Shown here: one piece after another, positions 1 through 64,000 of the stretch
How positions within the stretch are numbered: the first letter of the stretch is position 1
Layout: each line of letters begins with the position of its first letter
Assembly (NCBI GenBank): GCA_027083135.1
Contig: JALWQH010000043.1
Coordinates: 1 to 64,000, forward strand
From: Desulfurococcales archaeon
GTDB lineage: Archaea > Thermoproteota > Thermoprotei_A > Sulfolobales > WAQK01
DNA: 64,000 bases
Direction of reading: 5' to 3'
The notes under the pieces: generated by a model
The model's database searches: none
Seen by the model: the letters and a program-made list of their open reading frames with translations, nothing else
Told to the model about the DNA's origin: nothing
Program-made: the position numbers and the translations under genes

Positions 1-38
1 GCTAGGCATGGAATAAAAATAGGATCTTCACCGCGACT

Positions 39-1592
39 CTAGCCGTGTCTCCTCAGATACCTCCACACACCGCGTCCTCTGAAATTGTAGACTATTGTCT
101 TCAGCGCCGTCACATGCTCCACAGAGTATCCTATTCCCTCTCTGCCTATTCCTGAAGCCTTTCTGCCTCCGAAGGGATAGTATCCTACACCATGTCTAGG
201 CATGTCGTTAACATAGATGGCTCCAACCTCAAGGTATCGTAGGAACTTCCTTATCGTGTTTATATCCTCGCCGAATATTGCTGCATCTAAGCCATACCTC
301 CTACCATTAGCAAGGCTTAATGCCTCATCATGATCCTTAAAGTCCGTTATTATTGCCACGGGAGCAAAGATCTCTCCCTTATAGAGGGTTAGATCTCTTA
401 GAACATCCTTGTCCCTAACCTCTATGAGAGTGGGCTCCACGTATGTCTCTCCGAGTCTCTTCCCTCCAACCAGTATTTTTCCTCCCTTCTTAACCGCCTC
501 TCTAACAGCATTCATCATTTCGTCGGCTGTCTTGGGGCTTATGAGGGGGCCCATATCCACGTTTTCCTCTCTTGGATCTCCTACTTTAACCGAGGATAGT
601 TTCTCTACGAGTTTCTCCTTGAACTCCTGGTAGACGGGCTCCTCAACTAGAACTAGTTTAATAGCGTCACATCTCTGCCCCGTGTAGCTGTATATGCCCT
701 GAGCTATCCTATCTGCAGCTAAGTCTAGATCAGCGTCTCTGAGCACTATTGCTGGATCTCCTCCGCCAAGCTCCATTACGAACTGCTTGATGCCTGCGAC
801 GCTTAATACATGCCGCCCCGTCTCACTGCTCCCTGTAAGGCTGATTACATTGATCCTCTCATCCTTAACGAGATCATCGCTCTCCCTCCCTGGAATAGTG
901 ATCACTGCGAACGAGTCTCTAGGCATACCGCCCTCTTCGACTAGCTTTGCGAAGAGTAGGACGGGCAGGGGATCGGCTGAGGGAGGCTTTATGACGACAG
1001 CATTGCCTGGTATAACGCTGTATACAAGCTTTGATACTGAGTCGAAGAGAGGATAGTTGAATGGAATCACTGCGAGCACGGTGCCGAAAGGCTCTTTACG
1101 CACTATTGCTTCAGTCTCCAGAGTAGTGGTATCCCAGTCTCCTGGAACATATTCTCCGAAGATCTTCCTTGAGTCAAGCTCAGCTCTTCTCAGCCTATCT
1201 ATACTGGCATTGACCTCTCCTCTAGCCTGAGCATAGGTTTTACCCGCATTGACTACCAGTGTCCTGACGAGATCCTCGGAGTGCTCCTCCATTAAATCAG
1301 CTATCTTGGAGAGGATCTCAAGCCTCCTAGCCCCCGGCAAGTCTCTTATACTCCACCTCCCAGTACCATGTATCCTCCCTAGAGCCTCGTCAATATCGCT
1401 CCATTCAAGCCTAGGTATCCTGGCTATAGTACTGTTGTTTATTGGGCTTCGAACATCCATTGTTTTCCTAGCTGAAGCCCATCTGCCAGCCAGGTATGTT
1501 TTAAACACGTAGACTCCATCCTTAACCACATATATGTCCTTGAACACCTTGTCTTCTAGTTCAAGGATGTTTCCATTATTTTTCACGCTCAT
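39..1592 (-). CDS. gapN: Non-phosphorylating glyceraldehyde-3-phosphate dehydrogenase (GAPN-type aldehyde dehydrogenase)
   Basis: This 517-residue protein is an aldehyde dehydrogenase-superfamily enzyme. The catalytic cysteine is C308 in YTGQRCDA, the general-base glutamate is E274 in VMELGGGD, and the cofactor-binding lysine is K202 in VIKPPS. Length and motifs fit archaeal GAPN, which oxidises glyceraldehyde-3-phosphate directly to 3-phosphoglycerate with NAD(P)+ and is the usual glycolytic route in hyperthermophilic crenarchaea. It is cytoplasmic and has no signal peptide. The gene is transcribed alone toward the window edge; 146 bases separate it from the end of the regulator gene, which lies on the same strand. 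Another aldehyde substrate cannot be excluded from motifs alone. Confidence 0.85.
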   Translation of the reverse strand: MSVKNNGNILELEDKVFKDIYVVKDGVYVFKTYLAGRWASARKTMDVRSPINNSTIARIPRLEWSDIDEALGRIHGTGRWSIRDLPGARRLEILSKIADLMEEHSEDLVRTLVVNAGKTYAQARGEVNASIDRLRRAELDSRKIFGEYVPGDWDTTTLETEAIVRKEPFGTVLAVIPFNYPLFDSVSKLVYSVIPGNAVVIKPPSADPLPVLLFAKLVEEGGMPRDSFAVITIPGRESDDLVKDERINVISLTGSSETGRHVLSVAGIKQFVMELGGGDPAIVLRDADLDLAADRIAQGIYSYTGQRCDAIKLVLVEEPVYQEFKEKLVEKLSSVKVGDPREENVDMGPLISPKTADEMMNAVREAVKKGGKILVGGKRLGETYVEPTLIEVRDKDVLRDLTLYKGEIFAPVAIITDFKDHDEALSLANGRRYGLDAAIFGEDINTIRKFLRYLEVGAIYVNDMPRHGVGYYPFGGRKASGIGREGIGYSVEHVTALKTIVYNFRGRGVWRYLRRHG

Positions 1593-1738
1593 TTATAGAT
1601 CCCCATTAATAAGGTAGGTATCCTAGGGGATAATGAACATAGCCGTAGATGCTGCACACCTAGGCTAAGCTTAATGCTTCTACAAGGAATATGGCGATCC
1701 ACCTTACTTGTAGACTGAAACGAGTTTAATGCTAACGC

Positions 1739-2761
1739 CTAGCTTTGGAGAATTATTCTCCTCACACTTATGCTGGGATCAGGTATTCTTATACCTGCTT
1801 TCTTAAGCGTATCCTCTACTAGGTCTACGTGAATCTCATCCCTGAAGCCATAGTATTTTAAGCCATCCTTAACCAGGTCTGAGGGTATACCTACCTCGGC
1901 AGAGTACCATTCGATCCAGGTATACGGCTTCCTCTTAAACTCACTGATAGCTTCAGAATACACTGCACTTATCTTCTCTAAGAGGCTTCGGGGAACCCTG
2001 GTTGTGGAGGCAAGGGTACAGCAGTATTTTGCTCCAAGCTCATCGCATCCCACTAGGGGTTTGTAGCCGTATCTATATAGCTTGACGAAGAGGGGATGCC
2101 ATGCTACAATGTACCTGGGCTTCCCAAGCGCTGCAAGCCTTACCGCTTCCCAGGGCTCGTCGAAATATCTGGCCTGCCCCTCTTCGATTATCCCCTCCTT
2201 TAACGCCATGGCGCGGCAAAGATCCATTGTTGAAAGCCTACTAGAGGCAATGCCTCCCCAAGCTTCACTGCGTTCAAGCACAACTCCCCCGCCATAGGCT
2301 CCTCCACCCAGGATCCTCACCTCTCCGCCAGAGATCATTGAGGAGTAAAACTGGGTTACCAGGGGGCTTAGGGCGAGTTCAACCTCCCCTCTCAGGAGAG
2401 CCTGAGTAGCCTCAATAGCGCTTGGATAAACCCTAACCACAAGCCTTATCCCAAGCCTCCTTTCAAGAAGTTTGGCGAAGGGTGTTATGAAGGGATACTC
2501 GCTTGACCATACTAATCCAAGCCTAATCTTACCTTTAGGAGGCTTAACAGTGCTGGGGCTTGAGGAAAGCCTGACCAGATACTGGCTCCCCACTCTTATC
2601 CTCACTACAAGCCCCTCATCTTCAAGCATCCTTACAATTTCGCTTACCCTACTCTTAGATACTCCGAGAGCCCTATGAATATATGACTGCATCACGCCTC
2701 CAGGAATATCTTCAAGCAGCCTAAGTATCCTATCCCTAACGTTCACCAACACTATCTCCAA
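1739..2761 (-). CDS. One-component transcriptional regulator: winged helix plus substrate-binding-like domain, candidate NAD-pathway regulator
   Basis: A 340-residue protein with two parts. Residues about 5-70 read as a winged helix-turn-helix (recognition region around ALGVSKSRVSEIV, then a beta wing). Residues about 78-330 resemble a type 2 periplasmic solute-binding protein of the NMT1/THI5 or aliphatic-sulfonate kind (IRLGLVWSSEYPFI, then YPSAIEATQALLRGEVELALS), but with no signal peptide, so it would act as a cytoplasmic ligand sensor. The start is TTG at 2761; a GTG lies three codons downstream. It is divergent from nadA across 69 bases that contain a perfect palindrome, which suggests it controls the NAD genes and perhaps itself. 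The ligand is unknown; quinolinate, aspartate, nicotinate or NAD are guesses from context. Confidence 0.6.
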   Translation of the reverse strand: MEIVLVNVRDRILRLLEDIPGGVMQSYIHRALGVSKSRVSEIVRMLEDEGLVVRIRVGSQYLVRLSSSPSTVKPPKGKIRLGLVWSSEYPFITPFAKLLERRLGIRLVVRVYPSAIEATQALLRGEVELALSPLVTQFYSSMISGGEVRILGGGAYGGGVVLERSEAWGGIASSRLSTMDLCRAMALKEGIIEEGQARYFDEPWEAVRLAALGKPRYIVAWHPLFVKLYRYGYKPLVGCDELGAKYCCTLASTTRVPRSLLEKISAVYSEAISEFKRKPYTWIEWYSAEVGIPSDLVKDGLKYYGFRDEIHVDLVEDTLKKAGIRIPDPSISVRRIILQS

Positions 2762-2785
2762 AAACCATTATACTAGTTCTAATAG

Positions 2786-2819
2786 AAAAATTTATGTTTG
2801 ATATTGAACACTTGTTCAA
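2786..2819. promoter_or_regulatory. Divergent promoter with palindromic operator candidate (nadA / regulator)
   Basis: An AT-rich element at 2786-2795 (AAAAATTTAT) fits an archaeal TATA box about 40 bases before the nadA ATG, and read on the other strand it fits one for the regulator. Just downstream on the nadA side is a perfect inverted repeat, TTGAACA-CT-TGTTCAA (2804-2819), where the nadA transcript is expected to start. A protein bound there would block nadA transcription. The repeat is seen directly; its role as an operator is inferred. Confidence 0.55.
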
Positions 2820-2830
2820 ATTGATGAGAG

Positions 2831-3760
2831 ATGAGCAGCGATTATTTGGAGGAGCTTAAGAGGAGGATCAATGAGCTTAAGAAGCGTAGGAGAGCCATCA
2901 TACTTGCCCATAACTATCAGGTCCCGGAAGTACAGGATATAGCGGATTACGTTGGTGATAGCCTGGAGCTAGCCAAGAAAGCCATGAAAATAGAGGCTGA
3001 TGTAATAGTCTTGGCAGGAGTATACTTCATGGCTGAGACAGCCTCCATCCTTAACCCCGATAAAACCGTCCTTATACCTAATAGGCATGCAGGATGCCCG
3101 CTTGCATCCTTCCTAACGCCTAGAGATGCTAGGAAATACAAGGAGGAGAGGCCTGGAGCACCACTAGTATTATACATAAACTCATATGCCGATGCAAAAT
3201 ACTATGCCGACTATATTGTTACAAGTGCTTCCGCCGTGAAACTTGTAGGCAAGCTGGATGAGGATGAAGTGCTATTCGGCCCTGATAAGAACCTCGCATC
3301 ATACGTGGCGGAAACCACGGGTAAAAACATAGTTCCCGTCCCGCCTAACGGACACTGCCCCATCCACGAATACCTGGTCAATAAATATTGGGTTATGAAG
3401 GCTCTCCAAGAGCACCCCAGAGCAAAGCTCATACTGCATCCCGAAGCCCCACCGGAGGCTAGGAGGCTTGCACACGCCATAGGCAGTACAAGCCAGATGC
3501 TTAGAGCCATAGGCGAGCTCGGCGGAGAGGAATTCATCCTTGGAACCGAAGAAGGACTGGTCTATAGGGCTAGGAAAATGTATCCAGGTAAGAAGATATA
3601 CCCTGTCAACCATAGGGCTATATGCATAGATATGAAGAAAATAACGCTGAAGAACATTGCAGACTCGCTTGAGACAATGAGGCCTGTAGTAAAGGTGGAT
3701 GAACGCATAGCGGGGAGAGTTAGAGAGATATTAGAGGAGTCCTTCAGAATGGTGGGTTAG
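2831..3760 (+). CDS. nadA: Quinolinate synthase A
   Basis: A 309-residue NadA, which condenses iminoaspartate with dihydroxyacetone phosphate to quinolinate using a [4Fe-4S] cluster. The three cluster cysteines of the family are present: C89 (HAGCPLA), C176 (NGHCPIHEY) and C265 (HRAICIDMK). The N-terminal ILAHNYQVPEVQDIADYVGDSL block is typical of the family. The ATG at 2831 follows a GATGAGAG sequence and starts soon after the predicted transcription start. It is the first gene of a three-gene NAD operon; only two bases separate its stop from the TTG start of nadC. Confidence 0.95.
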   Translation: MSSDYLEELKRRINELKKRRRAIILAHNYQVPEVQDIADYVGDSLELAKKAMKIEADVIVLAGVYFMAETASILNPDKTVLIPNRHAGCPLASFLTPRDARKYKEERPGAPLVLYINSYADAKYYADYIVTSASAVKLVGKLDEDEVLFGPDKNLASYVAETTGKNIVPVPPNGHCPIHEYLVNKYWVMKALQEHPRAKLILHPEAPPEARRLAHAIGSTSQMLRAIGELGGEEFILGTEEGLVYRARKMYPGKKIYPVNHRAICIDMKKITLKNIADSLETMRPVVKVDERIAGRVREILEESFRMVG

Positions 3761-3762
3761 CC

Positions 3763-4623
3763 TTGGCTAGCCTCCTCCTAGAAAAAAGGTTCCTCGAGTG
3801 GCTGGGAGAAGATGCGCCGCTCGGAGACGTTACAAGCGAGGCCATAATTCCCGAAGGCTTAACTGTGAGAGCCGTTGTGGAGGCTGGGGAGGAAGGCATA
3901 GCTGCATGCGTTGAGGAAGCATCACTGATCCTCAGAAGCCTAGGCTTATCTGTAAGGCTGTATAAGAGGAGCGGTGAGAAAGTGGGGCGTGGAGATAGGA
4001 TCATGGAGCTTGAAGGCGATGCGCGTAAAATATTACTGGTTGAAAGAACCCTTCTAAACCTCTTAAGCTACCTCTTCGGAATAGCGACAACCACGCATCG
4101 CCTAGTTGAAAAAGCCCGCAGGATCAATCCTGCTGTAAGAATTGCTGCTACAAGGAAGGTTGTTCCAGGCCTCAGATACCTTGCTAAAAGAGCCGTGGAG
4201 ATAGGCGGTGGAGATACACATAGGCTGAGCCTAAGCGATGCTGTACTCGTAAAGGATAACCATCTTGTCATACTAGGCAGCGTTGAGGAGGCTGTTAGGA
4301 AGGCGAGGGAGAAGGCCAGCTTTACACATAAGATCGAAGTGGAGGTGGAGACCATGGAGGATGCAGTCAAAGCAGCTGAGGCTGGAGTAGATATAGTTAT
4401 GGCAGACAATTTTAATCCAGAATCGCTGGCCAGGCTGATCAGGGTTCTTGAGGAGAAAGGGCTGAGGGGAAAGGTGCTTGTCGAGGCTAGTGGAGGCATA
4501 GGCCCTGAGAACATAGAGGCTTACGTGAAGGCAGGGCCCGACATAATAAGCACAAGCTACATAACTATGAAGGCTCATCCAATAGACTTAAGCCTAGATA
4601 TAGTTGAGGTGAAGGAGCATTGA
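3763..4623 (+). CDS. nadC: Nicotinate-nucleotide pyrophosphorylase (quinolinate phosphoribosyltransferase)
   Basis: A 286-residue enzyme of usual length that converts quinolinate and PRPP to nicotinate mononucleotide, CO2 and pyrophosphate. Active-site blocks are visible: TRK at 129-131, HR at 152-153 within GGGDTHRLSLSD, KDNH at 163-166, then the EVEVETMEDA and EASGGIG strands of the C-terminal barrel. The start is TTG at 3763. The stop codon TGA (4621-4623) overlaps the TTG start of the next gene by TTGA, so the two are probably translationally coupled. Confidence 0.94.
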   Translation: MASLLLEKRFLEWLGEDAPLGDVTSEAIIPEGLTVRAVVEAGEEGIAACVEEASLILRSLGLSVRLYKRSGEKVGRGDRIMELEGDARKILLVERTLLNLLSYLFGIATTTHRLVEKARRINPAVRIAATRKVVPGLRYLAKRAVEIGGGDTHRLSLSDAVLVKDNHLVILGSVEEAVRKAREKASFTHKIEVEVETMEDAVKAAEAGVDIVMADNFNPESLARLIRVLEEKGLRGKVLVEASGGIGPENIEAYVKAGPDIISTSYITMKAHPIDLSLDIVEVKEH

Positions 4624-5435
4624 CAAGGAGGATAGCTATAATTGGCTGCGGAAACATAGGCGGAGAGCTAGCAGCAGCCATTGATAGGGGGGTCATAAAA
4701 GCCAGGCTCACATCACTATACGATGTGGTTAGAAGCAAGTGCATAGAACTTGCAGCCAGGCTTAGCCGTGAAAAACCAATAGTGGCGGAAAGCATAGAGG
4801 AAATGCTTGCAGCTAAGCCCGACATAGTAGTTGAGGCTGCAAGCCAGGCGGCTGTAAGGGAACACGGGCTTAAAATACTTCTAGCAGGAGCTGACCTCAT
4901 GATAATGAGCGTAGGAGCGCTTCTAGACGAGGAGCTGCGCTCAAGGCTTGAAGAAGCCTCTAGGAGAACGGGGGCAAGAATCCATATACCCTCAGGAGCT
5001 ATTGGCGGATTAGATGCTGTGAGGGCATTAAGGCTTGCAGGCATAGATAAAGTAACCCTGAGGACAAGGAAGCCTCCAGCAGCATTGAAGAACGCTCCTG
5101 GAGCAGCAGGAGTAAAGCTGGAGGGAATTAGAAGGCCGGAGACACTGTTCAGAGGCCCCGCAAGCAAAGCTGTAAAGCTCTTCCCAGCCAATGTGAACGT
5201 TGCAGCTACGCTCACCCTCATGTCAGGTGTAGAGCCCATAGTGGAAGTAATAGCTGATCCCATGGCAAGCGGAAACATTCATGAAATAATAATTGAGTCA
5301 AAAGCATCTAAGATGAAAATACAGGTTATAAACAAGCCTAGCCCGGCTAATCCTAAGACAAGCTACTTAGCAGTACTTTCAGCAGTAGAGGCTCTGAGAA
5401 GCCTAGCCTCCGAGGAAAAGATCCCGTGGGCCTAG
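4620..5435 (+). CDS. nadX: L-aspartate dehydrogenase (NadX type)
   Basis: A 271-residue protein with an N-terminal Rossmann motif (GCGNIG, residues 9-14) and the family's C-terminal block DPMASGNIHEI, with H221 as the likely catalytic histidine. It makes iminoaspartate from aspartate with NAD(P)+, feeding NadA, and replaces the bacterial oxidase NadB. With nadA and nadC it completes de novo synthesis of nicotinate mononucleotide from aspartate. The start is TTG at 4620, overlapping the nadC stop by four bases. Confidence 0.9.
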   Translation: MTRRIAIIGCGNIGGELAAAIDRGVIKARLTSLYDVVRSKCIELAARLSREKPIVAESIEEMLAAKPDIVVEAASQAAVREHGLKILLAGADLMIMSVGALLDEELRSRLEEASRRTGARIHIPSGAIGGLDAVRALRLAGIDKVTLRTRKPPAALKNAPGAAGVKLEGIRRPETLFRGPASKAVKLFPANVNVAATLTLMSGVEPIVEVIADPMASGNIHEIIIESKASKMKIQVINKPSPANPKTSYLAVLSAVEALRSLASEEKIPWA

Positions 5436-5473
5436 GCCCGTAATGTGGGAAGCCTATCAGAAAGTGATGCGTA

Positions 5474-5500
5474 GGGAGGCCATAGCCTCTCCTCCCTTTT
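5474..5500 (+). terminator. Possible terminator hairpin and T-tract after the nad operon
   Basis: GAGGC-CATA-GCCTC (5476-5489) can form a 5-bp stem, alternatively GGGAGG (5474-5479) with CCTCCC (5491-5496), followed directly by TTTT (5497-5500). Archaea terminate mainly at T-tracts, so the short T run with the hairpin is suggestive only. The rest of 5436-5588 holds an AT-rich stretch near 5522-5540 (TTATATA-like) that probably drives the ribosomal operon. Confidence 0.35.
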
Positions 5501-5588
5501 AGATGGCGGCTTAATGGTTAGTTTTATTAAAGCTTATATAGTGTCTAGTGATGCTTGTGAGTTGGCAGAGGAGAGGGATGCTGACACT

Positions 5589-6041
5589 ATGTCTACTCAG
5601 GAGCAGTTCAGATATATAGTCAGGCTGGCTGGAACGGATATAGAGGGGAAGCTTAAGGCAGTTCACGGCTTAGCCCTCGTAAAGGGCGTGGGCGTTAACC
5701 TAGCCTACGCTCTCTGCAGAATGCTTGGCATAGATCCGGAGAAACGTATCGGTTTTCTAACGGAGGCTGAGATAAGGAAGATAGAGAACGCATTGAAGGA
5801 TCCAGCATCAATAGGTATACCGAGCTGGATGCTTGATAGGAGGAAGGACTATGAGACTGGTAGAGATATGCATCTAGTAGGTGCTGACCTAATATTCGCC
5901 GTGAAGCAGGATATAGAAAGAGAGAAGAAGACTAGGAGCTGGCGTGGAATAAGACATGCATTAGGCTTAAAGGTCCGCGGCCAGAGGACGCATACCACAG
6001 GGCGCCTAGGAATAACTGTTGGAGTAAGGAAGAAGAGGTGA
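5589..6041 (+). CDS. rps13: 30S ribosomal protein S13
   Basis: Small-subunit protein S13 at the head of the S13-S4-S11-Rpo3 operon. The archaeal start block [15 protein letters not shown] and the C-terminal [12 protein letters not shown] are present, the latter being the universal S13 tail that contacts the subunit interface. An in-frame GTG/ATG-like extension reaches back to 5514, but the residues before MSTQEQ match nothing in the family and a TATA-like element lies inside them (about 5530-5540), so I place the start at ATG 5589, preceded by a GAGGAG ribosome-binding site. Confidence 0.93.
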
Positions 6042-6048
6042 TGAAATC

Positions 6049-6561
6049 ATGGGTGATCCGAAGAGGCAGCGTAAGAAATGGGTGGGCCCCTCGCATCCGT
6101 GGCGCAAGGAGGTATTAGAGGAGGAGCTCGTCCTCCTAGGGAAATACGGGCTCCGCAATAAGAGGGAATTATGGCGTGCCAGGACCCTTGCAAGGCGTCT
6201 GAGGCACCAGGCCCGAGGACTGCTAGCATTACCAGAGCATCTTAGAGCTAGGGAGGAGAAAGCCCTTCTACGCAGGCTATACAATATGGGACTACTGCCT
6301 GAAAACGCAACGCTGGATGATATTCTAGGACTAACCGTGGAGAACATTTTGGAGAGGAGGCTGCAAACCATTGTTTACCGTAAAGGGCTTGCAAGAACAA
6401 TCTACGAAGCCAGGCAGCTAATAGTCCACGGACACATAGCCATAAAGGGACGTAGAGTCGACATACCAGGCTACCTTGTTGCAAGGGATGAGGAGGAACA
6501 CATAGGCTACTCGCCTACAAGCCCCTACTATGCTAGGAGGCTTGCAGAGGAGCAGGTGTGA
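6049..6561 (+). CDS. rps4: 30S ribosomal protein S4
   Basis: A 170-residue archaeal/eukaryal-type S4 (S9e family), with the N-terminal block [15 protein letters not shown] and an S4 RNA-binding domain at residues about 104-160 ([20 protein letters not shown], then [15 protein letters not shown]). It nucleates assembly of the small subunit. The gene follows S13 by seven bases and precedes S11 by 13, in the standard archaeal order. Confidence 0.95.
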
Positions 6562-6574
6562 GGAGGTGTGTTAA

Positions 6575-6976
6575 ATGGCATTCGCACCCAGAGAGCTGAA
6601 ATGGGGTGTAGCGCACATATATAGTTCGCTTAACAACACCATAGTCCATATAACTGATCTCACAGGCGCTGAAACCGTGGCTAGAACCACAGGCGGAATG
6701 GTTGTGAAGGCGGATAGGGAGAAGCCTTCACCTTACGCAGCAATGATAGCTGCAAGTAGGGCGGCACAGGAGGCCATGGATAAAGGCATAGCTGCGATAC
6801 ATATCAAGATAAGGGCTCCAGGAGGACACGGGCCCAAGACTCCGGGCCCTGGAGCACAGGCAGCCATAAGAGCACTTGCACGCGCGGGCTTCATCATCGG
6901 GAGAATAGAGGATGTGACCCCCATTCCACACGATACTACTAGGAGGCCTGGCGGACGCCGTGGAAGAAGAGTGTGA
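6575..6976 (+). CDS. rps11: 30S ribosomal protein S11
   Basis: A 133-residue S11. The family blocks [22 protein letters not shown], the [17 protein letters not shown] segment and the C-terminal [21 protein letters not shown] are intact; the last binds 16S rRNA at the platform. A ribosome-binding site, GAGGTGTG, lies just before the ATG at 6575. The stop is three bases before the GTG of rpo3. Confidence 0.96.
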
Positions 6977-6979
6977 GCA

Positions 6980-7867
6980 GTGGGTGACGAGGTGTTGAGG
7001 ATAAGGATCCTTGATAAAGGAGGGCTTACGATAAGGCTGCTTGTGGAGAATGCTCCACCAGGCTTTGTGAATGCTATACGTAGGCTGGCTGAATCCAATG
7101 TACCGGTAATGGCTGTAGATGAAGTCATGTTCCTTGAAAATAATAGTGCAATGTACGATGAGATCCTTGCCCATAGGCTTGGCCTCATACCACTTACATC
7201 AGAGAAAGCCTTAGAGAAATATAAGAGGCCCGAAGAATGCATGGCTGAGCCCAATCAGCCTGAATGCTACACTATGCTGCACTTGGAGGCGGAAGCTAAG
7301 GCCGAGGAATGCGGGGAAGAGAAGTGTGGAGAGCCATTAATAGTGTACAGCGGCAACCTTGTAAGCGAGGATCCCGATGTCAAGCCAGTGTACGATAATA
7401 TGCCTATAGTTTATCTCGCACCAGGCCAGAAAATAGCATTGGAGGCTAGGGCCAGACTAGGATACGGGAAGGAGCATGCTAAGTGGATGCCTGGGATCGC
7501 GGTATCCAAGTATCTCCCAGTAATAGAATATGATGCCAGACTAGTTGAAGACAGGAACCTAGAACAATGCCTGAAATGCATCTCAGGGGGATCAAGAGAA
7601 GTGATTGAAGCGCTGCGTAGTAGAGGCAGAGGGGAAATAGTGTTACTGGAGGATATAAATACATCAATCTATGATTACTGTGAAAGGGAGGCATGTAAAG
7701 GAATCCTGAGAATTAGGAGGGATCCAGGCAGACTTATACTTAAAGTGGAATCCACGGGTGCCCTTCCACCTGAACGCATAGTTATAGAAGCCTCCAAGCT
7801 CCTGGAGGAGAGGGCGTCACTCCTCCTCGAAGAGCTGGGTAAAGTTTTGAAAGGTGATGAGAAGTGA
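6980..7867 (+). CDS. rpoD: DNA-directed RNA polymerase subunit Rpo3 (D)
   Basis: A 295-residue alpha-like subunit that dimerises with Rpo11 to start RNA polymerase assembly. The N-terminal dimerisation region (PPGFVNAIRRLAESNVPVMA) is clear. It has two groups of four cysteines: C87, C96, C111, C116 in domain 2, and C197, C200, C234, C239 in the region corresponding to the iron-sulfur domain of Sulfolobus Rpo3. The second group is spaced unlike a standard ferredoxin, so cluster type is open. GTG start at 6980; its stop overlaps the L18e start by GTGA. Confidence 0.94.
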   Translation: MGDEVLRIRILDKGGLTIRLLVENAPPGFVNAIRRLAESNVPVMAVDEVMFLENNSAMYDEILAHRLGLIPLTSEKALEKYKRPEECMAEPNQPECYTMLHLEAEAKAEECGEEKCGEPLIVYSGNLVSEDPDVKPVYDNMPIVYLAPGQKIALEARARLGYGKEHAKWMPGIAVSKYLPVIEYDARLVEDRNLEQCLKCISGGSREVIEALRSRGRGEIVLLEDINTSIYDYCEREACKGILRIRRDPGRLILKVESTGALPPERIVIEASKLLEERASLLLEELGKVLKGDEK

Positions 7868-8226
7868 GGAGAACAGGATCTACAAACATAATTATACGCA
7901 GGCTTATTAGAAGCCTTATAAAAGCCTCCAGGACGCATGATGCCCCAATATGGCGGGCAGTAGCGGAGGAGCTGAGCAGGCCTAGGAGGAGGAGAGTAGC
8001 AGTCAACGTGTCAAGGATAAACAGGTATACTGAGGAGGGGGATACTGTTGTTGTTCCAGGCAAGGTTCTTGGAGCAGGGATTCTAAGGCACCCTGTAGTG
8101 ATAGCCGCCCTTTCTTTCTCTCAGAAGGCATTAGAGAAAATAGAAACTGCAGGCGGTAAGGCCCTCTCAATCCAGGAGCTAGTTGAGAGTAACCCTAAGG
8201 GGAGAAATGTGAAAATAATGGTGTAA
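7864..8226 (+). CDS. rpl18e: 50S ribosomal protein L18e
   Basis: A 120-residue L18e (bacterial L15 homologue). Recognised from the RLIRSLIKASRTHDAPIW start, the RRVAVNVSRINRYTEEGDTVVVPGKVLG core and the C-terminal SIQELVESNPKGRNVKIM. It starts at GTG 7864, overlapping the rpo3 stop by four bases, and is followed three bases later by L13, as in other archaea. Confidence 0.95.
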   Translation: MRRTGSTNIIIRRLIRSLIKASRTHDAPIWRAVAEELSRPRRRRVAVNVSRINRYTEEGDTVVVPGKVLGAGILRHPVVIAALSFSQKALEKIETAGGKALSIQELVESNPKGRNVKIMV

Positions 8227-8229
8227 GCC

Positions 8230-8676
8230 ATGCCTGAAAAAACACTAGTAGTTGATGGGGAAAACCAGATTTTAGGGAGGCTTGCAAGCCTAGTTGCAAA
8301 GAAGCTTCTACTAGGCTACAGAGTAGTAGTAGTAAACACGGAGAAAATAGTGGTGAGCGGAGAGAGGAGGATGGTTGTAGACTCATATAAAGCATTATTC
8401 AAAGCCACAACTCATAGGAATCCTGAGAGAACAGGTGTTAGAAGGCCTCGGACACCTGTACGGCTATTCAAATCCGCTGTCAAGAACATGTTGCCGAAGA
8501 ATAGGAGGGGAGAGAATGCCGCTAAGAGGCTTAGAGCTTATGTAGGTGTGCCTGAAGAATTCAAGGAGGAGAAGCCTGTGAGGTTTGCTGAAGCTGAAGC
8601 ATCAAGGCTGGGTAGGAAATATGTATTACTGGGCGACATAGCCCGTGAAATGGGGTGGAGGTGCAGCCAGCATTGA
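8230..8676 (+). CDS. rpl13: 50S ribosomal protein L13
   Basis: A 148-residue L13, a large-subunit assembly protein. The blocks VVDGENQILGRLASLVAKKLL, RTGVRRPRTPVRLFKSAVKNMLP and AAKRLRAYVGVPEEF identify the archaeal form. ATG start at 8230. Its TGA stop (8674-8676) overlaps a TTG that is the best start for S9. Confidence 0.95.
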   Translation: MPEKTLVVDGENQILGRLASLVAKKLLLGYRVVVVNTEKIVVSGERRMVVDSYKALFKATTHRNPERTGVRRPRTPVRLFKSAVKNMLPKNRRGENAAKRLRAYVGVPEEFKEEKPVRFAEAEASRLGRKYVLLGDIAREMGWRCSQH

Positions 8677-9080
8677 CAACACGCATAGTAATCTCCTCAG
8701 GCAGGCGTAAAACCGCCAGGGCTAGGGCTATCATAAAACCTGGTAAGGGGAGAGTATGGGTGAATGGAATAGCGCTTGAAGTATATCCAATAGAGCTTGC
8801 ACGCATGAAGATAATGGAGCCCTTGCTCCTAGCAGGGGAGCTGAGGAAACATGTGGATATAAAGGTGAATGTGCGTGGAGGAGGATATATGAGCCAGGCT
8901 GAAGCCGCAGCCATCGCTATAGCTAGAGGCCTGCTAGCATACACCAATAATAATGAAACCCTTAAGACCATATACACGGATTATAATAGAGTCCTCCTAG
9001 CAGGAGATCCTAGGCAAACAGAGCCTAAGAAGTGGATGAGATATAGTGCTAGGAGGCGTAAGCAGAAGTCGTATAGGTGA
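8673..9080 (+). CDS. rps9: 30S ribosomal protein S9
   Basis: S9 with the archaeal SSGRRKTARARAIIKPGKG block and the C-terminal RYSARRRKQKSYR tail, whose terminal arginine reaches the P-site tRNA in ribosome structures. A GTG at 8655 would give six more residues, but TTG at 8673 is better: it overlaps the L13 stop by TTGA and has a perfect GGAGGTG ribosome-binding site at 8657-8663, nine bases upstream. The product is then 135 residues. Confidence 0.93.
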   Translation: MTTRIVISSGRRKTARARAIIKPGKGRVWVNGIALEVYPIELARMKIMEPLLLAGELRKHVDIKVNVRGGGYMSQAEAAAIAIARGLLAYTNNNETLKTIYTDYNRVLLAGDPRQTEPKKWMRYSARRRKQKSYR

Positions 9081-9089
9081 TCAGTATTG

Positions 9090-9287
9090 ATGGTGCCTAT
9101 AAGGTGCTTCACGTGCGGAGCCCCACTAGCAGATAAGTGGGAGGAGTTTAAACGCCGAGTAGATGCAGGAGAGGATCCTGAGAAAGTGCTGGATGATCTA
9201 GGGGTTAAGAGATACTGCTGCAGAAAGACGCTTATATCCCATATAGAACTGATACGCGAGATAGCTAGGCTATCCAGAGTTGCATGA
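9090..9287 (+). CDS. rpoN: DNA-directed RNA polymerase subunit Rpo10 (N)
   Basis: A 65-residue zinc protein of the Rpb10 family, which helps the Rpo3-Rpo11 platform fold. The diagnostic motifs are IRCFTCG at the N-terminus and RYCCR at residues about 42-46, giving the four zinc cysteines. A TTG three bases earlier is possible, but ATG 9090 matches the family start [10 protein letters not shown]. The genes rpoK and enolase, which often sit next in archaea, are not present between this gene and S2. Confidence 0.95.
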
Positions 9288-9298
9288 GGTGTGTATCC

Positions 9299-9931
9299 AT
9301 GTCCGCAGAAGAGTCGGAGCAAGCTAAGCCCAAAACAATAGAGCTTCTCATACCCTTAGAGCAGTACCTGGCTGCAGGCGTACATATAGGTACACATATA
9401 TGTAATAAATACATGGAGCGATTTGTCTATAGGGTTAGGCCCGACGGGCTCTACGTGCTGGATGTAAGGAAGGTTGACGAGAGGATAAGGATAGCCGCAC
9501 GCTTCATATCACGCTACGATCCCGAGAAAATCCTAGCAGTATCTGTCAGGCAGTATGGCGGGAGACCTGTAGAAAAGTTCTGCAGCCTAGTAAGATGCAA
9601 ACCTGTAACTGGAAGATTCATACCTGGAACACTGACCAATCCCAGGCTTCAATACTACGTGGAGCCCGACCTCCTGATAATAACTGATCCTAGGGCTGAC
9701 GCCCAGGCGATAAGCGAGGCAGCCGAGATGGGTATACCTGTGGTGGCTCTAGCAGACACGGATAATAAAATCGAGTTCATAGACCTCATAATACCTGCCA
9801 ACAATAAGGGTAGGAAATCCCTAGCACTAATATACTGGCTACTAGCACGGCAGGTTCTAAGAGAGCGTGGCGAGCTGGCGCCTGACGCTGAACTCCCCGT
9901 ACCTGTAGAGGAGTTCGAGGCAAAGCCTTAA
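9299..9931 (+). CDS. rps2: 30S ribosomal protein S2
   Basis: Archaeal S2 (eukaryal SA family), about 210 residues, with [21 protein letters not shown], then [34 protein letters not shown] in blocks, and [25 protein letters not shown]. The start ATG 9299 (MSAEESEQ) has GAGGTG at 9287-9292, six bases upstream; an alternative ATG at 9284 overlaps the rpoN stop. It ends the ribosomal/RNA polymerase operon. Confidence 0.95.
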
Positions 9932-10021
9932 ACAAGACTGAGCACCCTGCAATCCACGTAGATATTATTTTAACATCAAGCAACATTGTCTTAAAACAAG
10001 GCTACCATACATGCTTAGCCG

Positions 10022-10945
10022 ATGAAACAGCCCTTATTATCCTCCCATCCTCCTCATATATCCATGGTGCCAGCCGTGGCAGCTGAGTCCAGGATAACCC
10101 GTTATCCAGCTGTTGCAGGAATGTTCTATGAGGCTGATGAGAAGGGGTTAAGACAGCAGATCGAGTGGAGCTTCAAGCACCCGGTGGGTCCAGGCAAGCT
10201 TCCCGAGAAACCCGTGCATCCCCTCCACGGGTTCGTAGGCTACGTCTCACCTCATGCGGGATACCTGTATAGTGGTCCAGTAGCTGCGCACAGCTACTAC
10301 AAGTTATCTCAGAAAGGCGTACCTGAAACCATAGTGATAGCAGGCCCCAATCATACAGGCTTAGGCTCAATGGTATCAGTAATGGTGGAAGGCTCATGGA
10401 TGACTCCCCTAGGGAGAGTTGAGATAGACAGCGAGTTCGCCGAAGCCCTGGTTAAGCATAGCAGATATGCTGACCCTGACACTAGGGCGCATATCCATGA
10501 GCATTCAGTTGAGGTTCAGATACCCTTCCTACAATACATATATGGTGATAGTTTCAGAATAGTGCCTATAGTCATGCTTACACAGATGCTCCGCACCTCG
10601 GAGGATCTCGCATCAGCGATTATAAGGGCGGCAGATGAGACGGGGAGAAAGATGGTATTCATAGCCAGCAGCGACTTCAGCCACTACGTGCCGCATAGCG
10701 AAGCATATAGGCGGGACAAGCATGCAATAGACGCTATAATAAGGCTGGATGCACCAGGACTCTTCGAAGCAGTGGAGAAATACGAGATCTCCATGTGCGG
10801 GCCGGGCCCCGTAGCCACACTGATATTGCTGGCCAAGCATTACGGGGGAGCGGGAGCCACTCTTCTCAAATATGCTACGTCAGGGGATACTAGTGGCGAT
10901 AAGGGCATGGTTGTCGGCTATGCATCCATAGAGGCGCCAGCCTAG
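10022..10945 (+). CDS. Memo-family protein
   Basis: A 307-residue MEMO1-family protein (AMMECR1-linked superfamily). Visible family motifs are RYPAVAGMFYEAD, SPHAGYLYSGPVAAHSYY, HSVEVQIPFLQ and SSDFSHYVP, which carry the conserved histidines of the presumed metal or redox site, and the late CGPGP cysteine. The biochemical role in archaea is unknown. The gene often sits between S2 and isoprenoid genes in crenarchaea, as here. The start is uncertain: ATG 10022 is listed, but ATG 10064 (MVPAVAAES) would also keep the whole family domain. Confidence 0.85.
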   Translation: MKQPLLSSHPPHISMVPAVAAESRITRYPAVAGMFYEADEKGLRQQIEWSFKHPVGPGKLPEKPVHPLHGFVGYVSPHAGYLYSGPVAAHSYYKLSQKGVPETIVIAGPNHTGLGSMVSVMVEGSWMTPLGRVEIDSEFAEALVKHSRYADPDTRAHIHEHSVEVQIPFLQYIYGDSFRIVPIVMLTQMLRTSEDLASAIIRAADETGRKMVFIASSDFSHYVPHSEAYRRDKHAIDAIIRLDAPGLFEAVEKYEISMCGPGPVATLILLAKHYGGAGATLLKYATSGDTSGDKGMVVGYASIEAPA

Positions 10946-10953
10946 AATGCAAG

Positions 10954-11730
10954 GTGCAGGCTTTGATAAGCTTAGAGTACCCCGCCCCCATACCGTTTTC
11001 AGGTATACCTATACCTGGAAGAAACAATCCCTTCCTAGTGATCCATGCCTCCTTGAAGCTACGTGTGAAAATCAGCATTGGGAATGCTGGCTGCAATGTG
11101 GGAGGAGCAGTGATCCCAGGATTAAGCAGCATTATATGCAGGTATAAGGCCAGGCTCGAGGAGGCCCTAGGAGCTAGAATAGGCATGAACCTTGAAGCTG
11201 AGGCTGCAGGCTTGATGCCGCGTTCCTCGCTGATAGCCCTACTCACGTTAGCTATGATAGAAGCCCTGGGCTTAGAGTCAGGGTACAGCTTCTCAGACGA
11301 AGAGAAGCTTAGCTACGCATCAATACTGGATGCATCCTCCGGTTATCGGGGATGGCCCTCCTCCCTGCTACGTGCAGTAAGGGAGTCAGCTGTGCTTAAG
11401 ACTCCTTTAATATATAGGGAGGGGGAGGGAAGCATAGCTCTTCCAAGACTCCTAAATGCAGCAGCGCATAAATGCATAGCCGTAGATAAGCCTCCCATCC
11501 TGCCCGATGAAAGCCTGGCCAATGCTGTGACACATCTATCAGGAACACTCACATTGAAAACAGCGGAGGCTTTCAGGAAGCATGACTTGGAGGCTATTAG
11601 AGAATACTGGCGTATGGAGGATGGATTATGGTACTCCCTATGGGGTATAATGCCTAGCCGAAACCATAAGACAGCTCCTGATATTGGAGGTGCCTGCATC
11701 ATTGAAGTCTCAGAGCCTAAAAGTACTTAA
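10954..11730 (+). CDS. Divergent GHMP-kinase-family protein in mevalonate-pathway cluster
   Basis: A 258-residue protein whose place directly before isopentenyl phosphate kinase and IPP isomerase suggests a GHMP kinase such as mevalonate kinase. The sequence is only weakly like one: the phosphate loop, normally PxGxGLGSSAA, appears as EAAGLMPRSSLIAL (about residues 83-96), and a C-terminal glycine-rich strand (PDIGGACIIEV) may match motif 3. No clear N-terminal PGKVxLxGEH block is seen. It may be a very divergent kinase or have lost activity. GTG start at 10954, or TTG at 10963; the end overlaps the next gene by about 29 bases. Confidence 0.5.
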   Translation: MQALISLEYPAPIPFSGIPIPGRNNPFLVIHASLKLRVKISIGNAGCNVGGAVIPGLSSIICRYKARLEEALGARIGMNLEAEAAGLMPRSSLIALLTLAMIEALGLESGYSFSDEEKLSYASILDASSGYRGWPSSLLRAVRESAVLKTPLIYREGEGSIALPRLLNAAAHKCIAVDKPPILPDESLANAVTHLSGTLTLKTAEAFRKHDLEAIREYWRMEDGLWYSLWGIMPSRNHKTAPDIGGACIIEVSEPKST

Positions 11731-12496
11731 GATAGGTGGAAGCCTCTTCTCCGATAAGAGGAGGCCCTACAGCTTAAGGCTGAGCCGCTTAGTGGAGATA
11801 GGGGGAGAGATAGCTGAGGCTTTGAAAAGAACGGGCAGTAGTTTAGTAATAGTTCATGGCGGCGGATCATACGGCCACTACGTAGCATCACTGCACTTGA
11901 AGGAGAAGGGAAGATACGATGGCGAGGCATTCTCACTCATAGCCGACACAATGCTTGAATTATCCCTTACCATAAGTGATGCCCTAAGATCATCAGGCCT
12001 CAGGACAGCAGTGTATTCGACGCATGCGTTGTGGAGTAAAGAGGGCTTAAATACAGCCCCGCTAACGTATGCCTTAAGGCTTGGCGTAATACCTGTACTC
12101 TACGGGGACATTGTAATAGATGAGAGTGAAGCCAAGATAGTTTCAGGGGACATACTGGTAAGGGATGCTGCAATCCGCCTAGGAGCAGAGGCCGCTTATT
12201 TTGCATCCGACGTGGATGGCATTTATGACCGCCCGCCCTCGGAGCCTGGCGCACGTCTAATCAAGGCGATTTGCCCTAGGGAAGCAGAGGCCTTAGCCTC
12301 AGGTTTCTCAGAGGATAAGGCGCCTGTAGATGTTACAGGCGGAATAGCACTTAAGCTCAGAGTAATGGCTGAAATGGCTTCGAGGGGTGTAAAGGCCATA
12401 TTCTTCAACGGCCTTAAACGAGGCTCATTTTATATGGCGCTAACCAATACCTTACAGCAGTACAGCATGGTTGCGCCATGCAGGAATGGGTGGTGA
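11702..12496 (+). CDS. ipk: Isopentenyl phosphate kinase
   Basis: An amino-acid-kinase-fold enzyme of about 264 residues that phosphorylates isopentenyl phosphate to IPP, the last step of the archaeal mevalonate route. Motifs: KIGGSL at the N-terminus, VHGGGSYGH (about residues 51-59) with H59 as the family's hallmark catalytic histidine, and ASDVDGIYDRPP with VDVTGGIALKL further on. Of the possible starts, TTG 11702 has a GGAGGTG site at 11686-11692 with nine-base spacing, the same arrangement as S9; TTG 11684 would place that site inside the gene. Confidence 0.92.
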   Translation: MKSQSLKVLKIGGSLFSDKRRPYSLRLSRLVEIGGEIAEALKRTGSSLVIVHGGGSYGHYVASLHLKEKGRYDGEAFSLIADTMLELSLTISDALRSSGLRTAVYSTHALWSKEGLNTAPLTYALRLGVIPVLYGDIVIDESEAKIVSGDILVRDAAIRLGAEAAYFASDVDGIYDRPPSEPGARLIKAICPREAEALASGFSEDKAPVDVTGGIALKLRVMAEMASRGVKAIFFNGLKRGSFYMALTNTLQQYSMVAPCRNGW

Positions 12497-12499
12497 TTA

Positions 12500-13609
12500 T
12501 TGGAGACTCCTAGGAGAAAGCTTGAACACATAGATGTAGTGATGAATGAGAGGGTTGAAGGCTTTGCCGACACCCTTCTAGGAGACGTTATACTTGCGCA
12601 TAAAGCATTACCTGAAACAGACCTTAACACAGTATCCCTCACTACAACGTTTCTAGGCAAGAGGATCTCAGCCCCCATAATGATAACAGGCATGACCGGG
12701 GGGCACCCCAACACAGCTGAGATAAATGCAGGCCTAGCAATGGTTGCTGAGAATATGGGGATAGCCTTAGGGGTAGGCAGTCAGCGTGCAGCCATAGAGG
12801 ATCCAAAACTCTCCTACACTTACAGGGTTGCCCGGGAGAATGCCCCTACAATACCGCTCATAGCAAACCTAGGAGCAGTGCAGCTTAACAAGGGATACTG
12901 GATACGTGAAGCTGAGCGAGCTGTTGAAATGCTTGAAGCCGATGCCCTAGCACTCCACCTCAATGCGGCTCAAGAGGCCTTCCAGCCTGAAGGGGACACT
13001 GAGTTCAGAGGCCTTACCTCAAAGATATGTAAGCTGGCGGACATGCTTCAAGTACCAGTGATAGTTAAGGAGACAGGGGCAGGCTTATCCAGAGAGGATG
13101 TGGAGAGCCTCTGGAACTGCGGTATAAGATACTTCGATGTAAGTGGAGCGGGGGGTACAAGCTGGATAGCCGTCGAGATGTACAGGGCTAGGAGGAAGAA
13201 CAACATCCTCTACTCCAAGACCGCTGAATCCTTCCTTGAATGGGGGATACCTACAGCTGCAAGTATCATTGAAGCCAGGCTTGCTGCCCCCTCAGCCACC
13301 ATTATAGGAAGCGGGGGGATAAGGAGAGGCATAGATGCAGCGAAAGCTATAGCATTAGGGGCAGATATAGCAGGCTTAGCTCTGCCGGCTTTAAGGAGAC
13401 TACTGATGGGCGGCGAGAAAGCCCTCAAAGATTATCTCGGTGAAATAATACATGGGCTCAAGGTAGCAGTATTCCTTGCAGGATGCGGCTCGCCCACCTG
13501 TCTCCGCCAAACTAGTAGAATCATTGTTAAGGGGAATCTGAAGGATTGGCTGGAGGCTAGGGGGATTTCATGGAGCCACTACCTTAAGGTTAAACAACAA
13601 AAGATTTAG
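12500..13609 (+). CDS. fni: Type 2 isopentenyl-diphosphate delta-isomerase
   Basis: A 369-residue FMN- and NAD(P)H-dependent TIM-barrel isomerase that interconverts IPP and DMAPP. Motifs: RKLEHIDV at the start, MITGMTGGHPN, GVGSQRAAIED, HLNAAQEAFQPEGD (substrate pocket with N and Q), VKETGAGLS and DVSGAGGTSW, then GSGGIRRGIDAAKAIALGA. TTG start at 12500, three bases after the kinase stop, with GGTGGTGA upstream. Confidence 0.94.
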   Translation: METPRRKLEHIDVVMNERVEGFADTLLGDVILAHKALPETDLNTVSLTTTFLGKRISAPIMITGMTGGHPNTAEINAGLAMVAENMGIALGVGSQRAAIEDPKLSYTYRVARENAPTIPLIANLGAVQLNKGYWIREAERAVEMLEADALALHLNAAQEAFQPEGDTEFRGLTSKICKLADMLQVPVIVKETGAGLSREDVESLWNCGIRYFDVSGAGGTSWIAVEMYRARRKNNILYSKTAESFLEWGIPTAASIIEARLAAPSATIIGSGGIRRGIDAAKAIALGADIAGLALPALRRLLMGGEKALKDYLGEIIHGLKVAVFLAGCGSPTCLRQTSRIIVKGNLKDWLEARGISWSHYLKVKQQKI

Positions 13610-13652
13610 CCCCGCCCTCCAAGGCATCCCCGGATAATGAGTGGTGACATGC

Positions 13653-14648
13653 ATGAGGATAGGCGAGTATGCCAGGCACGTGGCAGGCATGGTTGACTCG
13701 TACATCTACTCCTTCGTTAAGGGCAGGCCTGCCGAGCTCTACGAGGCATCCCTCCACTTAGTTAAGGCTGGTGGGAAGAGGCTGAGGCCAACCATAGCTG
13801 CACTTACATGTAGGCTTGTAGGAGGATGCGAGGACACAGTGATCCCCGCGGCCTCTGCCTTAGAGCTCATACACGTCTTCACATTAATCCACGACGACAT
13901 TATGGATAGAGATGATATGAGGAGAGGTGTACCTACAGTACATGTTGTATGGGGGGAGCCGATGGCTATAACAGCAGGGGATCTATTATTTGCCAAGGCT
14001 TTAGAATCAGCCGCAGGGCTTGCTGAGAGAGGAGTAGATGCATCCAGAGTAGTAGAAGTTATGAGGAGGCTGGCCAAGGCAACTGCAATTGTTGCCGAGG
14101 GGCAGGCCTTAGACATGCTCTTCGAGAAGCGTGAAGATGTAAGCATAGAGGAATACATGGATATGATACGTAGGAAGACGGGAGCCCTCATAGAGGCCTC
14201 ATCCACCATAGGGGGATTAGCCTGCGGCGCTAGTAGAGGGGATGTTGAAAGGCTCTCAGCCTATGGTATGAATATAGGTGTAGCGTTCCAAATACAGGAT
14301 GATATTCTAGGCATATATGGATCCGAGGAGAGGCTTGGAAAACCCGTTTACAGTGATTTACGGGAGGGGAAGAAGACTCTGCTAACCATATATGCATTAA
14401 AGCATCTCGACGAGGATAGAGCGCAGCACGTGAGACGCGTGCTGGGGAGAAGAGACGCATCGCGCTCCGAGTACGAGGCGGCAGCAGAACTCATAAGGGA
14501 GAGCGGAGCACTAGACTATGCTAGAAGGCTGGCTAAAAGCTTGGTTGAAGAGGCCCTATCATCTCTTAGAGGAATAAATGTGAGGGATGAAGAGGCCTTT
14601 AAGCTGCTCGAGGAGCTGGCGTTATTCGTTGTGGAGAGGGAGCACTAG
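13653..14648 (+). CDS. idsA: Geranylgeranyl diphosphate synthase (short-chain polyprenyl synthase)
   Basis: A trans-prenyltransferase of about 331 residues that builds the C20 (possibly C15) precursor of archaeal ether lipids. The first aspartate-rich motif is DDIMD (81-85) and the second QDDILG (about 215-220). Phenylalanine sits five residues before the first motif (F76), the chain-length position known from Sulfolobus GGPP synthase, which supports a C20 product. GKRLRP binds diphosphate. GTG 13641 and ATG 13653 are both possible; ATG 13653 follows GGTGA and gives the usual family start. Confidence 0.9.
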   Translation: MRIGEYARHVAGMVDSYIYSFVKGRPAELYEASLHLVKAGGKRLRPTIAALTCRLVGGCEDTVIPAASALELIHVFTLIHDDIMDRDDMRRGVPTVHVVWGEPMAITAGDLLFAKALESAAGLAERGVDASRVVEVMRRLAKATAIVAEGQALDMLFEKREDVSIEEYMDMIRRKTGALIEASSTIGGLACGASRGDVERLSAYGMNIGVAFQIQDDILGIYGSEERLGKPVYSDLREGKKTLLTIYALKHLDEDRAQHVRRVLGRRDASRSEYEAAAELIRESGALDYARRLAKSLVEEALSSLRGINVRDEEAFKLLEELALFVVEREH

Positions 14649-14722
14649 AATTGCTGTCCACGGGTTATTTATACTCCGGGCAAGGAAGGTTGAATTCATA
14701 GTTGCATGGAGAGTGGGAGTAG

Positions 14723-16498
14723 ATGAATGCAGAGCCTAGCAGCGAGGTATCCCCTGAGAATATCAGGGAGTTAGTGTTGAAACATGCCCTGGCTAATGCT
14801 GTTGCACATGGAGGCAAGGCATCTCCAGGAGCTGTTATGGGCAAGGTCATAGCCGAGCGCCCTGAACTGAGAATACATGCGCGGAGAATAGCTGAGATAG
14901 TGGCCCAGGTGGTAAGGGAAGTCAATGCTATGAGTGTGGAGGAACAGCGAAGAATAGTGGAGGAAAGATGGCCTGAGCTGCTCGGCAGGAGAAAGGTGAG
15001 ATCAGAGGAGAAGCTTGAACTCCCACCACTACCCAACGCTGTGCCAGGCCATGTTAAAACGAGATTTGCGCCTAATCCCGACTTCGTCCTACATATTGGT
15101 AATGCTAGGCCTGCAGTGCTGAGCTACGAGTATGCCTCCATGTATAAAGGCTCAATGGTGCTGAGATTCGAGGATACTGATCCTCGTACTAAGAGGCCTC
15201 TACCCGAATCATATAGGGCTATAAAAGAGGATCTAAGGTGGCTGGGTATAAAATGGGATGAAGAGTACGTGCAGTCTCTTAGAATGAGCATCTATTATAG
15301 GATAGCGGCTGAGCTGATAAGGCGTGGAGGAGCATATGTAGACACCTGCAGCTCCAATGAGTTCAATAAATATAGAATTGCAGGTAAGCCGTGTCCGCAT
15401 AGGGAGAGAAGCGTAGAGGAGCAGCTTGAAGATTGGGATAAAATGCTTTCAGGCAATTATGGTGAGGGGGAAGCTGTTCTCAGAGTTAAAACTGATTTAC
15501 ACTATCCTGATCCCTCTGTCCGCGACTGGGTGGCATTCAGAATAATAGATACTTCCCGTACACCTCACCCTCTGGTTGGAGACAAGTACTCTGTGTGGCC
15601 GACCTACAATTTCGCCGCAGCTGTTGATGATCACCTCATGGGTGTGACCCACATTCTGCGTGGAAAGGAGCATGCGACAAACACTGTTAAGCAGAAATTC
15701 CTCTACAGCCACCTAGGATGGAGGTATCCTGAGACTGTTCATTTTGGGAGGCTGCGGCTGGAAGGCTTCATGATGAGTAAGTCGAGGATAAGGGAGCTTC
15801 TAGAATCAAGGCCTGGAGAATATGAAGGGTTCAGTGACCCGAGATTCGGAACCCTGGCAGCGCTTAGGGCCAGAGGCTTCCTACCAGAAGCTATTAGGAG
15901 AATCATACTTCATGTTGGAGTAAAAGGCGTGGATGCAACCATAAGCTTCGAAAACCTGGCTGCAATGAATAGGAAAATCCTGGATCCATTGGCTGACAGA
16001 TACATGTTTGTAAGCAATCCAGTTAAACTAGTAGTGGAAAACATGCCTCCAAGCCTCGAAGCAAGGATCCCCTATCATCCATCAAAACCTGAGAAGGGGG
16101 GAAGGAGGCTACTCGTACATGCAGGGGAACCCATTTACATCTCATCAAACGATAAGAGGCTATTTGAATCACACAAGCTTGTAAGGCTCATGGAGCTAGG
16201 CAATGTCACACCCATAGAGATCGGGGAGAATATCGTGGTATGCAGGTTTCATAGCAGGTCGTTGGAGGAGGCTAGGAGGCATAATGCACCCATAGTACAA
16301 TGGGTGCCTGAGAACTCCTCTATCCCCGTAGTCGTCAAGAAGCCTGCTGGGGACAGGCTGCTTAGAATTAGGGGGCTAGGCGAGCATCACCTCGCAAAGC
16401 TGGCTCCCGGCGCTCAGATCCAATTCCTCAGGTTCGGCTTCGTCAAGCTCAGCAGCATTAGATCAGACATCATTGAAGCATACTATACCCATCCCTAG
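14723..16498 (+). CDS. gltX: Glutamyl-tRNA synthetase (archaeal, class I)
   Basis: A 591-residue enzyme of the archaeal GluRS/GlnRS branch that charges tRNA-Glu (and probably tRNA-Gln in organisms using the amidotransferase). The HIGH motif reads HIGN within [19 protein letters not shown], and the KMSKS motif reads MMSKS. The beta-barrel anticodon domain follows residue about 400. ATG at 14723 has GTGGGAG upstream. The N-terminal roughly 100 residues are the helical extension typical of archaeal forms. Confidence 0.95.
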
Positions 16499-16572
16499 CA
16501 CAACCAGCAGAAAACAATAATAATCCTCGGCTATTAGGATGCTCCGACGACCTATATGGGAGGAGGATGACC

Positions 16573-16953
16573 ATGAGCAAACCATTCTATGTGAGATTCG
16601 AAATGCCCTCAGACCTAGCTGAACAAGTATATGAGCTTGTGGCTAAGGCTAGGGAGACAGGGAAAGTGAAGAAAGGCACCAATGAGACAACAAAGGCTGT
16701 TGAACGGGGGATAGCTAAGCTCGTAGTAATAGCTGAGGACGTGGATCCACCTGAGATTGTAGCGCATCTACCGCTCCTCTGCGAGGAGAAGAAAATCCCC
16801 TACGCCTACGTGCCAAGCAAGAAGAGGCTAGGCGAGGCGGCAGGAATAGAAGTAGCTGCAGCCAGCGTAGCTGTGCTGGACGCTGGGGAAGCCAGGGGCC
16901 TCCTAGAAGACATTGTGAGAAAGGTTAACGAGCTGAAGACGAAGAGCGCCTAA
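16573..16953 (+). CDS. rpl7ae: 50S ribosomal protein L7Ae
   Basis: A kink-turn RNA-binding protein of about 126 residues, a part of the ribosome, of C/D and H/ACA guide RNPs and of RNase P. The core [30 protein letters not shown] and [13 protein letters not shown] is a near-perfect family match. ATG 16573 (MSKPFYV) is preferred over ATG 16567, because GGGAGGAGG at 16558-16566 would touch the earlier start. The gene is convergent with S28e, which is unusual. The gap 16954-17009 holds a CTTTTTCC T-run near 16990 that may terminate it. Confidence 0.95.
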
Positions 16954-17009
16954 TAGCGCCGAGCAGTATAAGCGCTCTGCATCTATAACAGCTTTTTCCA
17001 TCTAATATT

Positions 17010-17252
17010 CTACCTTCTCCTAGAGAGTTTCCGCGCCTCTCTCTCAGTCTCTCTGAGGATGACTATGTCTCCCAGCCTCACAGGCCCCTTAATATTCCTC
17101 GTTATTATTCTGCCCTTATCCCTACCTTCAAGCACCCTGACACGCACCTGTATTATCTCGCCTGTGACCCCTGTCCGCCCTATAATCTGTATAACCTCTG
17201 CTGGGAACCCTATGCTCTCCACTATGCTGTCCTCCTCTTTCACCCGGCTCAT
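17010..17252 (-). CDS. rps28e: 30S ribosomal protein S28e
   Basis: An 80-residue S28e, at the exit-channel side of the small subunit. Recognised from [37 protein letters not shown] and the ending [15 protein letters not shown]. Start ATG 17252, or GTG 17261. The gene lies on the minus strand although L7Ae, L24e and NDK around it are on the plus strand; in many archaea these run together as one operon, so this gene looks flipped in place. Confidence 0.95.
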
Positions 17253-17374
17253 AGTTAACACCAGGCTAGACGAGCATCCTGCACTCTATAAACCTTGCCC
17301 TGCCTGATAGTGAGACTTAAAAACCCGAATCCCTTCTAGGAGAAGCGACGGCGTGGCCGGAGAGGTGTACAGGT

Positions 17375-17575
17375 ATGCCTAGAATAGTTAGATGCGAGTT
17401 CTGCGGGCGTGTAATAGAGCCTGGCACAGGCATAATGTACGTTAAGAACGATGGATCCATACACTGGTATTGCTCCAGCAAGTGCTTTAAAAACGCCTTG
17501 AAGCTTAGGAGGAATCCCAGGAAACTCAAGTGGGCTAAGCATGAAAGGATATCTGGTAGGATCACTTCTAGGTAA
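17375..17575 (+). CDS. rpl24e: 50S ribosomal protein L24e
   Basis: A 66-residue zinc ribosomal protein. The zinc motif is CEFCG at the N-terminus with [13 protein letters not shown] about 25 residues later (CxxC ... CxxxC), followed by the basic [13 protein letters not shown] 17375 has GGAGAGGTG upstream, and a CTTAAAAA element at about 17312 fits a promoter. Because S28e upstream points the other way, this gene needs its own promoter. Confidence 0.95.
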
Positions 17576-17618
17576 CACTTTAATTATTCTCTCACAGTCC
17601 CCTTCAGTGTGATGAATC

Positions 17619-18032
17619 ATGGGTGTTGAGAGAACATTCGTGATGGTGAAGCCAGACGGAGTTGCCAGAGGGCTTGTGGGAGAAGTGATCTCGAGGTTTG
17701 AGAAGAAGGGGCTTAGAATAATTGCCCTAAAGATGCTGAGGATGAGCAGAGAGCAGGCGGAGGAACTATACTCGGTGCATAGGGGCAAGCCCTTCTATAA
17801 TAGCCTGGTTGACTTTGTAACTTCGGGCCCAGTAGTGGTAATGATACTGGAGGGTGAGAGCGCCATAGATGTCGTGAGGATAATGATAGGGCCAACTGAT
17901 GGGCGTAAAGCTCCTCCAGGAACCATACGCGGCGACTTCGCCCTATCCATACAGGAAAACATAGTGCATGCCTCAGACTCTCCTGAGAGCTATAAGAGGG
18001 AGCACGTGATATTCTTCCCCGATGTAGAGTGA
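17619..18032 (+). CDS. ndk: Nucleoside diphosphate kinase
   Basis: A 137-residue NDK of usual size that equalises nucleoside triphosphate pools by way of a phosphohistidine. Motifs: [35 protein letters not shown] and the active site [11 protein letters not shown], where the histidine is the phosphate carrier. ATG 17619. A CTTTAATTATT stretch at about 17578 may be its TATA box. It ends two bases before the convergent aIF5B gene. Confidence 0.96.
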
Positions 18033-18034
18033 TG

Positions 18035-19864
18035 CTAGAAGGCGTAGAGAGGATTACTCTTCCTTTTTATCCTGATTATCTCGCTTAACACTATTTTCTC
18101 ATCATCACTGATATCGCCGGCGAACTTGGACTGCAGCAGCCTTGCATGCTCTGATGGGATATCGGTGTAAAGCACGTCTCCCTCAAATATATGTCTACCA
18201 ACCATTACTCTACCCCTGATGGATATAGCTACCTCTTGACCTGCCCTGGCTTCTCGGAGCACCTTGTCGCGATCCCGTATCTGCATTACCTCGCCTACTC
18301 TTCTGCCATCACTCTTCATGAGAGGATACCCTGGCTTCACTATTCCTCCGAGAACCTCTATGCCAACTATAGCTGGATCACTACGCCTAAAAACATATCC
18401 AGGCAGTATTCTTATCTTACCTGGCCTCACAATCCTCTCCAGCTCTCTTCTCCTCTCCCTCTCCTTCTCGCTTCTAACCCACTCCTCATACTCCTCCATA
18501 AGCCTATATATCACGCTGTGAGCGAATATCCTAACGCCCTCCCTGCCTGCAAGCTCCTCTGCCTCAGGCAGAATTTTCACATTGAATGCTAGTATGACTC
18601 CCAGATACTTGTCCTCCCGAGCTGTGATGGATGCCTCCACCACATCTCTCCTGGCAACAGGCCCTACATCTGCTAGTCTAACAGGTATCCCCCTCCTCCT
18701 CAGGGAATCCACTATGGCTTCAAGTGTGCCAAGAGTGTCAGCCTTGACAACCACTCCCTTCACATCCCTCTGCACTCGTAGGCTTTCAACCTCAGCCATG
18801 ACTCTTCTCTTAGCCTCCTCTAAGACCTCGGGATCCCGTACAACTATTAGGGGGGCGCCTGCCACAGCTTTCTCCAATCCAGGGGCAGCGATCTTGACAC
18901 CTGCAGCCGCGTATACCTCATCTACACGTATGAACTTATCCTCAGGGGATCTTATCTCCTGAAGAGGCTTAGGCATTAGAAGCGCCCTAATCCTCGTCAC
19001 TATGGGTTGGCTTAAGCCTCCGACAACTATTAGGTCGCCGCGCCTGATAATGCCATCATATATTATTACATCGATAGTTGTGCCGAGCCCGGGCTCCTCC
19101 TTAACCTCCAGTACTACTCCCCTAGCAGGTCCTTCAGCATAGATCAGTCTTTTCGAGAGATACTGCTGTGTCAGGCCTGCCAGTACTGCTAGGAGCTCAG
19201 GCACACCTTCACCAGTCTTAGCTGACACAGGGATCACTGCAACAGTCCTGGTGAAATCCTTGATCCTGTCAAACCTGTCAGCCATGAACCCCTGCGTGGA
19301 TAGCTGGCCTACAAGCCTGTAAAGCATCTCGTCGAGTCTTTCAAGAACCCTTGGATCCTGTCTCCTAGCGGAATATATGAAGGGCTGGCCTGGCTGCGGC
19401 CGCCATCCTGGAACCCTATCTATTTTATTAGCAGCCACTAGGAATGGAACCTTCCTCTGCTTCAGTATCTCCAGGGCCTCATATGTTTGAGGCTGGAATC
19501 CCTCATTTATATCAACTACAAGTATAGCGAAATCCGCTACGCTGCCTCCCCTACGCCTCAGATTAGAGAACATCTCGTGGCCCGGAGTATCTATGAATAA
19601 TAAGCCTGGAATCCTCAGCCTTATGGGTATCAGCTTCTTTAACGGGGACGCTATCTGCTCTATTACATGTGCGGGCACGATGCTTGCACCCACATGCTGC
19701 GTTATCTCGCCTGGCTCCCTCCTAGCCACTGTTGTCCCTCTAATATAGTCTAGGAGCGTTGTTTTACCGTGATCCACGTGGCCCAGCACGACTACTATTG
19801 GCTGCCTTAGCCTAGGCTTCGCCTGCACTCCTGTCACCTGGTGAAGGGGAGTGAGGCGAGGCAT
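18035..19864 (-). CDS. infB: Translation initiation factor aIF5B (IF-2)
   Basis: A GTPase of about 609 residues that joins ribosomal subunits and places initiator tRNA. G1 is [10 protein letters not shown]3 DTPGH, G4 NKID and G5 SAKTGEG; the beta-barrel and domain IV follow (VLGGIVKPGYPLMK, MVGRHIFEGD). An upstream extension to 19903 is open, but ATG 19864 (MPRLTPLHQ) has GGAAGGA before it and fits the family start. It is on the minus strand between NDK and S6e, opposite to its usual orientation in this archaeal neighbourhood. Confidence 0.94.
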   Translation of the reverse strand: MPRLTPLHQVTGVQAKPRLRQPIVVVLGHVDHGKTTLLDYIRGTTVARREPGEITQHVGASIVPAHVIEQIASPLKKLIPIRLRIPGLLFIDTPGHEMFSNLRRRGGSVADFAILVVDINEGFQPQTYEALEILKQRKVPFLVAANKIDRVPGWRPQPGQPFIYSARRQDPRVLERLDEMLYRLVGQLSTQGFMADRFDRIKDFTRTVAVIPVSAKTGEGVPELLAVLAGLTQQYLSKRLIYAEGPARGVVLEVKEEPGLGTTIDVIIYDGIIRRGDLIVVGGLSQPIVTRIRALLMPKPLQEIRSPEDKFIRVDEVYAAAGVKIAAPGLEKAVAGAPLIVVRDPEVLEEAKRRVMAEVESLRVQRDVKGVVVKADTLGTLEAIVDSLRRRGIPVRLADVGPVARRDVVEASITAREDKYLGVILAFNVKILPEAEELAGREGVRIFAHSVIYRLMEEYEEWVRSEKERERRRELERIVRPGKIRILPGYVFRRSDPAIVGIEVLGGIVKPGYPLMKSDGRRVGEVMQIRDRDKVLREARAGQEVAISIRGRVMVGRHIFEGDVLYTDIPSEHARLLQSKFAGDISDDEKIVLSEIIRIKRKSNPLYAF

Positions 19865-19956
19865 AATAATTCCTTCCGCGAAGCTCCTGCAGGCTGAAAA
19901 CATATAAAGCCTAGTATGATTGTCAGCGTTAGTTGTGATGATGCGGGTGAGTATGA

Positions 19957-20619
19957 ATGCCTGAGTTCAGAGTGGTGGTGTCGGATCCTAAGGCGGGCAG
20001 CGCCCCTATAGCTAGGGTTAAGGTGGTTGGCAAGGAGGAAATAGAGGTGAGCAAGGAGGAATTGGAGAAGCGGAAGATACCTGCAGCCAGGATAAACCCT
20101 TCACTGGCCGAGAAGCTGGGGTTGAAGGAGACGAGGATGCTGACTTTAAGAATACTAGGCGGCGAGGGTAAGAAAACCAACCTCACGTTCAGGGTGGTTG
20201 AAGATAGCTCTGTGCCTGAAAACGAGGTATGGGTCAGCTCGGAGCTACTTATAGAGAAGATGGATGCTGAGGAGGCTGAGGCGGAGGCCTTCCGCTCCAA
20301 GGCATGGACAGTAGTAGTATCTGATCCCGCCGCCTCTAGTCTAGTAGGTCTTAGAATAGGTGAGGAGTTTGATGGAGGCATAGTAGGGCTCCCTGGACTA
20401 AGACTTGAAATCAGGGGTGGAAGCGATAATAGTGGATTCCCAATGAGACCTGACGTGCATGGAGGAGTAAAGAAGAGGGTGCTTATATCCGGCCCCCCAG
20501 GCTTCCATCCAAGGGAGAAGGGGGAGCGTAGGAGGAAGATGGTTAGGGGGAATACTATTACGGCAGACATAGTTCAGGTTAACGCTAAGATAGTATACGA
20601 GGAGAAGCAGCACACATAA
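19957..20619 (+). CDS. rps6e: 30S ribosomal protein S6e
   Basis: A 220-residue S6e. The conserved domain is C-terminal, about residues 110-220 (LVGLRIGEEFDGGIVGLPG, then GGSDNSGFPMRPDV, GPPGFHPREKGERRRKMVRG). The first roughly 105 residues (PEFRVVVSDPKAG start and VPENEVWVS end) form an extra domain that I recall from Sulfolobus S6e, so it supports a crenarchaeal origin rather than being a fusion error. ATG 19957. Confidence 0.93.
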   Translation: MPEFRVVVSDPKAGSAPIARVKVVGKEEIEVSKEELEKRKIPAARINPSLAEKLGLKETRMLTLRILGGEGKKTNLTFRVVEDSSVPENEVWVSSELLIEKMDAEEAEAEAFRSKAWTVVVSDPAASSLVGLRIGEEFDGGIVGLPGLRLEIRGGSDNSGFPMRPDVHGGVKKRVLISGPPGFHPREKGERRRKMVRGNTITADIVQVNAKIVYEEKQHT

Positions 20620-20651
20620 TATTTAGCCTCCAATAACACCTGTAATGCAAG

Positions 20652-21905
20652 GTGTACATTGTGGAGAAGGCGAGGCAGCCCGAGGTAAACATAGGTGTAG
20701 TGGGCCACGTGGATCACGGTAAAACAACGCTTGTCCAAGCTATAACAGGAGTATGGACGGCGAGGCACTCAGAGGAGCTTAAGCGGGGAATGACCATTAA
20801 GCTGGGATATGCTGAGGGAGACATATATAAGTGCACTGACTGCTCTGAGCCTGAAGCCTATACTAGTAAGCCTGACTGCAGTCACTGCGGTGAAGGCTCT
20901 GAGCCGGTGCTGCAGAGAAGGGTCTCCTTCGTCGATGCCCCAGGCCACGAGGTTCTAATGGCAACGATGCTCTCCGGGGCTACCCTCATGGATGGGGCAA
21001 TACTAGTCATAGCAGCCAATGAGCCCTGCCCGCAGCCACAGACCAAGGAGCACTTCGTAGCCCTAGATATTACTGGTGTGAGAAACCTGGTAGTGGTGCA
21101 GAATAAGGTGGACGTTGTAACACCTGAGCAAGCCAGGAAAAACTACGAGGAGATAAGGGAGTTCCTGAGAGGCACGTGGGCTGAGGACGCTCCAATAATA
21201 CCGGTAAGCGCGTTGAGAGGGGCGAACATAGACGTCTTACTAGCAGCCATTGAGAAATACATACCTACACCTCAGAGAGATCCTTCTAAGGATCCCCTGA
21301 TGTTTGTTGCAAGAAGCTTCGATGTCAACAGGCCTGGAACACCTCCCGACAAGCTGCGTGGCGGAGTGATTGGGGGGAGCATAAGTCAAGGAGTGCTTAG
21401 AGTAGGCGATGAGATAGAGATAAGGCCTGGAGCCAGGATACCCAAGTCTAGGGCAGGTTACACGTATGAACCCCTATACACTGAAATAACCTCGCTGAGA
21501 TTCGGAGACATAGAGGTGGAGGAGGCTAGGCCTGGAGGACTAGTAGCCATAGGTACAAGGCTTGACCCATCGCTCACCAAGTCGGATAACCTTGTAGGCA
21601 ATGTTGTAGGAAGGCCTGGAAGACTGCCACCCATATATGATAGGATAAGAATGGAGTATAGGCTGCTGGAAAGAGTTGTAGGTACGAGAGAGCTGGTCAA
21701 GGTTACGCCGCTTAAGCCCAGGGAACCATTAATGCTGACCATAGGTACAGCTATAACCCTCGGAATAACGCTGTCCGTGACTTCGGATACTGTTGATGTA
21801 GTGTTGAAGAGGCCTGTAGTTGCCTGGAAGGGTGCCAGGGTAGCTATAAGCAGGCAGGTTCTAGGTAGATGGAGGCTGATTGGATGGGGCGTTATCTCGG
21901 AGTAA
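20652..21905 (+). CDS. eif2g: Translation initiation factor aIF2 subunit gamma
   Basis: A 417-residue GTPase that carries initiator Met-tRNA to the small subunit. G1 is [10 protein letters not shown]3 DAPGH, G4 NKVD; the aIF2-gamma-specific zinc knuckle is CTDC ... CSHC in the G domain, and the P-loop is followed by the family insertion [17 protein letters not shown]. Start GTG 20652 (or GTG 20661). The last 22 bases overlap the next gene if that starts at 21884. Confidence 0.96.
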
Positions 21906-22321
21906 ATGCACGCCGAGTATGCGTTATACTTGATACAAACATGCTTATGCTTCTTCACCGAGGAATAGATGTTTTCAACAGCATAGAGGAGACTATTGAA
22001 GCACGCGTAGAGTTCATTATTCCACAGCCTGTGATAGAGGAGCTTGAGAAGCTGGCTTCAAGAGGCACTCCTTCCGAACGCAGAGCCGCAGCGAATGCTC
22101 TTAGAATAATAGGTGAGAAGAAGGCTTCAATAATAAGCATACCTAGACCTACAGGGACGGTTGATCTTGATATAGCATTATATGCTAGAACCCGCGGCTG
22201 CCTAGTAGCAACTAACGATAAGGAGCTGCGCAGAACCCTTAGAAGGCTGGGAGTACCGGAGATACATCTACGCGAGTCGGAAGGAATATTGGAGGCTAGC
22301 TTCAAGCCCCCGTACCTGTAG
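21884..22321 (+). CDS. PIN-domain endonuclease, Fcf1-like
   Basis: A PIN-fold RNase of about 145 residues. Acidic metal ligands are visible at [11 protein letters not shown] (first Asp), VIEELEKLA (Glu), VDLDIALYA and [11 protein letters not shown] (Asp). It follows aIF2-gamma, where archaea usually carry a homologue of eukaryal Fcf1/Utp24, the nuclease that acts in small-subunit rRNA processing. Start ATG 21884 overlaps the aIF2-gamma gene by 22 bases; ATG 21869 is also open. Confidence 0.85.
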
Positions 22322-22441
22322 CCTACGTGGGAGAAAGTATTTTAACTTACCTCAAGTAGCATTAAACGCATCCAGCTGGTCTAACACCCGCATAATGGAT
22401 ATATAGGTGAGGCCAAGCAGTGTAGGAGGGATGATGAAGGC

Positions 22442-23017
22442 TTGTATATCCTTTATACCCTTAGAGATGTTGTCAGAATACCTCCAGAGGAGTTCGGCCT
22501 ACCTCTAGTCGACGCAGCCAAGAAGACCCTTAGGGAAAGATATGAAGGCGTAGTCGACCCGGAGCTCGGGGTAATCCTAGCCGTCACGGATGTTGAGGTT
22601 GAAGAGGTTGGAAGAATAATTCCGGGGGACGGGGCAACATACCATAATGCTACGTTTAAGCTGCTGGCATTCACGCCTCTTAGAAACGAGGTTGTGGAGG
22701 GCCCAGTAGTAGAGGTTAAGGACTTCGGAGTATTTGTCAGGATAGGCCCCATAGACGGCCTCATACACCGCTCCCAGATAATAGATGATTACATGGAGTA
22801 TGATGCGTCGAGGGAGGCTCTGATAGGCAAGGAGACGAGGATGATCGTTGAGAAGGGAGACGTGGTTAGGGCGAGAATAGCATCTGTAAGCATAGCTCCA
22901 GCCACAAATGCCGTGAAGGTAGGGTTAACCATGAGGCAGCCCTACCTAGGCAAGGTGGAGTGGATTAGACGCCAGGTGGAGAGAAGCAGGGGTGGTGGAA
23001 GTGCCGAGGGGAGCTGA
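22442..23017 (+). CDS. rpoE: DNA-directed RNA polymerase subunit Rpo7 (E')
   Basis: A 191-residue Rpb7 homologue, half of the Rpo4/7 stalk. The N-terminal tip block reads YTLRDVVRIPPEEFGLPL, and an S1/OB domain lies at about 80-160 (EGPVVEVKDFGVFVRIGPIDGL in parts, then GDVVRARIASVS). TTG start at 22442, where GATGAAGG precedes it. The 120-base gap upstream (22322-22441) holds two TATA-like stretches, near 22337 (GTATTTTAAC) and 22402 (GATATATAGG), and nothing else I can identify. Confidence 0.94.
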   Translation: MYILYTLRDVVRIPPEEFGLPLVDAAKKTLRERYEGVVDPELGVILAVTDVEVEEVGRIIPGDGATYHNATFKLLAFTPLRNEVVEGPVVEVKDFGVFVRIGPIDGLIHRSQIIDDYMEYDASREALIGKETRMIVEKGDVVRARIASVSIAPATNAVKVGLTMRQPYLGKVEWIRRQVERSRGGGSAEGS

Positions 23018-23216
23018 GTCAAGGAAGCCGTTTAAAGCATGCCGCAGATGCAAAGCCCTAGTCCCACGTAATGCTGAGCAGTGCCCTATATGCGGCTCAA
23101 AGGATTTCACCTATGAGTGGGAAGGACTAGTAATAGTGCTGGATGTTGAGAAAAGCCAGGTTGCAGGGATGCTTGGCATAACTAAGCCTGGACGCTATGC
23201 TGTTAAGCTAAGGTAG
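23001..23216 (+). CDS. spt4: Transcription elongation factor Spt4 (RpoE2)
   Basis: A zinc-binding factor of about 71 residues that pairs with Spt5 to clamp elongating RNA polymerase. The zinc ligands are FKACRRCK and CPICGSKDF; the C-terminal VIVLDVEKSQVAGMLGI is the Spt5-contacting strand. Three GTG codons (22992, 22995, 23001) are possible starts inside the end of rpo7; 23001 keeps a six-base spacing from GGGGTG. Confidence 0.93.
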   Translation: MPRGAESRKPFKACRRCKALVPRNAEQCPICGSKDFTYEWEGLVIVLDVEKSQVAGMLGITKPGRYAVKLR

Positions 23217-23224
23217 GCTGAGTC

Positions 23225-23755
23225 ATGCCTGACCTATACATAGATGAACACCACAGAGAGGAGCTGGCGGAGCCTAAAGGTGTTCTCCTCAAGGGACGTG
23301 AGATCCCCCCCATTATTCTTGAAAAATACCTGTCTCCCCCTCTTATAGCTGTAGGAGACATGGTTGCTGAAACCCTGCTAGCCTCAAATATTAAGCCAGG
23401 ACTAGTAGTATTTGACGCCTCCACTAGACGCGGCTCCTATGACGCCTTGATTCTGAGGGGAGTTAAGCCTGACGCCGTCCTCGCCAATAAGAGGTCAAGC
23501 ATATCCCAGGAGGTGCAGGAATTCTTCTATGAGGACAATGTTTCAGGCTTCATCCTCATTGAGGGGGAAGAGGATCTCCTAGTAGTGCCTGCAGCAATAT
23601 CTTCTAAGCCTGGATCATACGTGGTTTACGGGCAGCCGGGCGAGGGCATTGTCGTACTAAGAGTGGATGAGAGGCTTCAAAGCTTCCTGGAGCTATATAT
23701 AGCCAGCTTCAAGCCTATAGCGTCTAGAACCAGGATCCATTCTAATAGTAAGTAA
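23225..23755 (+). CDS. GTP-dependent dephospho-CoA kinase (DUF359)
   Basis: A 176-residue DUF359 protein. This family was shown in Thermococcus to phosphorylate dephospho-CoA with GTP, the final step of coenzyme A synthesis in archaea. Visible conserved stretches are VGDMVAETLLASN, LVVFDASTRR and the acidic EGEEDLLVVPA, which carry the catalytic aspartates of the family. ATG 23225. The gene regularly sits between spt4 and S24e in archaea. Confidence 0.88.
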   Translation: MPDLYIDEHHREELAEPKGVLLKGREIPPIILEKYLSPPLIAVGDMVAETLLASNIKPGLVVFDASTRRGSYDALILRGVKPDAVLANKRSSISQEVQEFFYEDNVSGFILIEGEEDLLVVPAAISSKPGSYVVYGQPGEGIVVLRVDERLQSFLELYIASFKPIASRTRIHSNSK

Positions 23756-23765
23756 ATTTATATTG
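23750..23765 (+). promoter_or_regulatory. Probable promoter of S24e that decides its start
   Basis: AAATTTATATT at about 23753-23763 is a strong TATA-box candidate. Transcription would then begin near 23785-23790, downstream of the first open GTG (23780) of S24e. That supports ATG 23825 as the true start. Inferred from the usual 25-30 base TATA-to-start distance. Confidence 0.5.
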
Positions 23766-23824
23766 CCTGGATTATTCCTGTGCATGCCTGGTGGTATAGT
23801 CTGCCGGCTCAGAGCCAGAGCATA

Positions 23825-24124
23825 ATGCTGGGGGAAGGATACGAGGCAAGCGTAGTTGAGACGCGCCGCAACCCTCTTACCAAGAGACATGAGATCAAAG
23901 TGGTGATAATGCATACGGGTAGGGGGACCCCCCGCCGCTATGCTGTCAGGGAGGCTGTAGCTAAGGCTCTTGGAGTAGGAGTGGAAAACGTGTATGTGAG
24001 GAAGTTGAGCACCGAGTATGGGATGGGACGCACAGTAGCATTAGTACATGTCTATGATTCTCCCGAAGAGGCTAGGCTCTTCGAGCCCCAATACATAATA
24101 GATAGGAATCAGCCCTTAGAGTAG
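23825..24124 (+). CDS. rps24e: 30S ribosomal protein S24e
   Basis: A 99-residue S24e. Core matches are VETRRNPLTKRHEIKVVI, HTGRGTPRRYAVREAVAKAL and RKLSTEYGMGRTVALVHVYDS. The frame is open back to GTG 23780, but the extra residues (MHAWWYSL...) are unlike the family, and the promoter evidence favours ATG 23825 (MLGEGYEA). S27ae follows after 14 bases. Confidence 0.93.
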   Translation: MLGEGYEASVVETRRNPLTKRHEIKVVIMHTGRGTPRRYAVREAVAKALGVGVENVYVRKLSTEYGMGRTVALVHVYDSPEEARLFEPQYIIDRNQPLE

Positions 24125-24138
24125 CGGGGTGCTATTGA

Positions 24139-24315
24139 ATGGCGCATGTACATAAGCTATACGAGTATGATTACGAGAAGGGGACAATAAGGCTTAAGAA
24201 CAAGAAGTGCCCGCGATGCGGAAGCATAATGGCTTACCATAAATACCCTGTTGAGAGATGGCACTGCGGTAAATGCGGCTACACGGAGTTCATAACTAAG
24301 AAGCCTAGAAGGTAG
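24139..24315 (+). CDS. rps27ae: 30S ribosomal protein S27ae
   Basis: A 58-residue zinc ribosomal protein, read directly from the sequence because it is short. It begins [11 protein letters not shown] and has the four zinc cysteines as KKCPRCGS and [11 protein letters not shown], ending in KKPRR. In eukaryotes this protein is fused to ubiquitin; the archaeal form is free. It sits between S24e and Kae1, four bases before the Kae1 ATG. Confidence 0.95.
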
Positions 24316-24319
24316 AAGG

Positions 24320-25327
24320 ATGATTATCCTAGGAATAGAGTCAACAGCCCATACATTTGGAGTAGGTATTGCTTCTGATAAGCCTCCCTACATACTTGCC
24401 AACACCTATGCAAGATATGTCCCTGAGAAAGGAGGTATACATCCGCGTGAAGCCTCGCGCTTCATGGCAGCCAATGCGCCACGCGTTCTGAGCAGTGCTT
24501 TAAGGCAGGCAGGTGTAAGCATAGGCGACTTGGATGCAATAGCAGTAGCCCTGGGGCCGGGGCTCGGCCCCTGTCTGAGAACAGGGGCCACGATAGCCAG
24601 GGCGCTGGCAGCATATTATGGGAAGCCTCTTATCCCGGTAAACCATATCATAGCCCATATTGAGATAGGGAGGCTTGCCACAGGCCTCAGGGATCCTCTA
24701 GTGCTCTTCGTTTCAGGCGGTAACACCATGATACTGGCATCAGCTAAGGGTAGATACAGGGTTTTTGGAGAAACGCTTGACATAAGCTTAGGTAACCTGC
24801 TTGACACTTTTGCAAGAGAGGTGGGAATAGCTCCCCCCTACGTCGTTAAGGGGAGACACCAGGTTGATATATGTGCTGAGAGAGGTGAGAGGCTGCTCGA
24901 CCTGCCCTACATTGTTAAGGGGCAGGACGTATCTTTCTCAGGCCTCCTTACAGCCGCTATTAGGGCGTTGAGGGCAGGAGGGAAGCTTGAAGACGTATGT
25001 CTAACGCTTAGAGAAATAGCGTATTCCTCAGTAGTGGAGGCTGCTGAGAGGGGCTTAGCACACACCCGGAAGAGCAGCATTATGCTTGTGGGAGGAGTAG
25101 CTGCCAGCCCTCCTCTCAGAGATAAGGTTAGGATGATGGCTGAGGAGCGGGGAGACGTGAGGGTAGGGTTAACCCCGCCTGAGTATAGTGGCGATAATGG
25201 AGCCATGATAGCGTGGACGGGGCTCCTATACTATAGGCACGGTGTGACAATAGATGTTGAAAAGGCTTTCATCAGGCAGCGGTGGCGTCCAGAGGAGGCG
25301 GACACACCATGGTTAGAGGAGGATTAA
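24320..25327 (+). CDS. kae1: KEOPS complex catalytic subunit Kae1 (tRNA t6A synthesis)
   Basis: A 335-residue ASKHA-fold protein that transfers threonylcarbamoyl to A37 of ANN-decoding tRNAs. Metal-binding histidines are H109 and H113 in VNHIIAHIEIG; the third ligand is the Asp in YSGDNGAMIAWTG. Further motifs are GGIHPREASRFMA, SGGNTMI and FSGLLTA. It overlaps bud32 by 19 bases as two separate proteins; in some archaea the two are fused. Confidence 0.96.
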   Translation: MIILGIESTAHTFGVGIASDKPPYILANTYARYVPEKGGIHPREASRFMAANAPRVLSSALRQAGVSIGDLDAIAVALGPGLGPCLRTGATIARALAAYYGKPLIPVNHIIAHIEIGRLATGLRDPLVLFVSGGNTMILASAKGRYRVFGETLDISLGNLLDTFAREVGIAPPYVVKGRHQVDICAERGERLLDLPYIVKGQDVSFSGLLTAAIRALRAGGKLEDVCLTLREIAYSSVVEAAERGLAHTRKSSIMLVGGVAASPPLRDKVRMMAEERGDVRVGLTPPEYSGDNGAMIAWTGLLYYRHGVTIDVEKAFIRQRWRPEEADTPWLEED

Positions 25328-25998
25328 CCCTCATACACATGGGTGCTGAAGCAAAGCTTTACCGAGGCATATATGCCGGTGTAGAGGCTGTGTATAAGTA
25401 CAGGGTTCCGAAGAAGTATAGGCATCCACAGCTTGATGCAAGGATAAGGGCGTATAGAACGCTTAGGGAGGCTAGGGCCCTCATGGATGCGGGGATAAAT
25501 GGGATCCCTGCACCAGCAGTCCTACTAGTAGAGCCTGAGGAGGCCTTAATAGTAATGGAGCATGTTGAAGGAAGACTACTAGGAGAGATCTTAGAACACG
25601 TATCAGGCAGGCGGCTGGAAGCATTGTTCCGCATGCTGGGAAGAATAGTGGGGAGAATGCATGAAGCAGGCTTAATCCATGGTGATCTGACAACCTCAAA
25701 CATCATTGTGACGAAGGATGGTAGACTAGTACTCATAGATTTCGGGCTTTCCTCTAAGTCTAGGAGGCTTGAGGATAGGGGGATAGATGTGCATGTCCTC
25801 CTGAGATCGCTTGAAAGCACCGTCCCCGAGGCTGCGGAACACGCATATAAGAGCTTCCTGGAGGGGTATGGGGAGGAGGCCGGGGCAAGCATAGCTGAGG
25901 AAATAGCTGAAAAGGTCAGGGAGATAAGGATGAGGGGACGCTACGTGGCTGAGAGGAGGCAGTCAAGCCTTGAAGCTGTACTTCATAACAGGGAATAA
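25309..25998 (+). CDS. bud32: KEOPS complex kinase/ATPase Bud32
   Basis: A small atypical kinase of about 229 residues that activates Kae1. Catalytic motifs: the loop HGDLTTSNIIV and the metal site LIDFGLSSKS, with the N-lobe lysine in AVYKYRVPKKYRHP. Start ATG 25309 has GAGGAGG at 25292-25298; an earlier in-frame GTG (25282) lies deeper inside kae1. Its end overlaps the ITPase gene by 29 bases. Confidence 0.94.
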   Translation: MVRGGLTLIHMGAEAKLYRGIYAGVEAVYKYRVPKKYRHPQLDARIRAYRTLREARALMDAGINGIPAPAVLLVEPEEALIVMEHVEGRLLGEILEHVSGRRLEALFRMLGRIVGRMHEAGLIHGDLTTSNIIVTKDGRLVLIDFGLSSKSRRLEDRGIDVHVLLRSLESTVPEAAEHAYKSFLEGYGEEAGASIAEEIAEKVREIRMRGRYVAERRQSSLEAVLHNRE

Positions 25999-26593
25999 AC
26001 ATAAGATAAGGGAAGCCTCACTAGCACTAAGCGAGTACGGCATAGTGCTTACCCCTCCTCCTAGAAGAGTCGCTAAGATCGAAGTTCAAAGCGACTCCCT
26101 TAGCATAATAGCATTAACGGCTGCACGCCACGCCTACCTGGAGCTGCAGGCACCTCTAGTAGCAGAGGATGCAGGCCTCTTCATAGATGCTCTTAAAGGC
26201 TTTCCAGGCCCCTACTCAAACTACGCGTATAGAACCATAGGTAACCAAGGCATCCTTAAACTCATGGAGGGGGAAGACAAGCGTACCGCATACTTCTTGT
26301 CAGCAGTGGCATGCATATGCCCCCCCTACGAGGAGGTGTTTACGGGAAGAGTGGACGGTATAATAGTTGATGAGCCCAGGGGTTTCAGGGGCTTCGGATT
26401 CGACCCTATATTCAGGCCGCTGGGCTCCAGCAAAACATTCGCTGAGATGAGCGTTGAGGAGAAAAACAAGTACTCGCATAGGGCTAGGGCATTCCGCAGG
26501 CTAGGGGCGTGGCTTAGAGCTATGAAAGGAGGAGAGCAGCTAGGAGGGCTGGGAGACGGAAAGCTTAAAGAACCCTATAAAACTACCCGATAA
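25970..26593 (+). CDS. rdgB: XTP/dITP diphosphatase (Ham1/RdgB family)
   Basis: A 207-residue house-cleaning pyrophosphatase that hydrolyses dITP and XTP. Motifs: FITGNKHKIREA at the N-terminus, LVAEDAGLFIDALKGFPGPYS and GFGFDPIFRP, followed by FAEMSVEEKNKYSHRARA. TTG start at 25970. The last about 20 residues after the family domain are poorly conserved. It is coupled to bud32, a link with no known functional basis. Confidence 0.93.
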   Translation: MKLYFITGNKHKIREASLALSEYGIVLTPPPRRVAKIEVQSDSLSIIALTAARHAYLELQAPLVAEDAGLFIDALKGFPGPYSNYAYRTIGNQGILKLMEGEDKRTAYFLSAVACICPPYEEVFTGRVDGIIVDEPRGFRGFGFDPIFRPLGSSKTFAEMSVEEKNKYSHRARAFRRLGAWLRAMKGGEQLGGLGDGKLKEPYKTTR

Positions 26594-26622
26594 AGCGGGA
26601 TTGGAAGGGAGGCTGAAGGAAA

Positions 26623-27081
26623 GTGAATAAGAAGAGGGAGAAAGGACAATCACACTCTACGCGTCCTGTGAGAATAGGGCCCCCCAAGTGGCTTAGATTC
26701 TCCGTTGAGGAGGTAGAGGCCCTTATAGTCGAGCTGGCGCGCAAAGGGTATTCTCCATCAATGATCGGGATAATACTTAGAGACCAGTACGGCATACCGT
26801 TGGCAAAGTATATTCTAGGCAGGAAGATAACCCAGGTTCTCGAGGAGAACGGCCTGGCTCCTCAGATACCCGAAGACCTATTCCAGCTGATAAAGAAGAG
26901 CGTTAATCTACGCAGGCATTTGGAGGAGCATCCTAAAGACTATGCTGCTAAGAAGGGCCTCATAGACCTGGAATCCAAGATCAGGAGACTTGTAAAATAT
27001 TATAAGAGGGTTGGAAAACTGCCTCCCGACTGGAAGTATGAGCCTGAGAAGGCGAGGCTTCTCGTCGCTGGCACCTTCTAG
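26623..27081 (+). CDS. rps15: 30S ribosomal protein S15
   Basis: A 152-residue archaeal/eukaryal-type S15 with an N-terminal extension. Family blocks: [41 protein letters not shown] and the rRNA-binding helices near [25 protein letters not shown] start at 26623 after GGAAAGTG. A gap of 60 bases with a CTTTTTACC element precedes the next gene. Confidence 0.95.
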
Positions 27082-27141
27082 CCTCCTCTACCCTCTGGTA
27101 TCGCTTTTTACCCTGCCTATACATCTATACTCTAGCACGGC

Positions 27142-28401
27142 ATGGTGCCTAGGATAATGGGGGAGAAAAACTATTTTGATAGTCTAAGGGAGGCTCAGAT
27201 CTCGAAGTACAGGGAGCTGATGCTGGAATTTTTGGAGGAGGCTCGACGCACCCCGGGGAGAACAATATTCATCGTCTATCTGCCGTCGGCTGAAAACACT
27301 ATTGCAGCGTCTATTCTTGCCTCCTCCCTGGAGGCTAGCGGCATACGTGTAGTGTCTTACCCCTCACACAATGCTCCCAGCACTCCAAGCATACCAGCAG
27401 TATACATAAATGTTGAGCCGAAGGGCCTGGGAAACGAGCTATACATGGGTGGTAAGCCTCCAAGCCACGCGTCTAGGAGCATAAGAGTGGAGAACGGCTT
27501 GCCGAGCCTGCTCGTATTATTGTTGGGGGAGATAGCCCCGCTCAACGATTATGCACGCCTAGCAGCAATAGCGTCAGCCTACATTATGAGTAGAGATAAG
27601 GGGGAGAGGCGGGATCTAGTAGGCTTCGACAGGGAAGCAGCAGCCAAGGCTAGGGATATAGGGAGAAAATTCACGCTGCTTGCCTATAGGGTTGAGCGGG
27701 AGCCTCTAGCCTCCTCACTAGCAAGAACACTGCTACCCTACTATCCCGGCCTGACGGGCAGCGAGGAGAGCACAAGAAGAGTGTTGAGGGAGGCATCCAT
27801 AGATCCAGATGCAGTTTACAGTAGAATAGAGGATAGAGACACCATATCATCCCTCCTCAACCTGCTCATAGACCTTGTGTCAAAGGAGTATCAGAGCAGG
27901 CCACGTGATCCTAGAAGCCTCATAGCAGGGATAAACTACTATCACCTAGGCTCCCACATATTATGGGATGCACGTGAGCTAGCAGTAGTGCTTGAAGCAA
28001 CGCATTATTCATGGGGCCCCGAGCAGATAATGCTGTACACCATGCTGGAAGCCGAGAGACGTGTTTACAGGGAGTATTTAGCCAGGCTTCTCCCAAGAGT
28101 AGTGGAGCTTGTAGAGGATGCTAGGACGAAGCCTGGAACATTGAGGGAGGCAAGGCTGGCTGGAAGGAAGGCATGGATCCATGTAGGCGCAGATATAGGG
28201 GATCCCCTCACAATAGCTGCACAAGCGCTTAGAATGATGGGTGTAATAGAGGGCAATAAGCCTGTGATCGCTGGTAAAACTCCAGCAATACCTGTAGACG
28301 AGGCTCTTAGAACAGGGCTATGGCCCCTGCCAGATGAATGCGCCTCAAGCCATGCTCTCAGAGGCTCATGGATCAAGATAGGTGAATGCCTTGAAGATTA
28401 G
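27142..28401 (+). CDS. RecJ/Cdc45-like protein with degraded DHH motifs (putative CMG helicase subunit)
   Basis: A 419-residue protein located between S15 and Pcc1/S3ae, where crenarchaea carry a catalytically dead RecJ homologue that works as archaeal Cdc45 with GINS and MCM. The fold region at residues 41-60 (TIFIVYLPSAENTIAASILA) aligns with DHH motif I, but the HxDxDG acidic residues are gone (SAEN). No DHH triplet exists anywhere in the protein. It is therefore unlikely to be a nuclease. Start ATG 27142, or ATG 27157. The identification rests on neighbourhood and weak motif alignment. Confidence 0.65.
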   Translation: MVPRIMGEKNYFDSLREAQISKYRELMLEFLEEARRTPGRTIFIVYLPSAENTIAASILASSLEASGIRVVSYPSHNAPSTPSIPAVYINVEPKGLGNELYMGGKPPSHASRSIRVENGLPSLLVLLLGEIAPLNDYARLAAIASAYIMSRDKGERRDLVGFDREAAAKARDIGRKFTLLAYRVEREPLASSLARTLLPYYPGLTGSEESTRRVLREASIDPDAVYSRIEDRDTISSLLNLLIDLVSKEYQSRPRDPRSLIAGINYYHLGSHILWDARELAVVLEATHYSWGPEQIMLYTMLEAERRVYREYLARLLPRVVELVEDARTKPGTLREARLAGRKAWIHVGADIGDPLTIAAQALRMMGVIEGNKPVIAGKTPAIPVDEALRTGLWPLPDECASSHALRGSWIKIGECLED

Positions 28402-28651
28402 CATCAAGGCAGAGCTAAGAGTAATGGAAGGAGAGGATAGGAGGGCAAAGGCTATTCACAGCGCCTTAAAACCAGACGACACTGCTCCAAGAGAACTATT
28501 GCTGCAGAGCATGATTGAGGGAGACACAGTGATTTATATCGTCAAGGCCAGCGGGGATTCAGCACTTATACTCAAGGTTAGAAACACGCTTGACGATATA
28601 CTGGGATCCATAGAACTAGCTGAGAAGGCTATCAGTACAGGCAGACGGTAA
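28391..28651 (+). CDS. Pcc1-like KEOPS subunit, paralogue 1 (divergent)
   Basis: A protein of about 86 residues with the Pcc1 pattern: beta strands around a helix containing AIHSALKPDDT, then ALILKVRNTLDDILGSIE in the place of the Pcc1 helix that binds Kae1. The usual LRALLNS signature is changed to LKVRNTL. Pcc1 dimers bring two Kae1 units together. TTG 28391 with AGGTG seven bases upstream is the likely start, overlapping the previous gene by 11 bases. A second Pcc1-like gene lies at 41561. Confidence 0.65.
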   Translation: MKISIKAELRVMEGEDRRAKAIHSALKPDDTAPRELLLQSMIEGDTVIYIVKASGDSALILKVRNTLDDILGSIELAEKAISTGRR

Positions 28652-28688
28652 TATTTATTTATACTCTGTCTCCACGGGCTATAGGGCG

Positions 28689-29330
28689 ATGCCGGTGCCT
28701 AGGCCGAGAGTATCAGGCAGAGATAGGTGGAGGCTTAAGAAATGGTATAGCGTAGTGGCCCCCAAGATATTCGGCGAAGCAGTTGTAGGGACAACGCCTG
28801 CCGACGATCCGTTAAAGCTTATAGGCAGGGTTATGGAGACAACACTCTATGATCTCACAGGAGACTTCACACTGGTTCACGTCCACCTCTACTTCCAGAT
28901 AATCAAGGTTGAGGGAGACAAGGCGTACACGAGGTTCAAGGGACATGAGCTTGCCAGAGACTATATGAAGAGCCTTACAAGGAGGAAGAGCAGCAAGGTT
29001 CAGGGAATATTTAACGTGGAGACTAAGGACGGCTATGGTTTAAGGGTTACAGCCACCGCTTTCACATCGTACAGGTGTAAGACATCGCATAGGAAGGCTA
29101 TAAGAAGAGTGATGAAGGAGGTTGTGGAGAAGCATGCCAGAGAATCCTCCCTCGACGATTTCGTGCAGGCCATGCTATTCGGCAAACTATCCACGGAGAT
29201 CTTCGGAGAAGCTAAGAAAATATATCCGCTGAGAAAAGTGGAGATCTATAAGTCCAAGCTCCTCACAGTACCCGGCCCTCAGGGACCACAGCCAGCAGTA
29301 GTAATCTCCCCGCTAGCCTTCAAGAAGTAG
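28689..29330 (+). CDS. rps3ae: 30S ribosomal protein S3ae
   Basis: A 213-residue S3ae (eukaryal eS1). Recognised from DRWRLKKWYSVVAPKIFGE, TLYDLTGDF and the central KVQGIFNVETKDGYGLRV-like block, with the later TSHRKAIRRVM. A long TATA-like element, TATTTATTTATA at about 28652-28663, lies 26 bases before the ATG, so the gene likely has its own promoter. Confidence 0.95.
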   Translation: MPVPRPRVSGRDRWRLKKWYSVVAPKIFGEAVVGTTPADDPLKLIGRVMETTLYDLTGDFTLVHVHLYFQIIKVEGDKAYTRFKGHELARDYMKSLTRRKSSKVQGIFNVETKDGYGLRVTATAFTSYRCKTSHRKAIRRVMKEVVEKHARESSLDDFVQAMLFGKLSTEIFGEAKKIYPLRKVEIYKSKLLTVPGPQGPQPAVVISPLAFKK

Positions 29331-29385
29331 TTTTCAGAGAATTCTTTAAACCACGCATAGCATATCATCATTCAGGCTGACATGC

Positions 29386-30453
29386 TTGTCCTGCAGAGTA
29401 GTACTGCTTAAAATCCCCCTGGGAATGGAGCGTGTTGCCGCAAGCCTTGTATCAGAGCTTGACAGCCAGGCAAAGATCACGGCATCTCCAAGAGGATTCA
29501 GAGGACTAGTATTAGTGGAGGATACTAGCATAGAGCCCGCCAAGCTTGTCAGACTGATAGAGGAGAAGGTGCCGGAGGTTGAGAAAGCCTTCGCTGCAGA
29601 GGCCTGTGTCAGGGCGGATGTCGAGGAGATAAGCGAGGCTGCAGCCAAGGTAGCCTCGGAAAGAATAAGCTCTTCAGAGACGTTTGCTGTGAGGACTACT
29701 AGGCGGGGACACCACACCTACACCAGTATCGATGTAAATGTGGCTGCAGGAGATGCTGTGAGAAAAGCTACTGGAGCCACAGTAGACCTATCCAACCCTG
29801 ACAAGGTGGTTGTAGTAGAGATAATCCAGGATAAAGCCTACATAACAGTGCTCAGCGGCTCCTACTTCCATAAGAAGATGAAGCCTGGTAAGAACCCCGT
29901 CTACAGGGTTTTCAGAAAGCTAAGCGTGGTTCAGATGCCGTATCTCGGTCCTCTGGAGGCTGCCCATAATATTGGGAGGAGGATAGGCAGAGGTGTGCAG
30001 ACATTCGAAGTAGGGGAATTAGTTGTAGCTCCAATAGGCTTAATCAACGCTGATGAGCTGAAAAGCTTCCTCGACGGATTATTCGAGGGCATTGAGTCGA
30101 GGTACAGGGTGCAGGAGAAAAGCTATGGACGCGAAGTCCATAAGGTGAAGGTCAGGTTGCAGGACCTCTACCAGCTTGTGAGAAGCAGGTCTCATGAGAC
30201 TATAATAGTGCTTGAACCTGAAGGCGAGCCTGCCTCCAGGCTTGGAGAAGAACTGTATAAACTGCTTACGGGTAGGAGAAGGGTGAATATCCTTGTAGGC
30301 TCTAGGGAGGGCATACCCTCAGGGATATATAGGTTCGCGGATCTCGTAGTCGATGTGGCGCCAGGCATAACAATATCCACAGAGTATGCCGCGGTTGCGG
30401 CGTTGGTGGCTTTCACCACGCTCATCCATGACAGGCTGGGTGATGATGCTTGA
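29386..30453 (+). CDS. THUMP-domain RNA-binding protein with SPOUT methyltransferase domain
   Basis: A 355-residue protein. The N-terminal half (about 1-160) fits a THUMP RNA-binding module, ending in YTSIDVNVAAGDAVRKATGA and VVVVEIIQDKAYI. The C-terminal part (about 190-350) reads as a SPOUT methylase with the knot near VNILVGSREGIPSGIYRFADLV in parts and VDVAPGITISTEYAAVAAL. It probably methylates tRNA or rRNA; the site is unknown. TTG start at 29386. Its stop overlaps the next TTG by four bases. Confidence 0.7.
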   Translation: MSCRVVLLKIPLGMERVAASLVSELDSQAKITASPRGFRGLVLVEDTSIEPAKLVRLIEEKVPEVEKAFAAEACVRADVEEISEAAAKVASERISSSETFAVRTTRRGHHTYTSIDVNVAAGDAVRKATGATVDLSNPDKVVVVEIIQDKAYITVLSGSYFHKKMKPGKNPVYRVFRKLSVVQMPYLGPLEAAHNIGRRIGRGVQTFEVGELVVAPIGLINADELKSFLDGLFEGIESRYRVQEKSYGREVHKVKVRLQDLYQLVRSRSHETIIVLEPEGEPASRLGEELYKLLTGRRRVNILVGSREGIPSGIYRFADLVVDVAPGITISTEYAAVAALVAFTTLIHDRLGDDA

Positions 30454-31748
30454 AGGCAGTCATATTAGCGGCAGGCAGGGGTGAGAGGCTTCAACCCATA
30501 ACTGATACTAGGCCTAAACCCCTCATACCCATTGCGGGTAAGACCCTCCTACAAAGAACACTTGAGAAGCTAGCTGAGATCGGTGTGGATGAGGCTATAA
30601 TAGTGGGGAGCTACATGATCAACGCTCTTAGAAACGCTGTTAAAGGCTATGAGGGGAGGCTTCATGTAAGGCTGGTGGATCAAGGCGAGCCTCTAGGCAC
30701 AGGCCACGCCTTAAAAGCTGCTTCAAGCCTCATCGACGAGGACTTCCTCCTAATTTATGGGGACCTCATGGTTGAGAAGCCAGCCCTACTCAAAGTTTCC
30801 TCCTCTAAGCATGACGTCATAGTAGGTGCTATAAGGGTTGAGGAGCCATGGCGTTATGGCGTCCTAGTGGTCGATGATCAGGGAAGGCTAATCAACATTG
30901 TTGAAAAGCCTCCTAGGGGCGAAGAACCATCAAACCTGGTTAATGCAGGAGTATATAGGCTAACCCCGGAAATACTGGATTTCCTAGATACGCTTAAACC
31001 CTCCCCTAGAGGCGAGCTGGAGCTTACAGATGCCCTGGCAATGATGGCCAGGGAGAGGGAAGTCAGAGTAGTAGAGCTGGATAGGGACGAGTGGTTTGAG
31101 ATAGGGTACCCCTGGGATCTACTAGAGGCTGCCAAGCGCATCCTAGGGGATCTTAGTGGACAGGTGGTTGAAGGAGAGATTGAACCCGGAGCCAGGGTTA
31201 AAGGCCCAATATACGTAGCTCCTAACGCTATTATTAGAAGCGGGGCCTACATTAAGGGCCCAGTATATGTGGGGGAAGGCTCGGAGGTGGGGCCTAACTG
31301 CTATGTTAGAGGCCCTACAATCATAGAGCGTGATGTTAGAATAGGTAATGCGGTGGAGGTTAAGGCCAGCATAGTGTTGGAGCATTCCAGGATCTCCCAT
31401 CTAAGCTATGTTGGCGACAGCGTGGTGGGAGAACATGTTAACCTTGGAGCCGGGACAATAACAGCTAACCTCAGGTTTGACGACAAGGATGTGAAGGTCA
31501 GGGTTAAGGGGCAGGTAGTTTCAAGTGGCAGGAGGAAGCTGGGAGCATTCATCGGAGGATACGTTAAGACAGGTATAAACGTCTCAATACTTCCAGGGGT
31601 AAAGATAGGAGCATACTCGTGGATAATACCGGGCTCAATAGTTGTGGCTGACGTACCGCCTAGGAGCATCTATAAGTCCAGAGGCTACCGCAGCTACGAG
31701 GTGAAGCCTCTCCGCCTAGATTCCGAGCAGGCATTAAAGGAAGAGTAA
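30450..31748 (+). CDS. Bifunctional sugar-1-phosphate nucleotidylyltransferase/acetyltransferase (GlmU-like)
   Basis: A 432-residue protein with a nucleotidyltransferase domain (about 1-230; AAGRGERLQPITDTRPKPL, then GDLMVEKPALL) and a C-terminal left-handed beta-helix of hexapeptide repeats (about 250-400; e.g. ARVKGPIYVAPNAI, GEHVNLGAGTITANL). This layout matches Sulfolobus ST0452, which acetylates glucosamine-1-phosphate and forms UDP-GlcNAc. Together with the GlmS-like (49811) and GlmM-like (60834) genes, it can complete UDP-GlcNAc synthesis. TTG start overlaps the previous stop. Confidence 0.85.
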   Translation: MKAVILAAGRGERLQPITDTRPKPLIPIAGKTLLQRTLEKLAEIGVDEAIIVGSYMINALRNAVKGYEGRLHVRLVDQGEPLGTGHALKAASSLIDEDFLLIYGDLMVEKPALLKVSSSKHDVIVGAIRVEEPWRYGVLVVDDQGRLINIVEKPPRGEEPSNLVNAGVYRLTPEILDFLDTLKPSPRGELELTDALAMMAREREVRVVELDRDEWFEIGYPWDLLEAAKRILGDLSGQVVEGEIEPGARVKGPIYVAPNAIIRSGAYIKGPVYVGEGSEVGPNCYVRGPTIIERDVRIGNAVEVKASIVLEHSRISHLSYVGDSVVGEHVNLGAGTITANLRFDDKDVKVRVKGQVVSSGRRKLGAFIGGYVKTGINVSILPGVKIGAYSWIIPGSIVVADVPPRSIYKSRGYRSYEVKPLRLDSEQALKEE

Positions 31749-31760
31749 GGAATACTAGCA

Positions 31761-33317
31761 ATGCTAAGAGAGTATAATATAGTTTTGAAAAGACGGGTTA
31801 AAGGCCTTGTGAGAATAGCTTTACTTTACCCGTCAACCTATGAGGTCTCGATCTCAAGCCTGGCCTACCAGATGATATACTATGCTCTTAACTCGTACCC
31901 TGAAGTCATGGCTGAGAGAGTCGTGTTAAGCGAGGGTCCGCGGAGCCTGGAGACGGGTTTAAGCTTAAGGCTCTTCGACTTGATCCTCGTGTTCCTACAC
32001 TATGAGAACGGCATAGCAGATGCTGTAGGTATGCTGTGGTCCGCTGGAATAAACCCTCTGAGAAAGAGGAGGGAAGGGAAGCCTGTAATCATTGCTGGAG
32101 GCCCTCCGGTAACAGCGAACCCGAAGCCCTATGCCGGACTATTCGACGCGATGGTTATAGGTGAGGCTGAACCCGTGCTGAGGAGAATGATTGAGGCATG
32201 GCTTAGGTGCAGCGATAAGAAATGCTTCCTAGAGGACCTGGCTGGAAGCAGAGGGATCTATGTTCCTGAATATTCTTCTAAACGCGTTGTTAAGTCCTAT
32301 GTCCCAATACTTGACGAGGCCTTTCACCCTGTAAGGCAGATACAACCTTTGGATAGGGAGCCTGTATGGGGGAGGGGATACATGCTTGAAAGCGGGAGGG
32401 GTTGCGGAAGAGGATGCAGGTTCTGCATGGAGGGCCACATATTTCTTCCGAGGAGGGAGCGCAGCCTAAGAGTCATCACTAGGCTAGCTGAAAAAGGGGC
32501 TGCAGCTAACAATGCCAGCAAGATCATTTTCTACGACCTAGCATTCCTCGACCACCATGACTCCGCCAGGATACTGGAGGAGCTGGTCGAGGATATGGGG
32601 TTCAAGATCTCGGTCCCATCGCTTCGAGTAGACGCACTGACCCCGCGGCACCTGGAGCTGATAGCTAGAGGAGGCCAACACACCCTGACAGTAGCTCCTG
32701 AAACCCCTCATGAATGTCTGGGAAGAGCCTTGAATAAGCTGATATCCAGGGACATGGTTGAGGGGAAGATGAGGAAGGCTGTAAACGCTGGGATAAGGAT
32801 GTTCAAGCTATACTACATGGTAGGCCTTCCCATGGAGCCTAGAAATATAGCTGAACTTATAGCCAAGGATATCATGTATTTCAGGGAAAATCTAGGCAGC
32901 ATAGTTCTCAAAGTATCTGTCAACCCCTTCATACCTAAGCCTCATACCCCCCTGCAATGGGCTCCCATGGCTTCCCTGCAGGAGCTCAGAGCAAAGCTGA
33001 GGGAGCTTAGGAGAATGCTGGCTGGAAGCGTAGAGTATAGTGAATATGATCCGAGGTGGGCTAGGATCCAGGCTGCTATAAGTAGGGGTGATGAGAGGCT
33101 TTCACCCATACTGGCTCGATGGGGGGTTCTGGGAGGAGGCCTGGGGGCTTGGCGTAAAAGCCTCCGTGAGGCCGGTGTAGGGGAGGATGATTTGCTTAGG
33201 CCTCCTGAGCTCGAAGCCCCTACTCCATGGAGTATAGTGGATCTGCTGGTTCCAGAAGAGGTTTTGAGAAGGGGGTATGAGCAGTATATGGCCCATCTGT
33301 CAGCATGTAAACGCTGA
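31761..33317 (+). CDS. Radical SAM protein with N-terminal B12-binding-like domain
   Basis: A 518-residue protein of unknown reaction. Residues about 15-140 resemble a cobalamin-binding-type Rossmann domain (IALLYPSTYEVSISSLAYQ, PVIIAGGPPVTANP, FDAMVIGEAEPVL). The radical SAM cluster motif is CxxxCxxC at C215, C219 and C222 (GRGCGRGCRFC). Later parts (APETPHE, YYMVGLPMEP, NPFIPKPHTPLQW) are shared with a broad group of uncharacterised archaeal and bacterial radical SAM enzymes. It sits between sugar nucleotide and GTPase genes, which gives no clear hint. Confidence 0.8.
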   Translation: MLREYNIVLKRRVKGLVRIALLYPSTYEVSISSLAYQMIYYALNSYPEVMAERVVLSEGPRSLETGLSLRLFDLILVFLHYENGIADAVGMLWSAGINPLRKRREGKPVIIAGGPPVTANPKPYAGLFDAMVIGEAEPVLRRMIEAWLRCSDKKCFLEDLAGSRGIYVPEYSSKRVVKSYVPILDEAFHPVRQIQPLDREPVWGRGYMLESGRGCGRGCRFCMEGHIFLPRRERSLRVITRLAEKGAAANNASKIIFYDLAFLDHHDSARILEELVEDMGFKISVPSLRVDALTPRHLELIARGGQHTLTVAPETPHECLGRALNKLISRDMVEGKMRKAVNAGIRMFKLYYMVGLPMEPRNIAELIAKDIMYFRENLGSIVLKVSVNPFIPKPHTPLQWAPMASLQELRAKLRELRRMLAGSVEYSEYDPRWARIQAAISRGDERLSPILARWGVLGGGLGAWRKSLREAGVGEDDLLRPPELEAPTPWSIVDLLVPEEVLRRGYEQYMAHLSACKR

Positions 33318-33319
33318 TT

Positions 33320-34552
33320 CTACCTGGCCTTAGCTGCCACTATCTTAATCACATCATTGTCTCTAAGCACGTAATCCTCGCCGAGCCTCGTCTTAGTGCG
33401 GGCATCCACAGCGTAGAGGAAGGTCTCCCCCAAATCCGTGTGGATCATGTATGCCAGCTCCCTAGCCGTCGTCCCCCTCTTAACAAGGAAGACGTCTGGG
33501 AGGACGTTGCCATCATGATCCGTCAGCTTGCCTGCATCTTCAACAGGGTACACTGTTATCATGTCGAGCAGCTCGAAGAAAGCCTTATTCAAGGCTTGCT
33601 GCACCCCAGTGGAGCCCCACTTCCTGAGCACACGGCTACGTATATACTCTAAGGCTTCAAGCTGCCTGCGGGTAAGTGCTGATTCATCCGGTATGGTGAA
33701 ATCACTATCACCTGGCAGGTAATCTATGATGCCCTTCTTAGCAGCCTTGCGTAGGGCTAGTTCTGAAACTGCGCTTGTCGGAACTATTATTCTCTGCTTA
33801 AGCCTTCTCTCCATCTCCTTTATTATATTCTCAGCGCTAGGTAGGTCCGCCTTATTGGCGGCTATGAGCATGGGTTTTGAGGCGCGTCGCAGCGCGGATG
33901 CGAAGAGCCTTAACTCCTCATCCCTCCAGGACGTCAGCTTCTGGGATTCAAGCCCTGTCTCCCTTAAAGCCCTTACCACATGCTCCTTCCTTATGGATAG
34001 GCCTGAGAGCCTGTGTGTAAGGGCATCCTCCACCTTCTCGCCACTTGTATCCACTGTTCGCGCAAACCTGCTCCAATCGCTTGACAATATTCTATGAAAC
34101 CACTCGTCTATCTCCTTCTCAATGGTCTCCACATCCTCCACGGGATCATGTGTTCCTGGAGGGACGGGGTTCCCCTCAGGATCCGTTGAGCCTGAAGCGT
34201 CTACAACGTGGATGAGCATGTCTGCCTGCCTTAGATCGTCGAGGAACTTGTTGCCAAGTCCTCTCCCCTTATGGGCGCCTGGAATCAGACCTGCAACATC
34301 CAGCAGTCTTACAGGGATCATCCTATACCCCTTTATGCAGAGAGAGTTCCTTGGATTGCATTTGACTCCGAACTCCTCGTGCACACACTTCTTCCTCAGA
34401 TACGCTATCCCTATGTTCGGCTTTATGGTTGTGAAAGGCCTGTTGGAGACCTCCACCGGTATAAGCGTGGCTGCGGAGAAGAAGGTGCTTTTACCCACAT
34501 TGGTTTTGCCCACTACTCCTACTAGAGGCTGGGGTGCAGGCAACACTGACAC
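33320..34552 (-). CDS. YchF/OLA1-type Obg-family GTPase/ATPase
   Basis: A 410-residue translation-associated NTPase. G1 is [10 protein letters not shown]3 [16 protein letters not shown] and G4 NKAD; a helical insertion and a C-terminal TGS domain ([23 protein letters not shown]) follow. Three cysteines in [19 protein letters not shown] after switch I are typical of archaeal forms and may bind metal. GTG start at 34552. It is convergent with the radical SAM gene and divergent from L15e. Confidence 0.9.
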
Positions 34553-34635
34553 CTCTCATAATTCACAAGGGAGCGGTAAACATTTTAATCCTACCTGGAA
34601 TCCCAATGCTCCGTGAGGCTGGAAGGTGTCTAGGG

Positions 34636-35310
34636 ATGGCTAGATCAATGTACCATTACATCGCCCAGCTGTGGAGGAGGCCGTATGACGGTGTGATGGC
34701 TGAGGTTATGCGTTCACGCATATTGATGTGGAGGCGCCAGCCAAGCATAGTTAGAGTAGAGAAGCCCACCAGGCCTGATAGGGCTAGGAGCCTGGGATAC
34801 AAGGCTAAGCAGGGCTTCATAGTGGTTAGAGTACGTGTCAGGAAGGGAGGCTTGAGGAAACCCAGGCCAAATAAGGGGAGAAGGCCTAAGAGGATGGGTG
34901 TCTACGGCTTCTCCCCTGCTAAGAGCCTCAGACTAATAGCTGAGGAGAGGGCTGCCAGAAAGTATCCCAACATGGAGGTTCTGAACAGCTACTATGTGGG
35001 TGAGGACGGCCTTTACAAGTGGTTTGAGGTCATAATGGTTGATCCACATCACCCAGCGGTGAGGAATGATCCCGAGATAAAATGGATAGCTGAAAAGCAG
35101 AATAGGGGGAGAGTATTCCGCGGGCTTACAAGCGCTGGCAGGAAGATGAGGGGCCTGAGGAAGAGCAGAGGCCTAAAGGGAACCCATAAGTATAAGTGGA
35201 GGAAGAAGGAGAAGGAGCGTAGGCTTAGAAGACGCCATGAAGCCAGCAGGGGCGCCAGGCTAATAGCACCCGACGAGATAAGGGAGAGATACCACAAGGA
35301 TCTCCAGTAG
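34636..35310 (+). CDS. rpl15e: 50S ribosomal protein L15e
   Basis: A 224-residue L15e heading the exosome superoperon. The start [17 protein letters not shown], the [20 protein letters not shown] block and the closing [17 protein letters not shown] are typical, though slightly altered. The frame is open back to 34534, but ATG 34636 is the family start. AACATTTTAATCC at about 34579-34591 is a good TATA candidate about 50 bases upstream. Confidence 0.94.
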
Positions 35311-35361
35311 CACAACTATTTAGCCTTGTTTAAACTAGCTTCACTAGTGGTGTACTTATAG

Positions 35362-35799
35362 TTGGCTAGGCCTAGGGTTAGGAGGCTGGAGCTGCAGGCA
35401 TTATGCCATGCCACGGAGGCTCCCGAGAAAGTTAGAGAGGCTCTGCTCAACCTCCTCCCAGAAGAGCTGAGAGGCAGGGCGAATGTGGAGGAGACCATTA
35501 TGAAAGGCCACTATGGAAACCCGATAAGGCTTCTCAGAATAATATTAGCCGAGAATGATGCTGAGAGAACGCTGAAATGGTTGTTCTCGAAGATGAGCAG
35601 AGACGACCTAAGGCTGCTGGAGCTATCGCTTGAGAGGAGGATGGATAAGGGAGGCCACTTATACTTAAGGCTTGACAAGCAGGACGCCTATATGGGTAGA
35701 GTCAGAATCACAGGTGGCGGAGACGTTGTCAGGCTTGCAGCATCCATTCGCGGCAAGCCTATAGAGGCTATTAGGAGGCTTGCCAGCATTGAGCAGTAG
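35362..35799 (+). CDS. Exosome-operon RNA-binding protein (DUF54/COG1325)
   Basis: A 145-residue protein of the small family regularly found in the archaeal exosome operon. It has an L5-like RNA-binding fold by family knowledge; visible conserved parts are RRLELQALCHATE, MKGHYGNPIRLLRI and RLDKQDAYMGRVRI. The exact target is not known. TTG start at 35362. It overlaps the RNase P p30 gene by 11 bases. Confidence 0.85.
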   Translation: MARPRVRRLELQALCHATEAPEKVREALLNLLPEELRGRANVEETIMKGHYGNPIRLLRIILAENDAERTLKWLFSKMSRDDLRLLELSLERRMDKGGHLYLRLDKQDAYMGRVRITGGGDVVRLAASIRGKPIEAIRRLASIEQ

Positions 35800-36403
35800 G
35801 CCAGGGGACCTCTGCCTCCGACCCCCTGATCCAAGCATTGCTGGGAAGATTGTTAGAATGGCTGCGAGACTAGGCTACGGGCTGCTGGCAGTAGAGGCTT
35901 CGGATGAGGCTTGGAGGCAGGCTTCAACGACATGTAGGGAGCTTGGATTAAAGTGTATTAGAAGAATCACCATAAAAGCCTCGACTTCCCAGGAGGCGCG
36001 CAGGATCCTCAGAAAGGTGAGAGGATCGGCTGGAATAATAGCGCTACGCCCCCTAGGAGTAGATGCCGCACGGTTTGCAGGCAGGGATTCAAGGATCAAG
36101 CTGCTTGTAGGCTACGAGGCCTCGAGATACGTGGATAGGTCGCAGCGAAGACTGCTACGCGTAGGGGGAGGAGCCTTAGAAGCTGATCTCTCCCGCCTGC
36201 TGCATGGTGATATAGGCTACATTATACGTCTCCTCAGGTTAAGCGCCGCTAACAATATACCCCTAGTCCTCAGCAGCTGTGCTGAGGATGAGTGGAGCCT
36301 ATGGCCCCCACGTTCAGCCGCCTCTATCTCAGCCCTGGCCTCAGTGCCCCTCAGGCTGGGCGTAGAGGCCGTCTACATTAATCCATGGAGGGTTTCAGCT
36401 TGA
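35789..36403 (+). CDS. rnp3: RNase P protein component 3 (Rpp30)
   Basis: A TIM-barrel-type protein of about 204 residues, partner of Pop5 in archaeal RNase P, which removes tRNA 5' leaders. Recognised from DLCLRPPDPSIAGKIVRMAARLGYG near the start in parts, and the C-terminal IYINPWRV-like strand. TTG 35789 with GGAGG at 35774-35778 is the likely start; TTG 35780 is also open. Its stop overlaps the Pop5 start by TTGA. The family is divergent, and the call leans partly on position. Confidence 0.82.
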   Translation: MSSRPGDLCLRPPDPSIAGKIVRMAARLGYGLLAVEASDEAWRQASTTCRELGLKCIRRITIKASTSQEARRILRKVRGSAGIIALRPLGVDAARFAGRDSRIKLLVGYEASRYVDRSQRRLLRVGGGALEADLSRLLHGDIGYIIRLLRLSAANNIPLVLSSCAEDEWSLWPPRSAASISALASVPLRLGVEAVYINPWRVSA

Positions 36404-36906
36404 ACACCTATGTAATCATCGCTCTCACAGCCTCGCTTACAAGCCTGGCATTATCAGTATACGCTGTCTTTAAGGCCATGGAGGCGTGGGGAAGGGTGGC
36501 TGAGACGCGTAGGCTGCTCAGCAGGGTGTTAGAATACCGGAGGGGTGTGGAGAGACTTTCACGGGTTAGGTCGAAGCCTAGGCGCAGATACATTGTTTTC
36601 AGCTATATAGGGGATATTGGGGATGATGATCGGGGAAGGCTTGAAGAGGAGATACTGGCCAAGTATAGGGATATTTTCGGTGAGAGGGGCGTGGAGCTAG
36701 CTAAGCCTAGGCTCATAGTGCTTGACCCCAGCCTTAAGTGCGGTATAGTTAGGGTTAGGCATACTTATGTAAACCACCTTATAGGTGTTCTAGGCCTTGT
36801 GAGGAGACTGAGGGATAGGAGGGTTATCCTTGCCCCTACACGCACTACTGGTACTTTGAGAAAGGCTAGGGAGATATGCAGGCAGACTGCAGGGCTTAAG
36901 CGCTAG
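36400..36906 (+). CDS. rnp2: RNase P protein component 2 (Pop5) with N-terminal membrane segment
   Basis: The Pop5 domain covers about residues 61-168 (RRRYIVFSYIGD start, CGIVRVRHTYVNHLIGVLG core). In front of it is an unusual extension: a hydrophobic stretch at about residues 3-25 (TYVIIALTASLTSLALSVYA) that reads as a transmembrane helix, then a charged helical linker. If the start is right, this RNase P subunit would be membrane-anchored. TTG 36400 has GGAGGG at 36387-36392 and overlaps the rnp3 stop; ATG 36385 is also possible. No good start exists just before the Pop5 domain. Confidence 0.82.
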   Translation: MNTYVIIALTASLTSLALSVYAVFKAMEAWGRVAETRRLLSRVLEYRRGVERLSRVRSKPRRRYIVFSYIGDIGDDDRGRLEEEILAKYRDIFGERGVELAKPRLIVLDPSLKCGIVRVRHTYVNHLIGVLGLVRRLRDRRVILAPTRTTGTLRKAREICRQTAGLKR

Positions 36907-36985
36907 CACCACATAAATAAGGTTTTTAGGAGTCCTGCCTATTCAGGTGCTGTAGAATGCTGAACAAAGCAGTGGGTGGCAGTAT

Positions 36986-37720
36986 ATGAGCTTCGGTCCT
37001 CCTGCAATGGGTTATGATAGAGCCATAACGATATTCTCGCCTGAAGGCAAGCTGTACCAGGTTGAATACGCCTTCGAGGCTGTGCGTAAGGGATGGTCCA
37101 CCATAGGCATAAGAACCAATACCGCCTCAGTAATAGTGGCTGAGAAGAGGCTGTTAACCCCCCTCATGGACATAGACAACATTGAGAAGATACTCATAGT
37201 TGACGAACACGTGGGCGTGAGCTTCGCGGGCTTCGGATTCGATGGGCGGGTACTAGTAGACTATGCTAGGCTAGCCGCCATAAGGCATAGGATGCTTTAC
37301 GGCGAGCCCATAGACGTCGAGTATCTGACCAAGCTTGTCGGAGACCTGGAGCAGCTATACACCCAGCATGGCGGGGTAAGGCCCTTCGGAGTAGCCTTAA
37401 TAGTGGCCGGCCTCGACGATAAGGGCCCCAGACTATTCATGACTGAGCCCAGCGGCCAGTATTTCAGCTACTATGCTGTTGGAATAGGAATAGGTGGGCA
37501 GGGAATAAACGACTATTTATCAAAGCATTACAAGGCTGATTTATCGAGCGATGAAGCCATAAAGCTTGGAATAGAAGCCCTCATGAAGGTCTCAGAGGAG
37601 AAGATAGATGCCCATAGAGTTGAGGTGGGATACATAGATGTTGACACCAGGAAGTTCAGGAAGCTTGGGAAAGACGAGATAAAGAAATATCTCGAGGAGC
37701 TAGGGGAAGAAAAGAAATGA
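36986..37720 (+). CDS. psmA: Proteasome subunit alpha
   Basis: A 244-residue 20S proteasome alpha subunit, forming the outer rings that gate the degradation chamber. The N-terminal gating segment reads YDRAITIFSPEGKLYQVEYAFEAV; later blocks GVRPFGVALIVAG and FMTEPSGQYFSYYAVGIG are typical. A CATAAATAAGG element at about 36912 may be its promoter. Its stop overlaps the SBDS start by ATGA, tying protein degradation to the RNA-processing operon, as in other archaea. Confidence 0.96.
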   Translation: MSFGPPAMGYDRAITIFSPEGKLYQVEYAFEAVRKGWSTIGIRTNTASVIVAEKRLLTPLMDIDNIEKILIVDEHVGVSFAGFGFDGRVLVDYARLAAIRHRMLYGEPIDVEYLTKLVGDLEQLYTQHGGVRPFGVALIVAGLDDKGPRLFMTEPSGQYFSYYAVGIGIGGQGINDYLSKHYKADLSSDEAIKLGIEALMKVSEEKIDAHRVEVGYIDVDTRKFRKLGKDEIKKYLEELGEEKK

Positions 37721-38412
37721 AGCGGGAATACGTGATAGCAAGGCTTGAAGCACAGGGACATAGATTCGAGATACTTGTTGATCCCGAGCTCGCATTCAGG
37801 TTTAAGGGAGGCGAAGAGGTAAGCATAGATGATATGCTCGTAGGAGACATAGTGTACAGGGATGCTAGGAAGGGGCTTAAAGCATCGCCTGAAGCCGTTG
37901 AGAAGGTTTTCGGCACCACTGATATAAGAAAAGTGGCTAGAGAGATTGTGAGGCGGGGAGAACTCCAACTCACAACGGAGCAGAGGAGGGCTCTCCTCGA
38001 AGCTAAGAAAAGACAGATAATATCATTCATAGCGCGCAACGCTGTTGATCCTAAGACCAACCTACCCATACCTCCTAAGAGAATAGAGCTTGCAATGGAG
38101 CAGGCTAGAGTAGGGATTGATCCATACAAAGATGTGGAGAGCCAGGCCATGCATATAATCAGGGCTATAAGCAGGCTCCTCCCAATAAAGGTTGCACGTG
38201 CACTCATCTCAATACGTGTCCCCCCGAGACACGCTGGCAGAATCTACGGCCAGCTGCACAGGCTAGGCGAGGTTAAGAGAACACAGTGGCTCAGCGATGG
38301 AAGCCTCACAGCAGAACTCGAGATCCCTGCAGGCATGCAGCAGGAGGTCATCGACAAGATAAACAAGGCTACCAGAGGGGAGGCTGAAGTTCAAATAAGG
38401 GTGGTGAGATAG
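37717..38412 (+). CDS. sbds: Ribosome maturation protein SBDS
   Basis: A 231-residue homologue of the Shwachman-Bodian-Diamond protein, which with an EF-2-like GTPase frees aIF6 from new large subunits. Domains: N-terminal FYSH (about 1-90), the central helices (about 95-160, LTTEQRRALLEAKKRQIISFIARNA in parts, with PKTNLPIPPKRIELAM) and a ferredoxin-like C-terminal domain. Usual length. Placed between the proteasome and the exosome genes. Confidence 0.95.
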   Translation: MKREYVIARLEAQGHRFEILVDPELAFRFKGGEEVSIDDMLVGDIVYRDARKGLKASPEAVEKVFGTTDIRKVAREIVRRGELQLTTEQRRALLEAKKRQIISFIARNAVDPKTNLPIPPKRIELAMEQARVGIDPYKDVESQAMHIIRAISRLLPIKVARALISIRVPPRHAGRIYGQLHRLGEVKRTQWLSDGSLTAELEIPAGMQQEVIDKINKATRGEAEVQIRVVR

Positions 38413-38414
38413 CT

Positions 38415-39137
38415 GTGCCCGTATTCCACGTGTCCAACAGGCAGCTAGTCCTCCCAGGACAGCTTCTAGCGGAGGGAGAGGGCATAATTGTTACAACCCC
38501 CTTAATCTATCGGTCAGATGACAAGTTCTACTCAGTTATCACAGGCTTAGTTCAAGTTGATGAGAAGGAGAAGAGGCTTGGCATAGTGCCCCTAGAGGGA
38601 GCATACATGCCTAAGCCTGGAGACACTGTTATAGGGGTGATCGATGATGTTGGGCTCACCTACTGGTCTGTGAACATTAATGCACCCTATGAGGGAATAC
38701 TATATGCCAGCGAGGCTCTTCCAAAGCCCTTCAACCCCGTTCAAGATGATCTGAGAAGATACTATGATGTTGGAGACTACCTTGTAGCCAAGGTTGTAGC
38801 CTTCGATAGGACGAAGAACCCTGTGCTAACCATTAGGGATAAGGGGTTAGGCAAGATCACTGAGGGAGTAGTGGTTGAGATAAAGCCTCCCCGAATACCC
38901 AGGGTTATAGGGAAGAAGGGATCAATGCTCGACGTGCTGACATCTGAGACAGGCTGCGTCTTCCTAGTAGCAGTTAACGGTAGAATATGGTTCTCATGCA
39001 GTGACCCCCGTATGAGTGACATAGTTATTAGGGCTCTCAGGCTCATAGAGGAGGAGGCGCATACTACAGGCCTGACCGACAGGGTTAAGGCCTTCATAAA
39101 GGATGAGAAGAAGAGGCTTGGTGGAGATGGAGGCTGA
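38415..39137 (+). CDS. rrp4: Exosome RNA-binding subunit Rrp4
   Basis: A 240-residue cap protein of the archaeal exosome. The N-terminal domain ([15 protein letters not shown]), an S1 domain at about 65-140 ([26 protein letters not shown], in parts) and a KH domain at about 150-200 ([16 protein letters not shown]) appear in the known order. It guides RNA into the Rrp41/Rrp42 ring. GTG start at 38415. Confidence 0.95.
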
Positions 39138-39861
39138 GAAACCCAAGCTCATATTGGAGAATGGGCTTAGAACAGATGGCCGGAAGCCCGACGAGCTTAG
39201 ACCCTACAGAATGGTTGTAGGGATCCTAAGCAACGCAGACGGCTCAGCCCTGGTGGAGATGGGTGGTACACACGTGCTTGCAGCAGTGTATGGGCCTAGA
39301 GAGGCCCATCCAAAACACATAGCGCTTCCAGACCGCGCCGTCATAAGATGTAGGTATCACATGGCACCCTTCTCAACGAGCGATAGGAAGAGCCCCGCCC
39401 CCAGTAGAAGGGAGATAGAGTTATCGAAGGTTATAAGGGAAGGCTTAGAGCCAGTGGTCTTAACAGAGCTTTATCCGCGTACAACCATAGATATATTCGT
39501 GGAGGTTCTCCAAGCGGATGGGGGGACGAGGACGGCGGGCATAACTGCCGCAGCCCTTGCCCTAGCAGATGCAGGCATACCTATGAAGGACCTAGTGGCT
39601 GGTGTAGCTGTAGGCAAGGTTGAAGGAATGCTTGTACTGGATATAAATGAGCTTGAAGACGAGTACGGGGAGGCTGACATGCCTGTAGCCATGATGCCCT
39701 CCTTCAAGAAGATAACCCTACTCCAGCTTAACGGCGTTCTATCTCCAGACGAATTCGAAGAGGCATTGAAGCTGGCTGAGAAGGGCATAATGGAGCTCTA
39801 TCAGGCGCAGCGCGAGGCCCTCTTATCCAAGTATAAACCCATAGCCGAGCAGGAGGAGTAA
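39127..39861 (+). CDS. rrp41: Exosome catalytic subunit Rrp41
   Basis: A phosphorolytic RNase PH-fold subunit of about 244 residues. Motifs: [47 protein letters not shown] and the catalytic region [24 protein letters not shown], with aspartates for metal near [25 protein letters not shown] 39127 (MEAEKPK) overlaps rrp4 by 11 bases; the longer frame to 39103 is less likely. Confidence 0.95.
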
Positions 39862-39864
39862 GCC

Positions 39865-40734
39865 ATGTCTGTAACACCTTCAGTCTACCCGATAGTACCT
39901 ACAATAAAGAAGAAATCCATGCTAACCCTCCTCGAGAAAGGTCACAGGAGGGATGGACGCAGGCTAGACGAATATAGATCCATAAGCATTGAGACAAACT
40001 ATGTTGAAAAGGCTGAGGGATCAGCCCTGGTGAAGATAGGTGACACCATGGTGCTTGCAGGCGTTAAGACGGGCGTAGGCACACCCTTCCCAGACACGCC
40101 GAACAGCGGGGTACTACAGGTTAACGCTGAGTTCGTCCCACTAGCCTCACCCAGCTTCGAGCCAGGCCCCCCCGACGAGAACGCCTTAGAGCTTGCCAGA
40201 GTTGTGGATAGGAGTCTAAGAGAGATAAAGGCAGTGGATCTCGAGAAGCTAGCCATAATTCCAGGCAAGAAGGTATGGCTGGTGTGGATCGACATCTACG
40301 TGCTGGATCATAATGGAAACCTGCTTGACGCCAGCATGCTTGCAGCAATGGCCGCCCTCCTCACAGCCAAGATGCCTGAAGCGAAGATTGAGGGGGAGGA
40401 TGTAGTGCTTGATAGAAGTAAATACGTGAACCCCATACCAGTAAACCACAGAATAGTCACTGTGACTATAGGCAAGGTGAACAACTATCTGCTAGTAGAC
40501 CCTGACCTCGAGGAGGAATCCATACTTGATGGTAGAATAGCCTTCGCAGTGTCAGGCGACGGCCGCATAGCAGGCATACAGAAGATGGGTATGGGGCCCT
40601 TCAGCATGGAGGAGATAGTTGCGGCGAGAGACATAGCGTTAAAGAAGGCTGAGGAGCTTCACGGAATCCTGGCTAAAGCCGTGCCTGAGGAGAAGGCTGG
40701 GAGGAGGACAAAACCTAAAAATACCGGCCGTTGA
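39865..40734 (+). CDS. rrp42: Exosome subunit Rrp42
   Basis: A 289-residue RNase PH-fold subunit that alternates with Rrp41 in the hexameric ring and shapes the active site without being catalytic itself. Typical parts: LEKGHRRDGRRLDEYRSISI, GSALVKIGDTMVLAGVKTGVGTPFPDTPN in parts, and WLVWIDIYVLDHNGNLLDA. It follows rrp41 by three bases. The C-terminal lysine/arginine-rich tail is not conserved. Confidence 0.95.
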   Translation: MSVTPSVYPIVPTIKKKSMLTLLEKGHRRDGRRLDEYRSISIETNYVEKAEGSALVKIGDTMVLAGVKTGVGTPFPDTPNSGVLQVNAEFVPLASPSFEPGPPDENALELARVVDRSLREIKAVDLEKLAIIPGKKVWLVWIDIYVLDHNGNLLDASMLAAMAALLTAKMPEAKIEGEDVVLDRSKYVNPIPVNHRIVTVTIGKVNNYLLVDPDLEEESILDGRIAFAVSGDGRIAGIQKMGMGPFSMEEIVAARDIALKKAEELHGILAKAVPEEKAGRRTKPKNTGR

Positions 40735-40759
40735 CCCAACGCTACGGGGCTAAACAGCA

Positions 40760-41026
40760 ATGACTAGGAGAACGAAGACTGTGGGGATTGCTGGGCGCTA
40801 CGGCCCCCGATACGGGTCGACGCTTAGAAAGAGGGTTAAACGCATACTGGAGCAAAGATATGCTCCCCATGTCTGCCCCTTCTGCGGTGCTAAGGGGAAG
40901 GTTGTCAGGGTGAGCGTAGGCATATGGAAGTGCAAGAAATGCGGCGCAGTATGGGCGGGCGCAGCCTATGTTCCCCGCTCAGGCCTAAGCAAGGGATTCC
41001 CGAAAATAATAGTGCGTGGAGAGTAG
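40760..41026 (+). CDS. rpl37ae: 50S ribosomal protein L37Ae
   Basis: An 88-residue zinc ribosomal protein: TVGIAGRYGPRYGSTLRKRV, then the zinc ligands CPFCGA and WKCKKCGAVWAGAAYVP. In many archaea rpoP (Rpo12) follows here; it is absent, because only 13 bases lie before the Brix-domain gene. Confidence 0.95.
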   Translation: MTRRTKTVGIAGRYGPRYGSTLRKRVKRILEQRYAPHVCPFCGAKGKVVRVSVGIWKCKKCGAVWAGAAYVPRSGLSKGFPKIIVRGE

Positions 41027-41039
41027 GCTGCAGGGCGGG

Positions 41040-41585
41040 ATGACATATATCGTCACAACATCTCACAGGCCTTCAAGGCGTACCCGCAGCTTCGCCAAGG
41101 ATTTCTCACGGATTCTGCCTGGAGGAGTCAGGATTAACAGGGGTAAGAAGACTCTTAGAGACCTGTTCTACGATGCATTGGAGCTTAAGGCTAAGAGGAT
41201 AGTGATTATAGGTGAACGTAAGGGGAATCCAGGGCTGATGAGATTCTACGTACCGGGGGAGAGGGGGCTTATAGGGATCTCGGAGTTCAGGGTGAGCGGT
41301 GTTTCCCTCGCAGGGGAGGTGGGAGGATGCCTCCCAGAGAATCCTCGAAGCATAGGCCTCCTATTAGAGAGGTCTATTGGAGTGGGGGAAGAGGTCCTCG
41401 ACCTGATAGTCGAGTCTCTTGCAGCCCGCCTCATCCTACAGGGTGAGAAGGCAGACATATACGTGGCAGCGATACCTAGGGGAAGGATCATCAAACTAGT
41501 ATTCCTAGACGGTGAGGGTAGGATATGCGGGCCCATAATACGCGTAGCCTCGGTGAGAAGATGCGTAGGATTAGCGTCAGAATAA
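41040..41585 (+). CDS. Brix-domain protein (Imp4-like rRNA-processing factor)
   Basis: A 181-residue archaeal Brix protein, related to eukaryal Imp4 and Rpf factors that bind pre-rRNA during subunit assembly. Recognised by IVTTSHRPSRRTRSFAKDF, ILPGGVRINRGKKTLRDL and ALELKAKRIVIIGERKGNPG. ATG 41040 is preferred over ATG 41016, which starts inside L37Ae. Its end overlaps the Pcc1-like gene by 25 bases. Confidence 0.85.
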   Translation: MTYIVTTSHRPSRRTRSFAKDFSRILPGGVRINRGKKTLRDLFYDALELKAKRIVIIGERKGNPGLMRFYVPGERGLIGISEFRVSGVSLAGEVGGCLPENPRSIGLLLERSIGVGEEVLDLIVESLAARLILQGEKADIYVAAIPRGRIIKLVFLDGEGRICGPIIRVASVRRCVGLASE

Positions 41586-41833
41586 CGCTTGAATCAGAGG
41601 ATGAGGCTTTAATTAAAGCTGTGTGCAGGGCTCTCAGCCCAGAGGCTTCTCAGAGGTTATCGGAGAGGGGGGAGGCTAGTCTTTCATGCAGTGGCAGTAG
41701 GCTTGAAGTAGGCATTAAGGCTAGTGATCCGGGGGCTGCAAGAGCACTTATTAACTCATATCTTTATTGGATAGCAGGCATTACATCATCTATAGGAGAG
41801 GTGTCGGGTGATGACCGAGCAAATACCACCTGA
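41561..41833 (+). CDS. pcc1: KEOPS subunit Pcc1, paralogue 2
   Basis: A protein of about 90 residues with a good Pcc1 pattern: ITLESEDEALIKAVCRALSPEA, then LEVGIKASDPGAARALINSYLYWI, which holds the typical RALxNS motif of the Kae1-binding helix. It is closer to the family than the copy at 28391. ATG 41561 follows GGTGAG. The position between Imp4 and prefoldin beta is standard for archaea. It overlaps the prefoldin gene by 23 bases. Confidence 0.82.
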   Translation: MRRISVRITLESEDEALIKAVCRALSPEASQRLSERGEASLSCSGSRLEVGIKASDPGAARALINSYLYWIAGITSSIGEVSGDDRANTT

Positions 41834-42188
41834 ACTACAGCACCAGCTCATAAAGCTCCAGCAGCTACAGGATCAATACACGAGGCTTGTCCAGGAGAGA
41901 AGCATAGTTGAAGCAGAGCTACGGGAGTCGCAGAGGGTTCTAGAAGCATTGGAGAAGCTGGGTGAAAGCGACCCTGTATACAGGAGCCTAGGCACTGTTT
42001 TCGTCAAGGCTTCGAAGGATGAGCTGGCAAAGGAGTATAGTGATAAGAAAGACATCCTGGAGATAAGGCTTAACAAGCTTAAAGAACAGGAGAAGCTGCT
42101 TCAGGAGCAGATAAAGAAGGTGCAGGATAAGATAAAGGAGCTTACCGCTAGGAGCTACAGCCTGGGAGCAGGCAGAGCCGCAGGATAA
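41811..42188 (+). CDS. pfdB: Prefoldin subunit beta
   Basis: A 125-residue coiled-coil chaperone subunit that, with prefoldin alpha, hands unfolded proteins to the thermosome. Two long helices frame a beta hairpin: residues about 5-45 (QHQLIKLQQLQDQYTRL), hairpin around DPVYRSLGTVFVKASKDEL, then about 75-120 (RLNKLKEQEKLLQEQIKKVQ). ATG 41811 has GGAGAGGTG at 41795-41803. Confidence 0.94.
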   Translation: MTEQIPPELQHQLIKLQQLQDQYTRLVQERSIVEAELRESQRVLEALEKLGESDPVYRSLGTVFVKASKDELAKEYSDKKDILEIRLNKLKEQEKLLQEQIKKVQDKIKELTARSYSLGAGRAAG

Positions 42189-42198
42189 GCTGGTCGCA

Positions 42199-42561
42199 AT
42201 GCCTACCAGACAGGTCAACATAGGTGTAGCGGACATAGATCTAGGCGAGGAGGAGCTTGAAGAGATAGCCTCAGCCGCAGAGAATGCGGCTCAGGCTAGG
42301 CTTAGACAAGCTGGGAGGAGGGTTAGAGACACACTGGTCACCGTGGATATACAGCGCTCAGCCGATAACACCATAACCCTCTCAGTAGACGTGGCTGCCT
42401 CAGGCTATAGTTTAGGCCCACTAAGCTACGAGGAGCTCGTCGAGGAAGCTGTGGATGAAGCCATAAGGGCGGCAGAGCGTGTCATCAAGCAGCTGGTTAA
42501 CGCTAGGAAGAACAGGATGCTTCAAGGGGTGAGGAGTTCTGGAGGAGCTGGGCAGGCTTGA
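42199..42561 (+). CDS. DUF3194 protein
   Basis: A 120-residue conserved archaeal protein that regularly follows prefoldin beta. It begins QVNIGVADIDLGEEELEEIAS and has an acidic helical C-terminal part (ELVEEAVDEAIRAAERVIKQL). No catalytic motif is seen and the function is unknown; position suggests a link with protein folding or the exosome operon. It overlaps the next gene by about 23 bases. Confidence 0.75.
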   Translation: MPTRQVNIGVADIDLGEEELEEIASAAENAAQARLRQAGRRVRDTLVTVDIQRSADNTITLSVDVAASGYSLGPLSYEELVEEAVDEAIRAAERVIKQLVNARKNRMLQGVRSSGGAGQA

Positions 42562-43561
42562 AGCCCAAGCCCTTAGACTCCGCGAACACCTGCTTTCATC
42601 AAGCCTAGTAGGCGTAGCCTCACATAGGAATGCTGATCCAGACGCCCTTGCAGGGATCCTGGGAATACTGGATTTAGCATCGAGGATGGGTGGGAAAGCC
42701 TACTGCATACTCCCCGAGGGTTTAAGCCAGGCGTCGAAGACGCTTGCCAAGCGCCTTGAATTAAGGGTTGAGTGCTTATCAGAGGTGTTGGAGGATACTG
42801 ATCTCCTAGTATTAGTGGATACAGCTTCGCCAAGCCAGCTTGGCTTCACGGCAGGCTTCCTGGAGAAGGCTAAGTACATCGTTATAGATCACCATGCCCA
42901 GAACAGCCTCGCGGAGAACGCCCTCCTAGCCATATATTACCCGCAGGCGTCATCGGCCTCCGAGATAGTAGCCTTACTCTACGCCTCCCTCAACATGAAG
43001 CCCAGCAGCAGTACATGTAACGCGCTGATGGCAGGCATACTGCATGATAGTAGGAGGTTCCTAATAGCAGGGCCCATGACCTTTAAGGCAGCATCAATGC
43101 TGTACGAATGCTGCGACTATAGGTCTGTTATAGAAGCCATGAGAACGCAGGGCCCAGACTATTCTGAGAGGGTTGCAAGGCTTAAAGCAGCCTCCAGGCT
43201 ACAGCTATACCGGGCGGATAGCCTCCTAGTAGCAGTAACCCATGTGAGCGCCTACGAGTCAAGCGTGGCGAGAAGCCTGCTAGAACTGGGGGCCGACATG
43301 GCCATAGTAGCCTCAGAGAACAAGGGTGAGCTAAGAGTAGTGGGGAGGGCGAGAGACGAGGCTCTGAGAAGCCTGAAGCTAAGCCTAGGCAGAGACATAA
43401 TGGCACCCCTAGCAAGCATGCTTGGAGGAACAGGGGGAGGGCATGACGCCGCAGCCGCTGCTACGGGTAGAGGAGATCTGGATAAAGCGCTCTCCATACT
43501 CCTCAAACTACTTGAAAACACACTGCATAAAAAGGGAATAAAGCTTAGGAAACTTGATTAG
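42539..43561 (+). CDS. DHH-family phosphoesterase, start codon apparently CTG
   Basis: A DHH/DHHA1 phosphoesterase of about 340 residues. Motif I is VASHRNADPDALAG (H29, D33, D35), motif II VDTASPS (D94), motif III VIDHHAQNS (D117-H118-H119), and the DHHA1-type GGTGGGHDAAAAATG lies near the C-terminus. It may degrade oligoribonucleotides or cyclic dinucleotides. The frame opens at 42533 after a stop at 42530-42532, and no ATG, GTG or TTG occurs before motif I; the first (ATG 42686) would delete it. CTG 42539, eight bases after GGGGTG (42525-42530), is the most reasonable start. Confidence 0.8.
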   Translation: MEELGRLEAQALRLREHLLSSSLVGVASHRNADPDALAGILGILDLASRMGGKAYCILPEGLSQASKTLAKRLELRVECLSEVLEDTDLLVLVDTASPSQLGFTAGFLEKAKYIVIDHHAQNSLAENALLAIYYPQASSASEIVALLYASLNMKPSSSTCNALMAGILHDSRRFLIAGPMTFKAASMLYECCDYRSVIEAMRTQGPDYSERVARLKAASRLQLYRADSLLVAVTHVSAYESSVARSLLELGADMAIVASENKGELRVVGRARDEALRSLKLSLGRDIMAPLASMLGGTGGGHDAAAAATGRGDLDKALSILLKLLENTLHKKGIKLRKLD

Positions 43562-43757
43562 AACCTAGCATATCATTTAAATCTGCTAGAAGAATGGTTA
43601 ATGTTGATTTATAAGCACACTGAAATAAACTATCACATTTCTCTTTATTTTTCTATTTGTGGGAGCATTATCTTGTGGAATGGTGTTTTGTAAACTACCC
43701 ATAAGTATTATAAGCCTCCTGCTTTTAGCTGGGTGTGAGCATGGATGGTGAGGTGTA
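43562..43757 (+). promoter_or_regulatory. AT-rich intergenic region before EF-2: T-tracts and promoter
   Basis: This 196-base gap is clearly richer in A+T than its neighbours. A T-rich run at about 43638-43661 (CTCTTTATTTTTCTATTTG) is a probable terminator for the exosome superoperon. AGTATTATAAGCC at about 43706-43718 is a TATA candidate for EF-2. A five-codon reading frame, ATG 43741 to TAA 43756-43758, ends on the EF-2 start as TAATG. No RNA gene is recognisable. Confidence 0.5.
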
Positions 43758-45968
43758 ATGGTTAAGTACAAGGTAGTTGAGGAGATCCTGAAGATTATGG
43801 GTAACTTGGATCAGGTGCGGAACATAGGCATTATAGCCCACGTTGATCACGGTAAAACTACTACTACTGACTCCCTGCTTGCAGCTGCAGGCATAATATC
43901 CTATAAGATTGCTGGGGAGGCCCTTGTCCTCGACTACCTGGACGTTGAACAGAAGAGGGGTATAACTGTCAAGTCGGCTAACGTCAGCCTGTACCACGAA
44001 TATAGGGGTAAGCCATACGTCATTAACCTCATAGATACTCCAGGCCACGTGGACTTCTCAGGCAAGGTTACTAGGAGTCTCAGGGTTCTGGATGGAGCCA
44101 TAGTGGTGGTTGATGCTGTGGAGGGCGTTATGACTCAGACGGAGACAGTGTTGCGGCAGGCGTTGGAGGAGAGGGTTAGGCCCCTCCTATTCATAAATAA
44201 GGTTGATAGGCTGATCAAGGAGCTCAGGCTCAGCGCGGAGGAGATTCAGCAGAGATTCGTGGATATTATCAGGGAGTTCAACAATCTGATAGAGCTTTAC
44301 GGGGAGCCTCAGTTTAAAGCTAAGTGGAAGGTTAATCCAACGGAGGGCACGGTTGCCTTCGGCTCAGCTAAGGAGAAGTGGGGGTTCACCATACCCATGG
44401 CTGTTAAGAAGGGCATAAAGATAAGCGACATACTTGAAGCCTATAAGAAGGGAAAGGAGGGCATAGAGGAGTTCGCTAAAACTGCTCCTCTAGCAGAAGC
44501 CCTCCTAGACATGGTGGTTAAATTCGTACCCAACCCCAGGGAGGCCCAGTCCTACAGGATACCCAAGATATGGAGAGGAGATCCTGACAGCGAGATAGGC
44601 AAGGCTATGAGGAACGCTGATCCCAATGGACCCCTAGTAATGCTGATCAATGATATGAGGATAGATCCTCATGCAGGCTTCGTGGCTACGGGTAGAATAT
44701 GGTCTGGCACCATGGAGCCTGGAAAGGAGGTATGGCTTGTCAACACTAGGACTAAGCAGAAGGTGCTTCAGGTAAGCCTATATATGGGTCAGACGAGGGA
44801 GATAGCTCCAAGAATAATAGCAGGCAACATAGCCGCTGTCCTAGGCCTAGATAAGGCTAGGGCAGGTGAAACAGTAGTCGACCTCTCCTTCAAGGATACT
44901 ATGGCTCCATTCGAGAGGCTGCACTACATATCCGAGCCCGTTGTAACCATGGCTGTCGAGCCTAAGACCACAACTGATCTCCCCAAGCTCATAGAGGCTT
45001 TAAGGAAGCTCAGCATAGAGGATCCAAACCTAGTCGTAAAGATCAATCAGGAGACAGGCGAATACCTGATCTCAGGTATGGGGCCCCTACACCTGGAAAT
45101 AGCGTTGACTCTTCTAAAGGAGAATTACGGCATAGAGGTGATAACATCTCCGCCCATAGTCGTGTACAGGGAGAGTATAAGGAAGGCCAGCCAGGTCTTC
45201 GAGGGCAAATCCCCCAACAAGCATAACAAGTTCTACATAAGCGTGGAGCCCCTCAACAATGAGACCATCAAGCTGATCCAGGAGGGAGTAGTCGCAGAGG
45301 ATATGGATTGGCGTGAGCGAGCGAAGATACTGAGAGACAAGGCTGGATGGGAGACAGATGAGGCTAGGAACATCTGGGCCATAGATGACAACATAAATGT
45401 ATTCGTTGATAAGACGACGGGCATACAGCATCTAAGGGAAGTGAAGGACACGATGATCCAGGGGTTCAGGCTAGCCATGAAGGCCGGTCCCCTAGCCCAC
45501 GAGCCTGTGAGGGGGCTTAAAGTAGTCCTCCACGACGCCGTGATACACGAGGATCCAGCCCATAGAGGGCCCGCACAGATCTACCCTGCAGTTAGAAACG
45601 CCATCTTCGCTGGAATACTCACCTCGAGGCCCACCCTCCTAGAGCCTATTCAGAAGCTCGACATAAGGGTGCCGCTAGACTATCTCAGCGCCGTGACAGC
45701 TATAGTTTCCAGGAAGAGGGGCAGGATAATCGATGTAACCCAGCATGGCGTGCTTATGAGGATAACAGCGGAGATCCCTGTGGCTGAGAGCTTCAACCTA
45801 GCAGCGGAGCTTAGAAGCGCCACTGCAGGCAAGGTGTTCTGGGGAACAGAGTTCAGCAGATGGGCTCCGGTGCCTGACAGCATGCTAATGGACCTCATAA
45901 AGAAGATAAGGGAGCGTAAGGGCCTGCCACCCAACCCGCCGAGAGTAGACGACTTCATAGGGTTCTAA
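43758..45968 (+). CDS. fusA: Elongation factor 2 (aEF-2)
   Basis: A 736-residue translocase GTPase. G1 is [13 protein letters not shown]3 DTPGHVDF and G4 NKVD; the five-domain length is standard. Domain IV includes [19 protein letters not shown], where the histidine of HRG is the diphthamide site of archaea and eukaryotes. ATG 43758 follows GGTGAGGTG. It ends 28 bases before the convergent ribonucleotide reductase gene. Confidence 0.97.
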
Positions 45969-45996
45969 AGCCCTTTCAACAAGTGTGAACCCTGAG

Positions 45997-48303
45997 CTAA
46001 ATATCGCATTTTGGGCATCCCCCCGAATACTCCTCCACCGCCGCGTGGAATTCCCTCTCAGATATTCTTACTGTGCGGGGCCTTATGGCGTCTCCATGCC
46101 TCACCCTACGATGCCTGCCCTCAAGGAATTCCTCCAGCCTCTCCCCGGGCACCAGTACTTGATCCTCCCTGCTCTTGTCTCTGTATACTGTTATTCCCTT
46201 GCATCCGAGCCTCCATGCAAGCATGTACACCCTCCACACGGTTTCAGGAGGCTCATCACTCCTCAAATTAACAGTCTTAGACACTGCGTTGTCCGTCCAC
46301 CTCTGGAAGACTGCCTGCATGCGGACATGGTATTCAGGGCTTATTTCAAGCGCTGTTCTGAGACTACTCCTCAGCTCTCCTGGTATTTCCTCCAGTTCTT
46401 CCACGCCTCCCTTCTCAGCTATCCGCAGTACTAGCTCCCTTGATCTAAGCCCCCTCTCCAACAGTATTTTTGACAGGTGCTTGTTAACCTCTATGAATCT
46501 GCCTATGGTTGACAGCCTTATGTAGGCTAGCGAGTAGAACGGCTCTATGCTGCTTGAAGCCCCTGCAATTATGCTTATGCTGCCCGTGGGGGCTATGGTT
46601 GTCACCGTGGCGTTCCTTATGCCTTTAACCCTCATCTCCCTCCTAATGTTGCTCCAGTCTACTGGAGGCCTCTCCTCCACCAGCCTCTTTACCTTCCCTG
46701 AAACCCTTCCTTCATCGTATATCATGTTTGCAGGAACCTGTGGCTCAAAGTTAAGCCACCCATCCTTATGCCTGCTCTCCCAGAATGCTGGGTAGGGTCC
46801 CCTCTCCTCCGCAAGCCTTATGCTCTCGATCTTCCCATTATAGGCTATCCACTCCATCACCTTGTCTGCAAGGAATAATGCATCATCGCTATCGTATCTC
46901 ACCTTAAGCTCTGCGAGCATGTCTGCTAAACCCATCACGCCTAACCCGATCTTCCTGGTACGCTTAACAGCATGCTCTATTCTCGGGTCAGGGTACCTCG
47001 CTACATCTATAACGTCGTCAAGGAATCTTACAGCTACCCTAACATCGCTTGCAAGGGCCTCCCAGTCCACGTGTTCACCATTCACAACGTATTTCCCGAG
47101 GTTTATGCTGCCCAGGTTGCATGCCTCCCAGCCGAGCAGCGGGGTTTCGCCGCAGGGGTTTGTAGCCCTTATGAGCCCGAGGCTCGGAGTAGGGTTGTGG
47201 TCATTAACAGTGTCTATGAATACTAGGCCTGGATCACCCGACCTCCAGGCGCATCTCACTATCTTCTCAAACACGTGTGCCGCGTCTACTAGTCTTTCAG
47301 CACTGCAGGTTTCCGCCACGCCCAGTATATCCCTTGAGTCGAGGATGACTGGGCACTTATGGGGGTTTATGAGGGGCCATTTCTCCTTGTTTTCCACCGC
47401 CTTCATGAATTGATCGTAGACTGCGACACTAATATTGAAGTTCTGGAACCTGGGCTTATCCGAGCACTTAGACTCTATGAACTCCTCCACGTCTGGATGC
47501 CATGCATGCAGTATGCCCATCATGGCTCCACGCCTCTTACCCCCGGACTTCAGGACGCTGGCCGCAGTATCGAAGATCTCCATGAATGATACGGGGCCGC
47601 TTGAAAAACCACCTACGCCTGCAATGTATTCTCCCCTAGGCCTAAGCTCACTGAAATCGAAGCCTACTCCCGCGCCGGTCCGCTGAATCCGTGCTGATAC
47701 TCTGGCAGCATCGAAGATGGCGTCGGTGTCATCATGCACGGGTACTACGAAGCATGCAGCCAGCTGCGGCATGCTTGTATCAGAGTTCATCATGGTGGGC
47801 GAGTTGGGTAGAAACCTCAGCTCAGACATGAGTTTATAGAATCTCTCCTCCCACTCCTCAGCCTCCCTCATACTGGCGCCATGCATTAGTTCGGCCTTAG
47901 CGATAAACCTTGCAACTCTTCTAAACATGTGGGAGGGGGTTTCGGTGATCCTGCCCTGATGGTCTCTTAGAAGATACCTTGCATAGAGTAGTCTGAGGCC
48001 CTGATACCCTATTCTACGCTCCTCTTCAACTATGCTCTCAGGGTTTAGGCCTGCTTCAAGGTAGATGCGTCTTAGGAGAAACTCCCTGGCAGCCTCCAGC
48101 CACCTGGGATCATCGAGGCTTCTTGAAGCCATCGCATGCTCCAATGCGTCTCCCAGTTCTCCAGGGCTCTTGGCCTTCCCCTCAGCTTCCCTTAGAATCC
48201 CACTGGGATCAGCTTCTAAGCCTGCATAGCCTAGAGCCTCCTCCACCAGCCTCAAATACTCTTCGCGGCTCAGTGTGCGCTGAAAATACTTTTCCCGAGG
48301 CAT
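45997..48303 (-). CDS. nrdJ: Adenosylcobalamin-dependent (class II) ribonucleoside-diphosphate reductase
   Basis: A 768-residue class II reductase. Motifs: AACFVVPVHDDTDAIFDAA with the first redox cysteine, GAGVGFDFSELRP, NPCGETPLLGWEACNLGSINLG with the thiyl-radical cysteine and catalytic glutamate, TIAPTGSISIIAGASSSIEP, and the C-terminal cysteine pair in CPKCDI for re-reduction. It needs no separate radical subunit but requires B12. ATG 48303. It lies 47 bases downstream of pyrI on the same strand, with a perfect inverted repeat between. Confidence 0.95.
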   Translation of the reverse strand: MPREKYFQRTLSREEYLRLVEEALGYAGLEADPSGILREAEGKAKSPGELGDALEHAMASRSLDDPRWLEAAREFLLRRIYLEAGLNPESIVEEERRIGYQGLRLLYARYLLRDHQGRITETPSHMFRRVARFIAKAELMHGASMREAEEWEERFYKLMSELRFLPNSPTMMNSDTSMPQLAACFVVPVHDDTDAIFDAARVSARIQRTGAGVGFDFSELRPRGEYIAGVGGFSSGPVSFMEIFDTAASVLKSGGKRRGAMMGILHAWHPDVEEFIESKCSDKPRFQNFNISVAVYDQFMKAVENKEKWPLINPHKCPVILDSRDILGVAETCSAERLVDAAHVFEKIVRCAWRSGDPGLVFIDTVNDHNPTPSLGLIRATNPCGETPLLGWEACNLGSINLGKYVVNGEHVDWEALASDVRVAVRFLDDVIDVARYPDPRIEHAVKRTRKIGLGVMGLADMLAELKVRYDSDDALFLADKVMEWIAYNGKIESIRLAEERGPYPAFWESRHKDGWLNFEPQVPANMIYDEGRVSGKVKRLVEERPPVDWSNIRREMRVKGIRNATVTTIAPTGSISIIAGASSSIEPFYSLAYIRLSTIGRFIEVNKHLSKILLERGLRSRELVLRIAEKGGVEELEEIPGELRSSLRTALEISPEYHVRMQAVFQRWTDNAVSKTVNLRSDEPPETVWRVYMLAWRLGCKGITVYRDKSREDQVLVPGERLEEFLEGRHRRVRHGDAIRPRTVRISEREFHAAVEEYSGGCPKCDI

Positions 48304-48312
48304 GGGGCTCCG

Positions 48313-48337
48313 CCAATAATATGTGAACTATTATTGG
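48313..48337. promoter_or_regulatory. Perfect 9-bp inverted repeat upstream of ribonucleotide reductase
   Basis: CCAATAATA (48313-48321), seven-base spacer TGTGAAC, then TATTATTGG (48329-48337). It lies 10 to 34 bases before the nrdJ start codon and 14 bases after the pyrI stop. It may be an operator over the nrdJ transcription start, or less likely a terminator, since no T-tract follows. It does not clearly match the bacterial NrdR box. Confidence 0.5.
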
Positions 48338-48350
48338 AGGCTAATTAATG

Positions 48351-48794
48351 CTAGCTGTGATCAGCTTCCACCCTCAATGATGCGGCCAGCATTCTCCTCA
48401 GATCGTCCCTCATGATCAGTGTTCCACAATACACGCATTGCATTGCTACTCTACCCTCCATAACCAGTACACGGAACCTCCTGGCAGCCTTCTCCCTAGG
48501 CTGGTTGGTTATACATGTGGGATTAGGGCATGGTGCAAGCCCCTCAATCTCTCCTGGCAGGTTCTCCGCCACTCTCTCATAAGCGTTGCTCCCAGCCCTC
48601 CTTAGAATGATCCCGGGGTTCAGAACTGCTGCAGAGGCTAATAGGCTGCCTCCAGGCTTGTCCTGGAGGACTAGATAGTAGCCGTCATCCATGAATACGA
48701 CTTGTGCGCCATTGGCTGCGAATGCTAGTAGAAGGGCATCCCTGTATTCTAGGGGTCCTAGTAGGAAGCCTTCCTCAACCCTAATGCTTGTCAC
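48351..48794 (-). CDS. pyrI: Aspartate carbamoyltransferase regulatory chain, divergent N-terminal domain
   Basis: A 147-residue PyrI. The C-terminal zinc domain that contacts PyrB is intact: C89, C94 ([10 protein letters not shown]), C120, C123 (CVYCGTLI). The N-terminal allosteric domain is not typical: it is about 20 residues shorter than in E. coli and lacks the VIDHIPAG block that binds CTP and ATP. It may thus tune assembly without nucleotide control. GTG start at 48794 overlaps the pyrB stop by GTGA. Confidence 0.88.
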
Positions 48795-49717
48795 GGCTCA
48801 ACCCCCGCTATCAGTGATAGGAGAGCCATTCTTACAGGTATGCCGTTGGCCGCCTGCTGGAAGTATGCAGCATACCTTGTTTCATCCAACCTCTGATCAA
48901 TTTCATCGACTCTTGGGAGAGGGTGCAGTACTATTAGGTCTCTACCACTGTTTTCAGCGAGTTCGAGCGTCATCTTGTATGAGCCTTTAACCTCCTCGTA
49001 TTCTCTCAGGCTTCTAAACCTCTCCTTCTGTACCCTCGTCATATATACTATATCCACATCGCCTATTACTTCGCTTAAAGACTGCGTCTCAGTATACCTT
49101 ACTCCCCTCTCTCTGAGCACACGTATTACTTCAGGCCTAGCCCTTAGGCTGGGAGGGGATACCAGGTATATTCGCCCAGGCTTAAACATTGTGAGACCGT
49201 ATATGAATGATGAGGCCGCCCTCCCATGCTTCAGATCACCTACCACAGCGTAGTTGAGGTCATCTATGCTTCCCTTAATCCTCTCAACCGTGTATAGGTC
49301 TATCATCGCCTGGGTTGGGTGGTGCTGCCTTCCATCACCGCCATTTATGACTGGATGTCTTGCTATATTTGCTGCCAGCAGGGCTGCCCCCTCATACCTG
49401 TGCCTCAGAACTATGATGTCGGCGTAGGAGTCAAGCATTCTCACAGTATCGCTCAGCGTCTCGCCCTTAGCTATGCTGGTGGATTCAGCGCTGCTGAACC
49501 CTATGGTTGAGGCTCCAAGCCTCTTAGCAGCGGATTCGAAGCTCAGCCTAGTCCTAGTCGAGGGCTCGAAGAATGCTAGGGCAACAATCCAGCCTTCAAG
49601 TATTCTCCCCCTATAGCCCTCCATACGCCTCGCAGTTGAGAATAACTCCTCAAGCTCCTCTCTACTGAGGTCAAGTATGGATATTATATCCCTACCCTTA
49701 AGCAAACCGCCCTCCAT
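48791..49717 (-). CDS. pyrB: Aspartate carbamoyltransferase catalytic chain
   Basis: The first committed enzyme of pyrimidine synthesis, making carbamoyl-aspartate; about 308 residues. Motifs: the carbamoyl-phosphate site [26 protein letters not shown], and [12 protein letters not shown] 49717 ([13 protein letters not shown]) is preferred over the in-frame start at 49780: a GGATAAATACC element about 15-30 bases before it fits a promoter for a leaderless transcript, and the extra residues are not conserved. It forms a coupled unit with pyrI. Confidence 0.95.
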
Positions 49718-49810
49718 ATGATGGGATCTAAGGGTATTTATCCTATACGCTTGCGGCATTCCTTTTAGGCGGTGGCGCATAATCTATGGTGGCCTTAAAG
49801 GTGAATATTG

Positions 49811-51643
49811 ATGGGCGGACTATTCGCAGCATCCACTATTAGGGGGGTTGATGCAGCACCCATAATAGTGGAGGGTATTAGGCGCCAATACTTTAGGGGA
49901 GGAGACTGTGCAGGCATAGCTGTCCTCAAGGACTCTCAGCTCATAGTCAGGAAGGATAGTGGCAGTGTTGATGAAGTTGAATCTAGGCTTAGCTTAAGCA
50001 ATCTTCCAGGAACCATGGGCATAGGGCACACTAGGTTCTCAACTCACGGCAGGCCTCACAGGGAGAACGCACACCCACACCTGGACTGCAAGGGCAGGAT
50101 AGCCGTGGTTGGTGATGGAGCCATATCGAACTATGAGGAGCTGAGGGATAGCCTCATGGTGTCGGGGCATAGAATAATATCTAGGTGTGACTTCGAGGTA
50201 GTGCCTCACCTCCTTGAATCCAGGCGTTCGGAAGCATCCCTCATAGACTCGCTGGCAGATGCTGTTAGAATGCTGGACGGCTTCTACTCCATGATAATCC
50301 TCGACGCCGATGCAGAGATGATGGCGGCATACTCCAATATGCAGCCCCTATATGTAGGGATAGGGGGTAAGGGAGTATACGTGTCTTCAACTAGGACCGC
50401 TCTCCACGGATACGCGGGCAAGGTGGCTGAGATTCCAGGCGGGGTTCTAATAGTGGTTTCAGGCTCTAGGCGGGTGGAGTTCTATAGGCTTCCAAGCCTC
50501 GAGCCCTTTGAAGCCGAGTTTAAGCTCCTGAGCATTGATCCCAGCCTGCTGGCGAAGGACGGCTATCCTCACCACATGTTAAGGGAGATCTACGAGATAC
50601 CGTATGCTCTCTTCAGAACGCTTGCAACCATTCAGAGAAAATACTTGTCTCTGGCTGCAAAGCTTATACGCGAGTCCCGCCGCCTATACGTTGTTGCTGA
50701 TGGGACAAGCCTTCACGCAGGATTCGTGAGCAACTACTACCTGGTAGACCTGACTGGGCTGAGCGCCCTCCCAGTAAGCGCCGCCGAGTTCCCCCTATAC
50801 CATGCCTCCAACGTAGGCCCTGGAGACATAGTTATAGCTATATCCCAGTCCGGCGAGACAGGCGACGTCATAAACAGCGTGTACGAGGCTAAGCTGCGTG
50901 GCGCCACTATTCTAGGGATAACTAATCATGTTGGCTCAAGGCTTGCCAGGCTTTCAAACCTATTCTTACCGATGGGTGCGGGGCCCGAGCTAGCTGTCCC
51001 GGCAACCAAGACCTTTACTTCAAGCCTCCTCGTACTGTATCTCATAGCGCTAAGCGCAGCCGAGGATTCCGGCAGGCTTAGGCCCTCAGAGGTGAGGGAG
51101 AGGATAGCAGGGATCAAGGGGTTTGCAGGCAGGCTTCACTCCGAGATGAGTAGGATGGACTCCTCGGCAGCCAAGGCGGCGGAGCACATAGCTGGGTGTA
51201 GAAGCGGCTACGTAGTGTCGAGGGGAATATCGTATCCTATAGCTATGGAGGGGGCATTGAAGCTGAAGGAAGCCGCATATGTTCACGCTGAGGGGATGGA
51301 GGCAGGTGAGTTTAAGCACGGCCCCATAGTCCTCCTAGACGAAGGATTCTTCACAGTATTCATAACACCCGTGGAGCGCCAGGCAGCGGAGGCGACCTAC
51401 CCGCTCATAGAATCCGCTGTTGAGAAGAAGGCTACTGTGACAATAGTTGGCTTTGAAGGTGATCCACGCCTAGATGAACTGGGCTCTCAAGCACTAGTGA
51501 TAAAGGCCCCGCGGACTGATAGGCATCTAGCCCCCATAGCGCTGACAGTGCCCCTACAATACCTTGCCTACAGGCTGGGTGTAGCCAAGAACCTGGATGT
51601 AGATAAGCCGAGGTATCTTACAAAAGCTGTTACAATGGGGTGA
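49811..51643 (+). CDS. GlmS-like protein: intact sugar isomerase domains, glutaminase domain lacking catalytic cysteine
   Basis: A 610-residue homologue of glucosamine-6-phosphate synthase. The N-terminal glutaminase fold is recognisable (GIGHTRFSTHGRPHRENAHPH, AISNYEELRD), but the conserved MCGI start reads MGGL, so the N-terminal nucleophile cysteine is replaced by glycine; the oxyanion-hole HNGxIxNY reads GDGAISNY. The two SIS domains are well kept (ISQSGETGDVINSV, EGMEAGEFKHGPI, and final KAVT with the active lysine). It probably uses free ammonia or runs as a GlcN-6-phosphate deaminase/isomerase. ATG 49811 has AAAGGTGA upstream; no start that would restore Cys is visible. Confidence 0.85.
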   Translation: MGGLFAASTIRGVDAAPIIVEGIRRQYFRGGDCAGIAVLKDSQLIVRKDSGSVDEVESRLSLSNLPGTMGIGHTRFSTHGRPHRENAHPHLDCKGRIAVVGDGAISNYEELRDSLMVSGHRIISRCDFEVVPHLLESRRSEASLIDSLADAVRMLDGFYSMIILDADAEMMAAYSNMQPLYVGIGGKGVYVSSTRTALHGYAGKVAEIPGGVLIVVSGSRRVEFYRLPSLEPFEAEFKLLSIDPSLLAKDGYPHHMLREIYEIPYALFRTLATIQRKYLSLAAKLIRESRRLYVVADGTSLHAGFVSNYYLVDLTGLSALPVSAAEFPLYHASNVGPGDIVIAISQSGETGDVINSVYEAKLRGATILGITNHVGSRLARLSNLFLPMGAGPELAVPATKTFTSSLLVLYLIALSAAEDSGRLRPSEVRERIAGIKGFAGRLHSEMSRMDSSAAKAAEHIAGCRSGYVVSRGISYPIAMEGALKLKEAAYVHAEGMEAGEFKHGPIVLLDEGFFTVFITPVERQAAEATYPLIESAVEKKATVTIVGFEGDPRLDELGSQALVIKAPRTDRHLAPIALTVPLQYLAYRLGVAKNLDVDKPRYLTKAVTMG

Positions 51644-51649
51644 AGAGCT

Positions 51650-52906
51650 GTGCAGGGCTTCAAAAGAGTGTATGATGAGCTTTACGGTTTTATTAGGCTT
51701 GGAGGCGTTGTTTTGGGGGTTGTTGATACTCCTGTTTTCCAGAGGCTCCGCAGGGTTAGGCAGCTCTCAGCCGCATACCTCGTATACCCCGGAGCAACCC
51801 ACACGAGATTCAGCCACAGCCTAGGCACCATGCACCTAATGAACAAGCTTACCTCAAGGCTTGTCCAGGAGGGCTATATTCCACGGGATGAAGCCGAGGC
51901 GCTCAGCCTTGCAGCACTCCTCTACAATATTGGTGTCTTCCCCTTCGCCCACTCCCTCGAAAGCCTTTACCTGGAGATGGATAAGGAGCTTGACAACAAG
52001 TATCTCGCCTCCCTCATACTGGAGAAAACGGAGATCAGGGATGTGCTCTCAGACTGGGGCTACACTCCCAGCGAGATCATAGGGCTAATCAAAGGCGAGG
52101 GGAAAACCAGGTACTCCGTGCTTCTACGCGGAGACCTTGACGTCAGGAAGCTCGACTATCTTAGAAGAGACACTCTTCACACAGGAGTGGCTTATGGGAT
52201 GATAGATGTTGACAGGCTTCTTGAAACCATAAGCCTCGACGAGAACGGCGACATGGTTGTAGATATAAAGGGGCTGAGAGCGGTTGAGAACTTCTACGTG
52301 GCCAGGCTGCACATGTATCAGTCAGTATACTATCATAAGACCATAATAGGCTACGAGCTTCTCCTCCGCCTCATATATAGGAGGCTCATGGAGGAGCTGC
52401 CTGAAGTGGCTGAGACCCTCTCATCCAGGTGGCTGAGGGAGATAGTTGAGACAGGGGACATAGTGTACTGGGATGATGAGTGGGTTTTCTCAAGGCTCTA
52501 CGTGGCTCTAAGCTCAGAGAGGGTGAGCCGCGACGTTAAGAAGATGATCAGGGATTTCCTGGATAGGAATGGGCCCCGCATACTCGTCGATCTTTCAAGG
52601 CTATCCATGAAGCCTCCCTCCCCCAGCGACTATGAGGAGCTCAGGAATTATCGGGAGAGGCTTGAAGGAGCAGTGCCTGGAGAGTCCATCCACCTCTTTG
52701 CAGACTCCATACCAGTATTCAGGAGGAAGCCCGTATACATTAGGGTTAGAGGGAGGAAGCTGTCAGTGGATTCGAAGGAGCTTGACGCCCTGCCCTTCTA
52801 TCTGCCAAGATACTATAATGTCCTCAGAATATACGTGTCCCCAGATTACAGGGAGCGTGCCAGAGACCTGCTCTTCGGCCCCCAGAAACCTGCCTCACCA
52901 CTATAA
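51650..52906 (+). CDS. HD-fold protein (SAMHD1/YwfO-like) with lost metal ligands
   Basis: A 418-residue protein of the dNTP triphosphohydrolase-like HD group. The frame of the family is clear: PVFQRLRRVRQLSAAYLVYPGATHTRFSHSLG in parts, then FPFAHSLES and LDYLRRDTLHTGVAYG. The key metal ligands are missing: the HD doublet (usually LxHDIG) is Y92-N93 in LLYNIG, and the later aspartate (DxDKxDY or DADRxDY) is R166 in DVRKLDY. Only H56 remains. Hydrolase activity is doubtful; a structural or regulatory role is possible. GTG start at 51650, six bases after the GlmS-like gene, so likely one operon. Confidence 0.75.
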   Translation: MQGFKRVYDELYGFIRLGGVVLGVVDTPVFQRLRRVRQLSAAYLVYPGATHTRFSHSLGTMHLMNKLTSRLVQEGYIPRDEAEALSLAALLYNIGVFPFAHSLESLYLEMDKELDNKYLASLILEKTEIRDVLSDWGYTPSEIIGLIKGEGKTRYSVLLRGDLDVRKLDYLRRDTLHTGVAYGMIDVDRLLETISLDENGDMVVDIKGLRAVENFYVARLHMYQSVYYHKTIIGYELLLRLIYRRLMEELPEVAETLSSRWLREIVETGDIVYWDDEWVFSRLYVALSSERVSRDVKKMIRDFLDRNGPRILVDLSRLSMKPPSPSDYEELRNYRERLEGAVPGESIHLFADSIPVFRRKPVYIRVRGRKLSVDSKELDALPFYLPRYYNVLRIYVSPDYRERARDLLFGPQKPASPL

Positions 52907-52914
52907 CCCCCTAC

Positions 52915-54120
52915 TCATAGCACGAATTTACCCATCACCACCCTTCTACGGGCACCAGTCGCGCCGGGAACATTGTTCGGCACACCGTTAGCAGCCTCGT
53001 GGCCCAGTATAGCTATGCCGAGCGCCTCCTTCGCCTTGCTGTCTATACCGTAATCCTCATGGAAGGACAGCCTTATGCCCCTGGACCTAAGCTCCTCCCG
53101 CAGCATTCCCATAAGGGTTTTATTCCTGGCTCCTCCTCCACCAACTATGACTTCGTTGATTCCTACCTTTGGCAGGATATACTTGTCATAATTGTATATT
53201 ATGCTTTTAACAGTAAACATTGTTACTGTGGCTACTATATCCTCCGGCGATAATCCTCTCCTCCTCCCGGCCTCCACTATTTTTCTGGCTAGCCTTAATC
53301 CGAACTCCTCTCTCCCCGTTGTTTTGGGCGGCGGCATCCTTATGAAGGGATGCTTCATGAGCCACTCAAGCAGGACTTCATCCACGCTTCCCTCAGCAGC
53401 CATCTCCCCGTTAACATCTATCCTCCTCTCCCCTCTGGTTAGGATTGATACTACGCCGTCTATCAGCATGTTGCCTGGACCCGTGTCGAAGGCGTATACC
53501 TCCTCTATGCTAGGTGTGGGTGGGAGGACTGTTACGTTTGCTATTCCCCCTAGATTCTGTACGGCTCTTCCAGTCTTAGAGGAGAATAATATGTAGTCTA
53601 CATATGCTATTATGGGGGCTCCCTCACCCCCTGCAGCCATGTCTCTGACCCTGAAGTCTCCTACCGTAGGCCTACCTACACGTTCCGCTAGAATACTTAT
53701 CTCGCCTATCTGCAGAGTAGATCTCACGGTTACGCCTGCTATACTTGTAGGTCTGGGGGCATGGTATAGGGTTTGGCCGTGGCTGCTTATAAGATCAATA
53801 TCTCTGGGATCCACTCCAGCCTCCTCTAAAACGCTGAGCAATGCGTCGGCGAATACTTTCCCTACAGCCATGTTCAGCAGGCATGTCATCCTAGTCGAGC
53901 CTCTCTCAGCCGCTCTGAGCAGTGTTCTCCTAAGCTCCTCGGAGTATGGTCTAAGATGATACTTGTAGCCTTTCACCCTGAGCCTCCGTGCAGATCCCTT
54001 CAGCTCTACTAGTACAACGTCCACTCCATCCATACTGGTGCCTGACATGAGGCCTGCAACCATTCTTTGATCACTGCTGAATAAGTCAAGCCATGGGTTC
54101 CTAGACAAACCTCTCTTCAC
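52915..54120 (-). CDS. anmK: Anhydro-N-acetylmuramic acid kinase
   Basis: A 401-residue ASKHA-fold kinase. All AnmK blocks are present: AGLMSGTSMDGVDVVLV, ISSHGQTLYHAP, TLQIGE, GDFRVRDMAAGGEGAPI (catalytic Asp region), NLGGIANVT, FDTGPGN and VGGGGARNKTLM. In bacteria it converts 1,6-anhydro-MurNAc to MurNAc-6-phosphate during peptidoglycan recycling. Archaea of this type are not known to make peptidoglycan, so the substrate may come from bacterial debris or be a related anhydro-sugar. GTG start at 54120 overlaps the serine hydrolase stop by GTGA, so the two are translationally coupled. Confidence 0.92.
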   Translation of the reverse strand: MKRGLSRNPWLDLFSSDQRMVAGLMSGTSMDGVDVVLVELKGSARRLRVKGYKYHLRPYSEELRRTLLRAAERGSTRMTCLLNMAVGKVFADALLSVLEEAGVDPRDIDLISSHGQTLYHAPRPTSIAGVTVRSTLQIGEISILAERVGRPTVGDFRVRDMAAGGEGAPIIAYVDYILFSSKTGRAVQNLGGIANVTVLPPTPSIEEVYAFDTGPGNMLIDGVVSILTRGERRIDVNGEMAAEGSVDEVLLEWLMKHPFIRMPPPKTTGREEFGLRLARKIVEAGRRRGLSPEDIVATVTMFTVKSIIYNYDKYILPKVGINEVIVGGGGARNKTLMGMLREELRSRGIRLSFHEDYGIDSKAKEALGIAILGHEAANGVPNNVPGATGARRRVVMGKFVL

Positions 54121-55181
54121 CTCAGGGAGGCGAGCACAGCGTTATGTATCCTGGCCCTGGCCTCCGCTATAGGTGTGCCTCTGCCTAGGTGAACCCTATT
54201 GGTCAGCAGCACCACGGCTATGCTGTAGGATGGGTCAACCCACACCGAGGTTCCTGTGAAGCCCGTGTGCCCGAATGCTTTCGGGGAGAAGAGGTCGCCT
54301 GCATGCCTGTATCCACGCCTATACAATCTCCATCCAAGCCCATAGGTGCAGGGGCCTTCAACCCATGGTGAGAGCATTGTTCTAGCCATGGGTGTTGACA
54401 GCAACCCTCTCCCCTCAAGCGATTCCGCAATGCTCCACGCTATTAGGCCGACCTCCTCGGCTGTTGAGAATAAGCCTGCATGGCCGCTCACCCCATCCAT
54501 AGCGTACGCGTTCTCATCATGCACCTCTCCTCTAATCACTCCTCCCCGCCTAGTGTCACGCTCAGTTGCAGCTATTTTTCCAGAGTATCCTCTGGCTAGG
54601 GGATTATACATGGTTGCCTTGAGGCCTAGAGGGGAGGAGACCATATCGTCGAATAAGGAGTCAAGCCTCTGCCCAGCTATTCTTTCAACCATGGCTGTAG
54701 CTATAATATAGCCTATATCACTGTACACGCATTTGGCTCCAGGCTCACCTACTAGAGGCAGCTTAAACGCCTCTGCGAATACTTCCCTCCTATTCCCAGC
54801 CGCCTTGTATAGGGGTGCCCATGGCGGCAGGCCTGAGGAGTGCGTCAGCAGCATCCATGCCTTCACCTTCTCCTTAACAGGGCTCGGGCCTCCAGGCCCC
54901 CCTGCAAACTCGGGTATAATGCTGGCTACAGGCTGCTGCAGGTCGAGCAGCCCCTCCTCTACCAGCCTAGCAGCCACGGAGGCTAGTGAGAGAGGCTTAG
55001 TCAGCGATGCGAGGTCGAATAATGTGTCAGTGCTCATAGGCTCCTCAGGGCTGAGGGAAGCGTATCCAGCCGACAATAATAGCCTGGCCTCACCCTTATA
55101 TAATACTGCTAGCACCGCTCCAGCATAAGATACACCAACGTATTTTTCAAGTAGTTTTTCGAGGAGCCTCTCCCTAAACAT
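54117..55181 (-). CDS. Class C beta-lactamase-fold serine hydrolase (AmiE/esterase-like)
   Basis: A serine hydrolase of about 354 residues. Catalytic motifs: S59-x-x-K62 (ASLTK), Y153-S154-D155 (CVYSDIGY) and H305-T-G307 (FGHTGFTGTS). The closing VVLLTNRVH resembles bacterial serine hydrolases linked to muropeptide recycling; Bacillus AmiE, an N-acetylmuramyl-L-alanine amidase, belongs to this fold. No signal peptide is seen, so it should act in the cytoplasm. ATG 55181 is preferred over GTG 55193. It is first in a two-gene operon with anmK and divergent from the SIS gene. Substrate unknown; esterase or amidase both possible. Confidence 0.8.
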   Translation of the reverse strand: MFRERLLEKLLEKYVGVSYAGAVLAVLYKGEARLLLSAGYASLSPEEPMSTDTLFDLASLTKPLSLASVAARLVEEGLLDLQQPVASIIPEFAGGPGGPSPVKEKVKAWMLLTHSSGLPPWAPLYKAAGNRREVFAEAFKLPLVGEPGAKCVYSDIGYIIATAMVERIAGQRLDSLFDDMVSSPLGLKATMYNPLARGYSGKIAATERDTRRGGVIRGEVHDENAYAMDGVSGHAGLFSTAEEVGLIAWSIAESLEGRGLLSTPMARTMLSPWVEGPCTYGLGWRLYRRGYRHAGDLFSPKAFGHTGFTGTSVWVDPSYSIAVVLLTNRVHLGRGTPIAEARARIHNAVLASLR

Positions 55182-55275
55182 GTGTGGAGACACTTCATAC
55201 CACTCTTATTTTCCATGCATTCATCAGTATTATTTTAATATAGCACCTATACGTATGCCTATAGGGGTTGGTTTT
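55182..55275. promoter_or_regulatory. Divergent promoter region between serine hydrolase/anmK and SIS/nagA
   Basis: A 94-base AT-rich spacer. ATTATTTTAATATA at about 55227-55240 is a TATA candidate for the SIS gene, giving a transcript start near 55262 and supporting ATG 55276. A short inverted repeat, CCTATA (55246-55251) and TATAGG (55260-55265) with an eight-base spacer, sits where transcription should begin and could be an operator. Its arms are short, so chance is possible. Confidence 0.4.
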
Positions 55276-56028
55276 ATGGATGAAGAGCCAAGCAGCATAG
55301 TGTCCAGATACCTGGAGCTTGTGGAAAGCATTCTCGAACGCATAGCCTTGGAGGAGGAGGCCTCCATCGAGGAGGCGTCAGGCATACTGGTGGACGCTTA
55401 TATTAATAACGGGGTGCTGCACGTGGTGGGAGCAGGGCACTCGGCAATCATAGGTGAGGAAATGTTCTATAGGGCGGGAGGCTTAGCCTTCATAAACCCC
55501 CTAATAGACTCAGACATCTCCGTCCATAGGAGTGCTAGCAGGGCCTCAGCCCTAGAGAAGCTGCAAGGATATGCTGAAACCCTCCTACACTCACAGGGCT
55601 TGGAGAAAAACGATGCAGTGCTAGTGGTGTCAACCTCTGGTGTAAACGTCTTCCCAGTGGAGGCAGCAGTCTATGCTAAGAATACTGGATGCAGGGTGAT
55701 AGCCGTGACTTCCAGGGATTATTCAGCCAGCCTTAAGCCCAGAAACCCTTATGGGAAAAGGCTCTACGAGGTCGCGGATGTAACGGTTGATAACAAGGTT
55801 CCCCCAGGCGACGCATCCCTAGATATTAGGGGGGTGCCTGTCAGAGTAGCCCCCGTATCAACCATAGCTAACTCATTCATAGTTCACAGCATATCAGCCC
55901 TCACAGCCATGAAGCTTGCTGAAAGAGGAGAGAAACCACCCGTCTGGATGAGCATACATCTACCTGGCGGAAGGGAGCATAACGCAGGCCTAATAGAAAA
56001 ATATCGTCCACGCATAAGGTTGTTCTAA
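55276..56028 (+). CDS. SIS-domain sugar-phosphate protein (UPF0309/COG4821-like)
   Basis: A 250-residue sugar isomerase-domain protein. Features: N-terminal helix VSRYLELVESILERIALEE, GAGHSAIIGEEMFYRAGG as the phosphosugar loop, VVSTSGVNVFPVEAA as the second SIS motif, and the ending LPGGREHNAGLIEKY. It is not a clear MurQ: the MurQ GTSGR motif is absent. Yet it occupies the place between anmK and nagA where MurQ would be needed to remove lactate from MurNAc-6-phosphate. ATG 55276 is chosen over earlier in-frame codons on promoter evidence. It probably forms an operon with nagA. Confidence 0.75.
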   Translation: MDEEPSSIVSRYLELVESILERIALEEEASIEEASGILVDAYINNGVLHVVGAGHSAIIGEEMFYRAGGLAFINPLIDSDISVHRSASRASALEKLQGYAETLLHSQGLEKNDAVLVVSTSGVNVFPVEAAVYAKNTGCRVIAVTSRDYSASLKPRNPYGKRLYEVADVTVDNKVPPGDASLDIRGVPVRVAPVSTIANSFIVHSISALTAMKLAERGEKPPVWMSIHLPGGREHNAGLIEKYRPRIRLF

Positions 56029-56047
56029 CCTCCCCGGGGGTTAAGCA

Positions 56048-57208
56048 TTGCCTGAGGAGATAATAATCAACGCAGCCGCCGTCTACACTCCCCTCCAAAC
56101 TATTAGGAGAGCCTCCATAGTTGTGAGAGACGGCGTGGTAACCAGCCTCAAATCCGAGTGGAGTTCGAGGATAGAGGCCTTAAACCTGAAAAACTATGTT
56201 ATCGCCCCAGGCTTCATAGACACGCATATCCATGGATGCTGCGGCCATGACACTAACTCCGCCTCCACAACCGATATCAGGAGGATGGCTGAAGAGCTCG
56301 TCAAGCATGGGGTAACAGCTTTTGCCCCAACCAGCGTCACAGCGGATCACGAAACGCTGCTCAAGATAGCTAAGAGCGTTTCAGCCTACATGGAGGAGGC
56401 TGAAGGAGAGCCTCTCGGAGCAGAGGTCATAGGCCTCCACATGGAGGGCCCATACATAAACCCTGAGATGCGGGGGGCGCAGAATCCAGAGCATATAAGG
56501 AAGCCCAGCCTAGAAGAGTTCCAGGAATACGTTGAAGCATCAAGGGGAAAACTAGTTATAATGGACATAGCCCCCGAGATCGAGGGGGCCCTTCAGCTCA
56601 TCTCATATGCCTCCAGCCTAGGCGTACATGTGGGCCTAGGCCATACGAATGCAACCTACGAGGAGGCTGTTAGAGGCATAGTGGCTGGAGCCTCCAGGGC
56701 CACCCATATATTCAACGCTATGAGGAGGTTCCACCACAGGGATCCAGGGATCACTGTAGCATGCCTTCAGAACCCCCACGTCTACATTGAAGTAATTGCG
56801 GATCTCATACATCTAGCCTCCCCTACACTGCGCCTCGTAGTAGATTATGCTGGAACTAGTAGAACCATGCTTATAACAGACGCGATAAGCGCTACAGGCC
56901 TACCTGACGGCACATACTCTCTCGGAGGACTAAGGGTAACAGTGAAAGAGGGGATAGCCAGGCTGGATAACGGTGTGCTTGCAGGCAGCACTCTAACTAT
57001 GGACAGGGCTGTTAGAAACGTTGTTTCTCTAGGCTATAGCCTTAGGGATGCCTTAACCATGGCTAGCCTGACACCTGCTCGTTCTCTAGGCCTAGAGGGA
57101 ATGGGGTGTCTCAGGCCTGGATGCAGGGGAGACATCGTTGTGCTCGACGAGATGCTAGGGGTACGTGGAGTCTTTGTAAGGGGAATTAACATGTATGAGG
57201 ATTACTAG
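56048..57208 (+). CDS. nagA: N-acetylglucosamine-6-phosphate deacetylase
   Basis: A 386-residue amidohydrolase that removes acetate from GlcNAc-6-phosphate. Metal and substrate motifs: PGFIDTHIHGCCGHDTN, HMEGPYINPEMRGAQ (metal Glu), GLGHTNATYEEA and THIFNAMRRFHHRDPG (His ligands), and LITDAISATG with the catalytic Asp. TTG start at 56048, 19 bases after the SIS gene. Its product, GlcN-6-phosphate, can feed UDP-GlcNAc synthesis or be deaminated, for which the GlmS-like protein at 49811 is the nearest candidate. Confidence 0.92.
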   Translation: MPEEIIINAAAVYTPLQTIRRASIVVRDGVVTSLKSEWSSRIEALNLKNYVIAPGFIDTHIHGCCGHDTNSASTTDIRRMAEELVKHGVTAFAPTSVTADHETLLKIAKSVSAYMEEAEGEPLGAEVIGLHMEGPYINPEMRGAQNPEHIRKPSLEEFQEYVEASRGKLVIMDIAPEIEGALQLISYASSLGVHVGLGHTNATYEEAVRGIVAGASRATHIFNAMRRFHHRDPGITVACLQNPHVYIEVIADLIHLASPTLRLVVDYAGTSRTMLITDAISATGLPDGTYSLGGLRVTVKEGIARLDNGVLAGSTLTMDRAVRNVVSLGYSLRDALTMASLTPARSLGLEGMGCLRPGCRGDIVVLDEMLGVRGVFVRGINMYEDY

Positions 57209-57231
57209 AGCCCTGGTAAGGGGCGGGCATT

Positions 57232-58725
57232 TTGGCGGAGAAGCAGGAAGCAGGGAAGGCCTCCTGGAAACCTCTCATACACTATGCCACTACTACTGTG
57301 ACATTCATGTCCTCCTTCCTCCTCATAGTGCCCGCCCTCTACGGGTTAGCACGTAACGGTATGTTAGACATAATATCAGCCACGCTGCTCATGTCGGGCT
57401 CCCTGATCCTGGCTGCAGGCCTTATTATAAGGGAGGCTACTAGGACAGAGGCGCATCTACGCCCTCTCCACGCAGTATATGTTACAGTGGCTACATGGCT
57501 GCTTGTCCCAATAATCATTGCTCTCCCCGTAGCCTTCGCTATACACATACCAGTGATCGATGCGTGGTTCGAGTCTGTAAGCGGCCTTACAACCACAGGC
57601 CTCTCAGTGTTTTCAGGAGGCTTTGATAAGGGGTTATACGTCCCCCATGTCTCAGAGGCCCCTCCAGAAATACTCTTGTGGAGGAGCCTATGTCAATGGG
57701 TTGGAGGGCTTGGAATAGTAGTGTTCATGATAGCTGTGTTCGCTCATCCAAGAGTAGTCATGCCCCTCTACTATGCTGAGGGAAGATTTGAGCGTCTTGA
57801 GCCGAGCCTGAGGAGAACCGTAAGGGAGCTCCTAATGCTATACATTGTTCTTACAGCAATAGCGATAGCAGCATTATATGTAGCTGGGATGGGGTTGTTC
57901 GACGCTGTTAATCATGCCTTCGCCAGCGTCGCTACGGGAGGCTTCTCAACCAGAGATCAAAGCATAGCCTACTATGGCTCAAGGATCATAGAGGCTGCAA
58001 CGCTCTTCACCATGTGGATAGGCGCTACAAACTTCCTCGACCATAAATACCTGCTTACAGGAAAGATTAGGAGGTTCTTGTCATCAGTCGAGTTCAAGAC
58101 GTTCTTCTGGATAATGATTCTAGGAACCGCTGGTATAGAATGGATGGTATGGGTAGGGGCAGCAAAGCCTTCCCAGCTCTGGGCCATGTTCTACCAGTTC
58201 TTCTCAGCCCTCACAACAACTGGTTTCCAGACAATGAATATTCACCTGTCAAACGAGGCGTTCAAGATGCTGCTAGTCATAGCCATGCTTATAGGAGGCT
58301 CAGTGTTCTCAACTGCTGGAGGAATGAAGCTCCTCAGAGTAGCCCTAGGCTTCGAGGCCTTTAAGATGCAGGTTAAGAAGATGTTCTACCCTCAGGGCTA
58401 TACTCCCCGCTACAAGCTTGACAGATACGCTGTAAGCGAGGAGATACTTGTAGGAGCGTTCCTCATAGCCTTCCTCTACATAGCTACAGCAGTGATCAGC
58501 GCCATGATCATATACTTCTATGCTCCAGGCTACAGCTTCATGGACGCATTGTTTGAAGCCTCGTCTGCTGTAGGCACCGTAGGCTTATCAGCAGGCATCA
58601 CCAGCGCCACTCTAGCCGACCCAGCTAAGATCGTATTAATAGCAGACATGCTTCTAGGCAGGCTTGAAATACTCCCATACATACTCGTCCTATACAGTAT
58701 TGCTAAAAGACTTACAGGAATATAG
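57232..58725 (+). CDS. trkH: TrkH/KtrB-type potassium uptake protein
   Basis: A 497-residue membrane protein with about ten hydrophobic helices in four pore repeats. The four selectivity-filter segments can be picked out: SGLTTTGLSVF, FASVATGGFSTRD, SALTTTGFQTMN and SSAVGTVGLSAGI. It conducts K+ (or Na+) and needs a cytoplasmic RCK subunit such as TrkA, which is not in this window. TTG start at 57232, 23 bases after nagA. A link with the sugar genes is not evident. Confidence 0.9.
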   Translation: MAEKQEAGKASWKPLIHYATTTVTFMSSFLLIVPALYGLARNGMLDIISATLLMSGSLILAAGLIIREATRTEAHLRPLHAVYVTVATWLLVPIIIALPVAFAIHIPVIDAWFESVSGLTTTGLSVFSGGFDKGLYVPHVSEAPPEILLWRSLCQWVGGLGIVVFMIAVFAHPRVVMPLYYAEGRFERLEPSLRRTVRELLMLYIVLTAIAIAALYVAGMGLFDAVNHAFASVATGGFSTRDQSIAYYGSRIIEAATLFTMWIGATNFLDHKYLLTGKIRRFLSSVEFKTFFWIMILGTAGIEWMVWVGAAKPSQLWAMFYQFFSALTTTGFQTMNIHLSNEAFKMLLVIAMLIGGSVFSTAGGMKLLRVALGFEAFKMQVKKMFYPQGYTPRYKLDRYAVSEEILVGAFLIAFLYIATAVISAMIIYFYAPGYSFMDALFEASSAVGTVGLSAGITSATLADPAKIVLIADMLLGRLEILPYILVLYSIAKRLTGI

Positions 58726-58790
58726 GAGGCATGATAACTCCTACCTTACAAATTTAACGGCTCTCTCACTATATGATGAGGGGGTAGGCC

Positions 58791-59075
58791 ATGATGGAGG
58801 CTGTGCGGGCGCATATAAGGATCTATGGTAGAGTTCAAGGAGTATTCTTCAGGGCTAATATGAGGGAGCAGGCTAGAATACTTGGGCTTACAGGCTGGGT
58901 TAGAAATCTTCCCGATGGAAGCGTTGAAGCCGTGATCGAGGGGCCGCGGAGCAAGGTTTTAGAGCTGGTTAAATGGGCTTACAGGGGGCCCAGGCTAGCC
59001 AGGGTTGAGAAGGTGGATGTCGAGTGGGAGCAAGCTACAGGCGAGTATAATGACTTCTACATACTATACCATTAA
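58791..59075 (+). CDS. acyP: Acylphosphatase
   Basis: A 94-residue acylphosphatase that hydrolyses acyl phosphates. The catalytic arginine is in [18 protein letters not shown] and the asparagine in [17 protein letters not shown], both required. ATG 58791 or ATG 58794. It is small, cytoplasmic and convergent with the DUF354 gene, whose stop overlaps its own by four bases. Confidence 0.95.
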
Positions 59076-60127
59076 CCTCCCTTCAGGATCCTTAAAGACT
59101 CCTCAATGACGATGCCGCCTGGATCCTCAAGTGTCTCCAGCAGGCTGGATGTATCCACTCTAACCTCCCTCCTATAGAAGTCCTCGACCATGGCTTCAGC
59201 CTCCTTGAGGCTGCGCGCCCTGTAGATTGGGAACCCCATGCTGCTCAGCTTCTCGTTGAGCGGTAATAGGCCTTGAAACAAGGTTATTCCCGGAACCCCT
59301 AGGAGCGCTGCCTCAACAGCCATGGTATTACCCCCTGTTACAACGGCTGAGGCATAATAGACTAGGCTTGCACCGTCAACAGGTTTCTCCAGAACCCTGA
59401 GGCCAGCGTCGGCAGCCCGTGTAGCCTGGTCATGATACCTGGGGAGAAATATTGTGGGGTATCCTTTGGACGCAAGCCTGGATGCAAGGAGCACTAGATC
59501 GATTCTCCACTCATAGTATGAGGCCTTGCTCTCCTCCGCTCTGACCACGATGTAGCCTGGATCTACTCCTAGCTCTTCAAGCACGCCTGGATCAGGCTTA
59601 AACCCCTTTATCCAGAGGAGCTGGTCAACGCCGTGGAAGAGCCTCACCCTCGTCCACTCCCTCAAAACATATCTCTCCATGAGGCCGTGGGGAAGGAGGT
59701 CCGAGTATATGAGCACCTCTGCTAGGGGGATGGAAAGCCTGCTGGCGGGAATAGAGTGGGGGGAATCGCTTAAAGCTATGTAAGGTATCCTGAGCCCGAA
59801 GGCCACTCTTGCTGCAGGCGGGTCAGGATAAGCTATGAGCACGCCGGGCTTCGTGGCAGAGGCCCATGCAAGCAGCCCCTTCATCCTCTCAATATCGGCT
59901 TCAAGCTTCCCCCTCAGGCTTCCTCCCCCATGCCTACCTATGATTACAGGCTCGTAGCCCTGCCTCTTAATAGCATCCACAGTGTAGTCATAGTCCCTGC
60001 ATGTGATTACAGCATCTATGCCTGCCTCCCTAAGCTTATCGGCAAGCTTTGCTGCGAGCAGCCCCTGCTTAGGTGTTTGGGCATCTATCCATGCAAGCCC
60101 TCCTATCTTAACCACTCCCGGAAACAC
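59072..60127 (-). CDS. DUF354-family protein (GT-B glycosyltransferase-like fold)
   Basis: A 351-residue archaeal DUF354 protein. The two halves fit a GT-B fold of the MurG/UDP-GlcNAc epimerase kind: [26 protein letters not shown]-like start (in parts), [26 protein letters not shown], then in the second half [21 protein letters not shown], which resembles a nucleotide-sugar-binding GG-E loop. No substrate is known. Start GTG 60127; GTG 60115 is possible. Confidence 0.75.
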
Positions 60128-60169
60128 TTAATCGCCCAGCACCAGTATTAAATTATGGTGTGATGGGGG

Positions 60170-60499
60170 GTGGAGGCCTGCGAATGGCTGGTAAGAGAGG
60201 ATCACGAGGGGGTAACCCTATACAAGCATCCCACAGCTCCTCTCTGGGTGAAGGTGGATAGGGAGAACGGCATTGTAACCCTGGAGTATGATGACGGGAT
60301 TGAAGACTATATTCAAGAACTCCTAGACTCAGAGGACAGTGAGGAGGATGCTAGGGATATTCTCGACGAGATGATCGACGATATGGTTAGATGCGCGGTT
60401 AAGCTGTCACAGGAGCACGGCATGCTTGCCGAAGGCTTGGAGAGAGCCAGGTATGATATCCTGGCATTATTCGACGACCTGGCTGAGGAGCAGGTATGA
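60170..60499 (+). CDS. Uncharacterised acidic protein
   Basis: A 109-residue protein I do not recognise. A short beta-type N-terminal half (EGVTLYKHPTAPLWVKVDRENG, in parts) is followed by a strongly acidic helical region (LLDSEDSEEDARDILDEMIDDM) and another helix ending DILALFDDLAEEQV. No catalytic motif and no membrane segment. GTG start at 60170 after GGGGGG. It may be an adaptor or nucleic-acid mimic, but this is a guess. Confidence 0.55.
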   Translation: MEACEWLVREDHEGVTLYKHPTAPLWVKVDRENGIVTLEYDDGIEDYIQELLDSEDSEEDARDILDEMIDDMVRCAVKLSQEHGMLAEGLERARYDILALFDDLAEEQV

Positions 60500-60553
60500 C
60501 TTCATGCTCATGCTATTAATGATCTATGCTTGAAAACATCTCTGCCAGTGTTT

Positions 60554-60733
60554 TTAGAGGAGGCCTACACTATATGCAATCCTTATGAGGAGGATTATGA
60601 GAAGGATGCTTGCACCTAGGGCTGCAATTATTCTGAGAAGGGTTCTCCACCCTTTCCACCCAAATATACCATAGATCACCGTTGCTATTCCCACACCGTA
60701 GAAGAGCCACAGTGCCTCTTCACCTAGATCCAA
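60554..60733 (-). CDS. Small two-helix membrane protein
   Basis: A 59-residue reading frame in the otherwise empty 60500-60833 gap. It begins MDLGEEALWLFYGVGIATV (TTG 60733) and has two hydrophobic spans at about residues 8-25 and 32-52 (LLRIIAALGASILLIILLI), separated by a loop with GWKGWR. GGTGA lies six bases before the TTG, and CTATATAC further upstream may be a TATA box. The pattern of a positively charged loop between helices is what a real small membrane protein would show. The function is unknown. Confidence 0.5.
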   Translation of the reverse strand: MDLGEEALWLFYGVGIATVIYGIFGWKGWRTLLRIIAALGASILLIILLIRIAYSVGLL

Positions 60734-60833
60734 GGCTATTCACCACGAGTATATAGCGTGCCTCTGCATCCATATTAGGCTGGCTCATCATTTAAAATAC
60801 GCGGATACGTATTCTGCGGTGAGCGTGCACCTC

Positions 60834-62198
60834 ATGGGGAGGCTGTTCGGCACCGATGGTGTTAGAGGAGTGTTGAACGTTGAGATGACGCCGCAGCTGG
60901 CGTTAAGGCTGGGCTCAGCTATAGGCACATATCTCGGCGCTGGATCCCAGGTGCTTGTGGGGAGGGATGCTAGGAGCGGCGGGGAAATGTTGGTCAGCGC
61001 TCTTGCCGCAGGGCTTATGAGCATGGGGGTTAGGGTGTGGAATGCTGGAATGCTGCCCACACCTGCCCTCCAATACGCTGTACGTGAGCTAGGATACGAT
61101 GGCGGCGTAATGGTGACTGCAAGCCATAATCCTCCAGAGTATAATGGCATCAAGGTGATAGCGGCGGATGGGATAGAGGTTCCTAGAAGCGTTGAGGCTG
61201 AGATAGAAGCAATATTCTTTGAGAATAGAGTTAGACCCGTAGATTGGCGTGGCCTGGCTGGAGGAGTTAGAAGGGAGGAGAAGGCCCTGGAGAAATACGT
61301 TGATGGCATTGTAGGCATAGTGGATAAGGATAGAATCGCATCCCGCAACTACAGCGTTCTAGTCGACCCTGCCAACAGTGTAGGCGCCCTGGCAGCACCG
61401 CTCGTCCTCAGGAGACTAGGTGTGAAAACCTACACCCTTAACGGGCACATTGATCCAGGCTTCCCCGGCAGGGAGCCTGAGCCAACGACGAGCAGCCTAA
61501 TGCCCTCGGCTAGAGTAGCTGTCGCTCTAGGCGTGAACCTAGGAGTAGGCTTCGACGGAGATGCTGATAGAGCCATATTCATAGATGAGAAGGGGAGGAT
61601 ACATTGGGGGGATAGGAGCGGCACCCTGCTTGCAGCATATCTTGCGGAGAAGCACAGGGATTACCCTCGCAGAATATATACAGGGGTTTCAAGCAGCATG
61701 CTTGTCGAGGAGTACTTGAAGCCCAGGGGCATACAGGTAGTGTGGATGAAGGTTGGAAGCGTAGATATATCTAGGCGCCTAGTAGAGGAGAAAGGGCTCT
61801 GCGGCTTCGAGGAGAACGGCGGCTTCATGAACCCTGCCCACCAGCCAGTTAGAGACGGCTCAGCAACCCTCGCATTAATGCTGGAACTAATGAGCGAGGA
61901 GCATCTGCCAGCATCAGCCCTCTTCAACCAGCTGCCAAAATACTATCCGGTTAAAACCAAGATACCTATGAGCAGGGAGAAGGCCCTCGAAGCATTAGAG
62001 CGTGTAAGAGAGGCCTATAAGGGTGAGAGGATGATAACCATTGATGGAGTTAAGATAATAGGCGAGGATTACTGGGTGCTTGTGAGGCCCAGCGGCACAG
62101 AGCCTGTTCTAAGAATAATGGCTGAAGCTAAGAGCAGGGAGAAGGTGGAGAGGATCGTAGAGGAGGTTAAGAAAATAGTTCTAGGTGGGGCTCGGTGA
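60834..62198 (+). CDS. glmM: Phosphoglucosamine/phosphomannomutase
   Basis: An alpha-D-phosphohexomutase of about 454 residues. Motifs: RLFGTDGVRGV at the start, the phosphoserine loop TASHNPPEYNG, the metal loop GFDGDADRAIF, the sugar loop FEENGG and the phosphate loop RPSGTEPVLR. The start fits GlmM best, but archaeal enzymes of this type often act on several sugars. TTTAAAATA at about 60791-60799 is a good TATA box. GTG 60819 and ATG 60834 both lie near the expected transcript start; ATG 60834 gives the family start MGRLFGTDG. Confidence 0.88.
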   Translation: MGRLFGTDGVRGVLNVEMTPQLALRLGSAIGTYLGAGSQVLVGRDARSGGEMLVSALAAGLMSMGVRVWNAGMLPTPALQYAVRELGYDGGVMVTASHNPPEYNGIKVIAADGIEVPRSVEAEIEAIFFENRVRPVDWRGLAGGVRREEKALEKYVDGIVGIVDKDRIASRNYSVLVDPANSVGALAAPLVLRRLGVKTYTLNGHIDPGFPGREPEPTTSSLMPSARVAVALGVNLGVGFDGDADRAIFIDEKGRIHWGDRSGTLLAAYLAEKHRDYPRRIYTGVSSSMLVEEYLKPRGIQVVWMKVGSVDISRRLVEEKGLCGFEENGGFMNPAHQPVRDGSATLALMLELMSEEHLPASALFNQLPKYYPVKTKIPMSREKALEALERVREAYKGERMITIDGVKIIGEDYWVLVRPSGTEPVLRIMAEAKSREKVERIVEEVKKIVLGGAR

Positions 62199-62578
62199 GA
62201 TACAGGCTTCTCGACCTCCTAGCATGCCCCATGTGCAGGCATTTCCCCCTGAAGCTCATAGTATTCAAGGAGAGGATAGATGAAGGAGCCGAGCTTCCAG
62301 GCAAGCCTCCCCTCTGCGAAATATACTGCGCCTACAGGGGGAAGAAGCTGGAAGACATGGGGGAGAAGCCTCCATGCGGAGAATGCATAAAACACGATGT
62401 GGAGGAGGGGCTTCTATACTGCCCGGCTTGCGGTAGATGGTACCCGATAATGAACGGCATACCGCGCATGCTTCCAGACGACCTGAGACCTGAGGAGGAG
62501 TTCAGACGCTTCCTTGAAAAACACCTCGAAGAAATACCAGAGGATATTAGGAGAAAGATCCTCAGCGTGAAATCCTAG
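62195..62578 (+). CDS. Trm112-like zinc protein with a second cysteine cluster
   Basis: A 127-residue protein of the Trm112 group, whose members activate methyltransferases for tRNA, rRNA and release factors. The core is LLDLLACPMCRH at the start and YCPACGRWYPIMNGIPRMLPDDLR later (C11, C14, C76, C79). Between them is an insertion with four more cysteines (C41, C45, C61, C64), which could form another zinc site. GTG start overlaps the mutase stop by GTGA. Confidence 0.8.
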   Translation: MRYRLLDLLACPMCRHFPLKLIVFKERIDEGAELPGKPPLCEIYCAYRGKKLEDMGEKPPCGECIKHDVEEGLLYCPACGRWYPIMNGIPRMLPDDLRPEEEFRRFLEKHLEEIPEDIRRKILSVKS

Positions 62579-62615
62579 GATATGTTAATTAGAGCCGAAC
62601 CTACCCTGAGAGGCG

Positions 62616-63038
62616 GTGGAATCCGTGTCCTCTGTTTCAGGATTCATGGGTAACCTTGATGAATGGGTGGAGATGCAGAGAAGGGTGCTGAGAGCCCTCG
62701 AAGACATGGATGTGAAGCTTAGGGAGGGGGATAGGCTAGAACTAATAGTTGCGTCTAGAGCAGTATTCCAGCATCTGATAAGAACATTGAAGGCCTTCGA
62801 CCAGTGGCTCCAGGATCCCGTGATAACCAGCCATATGCCGCGTGAAATGCTGGTTGACGTGTGGGGAACCATGCTTCAGGCAGCCAGACTTGTATTAGAG
62901 CTTGACATAAGGCATACAAGCGGGTTCAAGGAGCATTTCGAGAAGCTTGCAAGGGAGGGTAAGCTGAGCCCCCTGGTTACATGGAGGCAGGAGAAGAAGG
63001 AGAGGGGCAAACAGGTTCTCCCGACAACCACTATCTAG
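62616..63038 (+). CDS. DUF2153 protein
   Basis: A 140-residue, mainly helical protein of the crenarchaeal DUF2153 family; function unknown. Conserved-looking parts are MGNLDEWVEMQRRVLRALEDMD and AFDQWLQDPVITSHM, with the later HTSGFKEHFEKL. GTG 62616 is listed as the start, but ATG 62646 (MGNLDEW) is just as plausible. It is convergent with the next gene, eight bases away. Confidence 0.7.
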   Translation: MESVSSVSGFMGNLDEWVEMQRRVLRALEDMDVKLREGDRLELIVASRAVFQHLIRTLKAFDQWLQDPVITSHMPREMLVDVWGTMLQAARLVLELDIRHTSGFKEHFEKLAREGKLSPLVTWRQEKKERGKQVLPTTTI

Positions 63039-63045
63039 CCTTATC

Positions 63046-63528
63046 CTAGAATCTCCTACGCCTACGCCTACCCCCTCTTCCAAGCATTGTAGCCAGCTCC
63101 ACCTCAGCGTCTATGGCTGAGATCTTAGGTCTAAGTTCTTCTACAAGTTCTCTAAGCTTCTCAGCCTCCTCCTCGGGGATCTTCTCGGATGGAAGGAACT
63201 CCTCTAGGGCGGTGCTGGTGAGCCGTAGCTTCTTGTTCCTAGGGTTGGTTTCAAGTAGACCTGTGTAGAGCAATGCTATGAGGCTGTCCCTCAGAGGCCT
63301 GCTTGAAGGAACTCCTCCTATAAGGCTGAACTCGTATCCTATGTTGAAGCCCTTCTGCTTAAGCTCATACACAAGGTATTGAAGAGCCTTCTCAGTTATC
63401 TCTCCGTATAGCCTTATGATGTGGAGAAGCCTTACCTTATCTTCATCTCTCCTTATATCGTCCAGCGTTATGGGATGTCTTGTCACTATTCTAAGCTCCT
63501 TGCCGCTTTTACCCTGCTGGCTTGACAT
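63046..63528 (-). CDS. Uncharacterised winged-helix-like protein with basic tail
   Basis: A 160-residue protein without a family name I can give. Residues about 30-120 look like a winged helix (KVRLLHIIRLYGEITEKAL, then LVYELKQKGF and LIALLYTGLLE), followed by a charged helix and a C-terminal basic tail with six arginines in a row. This suggests nucleic-acid binding. ATG 63528 with GGTGG upstream on the minus strand. It precedes no obvious target. Confidence 0.55.
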   Translation of the reverse strand: MSSQQGKSGKELRIVTRHPITLDDIRRDEDKVRLLHIIRLYGEITEKALQYLVYELKQKGFNIGYEFSLIGGVPSSRPLRDSLIALLYTGLLETNPRNKKLRLTSTALEEFLPSEKIPEEEAEKLRELVEELRPKISAIDAEVELATMLGRGGRRRRRRF

Positions 63529-63580
63529 GATACCACCTCAGAATATGAGGGGAAGCCGCTCTATTTAAAGCAAGCCTGAC

Positions 63581-64000
63581 CTATCCTCCAAGCTCGCGGA
63601 GCCTACGCATCATAGCCTCCTTCCTTGAGAGCCCTGTACGTGTAAGCGTGCTTATATCATACTCAAGCATGGTTCTCCAGTGATCACCGTATAGCTTCAC
63701 ATACTTCTCCCTAAGCTTGGAGAAAAGCTCATCCTCGCTCATAGATATAGCTTCAACCTCGGCCCTCCTCCCCATGGCTTCAAGCTGGGGAAGCATGATT
63801 GATACCCTCCTAGACGATAGGCCCAGATATGCCAGCAGAGCTGCAAGCATCCCCGCCCCATCAATACTCATGATGCTTAGTGGAGGGAAAGCCGCCAATA
63901 TTATGCATCCACCGATGATCACTGATGCCAGCGACAGTCTTGGCGAGAGAGAGGATGCTGCAGCCCCTGAAGCTAGGAAGACGAAGCCTAATGTTGAGGC
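63581..64000 (-). CDS. Partial membrane-associated protein, 5' end outside the window
   Basis: The frame is open from the stop at 63581 to the window edge, so the true start lies beyond 64000; a GTG at 63922 is not required as a start. The visible N-terminal part has two hydrophobic stretches (STLGFVFLASGAAA and ASVIIGGCIILAAFPPLSIM region) and a third, AGMLAALLAYLGL, then a soluble charged tail containing SEDELFSKLREKYVKLYG. No family recognised. Confidence 0.55.
   Translation of the reverse strand, partial: ASTLGFVFLASGAAASSLSPRLSLASVIIGGCIILAAFPPLSIMSIDGAGMLAALLAYLGLSSRRVSIMLPQLEAMGRRAEVEAISMSEDELFSKLREKYVKLYGDHWRTMLEYDISTLTRTGLSRKEAMMRRLRELGG

Follow-up and report, generated by a model that had tools for sequence, protein, structure and literature searches.

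A predicted winged-helix repressor of NAD supply with a transport-type substrate-binding domain in Thermoproteia

The regulator gene and the nadA-nadC-nadX operon

The DNA stretch analysed here (64,000 nucleotides, called the window throughout) comes from a Desulfurococcales archaeon and carries near one end a regulator gene and the genes for de novo NAD synthesis in divergent orientation:

1739..2761, (-) strand: regulator ORF, 340 aa, TTG start (translation might instead begin a few codons inside)
2762..2830: divergent intergenic region, 69 bp between the start codons of the regulator gene and nadA
2790..2798, (+) strand: TATA-like box ATTTATGTT of nadA, from sequence inspection, weak consensus
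2804..2819: predicted operator TTGAACACTTGTTCAA, with the core also found in CCGAACACTTGTTCGG of regulator-SSS promoters (see below)
2831..3760, (+) strand: nadA, quinolinate synthase, predicted target
3763..4623, (+) strand: nadC, quinolinate phosphoribosyltransferase, nadA operon
4620..5435, (+) strand: nadX, aspartate dehydrogenase, nadA operon

All three nad genes score above their NCBIfam equivalog cut-offs. The arrangement described in the initial annotation, a regulator facing nadA-nadC-nadX across 69 bases, holds. An aldehyde dehydrogenase gene (39-1592, (-) strand) lies 147 bp downstream of the regulator gene on the same strand; no evidence ties it to the system.

A winged helix joined to a transport-type binding domain

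The winged helix of the regulator occupies residues 8-64 and is of the DUF7343/MarR type, exceeding the Pfam cut-offs (E 1.6e-11; 44.3 bits vs a cut-off of 27.6 for DUF7343 and 29.9 vs 27 for MarR_2). The C-terminal part is nearly invisible to sequence searches, in which it matches Phosphonate-bd at E 0.05, and a PDB sequence search with the full-length protein returned no meaningful relative. In an AlphaFold2 model whose input was the window protein together with five relatives (mean pLDDT 81.7, pTM 0.75), residues 76-340 adopt the periplasmic-binding-protein fold of SsuA/TauA/NrtA/CmpA/Thi5 (Foldseek E 1.3e-14), the best superposition being with 3un6 (VIA Z 24.7, rmsd 3.3 over 260 residues). 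Model, Foldseek search and superposition thus delimit a C-terminal sensor domain of the substrate-binding-protein (SBP) type at about residues 76-340. The winged helix lies at the very N terminus and leaves no room for a signal peptide, which places the SBP domain in the cytosol. Both the fusion of a winged helix to a solute-binding-like domain and the lack of a signal peptide, as initially proposed, are therefore borne out.

An invariant Cys-Cys pair (residues 247-248, in the context CCT or CCL) is kept in nearly all aligned homologues, as are two motifs, SSxSTMD and W(H/E)P; these residues could possibly form a ligand or metal site.

The closest structural likenesses are with the SBPs of the NMT1/SsuA/TauA/NrtA/CmpA group and with Thi5, which have the same fold as the C-terminal domain, superposing on it with Z 19-25 over 250-264 residues at only 9-17% identity. 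These are mostly secreted transport proteins or enzymes, whereas the regulator has its SBP domain in the cytosol, attached to a winged helix. LysR-type regulators such as OxyR and LysG, which also appear in the Foldseek list, similarly combine a helix-turn-helix (HTH) with a periplasmic-binding-protein-like sensor, but over the full length they superpose poorly on the regulator (rmsd 14-21 A), whose HTH is of the MarR/DUF7343 type. Among archaeal one-component regulators of vitamin and cofactor genes, ThiR and RbkR have effector domains derived from enzymes (ThiN and riboflavin kinase, respectively), unlike the SBP-derived sensor described here.

Bacterial regulators of NAD metabolism are built differently, as the initial annotation had stated: NiaR has a 3H domain, NrtR a Nudix domain, and NadR adenylyltransferase/kinase domains. 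In the regulator, neither the 3H domain (Pfam) nor the Nudix domain is matched at E<=1, and profile searches likewise matched none of the NMN adenylyltransferase and ribosylnicotinamide kinase domains of enterobacterial NadR. In bacteria, NiaR, NrtR, and NadR repress genes for the synthesis and salvage of NAD; NiaR, whose targets also include niacin transporters, responds to nicotinate (PMC6800001). NadQ (COG4111), predicted as an NAD regulator of Proteobacteria, has the operator ttATRCTCannntGAGYATaa (PMC5343134). It resembles the present case in that a palindrome at de novo NAD genes was predicted by comparative genomics, with NadQ often clustered with its targets, but it is set apart, by its description, by an NrtR-type C-terminal HTH and a unique N-terminal domain, and its operator differs from the palindrome CGAACAnnTGTTCG reported below. 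Searches of the open-access literature returned no NAD regulator from archaea.

Gene neighbourhood of the regulator in Thermoproteia

Many heat-loving archaea encode this protein. Of 229 genomes surveyed in the class, 123 match the regulator at least in part; nadA occurs in 62. The window genome is the only one of the 229 in which the two genes are divergently paired, and conservation of this pairing in other crenarchaea, which had been put forward as a check, is thus absent; two genomes of the same family (G001 and G002) have nadA and lack the regulator. The commonest neighbour of regulator orthologues is instead a head-to-head gene for a sodium:solute symporter (SSS/SLC5) transporter, usually across a gap of 140-300 bp, while deeper homologues adjoin folE, trpS, or alaS. 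Among the latter, head-to-head arrangements are seen with trpS, encoding tryptophanyl-tRNA synthetase (L061, L066, and L067), and with alaS, encoding alanyl-tRNA synthetase (L062 and L069).

A second linkage of the regulator to the nad operon, with a different geometry, occurs in two genomes: at the 3' end of nadA-nadC-nadX, G156 has an intact regulator gene in convergent orientation (L101:648-1667, (+) strand), and G033 has a C-terminal regulator remnant placed in the same way (L077:6866-7111, (-) strand).

Relatives located beside unrelated genes had been named in advance as a sign against an NAD role, and SSS, folE, trpS, and alaS are literally such genes; yet the regulon evidence favours the NAD role, and the reading drawn from neighbourhood alone, i.e., that the regulator is not concerned with NAD, was overturned by the operator analysis. 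Pairing with nadA is a local feature, the regulon extends further than first thought, and a transporter is the usual partner.

A conserved palindrome that co-occurs with the regulator

Regulator-SSS promoters have in common the palindrome CGAACAnnTGTTCG, e.g., CCGAACACTTGTTCGG. A matrix derived only from these intergenic sites, leaving out sequences of the window and of the Sulfolobus-type family f11, was run on the region from -200 to +20 of nadA in 60 genomes, a score of 5 bits or more being counted as a site. Of the 31 regulator-bearing genomes, 25 have a site at the nadA promoter; of the 29 regulator-less ones, none does (Mann-Whitney p 9e-11, a value that is optimistic because the genomes are related). 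In many site-bearing genomes, including 18 of the Sulfolobus type, the regulator gene is distant from nadA. One such case is G041, with the regulator at 1260279-1261169, nadA at 14715-15608, and the site AATTGAACATATGTTCGATT.

The contrast recurs within five families. In f1, the window has a site at nadA while G001 and G002 have none; in f2, G173 has one and G166, G023, and G182 do not; in f6, four of five genomes have it, the exception being G095; in f10, it is present in G140 and missing from five others. In f11, finally, all 18 regulator-bearing genomes have a nadA site and the regulator-less G204 has none; in the f11 loci that were read, the regulator is next to folE, far from nadA. G140 additionally has sites at both the SSS and the nadA promoters, on separate contigs. 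Operator and regulator thus co-occur, and the proposal that this protein is a regulator of archaeal NAD synthesis gains support from these counts and from further sites at nadB and nicotinamidase-like genes (see below).

In genus g4 of family f3, the SSS and nadA promoters share the variant TTAAACGTTTGTTTAA or a sequence near it, and the recognition helix reads SKxYISxVL in place of SKSRVSEIL. Sites of g4 match only as this variant motif, and G153 carries the variant without a detected regulator. In that genome, nadA is in two pieces (G153:C73:21358-22238, L183) with the g4-type operator variant still upstream, perhaps a sign of a decaying pathway.

In the window, the operator TTGAACACTTGTTCAA scores 9.7 bits with the SSS-promoter matrix, below most other sites. 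Of 20,000 dinucleotide-shuffled versions of the 69-bp region, 11 reach this score, as do four of the ~64,000 window positions. Elsewhere in the genome of the window organism, GAACAnnTGTTC has 5 further matches, all within or across ORFs, which look like chance occurrences. Since a single site lies within a shared divergent region, the window copy might only regulate its own gene and leave nadA uncontrolled in this organism. We regard this as very improbable: the site is separated from the nadA ATG by 11 bp and from the regulator start by 42 bp, and f11 genomes and G140 have the nadA site without a regulator gene nearby.

The position of the operator also bears on the sign of the regulation. 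The centre of the TATA-like box ATTTATGTT is ~17 bp upstream of that of the window operator, and many aligned promoters have a TATA-like stretch ~17-25 bp upstream of the operator centre, although positions further upstream also occur and all were scored against a loose consensus. With this spacing, the palindrome would fall at or just before the transcription start, which suggests repression. Activation often goes with divergent promoters and with sensors of the SBP type, as in LysR-type proteins, and the regulator could be an activator or a dual regulator of NAD genes; given that the site is usually downstream of the TATA-like box, loose as its consensus is, and near or overlapping the start region, this seems unlikely, and repression is the reading we retain.

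The SSS transporter as a probable niacin importer

The best HMM matches of the SSS gene, panF, putP, and mctP, define its superfamily; the window genome itself has no SSF-family gene. Only 12 of the 102 genomes with an SSS orthologue have nadA, a negative association (Fisher p 5e-4 with f11 left out) that has no counterpart for the control gene thiC. The nicotinate phosphoribosyltransferase model PRK08662 is matched in nearly all genomes, so that imported nicotinate could be used, and human SLC5A8, of the same superfamily, carries nicotinate (PMC6412771). The simplest reading is that the SSS transporter is probably a niacin importer.

Alternatively, the regulator might serve only an SSS transporter of unrelated substrate, e.g., pantothenate, a monocarboxylate, HMP/thiamine, or an amino acid, its adjacency to nadA in the window being accidental. 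The frequency of SSS as a neighbour, its HMM matches, and the presence of thiD, thiB, or upp near some loci would fit, but the palindrome is found at nadA, mostly far from both SSS and the regulator, with the distribution given above, and SSS anti-correlates with nadA and not with thiC; we therefore give this alternative very little weight. A role in thiamine or HMP metabolism in particular, considered on account of the Thi5-like SBP fold and of thiD and thiB near some loci, was rejected on the same thiC comparison and because the operators are at nad genes.

Between the operator and the SSS gene lies a conserved, unannotated membrane ORF of ~60 aa (motif PY..L, FW; no Pfam match), for instance in L038, L042, L188:2644-2829, and L192:2032-2226. 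It may be a small transporter subunit.

Other predicted targets

Among the matches listed, several f11 genomes have sites between the divergent nadA and nadB genes, nadB being identified by TIGR00551 as best match, slightly under cut-off. In two f5 genomes (G016 and G026), sites precede isochorismatase-family, nicotinamidase-like genes; these score 55 bits vs a nicotinamidase equivalog cut-off of 174, which makes PncA as a target only a lead. Unlinked SSS genes with the small membrane ORF are preceded by sites in G006, G016, and G026. In G026, a strong operator also stands before the start of a multi-spanning membrane protein without Pfam match, truncated where the contig stops (L190:1945 to contig end), possibly an alternative importer. 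Membership of pncB in the regulon was considered and not retained, as the pncB loci of two f11 genomes have no site of 12 bits or more; pncB is in any case uninformative because it is present in nearly all genomes.

A model for the control of NAD supply

Taken together, these data make it highly likely that the regulator is a cytosolic one-component repressor of NAD supply in Thermoproteia (Crenarchaea); DNA binding, repression, the ligand, and the transporter substrate are what we infer from them. The winged helix, probably as a dimer, would bind the palindrome downstream of the TATA box and ahead of the target gene's start, a typical position for an archaeal repressor, while the SBP-type domain would sense a small molecule of the pathway and set the affinity for DNA, with nicotinate, nicotinamide, quinolinate, or NAD as candidate ligands. 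In the window organism, the regulator would control nadA-nadC-nadX and possibly its own gene; in relatives, the predicted targets are nadA, nadB, nicotinamidase-like genes, and the SSS transporter. De novo genes would thus be the targets in prototrophs, and the probable niacin importer in auxotrophs.

With less assurance, though still on balance in its favour, we propose that these proteins form a new family of archaeal NAD regulators, in which a transport-type substrate-binding domain joined to a winged helix acts as an intracellular sensor of niacin or NAD precursors. Its regulon would shift between nadA/nadB/nadC/nadX in prototrophs and the SSS niacin importer with its small membrane protein in auxotrophs. 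The regulator would be an example of a binding domain of the uptake type put to new use as a sensor inside the cell. It comes with a named operator and a regulon that can be tested in culturable Sulfolobus-type species, and, for archaea in which de novo NAD synthesis seems to be missing, it points to a candidate SLC5-family niacin importer.

Follow-up and report, generated by a model that had tools for sequence, protein, structure and literature searches.

The closest described counterparts of the locus considered here are the MurNAc operons murQ-murP-yfeW of Escherichia coli and murQ-murR-murP-amiE-nagZ-ybbC of Bacillus subtilis (PMC5061867). Another is NagS (SCO4393), the Streptomyces GlcNAc-6P dehydratase of the UPF0309 family, which acts on GlcNAc-6P and ManNAc-6P, depends on the essential residues His53, Arg64, Glu94 and Asp179, and has orthologues in Streptomycetaceae that share 58.7% or more identity among themselves; UPF0309 homologues at 25-36% identity to NagS dehydrated GlcNAc-6P negligibly or not at all, and that study makes no mention of MurNAc-6P (PMC12680351). 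In the window, that is, the whole stretch of 64,000 nucleotides that was analysed, a compact gene cluster most likely lets a heat-loving archaeon degrade muramic acid from bacterial cell walls, in a modified form of the muropeptide salvage known from bacteria whose etherase apparently belongs to another protein family.

As read from family membership and gene context, the serine hydrolase of this cluster would strip the peptide, and NamZ, encoded elsewhere in the genome, would release MurNAc from short glycans. AnmK would then convert anhydro-MurNAc to MurNAc-6P by ring opening and phosphorylation, and the UPF0309 protein would yield GlcNAc-6P by elimination of the lactyl ether, which is the chemistry of MurQ and likewise that of NagS, where the leaving group is water. 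NagA would deacetylate GlcNAc-6P to GlcN-6P, which a cysteine-less GlmS paralogue would deaminate to Fru-6P, with GlmM as a possible anabolic outlet diverting GlcN-6P to UDP-GlcNAc.

Layout, host context and conservation

All six open reading frames named in the sequence-only reading were found at their positions. A two-domain GlmS-like protein (49808-51643, ATG at 49811), with intact isomerase motifs and without the glutaminase nucleophile, and an HD-domain protein (51650-52906; HD_assoc_2 domain match) are encoded on the forward strand. On the reverse strand follow AnmK, the anhydro-sugar kinase (52915-54120), and a class C (S12-type) serine hydrolase (54117-55193), whose frames share 4 bases. 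An A+T-rich divergent intergenic region (55194-55275, assigned to neither strand), 82 bases long if the SIS protein starts at ATG 55276, separates this pair from a forward-strand pair formed by the UPF0309/PRK02947 SIS protein (ORF 55180-56028, likely start at that ATG) and the GlcNAc-6P deacetylase NagA (56048-57208; TIGR00221, 307.6 bits, cut-off 225.65). An archaeal GlmM phosphoglucosamine mutase lies further along the forward strand (60819-62198; TIGR03990, 535 bits, cut-off 439). A strongly hydrophobic N-terminus was seen in none of the cluster proteins, in agreement with the earlier claim that they lack signal peptides.

Since the window also holds genes that look like archaeal ones for ribosomal proteins, the proteasome and the exosome, the cluster does not lie on a bacterial contaminant contig. 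The HD protein, originally listed as a neighbour, is a bystander: it falls outside the conserved set, is absent next to AnmK in the neighbourhoods of relatives, has a 46% identical paralogue on contig C9 of the same genome, and was rejected as a pathway member.

In relatives, the groupings bring together NamZ or GH84, GlcNAc kinase, hydrolase, AnmK, UPF0309, NagA, and peptide-ABC or PTS transporters. Zestosphaera combines UPF0309-GH84-GlcNAc kinase, hydrolase-AnmK and NagA-GlmS' (GlmS' being the cluster-linked GlmS-like copy), genome G404 carries GH84-NamZ-kinase-UPF0309-GNAT-peptide ABC followed by AnmK-hydrolase, G415 and G411 have GH84-UPF0309-hydrolase-AnmK-NagA-GlmS' next to PTS genes, and in f30 genomes UPF0309 and NamZ are immediate neighbours. 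The sequence-only reading would have fallen had the neighbourhood been conserved in no relative; because the set recurs across several archaeal families, with extra pathway genes, this objection does not apply.

The SIS protein and the etherase position

The SIS protein had been taken for a MurQ etherase, an assignment ruled out by its score of 23.6 bits against the MurQ profile NF003915 (cut-off 168), as opposed to 280 bits against the PRK02947/UPF0309 profile (cut-off 135), and a genome-wide family search found no MurQ elsewhere in the same genome. The window protein retains all four essential NagS residues, of which Glu94 is matched to the glutamate of the MurQ EGAED motif (hhalign probability 97.6). 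With 38% identity to NagS in the structural match, below the 58.7% orthologue level, the protein falls outside NagS proper.

The distribution of MurQ and UPF0309 was surveyed across 398 genomes from the phylum. Each family occurs in 28 of these, with no overlap, and exactly one of them is present in 22 of the 23 AnmK genomes and 30 of the 31 NamZ genomes; the exceptions, AnmK genome G039 and NamZ genome G236, have neither candidate and are both drafts, while the 46-residue AnmK fragment of G165 was excluded from the counts. Association with either etherase gave Fisher values, uncorrected for phylogeny, of 1.6e-28 for NamZ and 5.8e-20 for AnmK. A further 12 genomes of the order carry AnmK, and every one of them has UPF0309 and lacks MurQ; two genomes of the same family, G399 and G402, are devoid of AnmK, of UPF0309 over cut-off, of NamZ and of the second GlmS. 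In the AnmK tree, the MurQ-linked AnmK of genus g41 is nested within the UPF0309-linked clade, which indicates that AnmK's etherase partner was swapped. Mutual exclusion and this nesting together argue for UPF0309 as a substitute MurNAc-6P etherase in place of MurQ, a role that we consider somewhat favoured.

The substrate of UPF0309 is the weakest link in this argument, since its bacterial homologues occur in GlcNAc and PTS operons, namely in nagE-nagA-nagB operons and behind UlaA-type PTS genes, with no MurNAc marker. Archaeal UPF0309-NagA pairs likewise lie beside PTS genes in the absence of AnmK, and the subclade of the window protein also holds G002, G377 and G341, genomes without AnmK and NamZ. 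These operon contexts, together with the activity of NagS itself on GlcNAc-6P and ManNAc-6P (PMC12680351), would suit a generic salvage of GlcNAc or chitin-like sugars, in which UPF0309 would serve as a NagS-like dehydratase, an epimerase or a sensor for either phosphosugar, and AnmK would act on a non-muramyl anhydro-amino-sugar. We judge this unlikely, though it deserves weight: it does not account for the mutual exclusion of UPF0309 and MurQ, for the adjacency of UPF0309 and NamZ in f30, or for the association of AnmK with the kind of hydrolase found in murQ operons, and distant UPF0309 proteins failed on GlcNAc-6P (PMC12680351).

Quite improbable is an arrangement in which MurNAc salvage proceeds as proposed, but through another etherase, with UPF0309 in a side role and the cysteine-less GlmS acting as an ammonia-dependent synthase. 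The link of UPF0309 to MurNAc-6P is predicted, and its PTS contexts lack muramyl markers, which leaves room for such a protein; however, UPF0309 is the sole candidate with a MurQ-like fold at these loci and is mutually exclusive with MurQ. As for the synthase, the isomerase half of the GlmS-like protein might run in either direction, but a canonical GlmS already covers synthesis.

The accompanying enzymes

For MurNAc salvage with UPF0309 as the etherase, the GlmS-like protein would supply the last step. A GlmS homologue had been correctly recognized, although it is not an ordinary GlmS: its N-terminus reads MGGLFA, against MCGIIG in the second copy, so that the glutaminase cysteine is lost, whereas the isomerase-domain motifs LKLKE, KHGP and C-terminal TK are kept, and the protein passes the GlmS profile TIGR01135. 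Every cluster-linked GlmS' copy starts with MGG, and the canonical MCG copy lies elsewhere, in this genome at G000:C4:15808-17625. The lost cysteine, the retained isomerase site and the second, canonical GlmS suggest that the cluster copy is probably a catabolic GlcN-6P deaminase. Several genomes without GlmS' hold an isomerase-only protein related to NagB-II/GlmD.

The serine hydrolase (PF00144, 1.4e-58) carries the SxxK, YSD and HTG motifs, and the corresponding S-x-x-K, Y-x-D/N and H/K-T-G are invariant in 17 sequences. Its best family is PBP4B/YfeW, below the cut-off of that model (PRK03642, 188 bits against 385), and no AmiE-named model matched it in the profile search. NamZ, an exo-N-acetylmuramidase that in Bacillus is YbbC, is encoded on another contig (NamZ_N 3e-54, NamZ_C 9e-40). 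An MFS gene near it was rejected as a conserved transporter: the MFS near NamZ in G426 lacks clear homology to it, so the gene stands only as a candidate transporter. A family search of the same genome returned no GH84, and its GlcNAc-kinase homologue is divided between two contig ends.

AnmK is a predicted kinase converting 1,6-anhydro-MurNAc to MurNAc-6P, as suggested by its tree placement and by matches to PF03702 (1.1e-93; 314.7 bits, cut-off 24) and to NCBIfam AnmK models (NF007148, 452 bits, cut-off 387), with the catalytic Asp conserved in the DTGPG motif and a GTS-x-DG motif present; the gene context speaks for a muramyl substrate. That the enzyme is instead a kinase of the levoglucosan type (1,6-anhydroglucose to Glc-6P) with incidental amino-sugar neighbours is very improbable even though levoglucosan kinase is the best PDB match (254 bits, against 188 for the solved AnmK), given that sister AnmK proteins of the same clade come from genomes with MurQ and NamZ and that the hydrolase-AnmK pair recurs alongside NagA, NamZ and GH84.

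Standing of the route and comparison with known systems

Altogether, salvage of a MurNAc-type sugar appears likely, and anhydro-MurNAc/MurNAc salvage fits the cluster better than the other readings. The complete proposal, a cytoplasmic pathway salvaging anhydro-MurNAc/MurNAc, either free or linked to peptide, from the peptidoglycan of bacterial debris, with the UPF0309 and GlmS' steps included, is reasonably probable on the strength of gene content, conservation, active-site residues and phyletic exclusion. Bacterial debris is indicated as the source by what relatives encode, namely NamZ, GH84/NagZ and ABC transporters of the peptide type. The proposal thus retains the cytoplasmic salvage and bacterial origin of the earlier reading and drops its suggestion of a cofactor-like sugar of the archaeon's own, for which there is no support. 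We found no independent literature on archaeal MurNAc salvage, though subscription journals may hold earlier work. Chances seem about even that several families of thermophilic archaea use such a dedicated pathway to feed on bacterial peptidoglycan, with the MurNAc-6P etherase replaced by a separate SIS family, UPF0309, and the deaminase derived from a GlmS that lost its glutaminase cysteine; in that case, a second class of enzymes for MurNAc-6P (or a related elimination) would lie hidden among bacterial UPF0309 proteins.

If true, archaea not expected to make murein would help to degrade bacterial cell walls in hot environments, with NamZ, AnmK, the hydrolase, UPF0309 or MurQ, and NagA as a marker gene set. 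UPF0309 proteins outside Streptomyces, of which tested members show no or negligible NagS activity, would gain a function, and a second etherase type would be relevant to bacteria handling MurNAc without MurQ; in mycobacteria, an unidentified lactyl etherase has been posited (PMC13041923). Furthermore, GlmS relatives that lack the cysteine and still match the GlmS profile, yet are probably catabolic in direction, would form a recognizable class.

Like the operons of E. coli and B. subtilis, the locus associates a class C serine hydrolase (YfeW/PBP4B; AmiE in Bacillus) with MurNAc genes and has NagA acting at a later step; unlike them, it belongs to an archaeal genome without MurQ, includes AnmK within the cluster, and would fill the etherase and deaminase places with UPF0309 and a cysteine-less GlmS. 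With NagS, the window protein shares family and fold (TM 0.90) and the catalytic His, Arg, Glu and Asp, but Asn228 is replaced by His and the gene context differs. It resembles MurQ in its SIS fold, its probable catalytic Glu equivalent and its proposed pathway position, but is shorter and belongs to a separate family. In Halobacteria, a distant group, clusters of Halorussus and Haladaptatus similarly join AnmK, a serine hydrolase and NamZ in an archaeon; they differ in having no UPF0309 in the stretch, and contain NagZ too, while close to the Halorussus cluster lies an ABC transporter of the peptide type. The bacterium Thermomicrobium roseum carries on plasmid NC_011961 the order SIS-nagA-serine hydrolase-anmK-NagZ-BadF kinase-murQ, in which the hydrolase and AnmK are 38% and 45% identical to those of the window and NagA and a second SIS protein adjoin, whereas its cluster uses MurQ and includes NagZ and a MurK-type kinase.

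The probable salvage locus and its host

Every gene listed in the sequence-only reading, which had described a muropeptide-type salvage locus, was found at its position: the AnmK (52915-54120) and hydrolase (54117-55193) open reading frames, both on the minus strand, share four bases, and an 82-base A+T-rich divergent spacer is the starting point of the plus-strand genes for a SIS protein (55276-56028) and NagA (56048-57208), with the cluster-linked GlmS homologue, GlmS' (49811-51643), and an HD protein (51650-52906) also on the plus strand. The surrounding 64 kb carries ribosomal-protein, proteasome and exosome genes of apparently archaeal type, so the locus is the archaeon's own. The closest named relative found, Zestosphaera tikiterensis (AnmK identity 55%), is of the same order and a different family. 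A DUF354 protein, possibly glycosyltransferase-like (59072-60127), adjoins an acylphosphatase near GlmM (60819-62198, plus strand) and is not in the conserved set.

We consider it likely that the locus serves salvage of a peptidoglycan sugar, a pathway type already known in bacteria; a literature search returned no precedent for conserved salvage clusters in this archaeal phylum with other proteins at the etherase and deaminase steps. The cluster provides the hydrolase, AnmK, the SIS protein (UPF0309), NagA and GlmS'. NamZ is encoded on contig C9, not in the cluster, a GlcNAc-kinase homologue lies in two parts at two contig ends, and a family search of this genome found no GH84. On C9, NamZ is preceded by genes for an MFS transporter and for an S9-family peptidase (stretch L108, 2290-6957); S9, MFS and NamZ also occur together in the relative G426, whose MFS protein is not clearly homologous to this one.

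Identity of the SIS protein

The SIS protein had been read as MurQ, an assignment that must be replaced: it scores 23.6 bits for MurQ (cut-off 168) versus 280 bits for PRK02947/UPF0309 (cut-off 135). NagS (9eol) and BH3325 (3cvj) are its top solved relatives by both sequence and fold, with TM values of 0.90 and 0.92 for its model (pLDDT 90.8), and MurQ structures come next at about 0.56-0.66. NagS is a GlcNAc-6P dehydratase with essential residues His53, Arg64, Glu94 and Asp179; among three distant homologues (25.7-35.7% identity), GlcNAc-6P dehydration was absent in two and negligible in one, and the authors' text makes no mention of MurNAc-6P (PMC12680351). All four essential residues are retained in the window protein. 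In a profile alignment, Glu94 falls on the glutamate of the MurQ EGAED motif, which we take to be the residue acting on C2; the NagS reaction therefore looks like the first half of MurQ's, with water, not lactate, as leaving group.

UPF0309 may act as the MurNAc-6P etherase, a reading towards which we lean only modestly because bacterial UPF0309 is also found within nagE-nagA-nagB operons and behind UlaA-type PTS genes, and because the remaining members of the window copy's subclade come without AnmK and NamZ. A PTS importing MurNAc as the 6-phosphate would fit the UPF0309-PTS contexts. A second, divergent UPF0309-like clade, probably acting on another sugar, has a ROK-like kinase on one side and a large glycosidase-like protein on the other (L110, 6628-10677; L112, 6467-10356).

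The phylum sample comprised 398 genomes: 23 with AnmK (leaving out one 46-residue fragment), 28 with MurQ, 28 with UPF0309 and 31 with NamZ. MurQ and UPF0309 share no genome; this zero overlap is not significant alone (p 0.24), and the weight rests on near-complete cover, exactly one of the two being present in 22/23 AnmK genomes and 30/31 NamZ genomes, an association whose Fisher values ignore shared ancestry. In the window's order, each of 12 further genomes with AnmK has UPF0309, and MurQ is in none of them. Moreover, the MurQ-linked genus g41 (family f17) is nested with strong support inside a UPF0309-linked clade of the AnmK tree, the pattern expected from exchange of one etherase for the other. 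Same-family genomes without AnmK (G399, G402) also have no UPF0309 over the cut-off, NamZ or second GlmS.

Predicted roles of the hydrolase, AnmK and GlmS'

The hydrolase has a class C fold, and its SxxK, YSD and HTG motifs are invariant across 17 sequences; PBP4B/YfeW is its top family, at a score under the family cut-off. The E. coli murQ operon encodes PBP4B, and the corresponding B. subtilis cluster has amiE (PMC5061867). An amidase acting on MurNAc-peptides would be its most economical role. AnmK carries the full set of catalytic motifs and scores higher against levoglucosan kinase than against solved AnmK; gene context and tree argue for a muramyl anhydro-sugar as its putative substrate.

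The GlmS homologue departs from an ordinary GlmS: from its ATG start it reads MGGLFA, so that the glutaminase catalytic cysteine is gone, and the isomerase motifs are retained. The second GlmS of this genome begins MCGIIG (705 bits versus 483 for GlmS'). Nearly all cluster-linked copies examined begin MGG and the rest VGG or LGG, versus MCG in canonical copies. Several genomes without GlmS' encode an isomerase-only protein with profile matches including NagB-II and GlmD. GlmS' likely performs GlcN-6P deamination, the step following NagA.

Neighbourhoods in relatives and comparison with known systems

In Zestosphaera (G432), UPF0309-GH84-GlcNAc kinase and hydrolase-AnmK are divergently arranged, and NagA-GlmS' lies close by; G404 has GH84-NamZ-kinase-UPF0309-GNAT-peptide ABC transporter, then AnmK-hydrolase; and G411 and G415 have GH84-UPF0309-hydrolase-AnmK-NagA-GlmS' with adjoining PTS genes. 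At the loci read in family f30, NamZ lies directly downstream of UPF0309, and f32 genomes group AnmK, NagZ-type GH3, NamZ, MurQ and a BadF-type kinase. Since diaminopimelate decarboxylase (TIGR01048, over cut-off) directly adjoins NamZ in four archaeal genomes (L031, 10222-11508; L115, 6687-7928; L117, 5967-7208; L119, 7876-9126), the stem-peptide DAP of peptidoglycan may also be consumed.

PTS genes (EI, HPr, IIA, IIB and ascorbate- or mannose-type IIC, of varying completeness), to our knowledge unusual in this archaeal group, adjoin UPF0309-NagA in genomes of the phylum (L064, 13564-18699; L065, 126-1813; L125; L127, 4788-10639; L177, 979-12975). In two archaeal clusters of the MurQ type, NamZ and a GNAT protein are separated by a PIG-L/BshB1-like deacetylase (L121, 6041-6736; L124, 7391-8113). 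A protein that carries a neutral-ceramidase (N-terminal domain) annotation, or in the archaeon resembles such a protein, repeatedly stands beside UPF0309 or GlmS', in one archaeon and two alphaproteobacteria (L177, 5713-6981; L192, 10769-12043; L197, 10793-12076).

Outside the phylum, haloarchaeal plasmids carry their own AnmK, hydrolase, NamZ and NagZ set; two such stretches (L195, L196) also encode GH18, and L195 alone adds a peptidoglycan recognition protein and a peptide-type ABC transporter. Such a set is probably an island for peptidoglycan salvage in archaea of a different group. The bacterium Thermomicrobium roseum has the order SIS-nagA-hydrolase-anmK-NagZ-kinase-murQ, its hydrolase and AnmK being 38% and 45% identical to those of the window.
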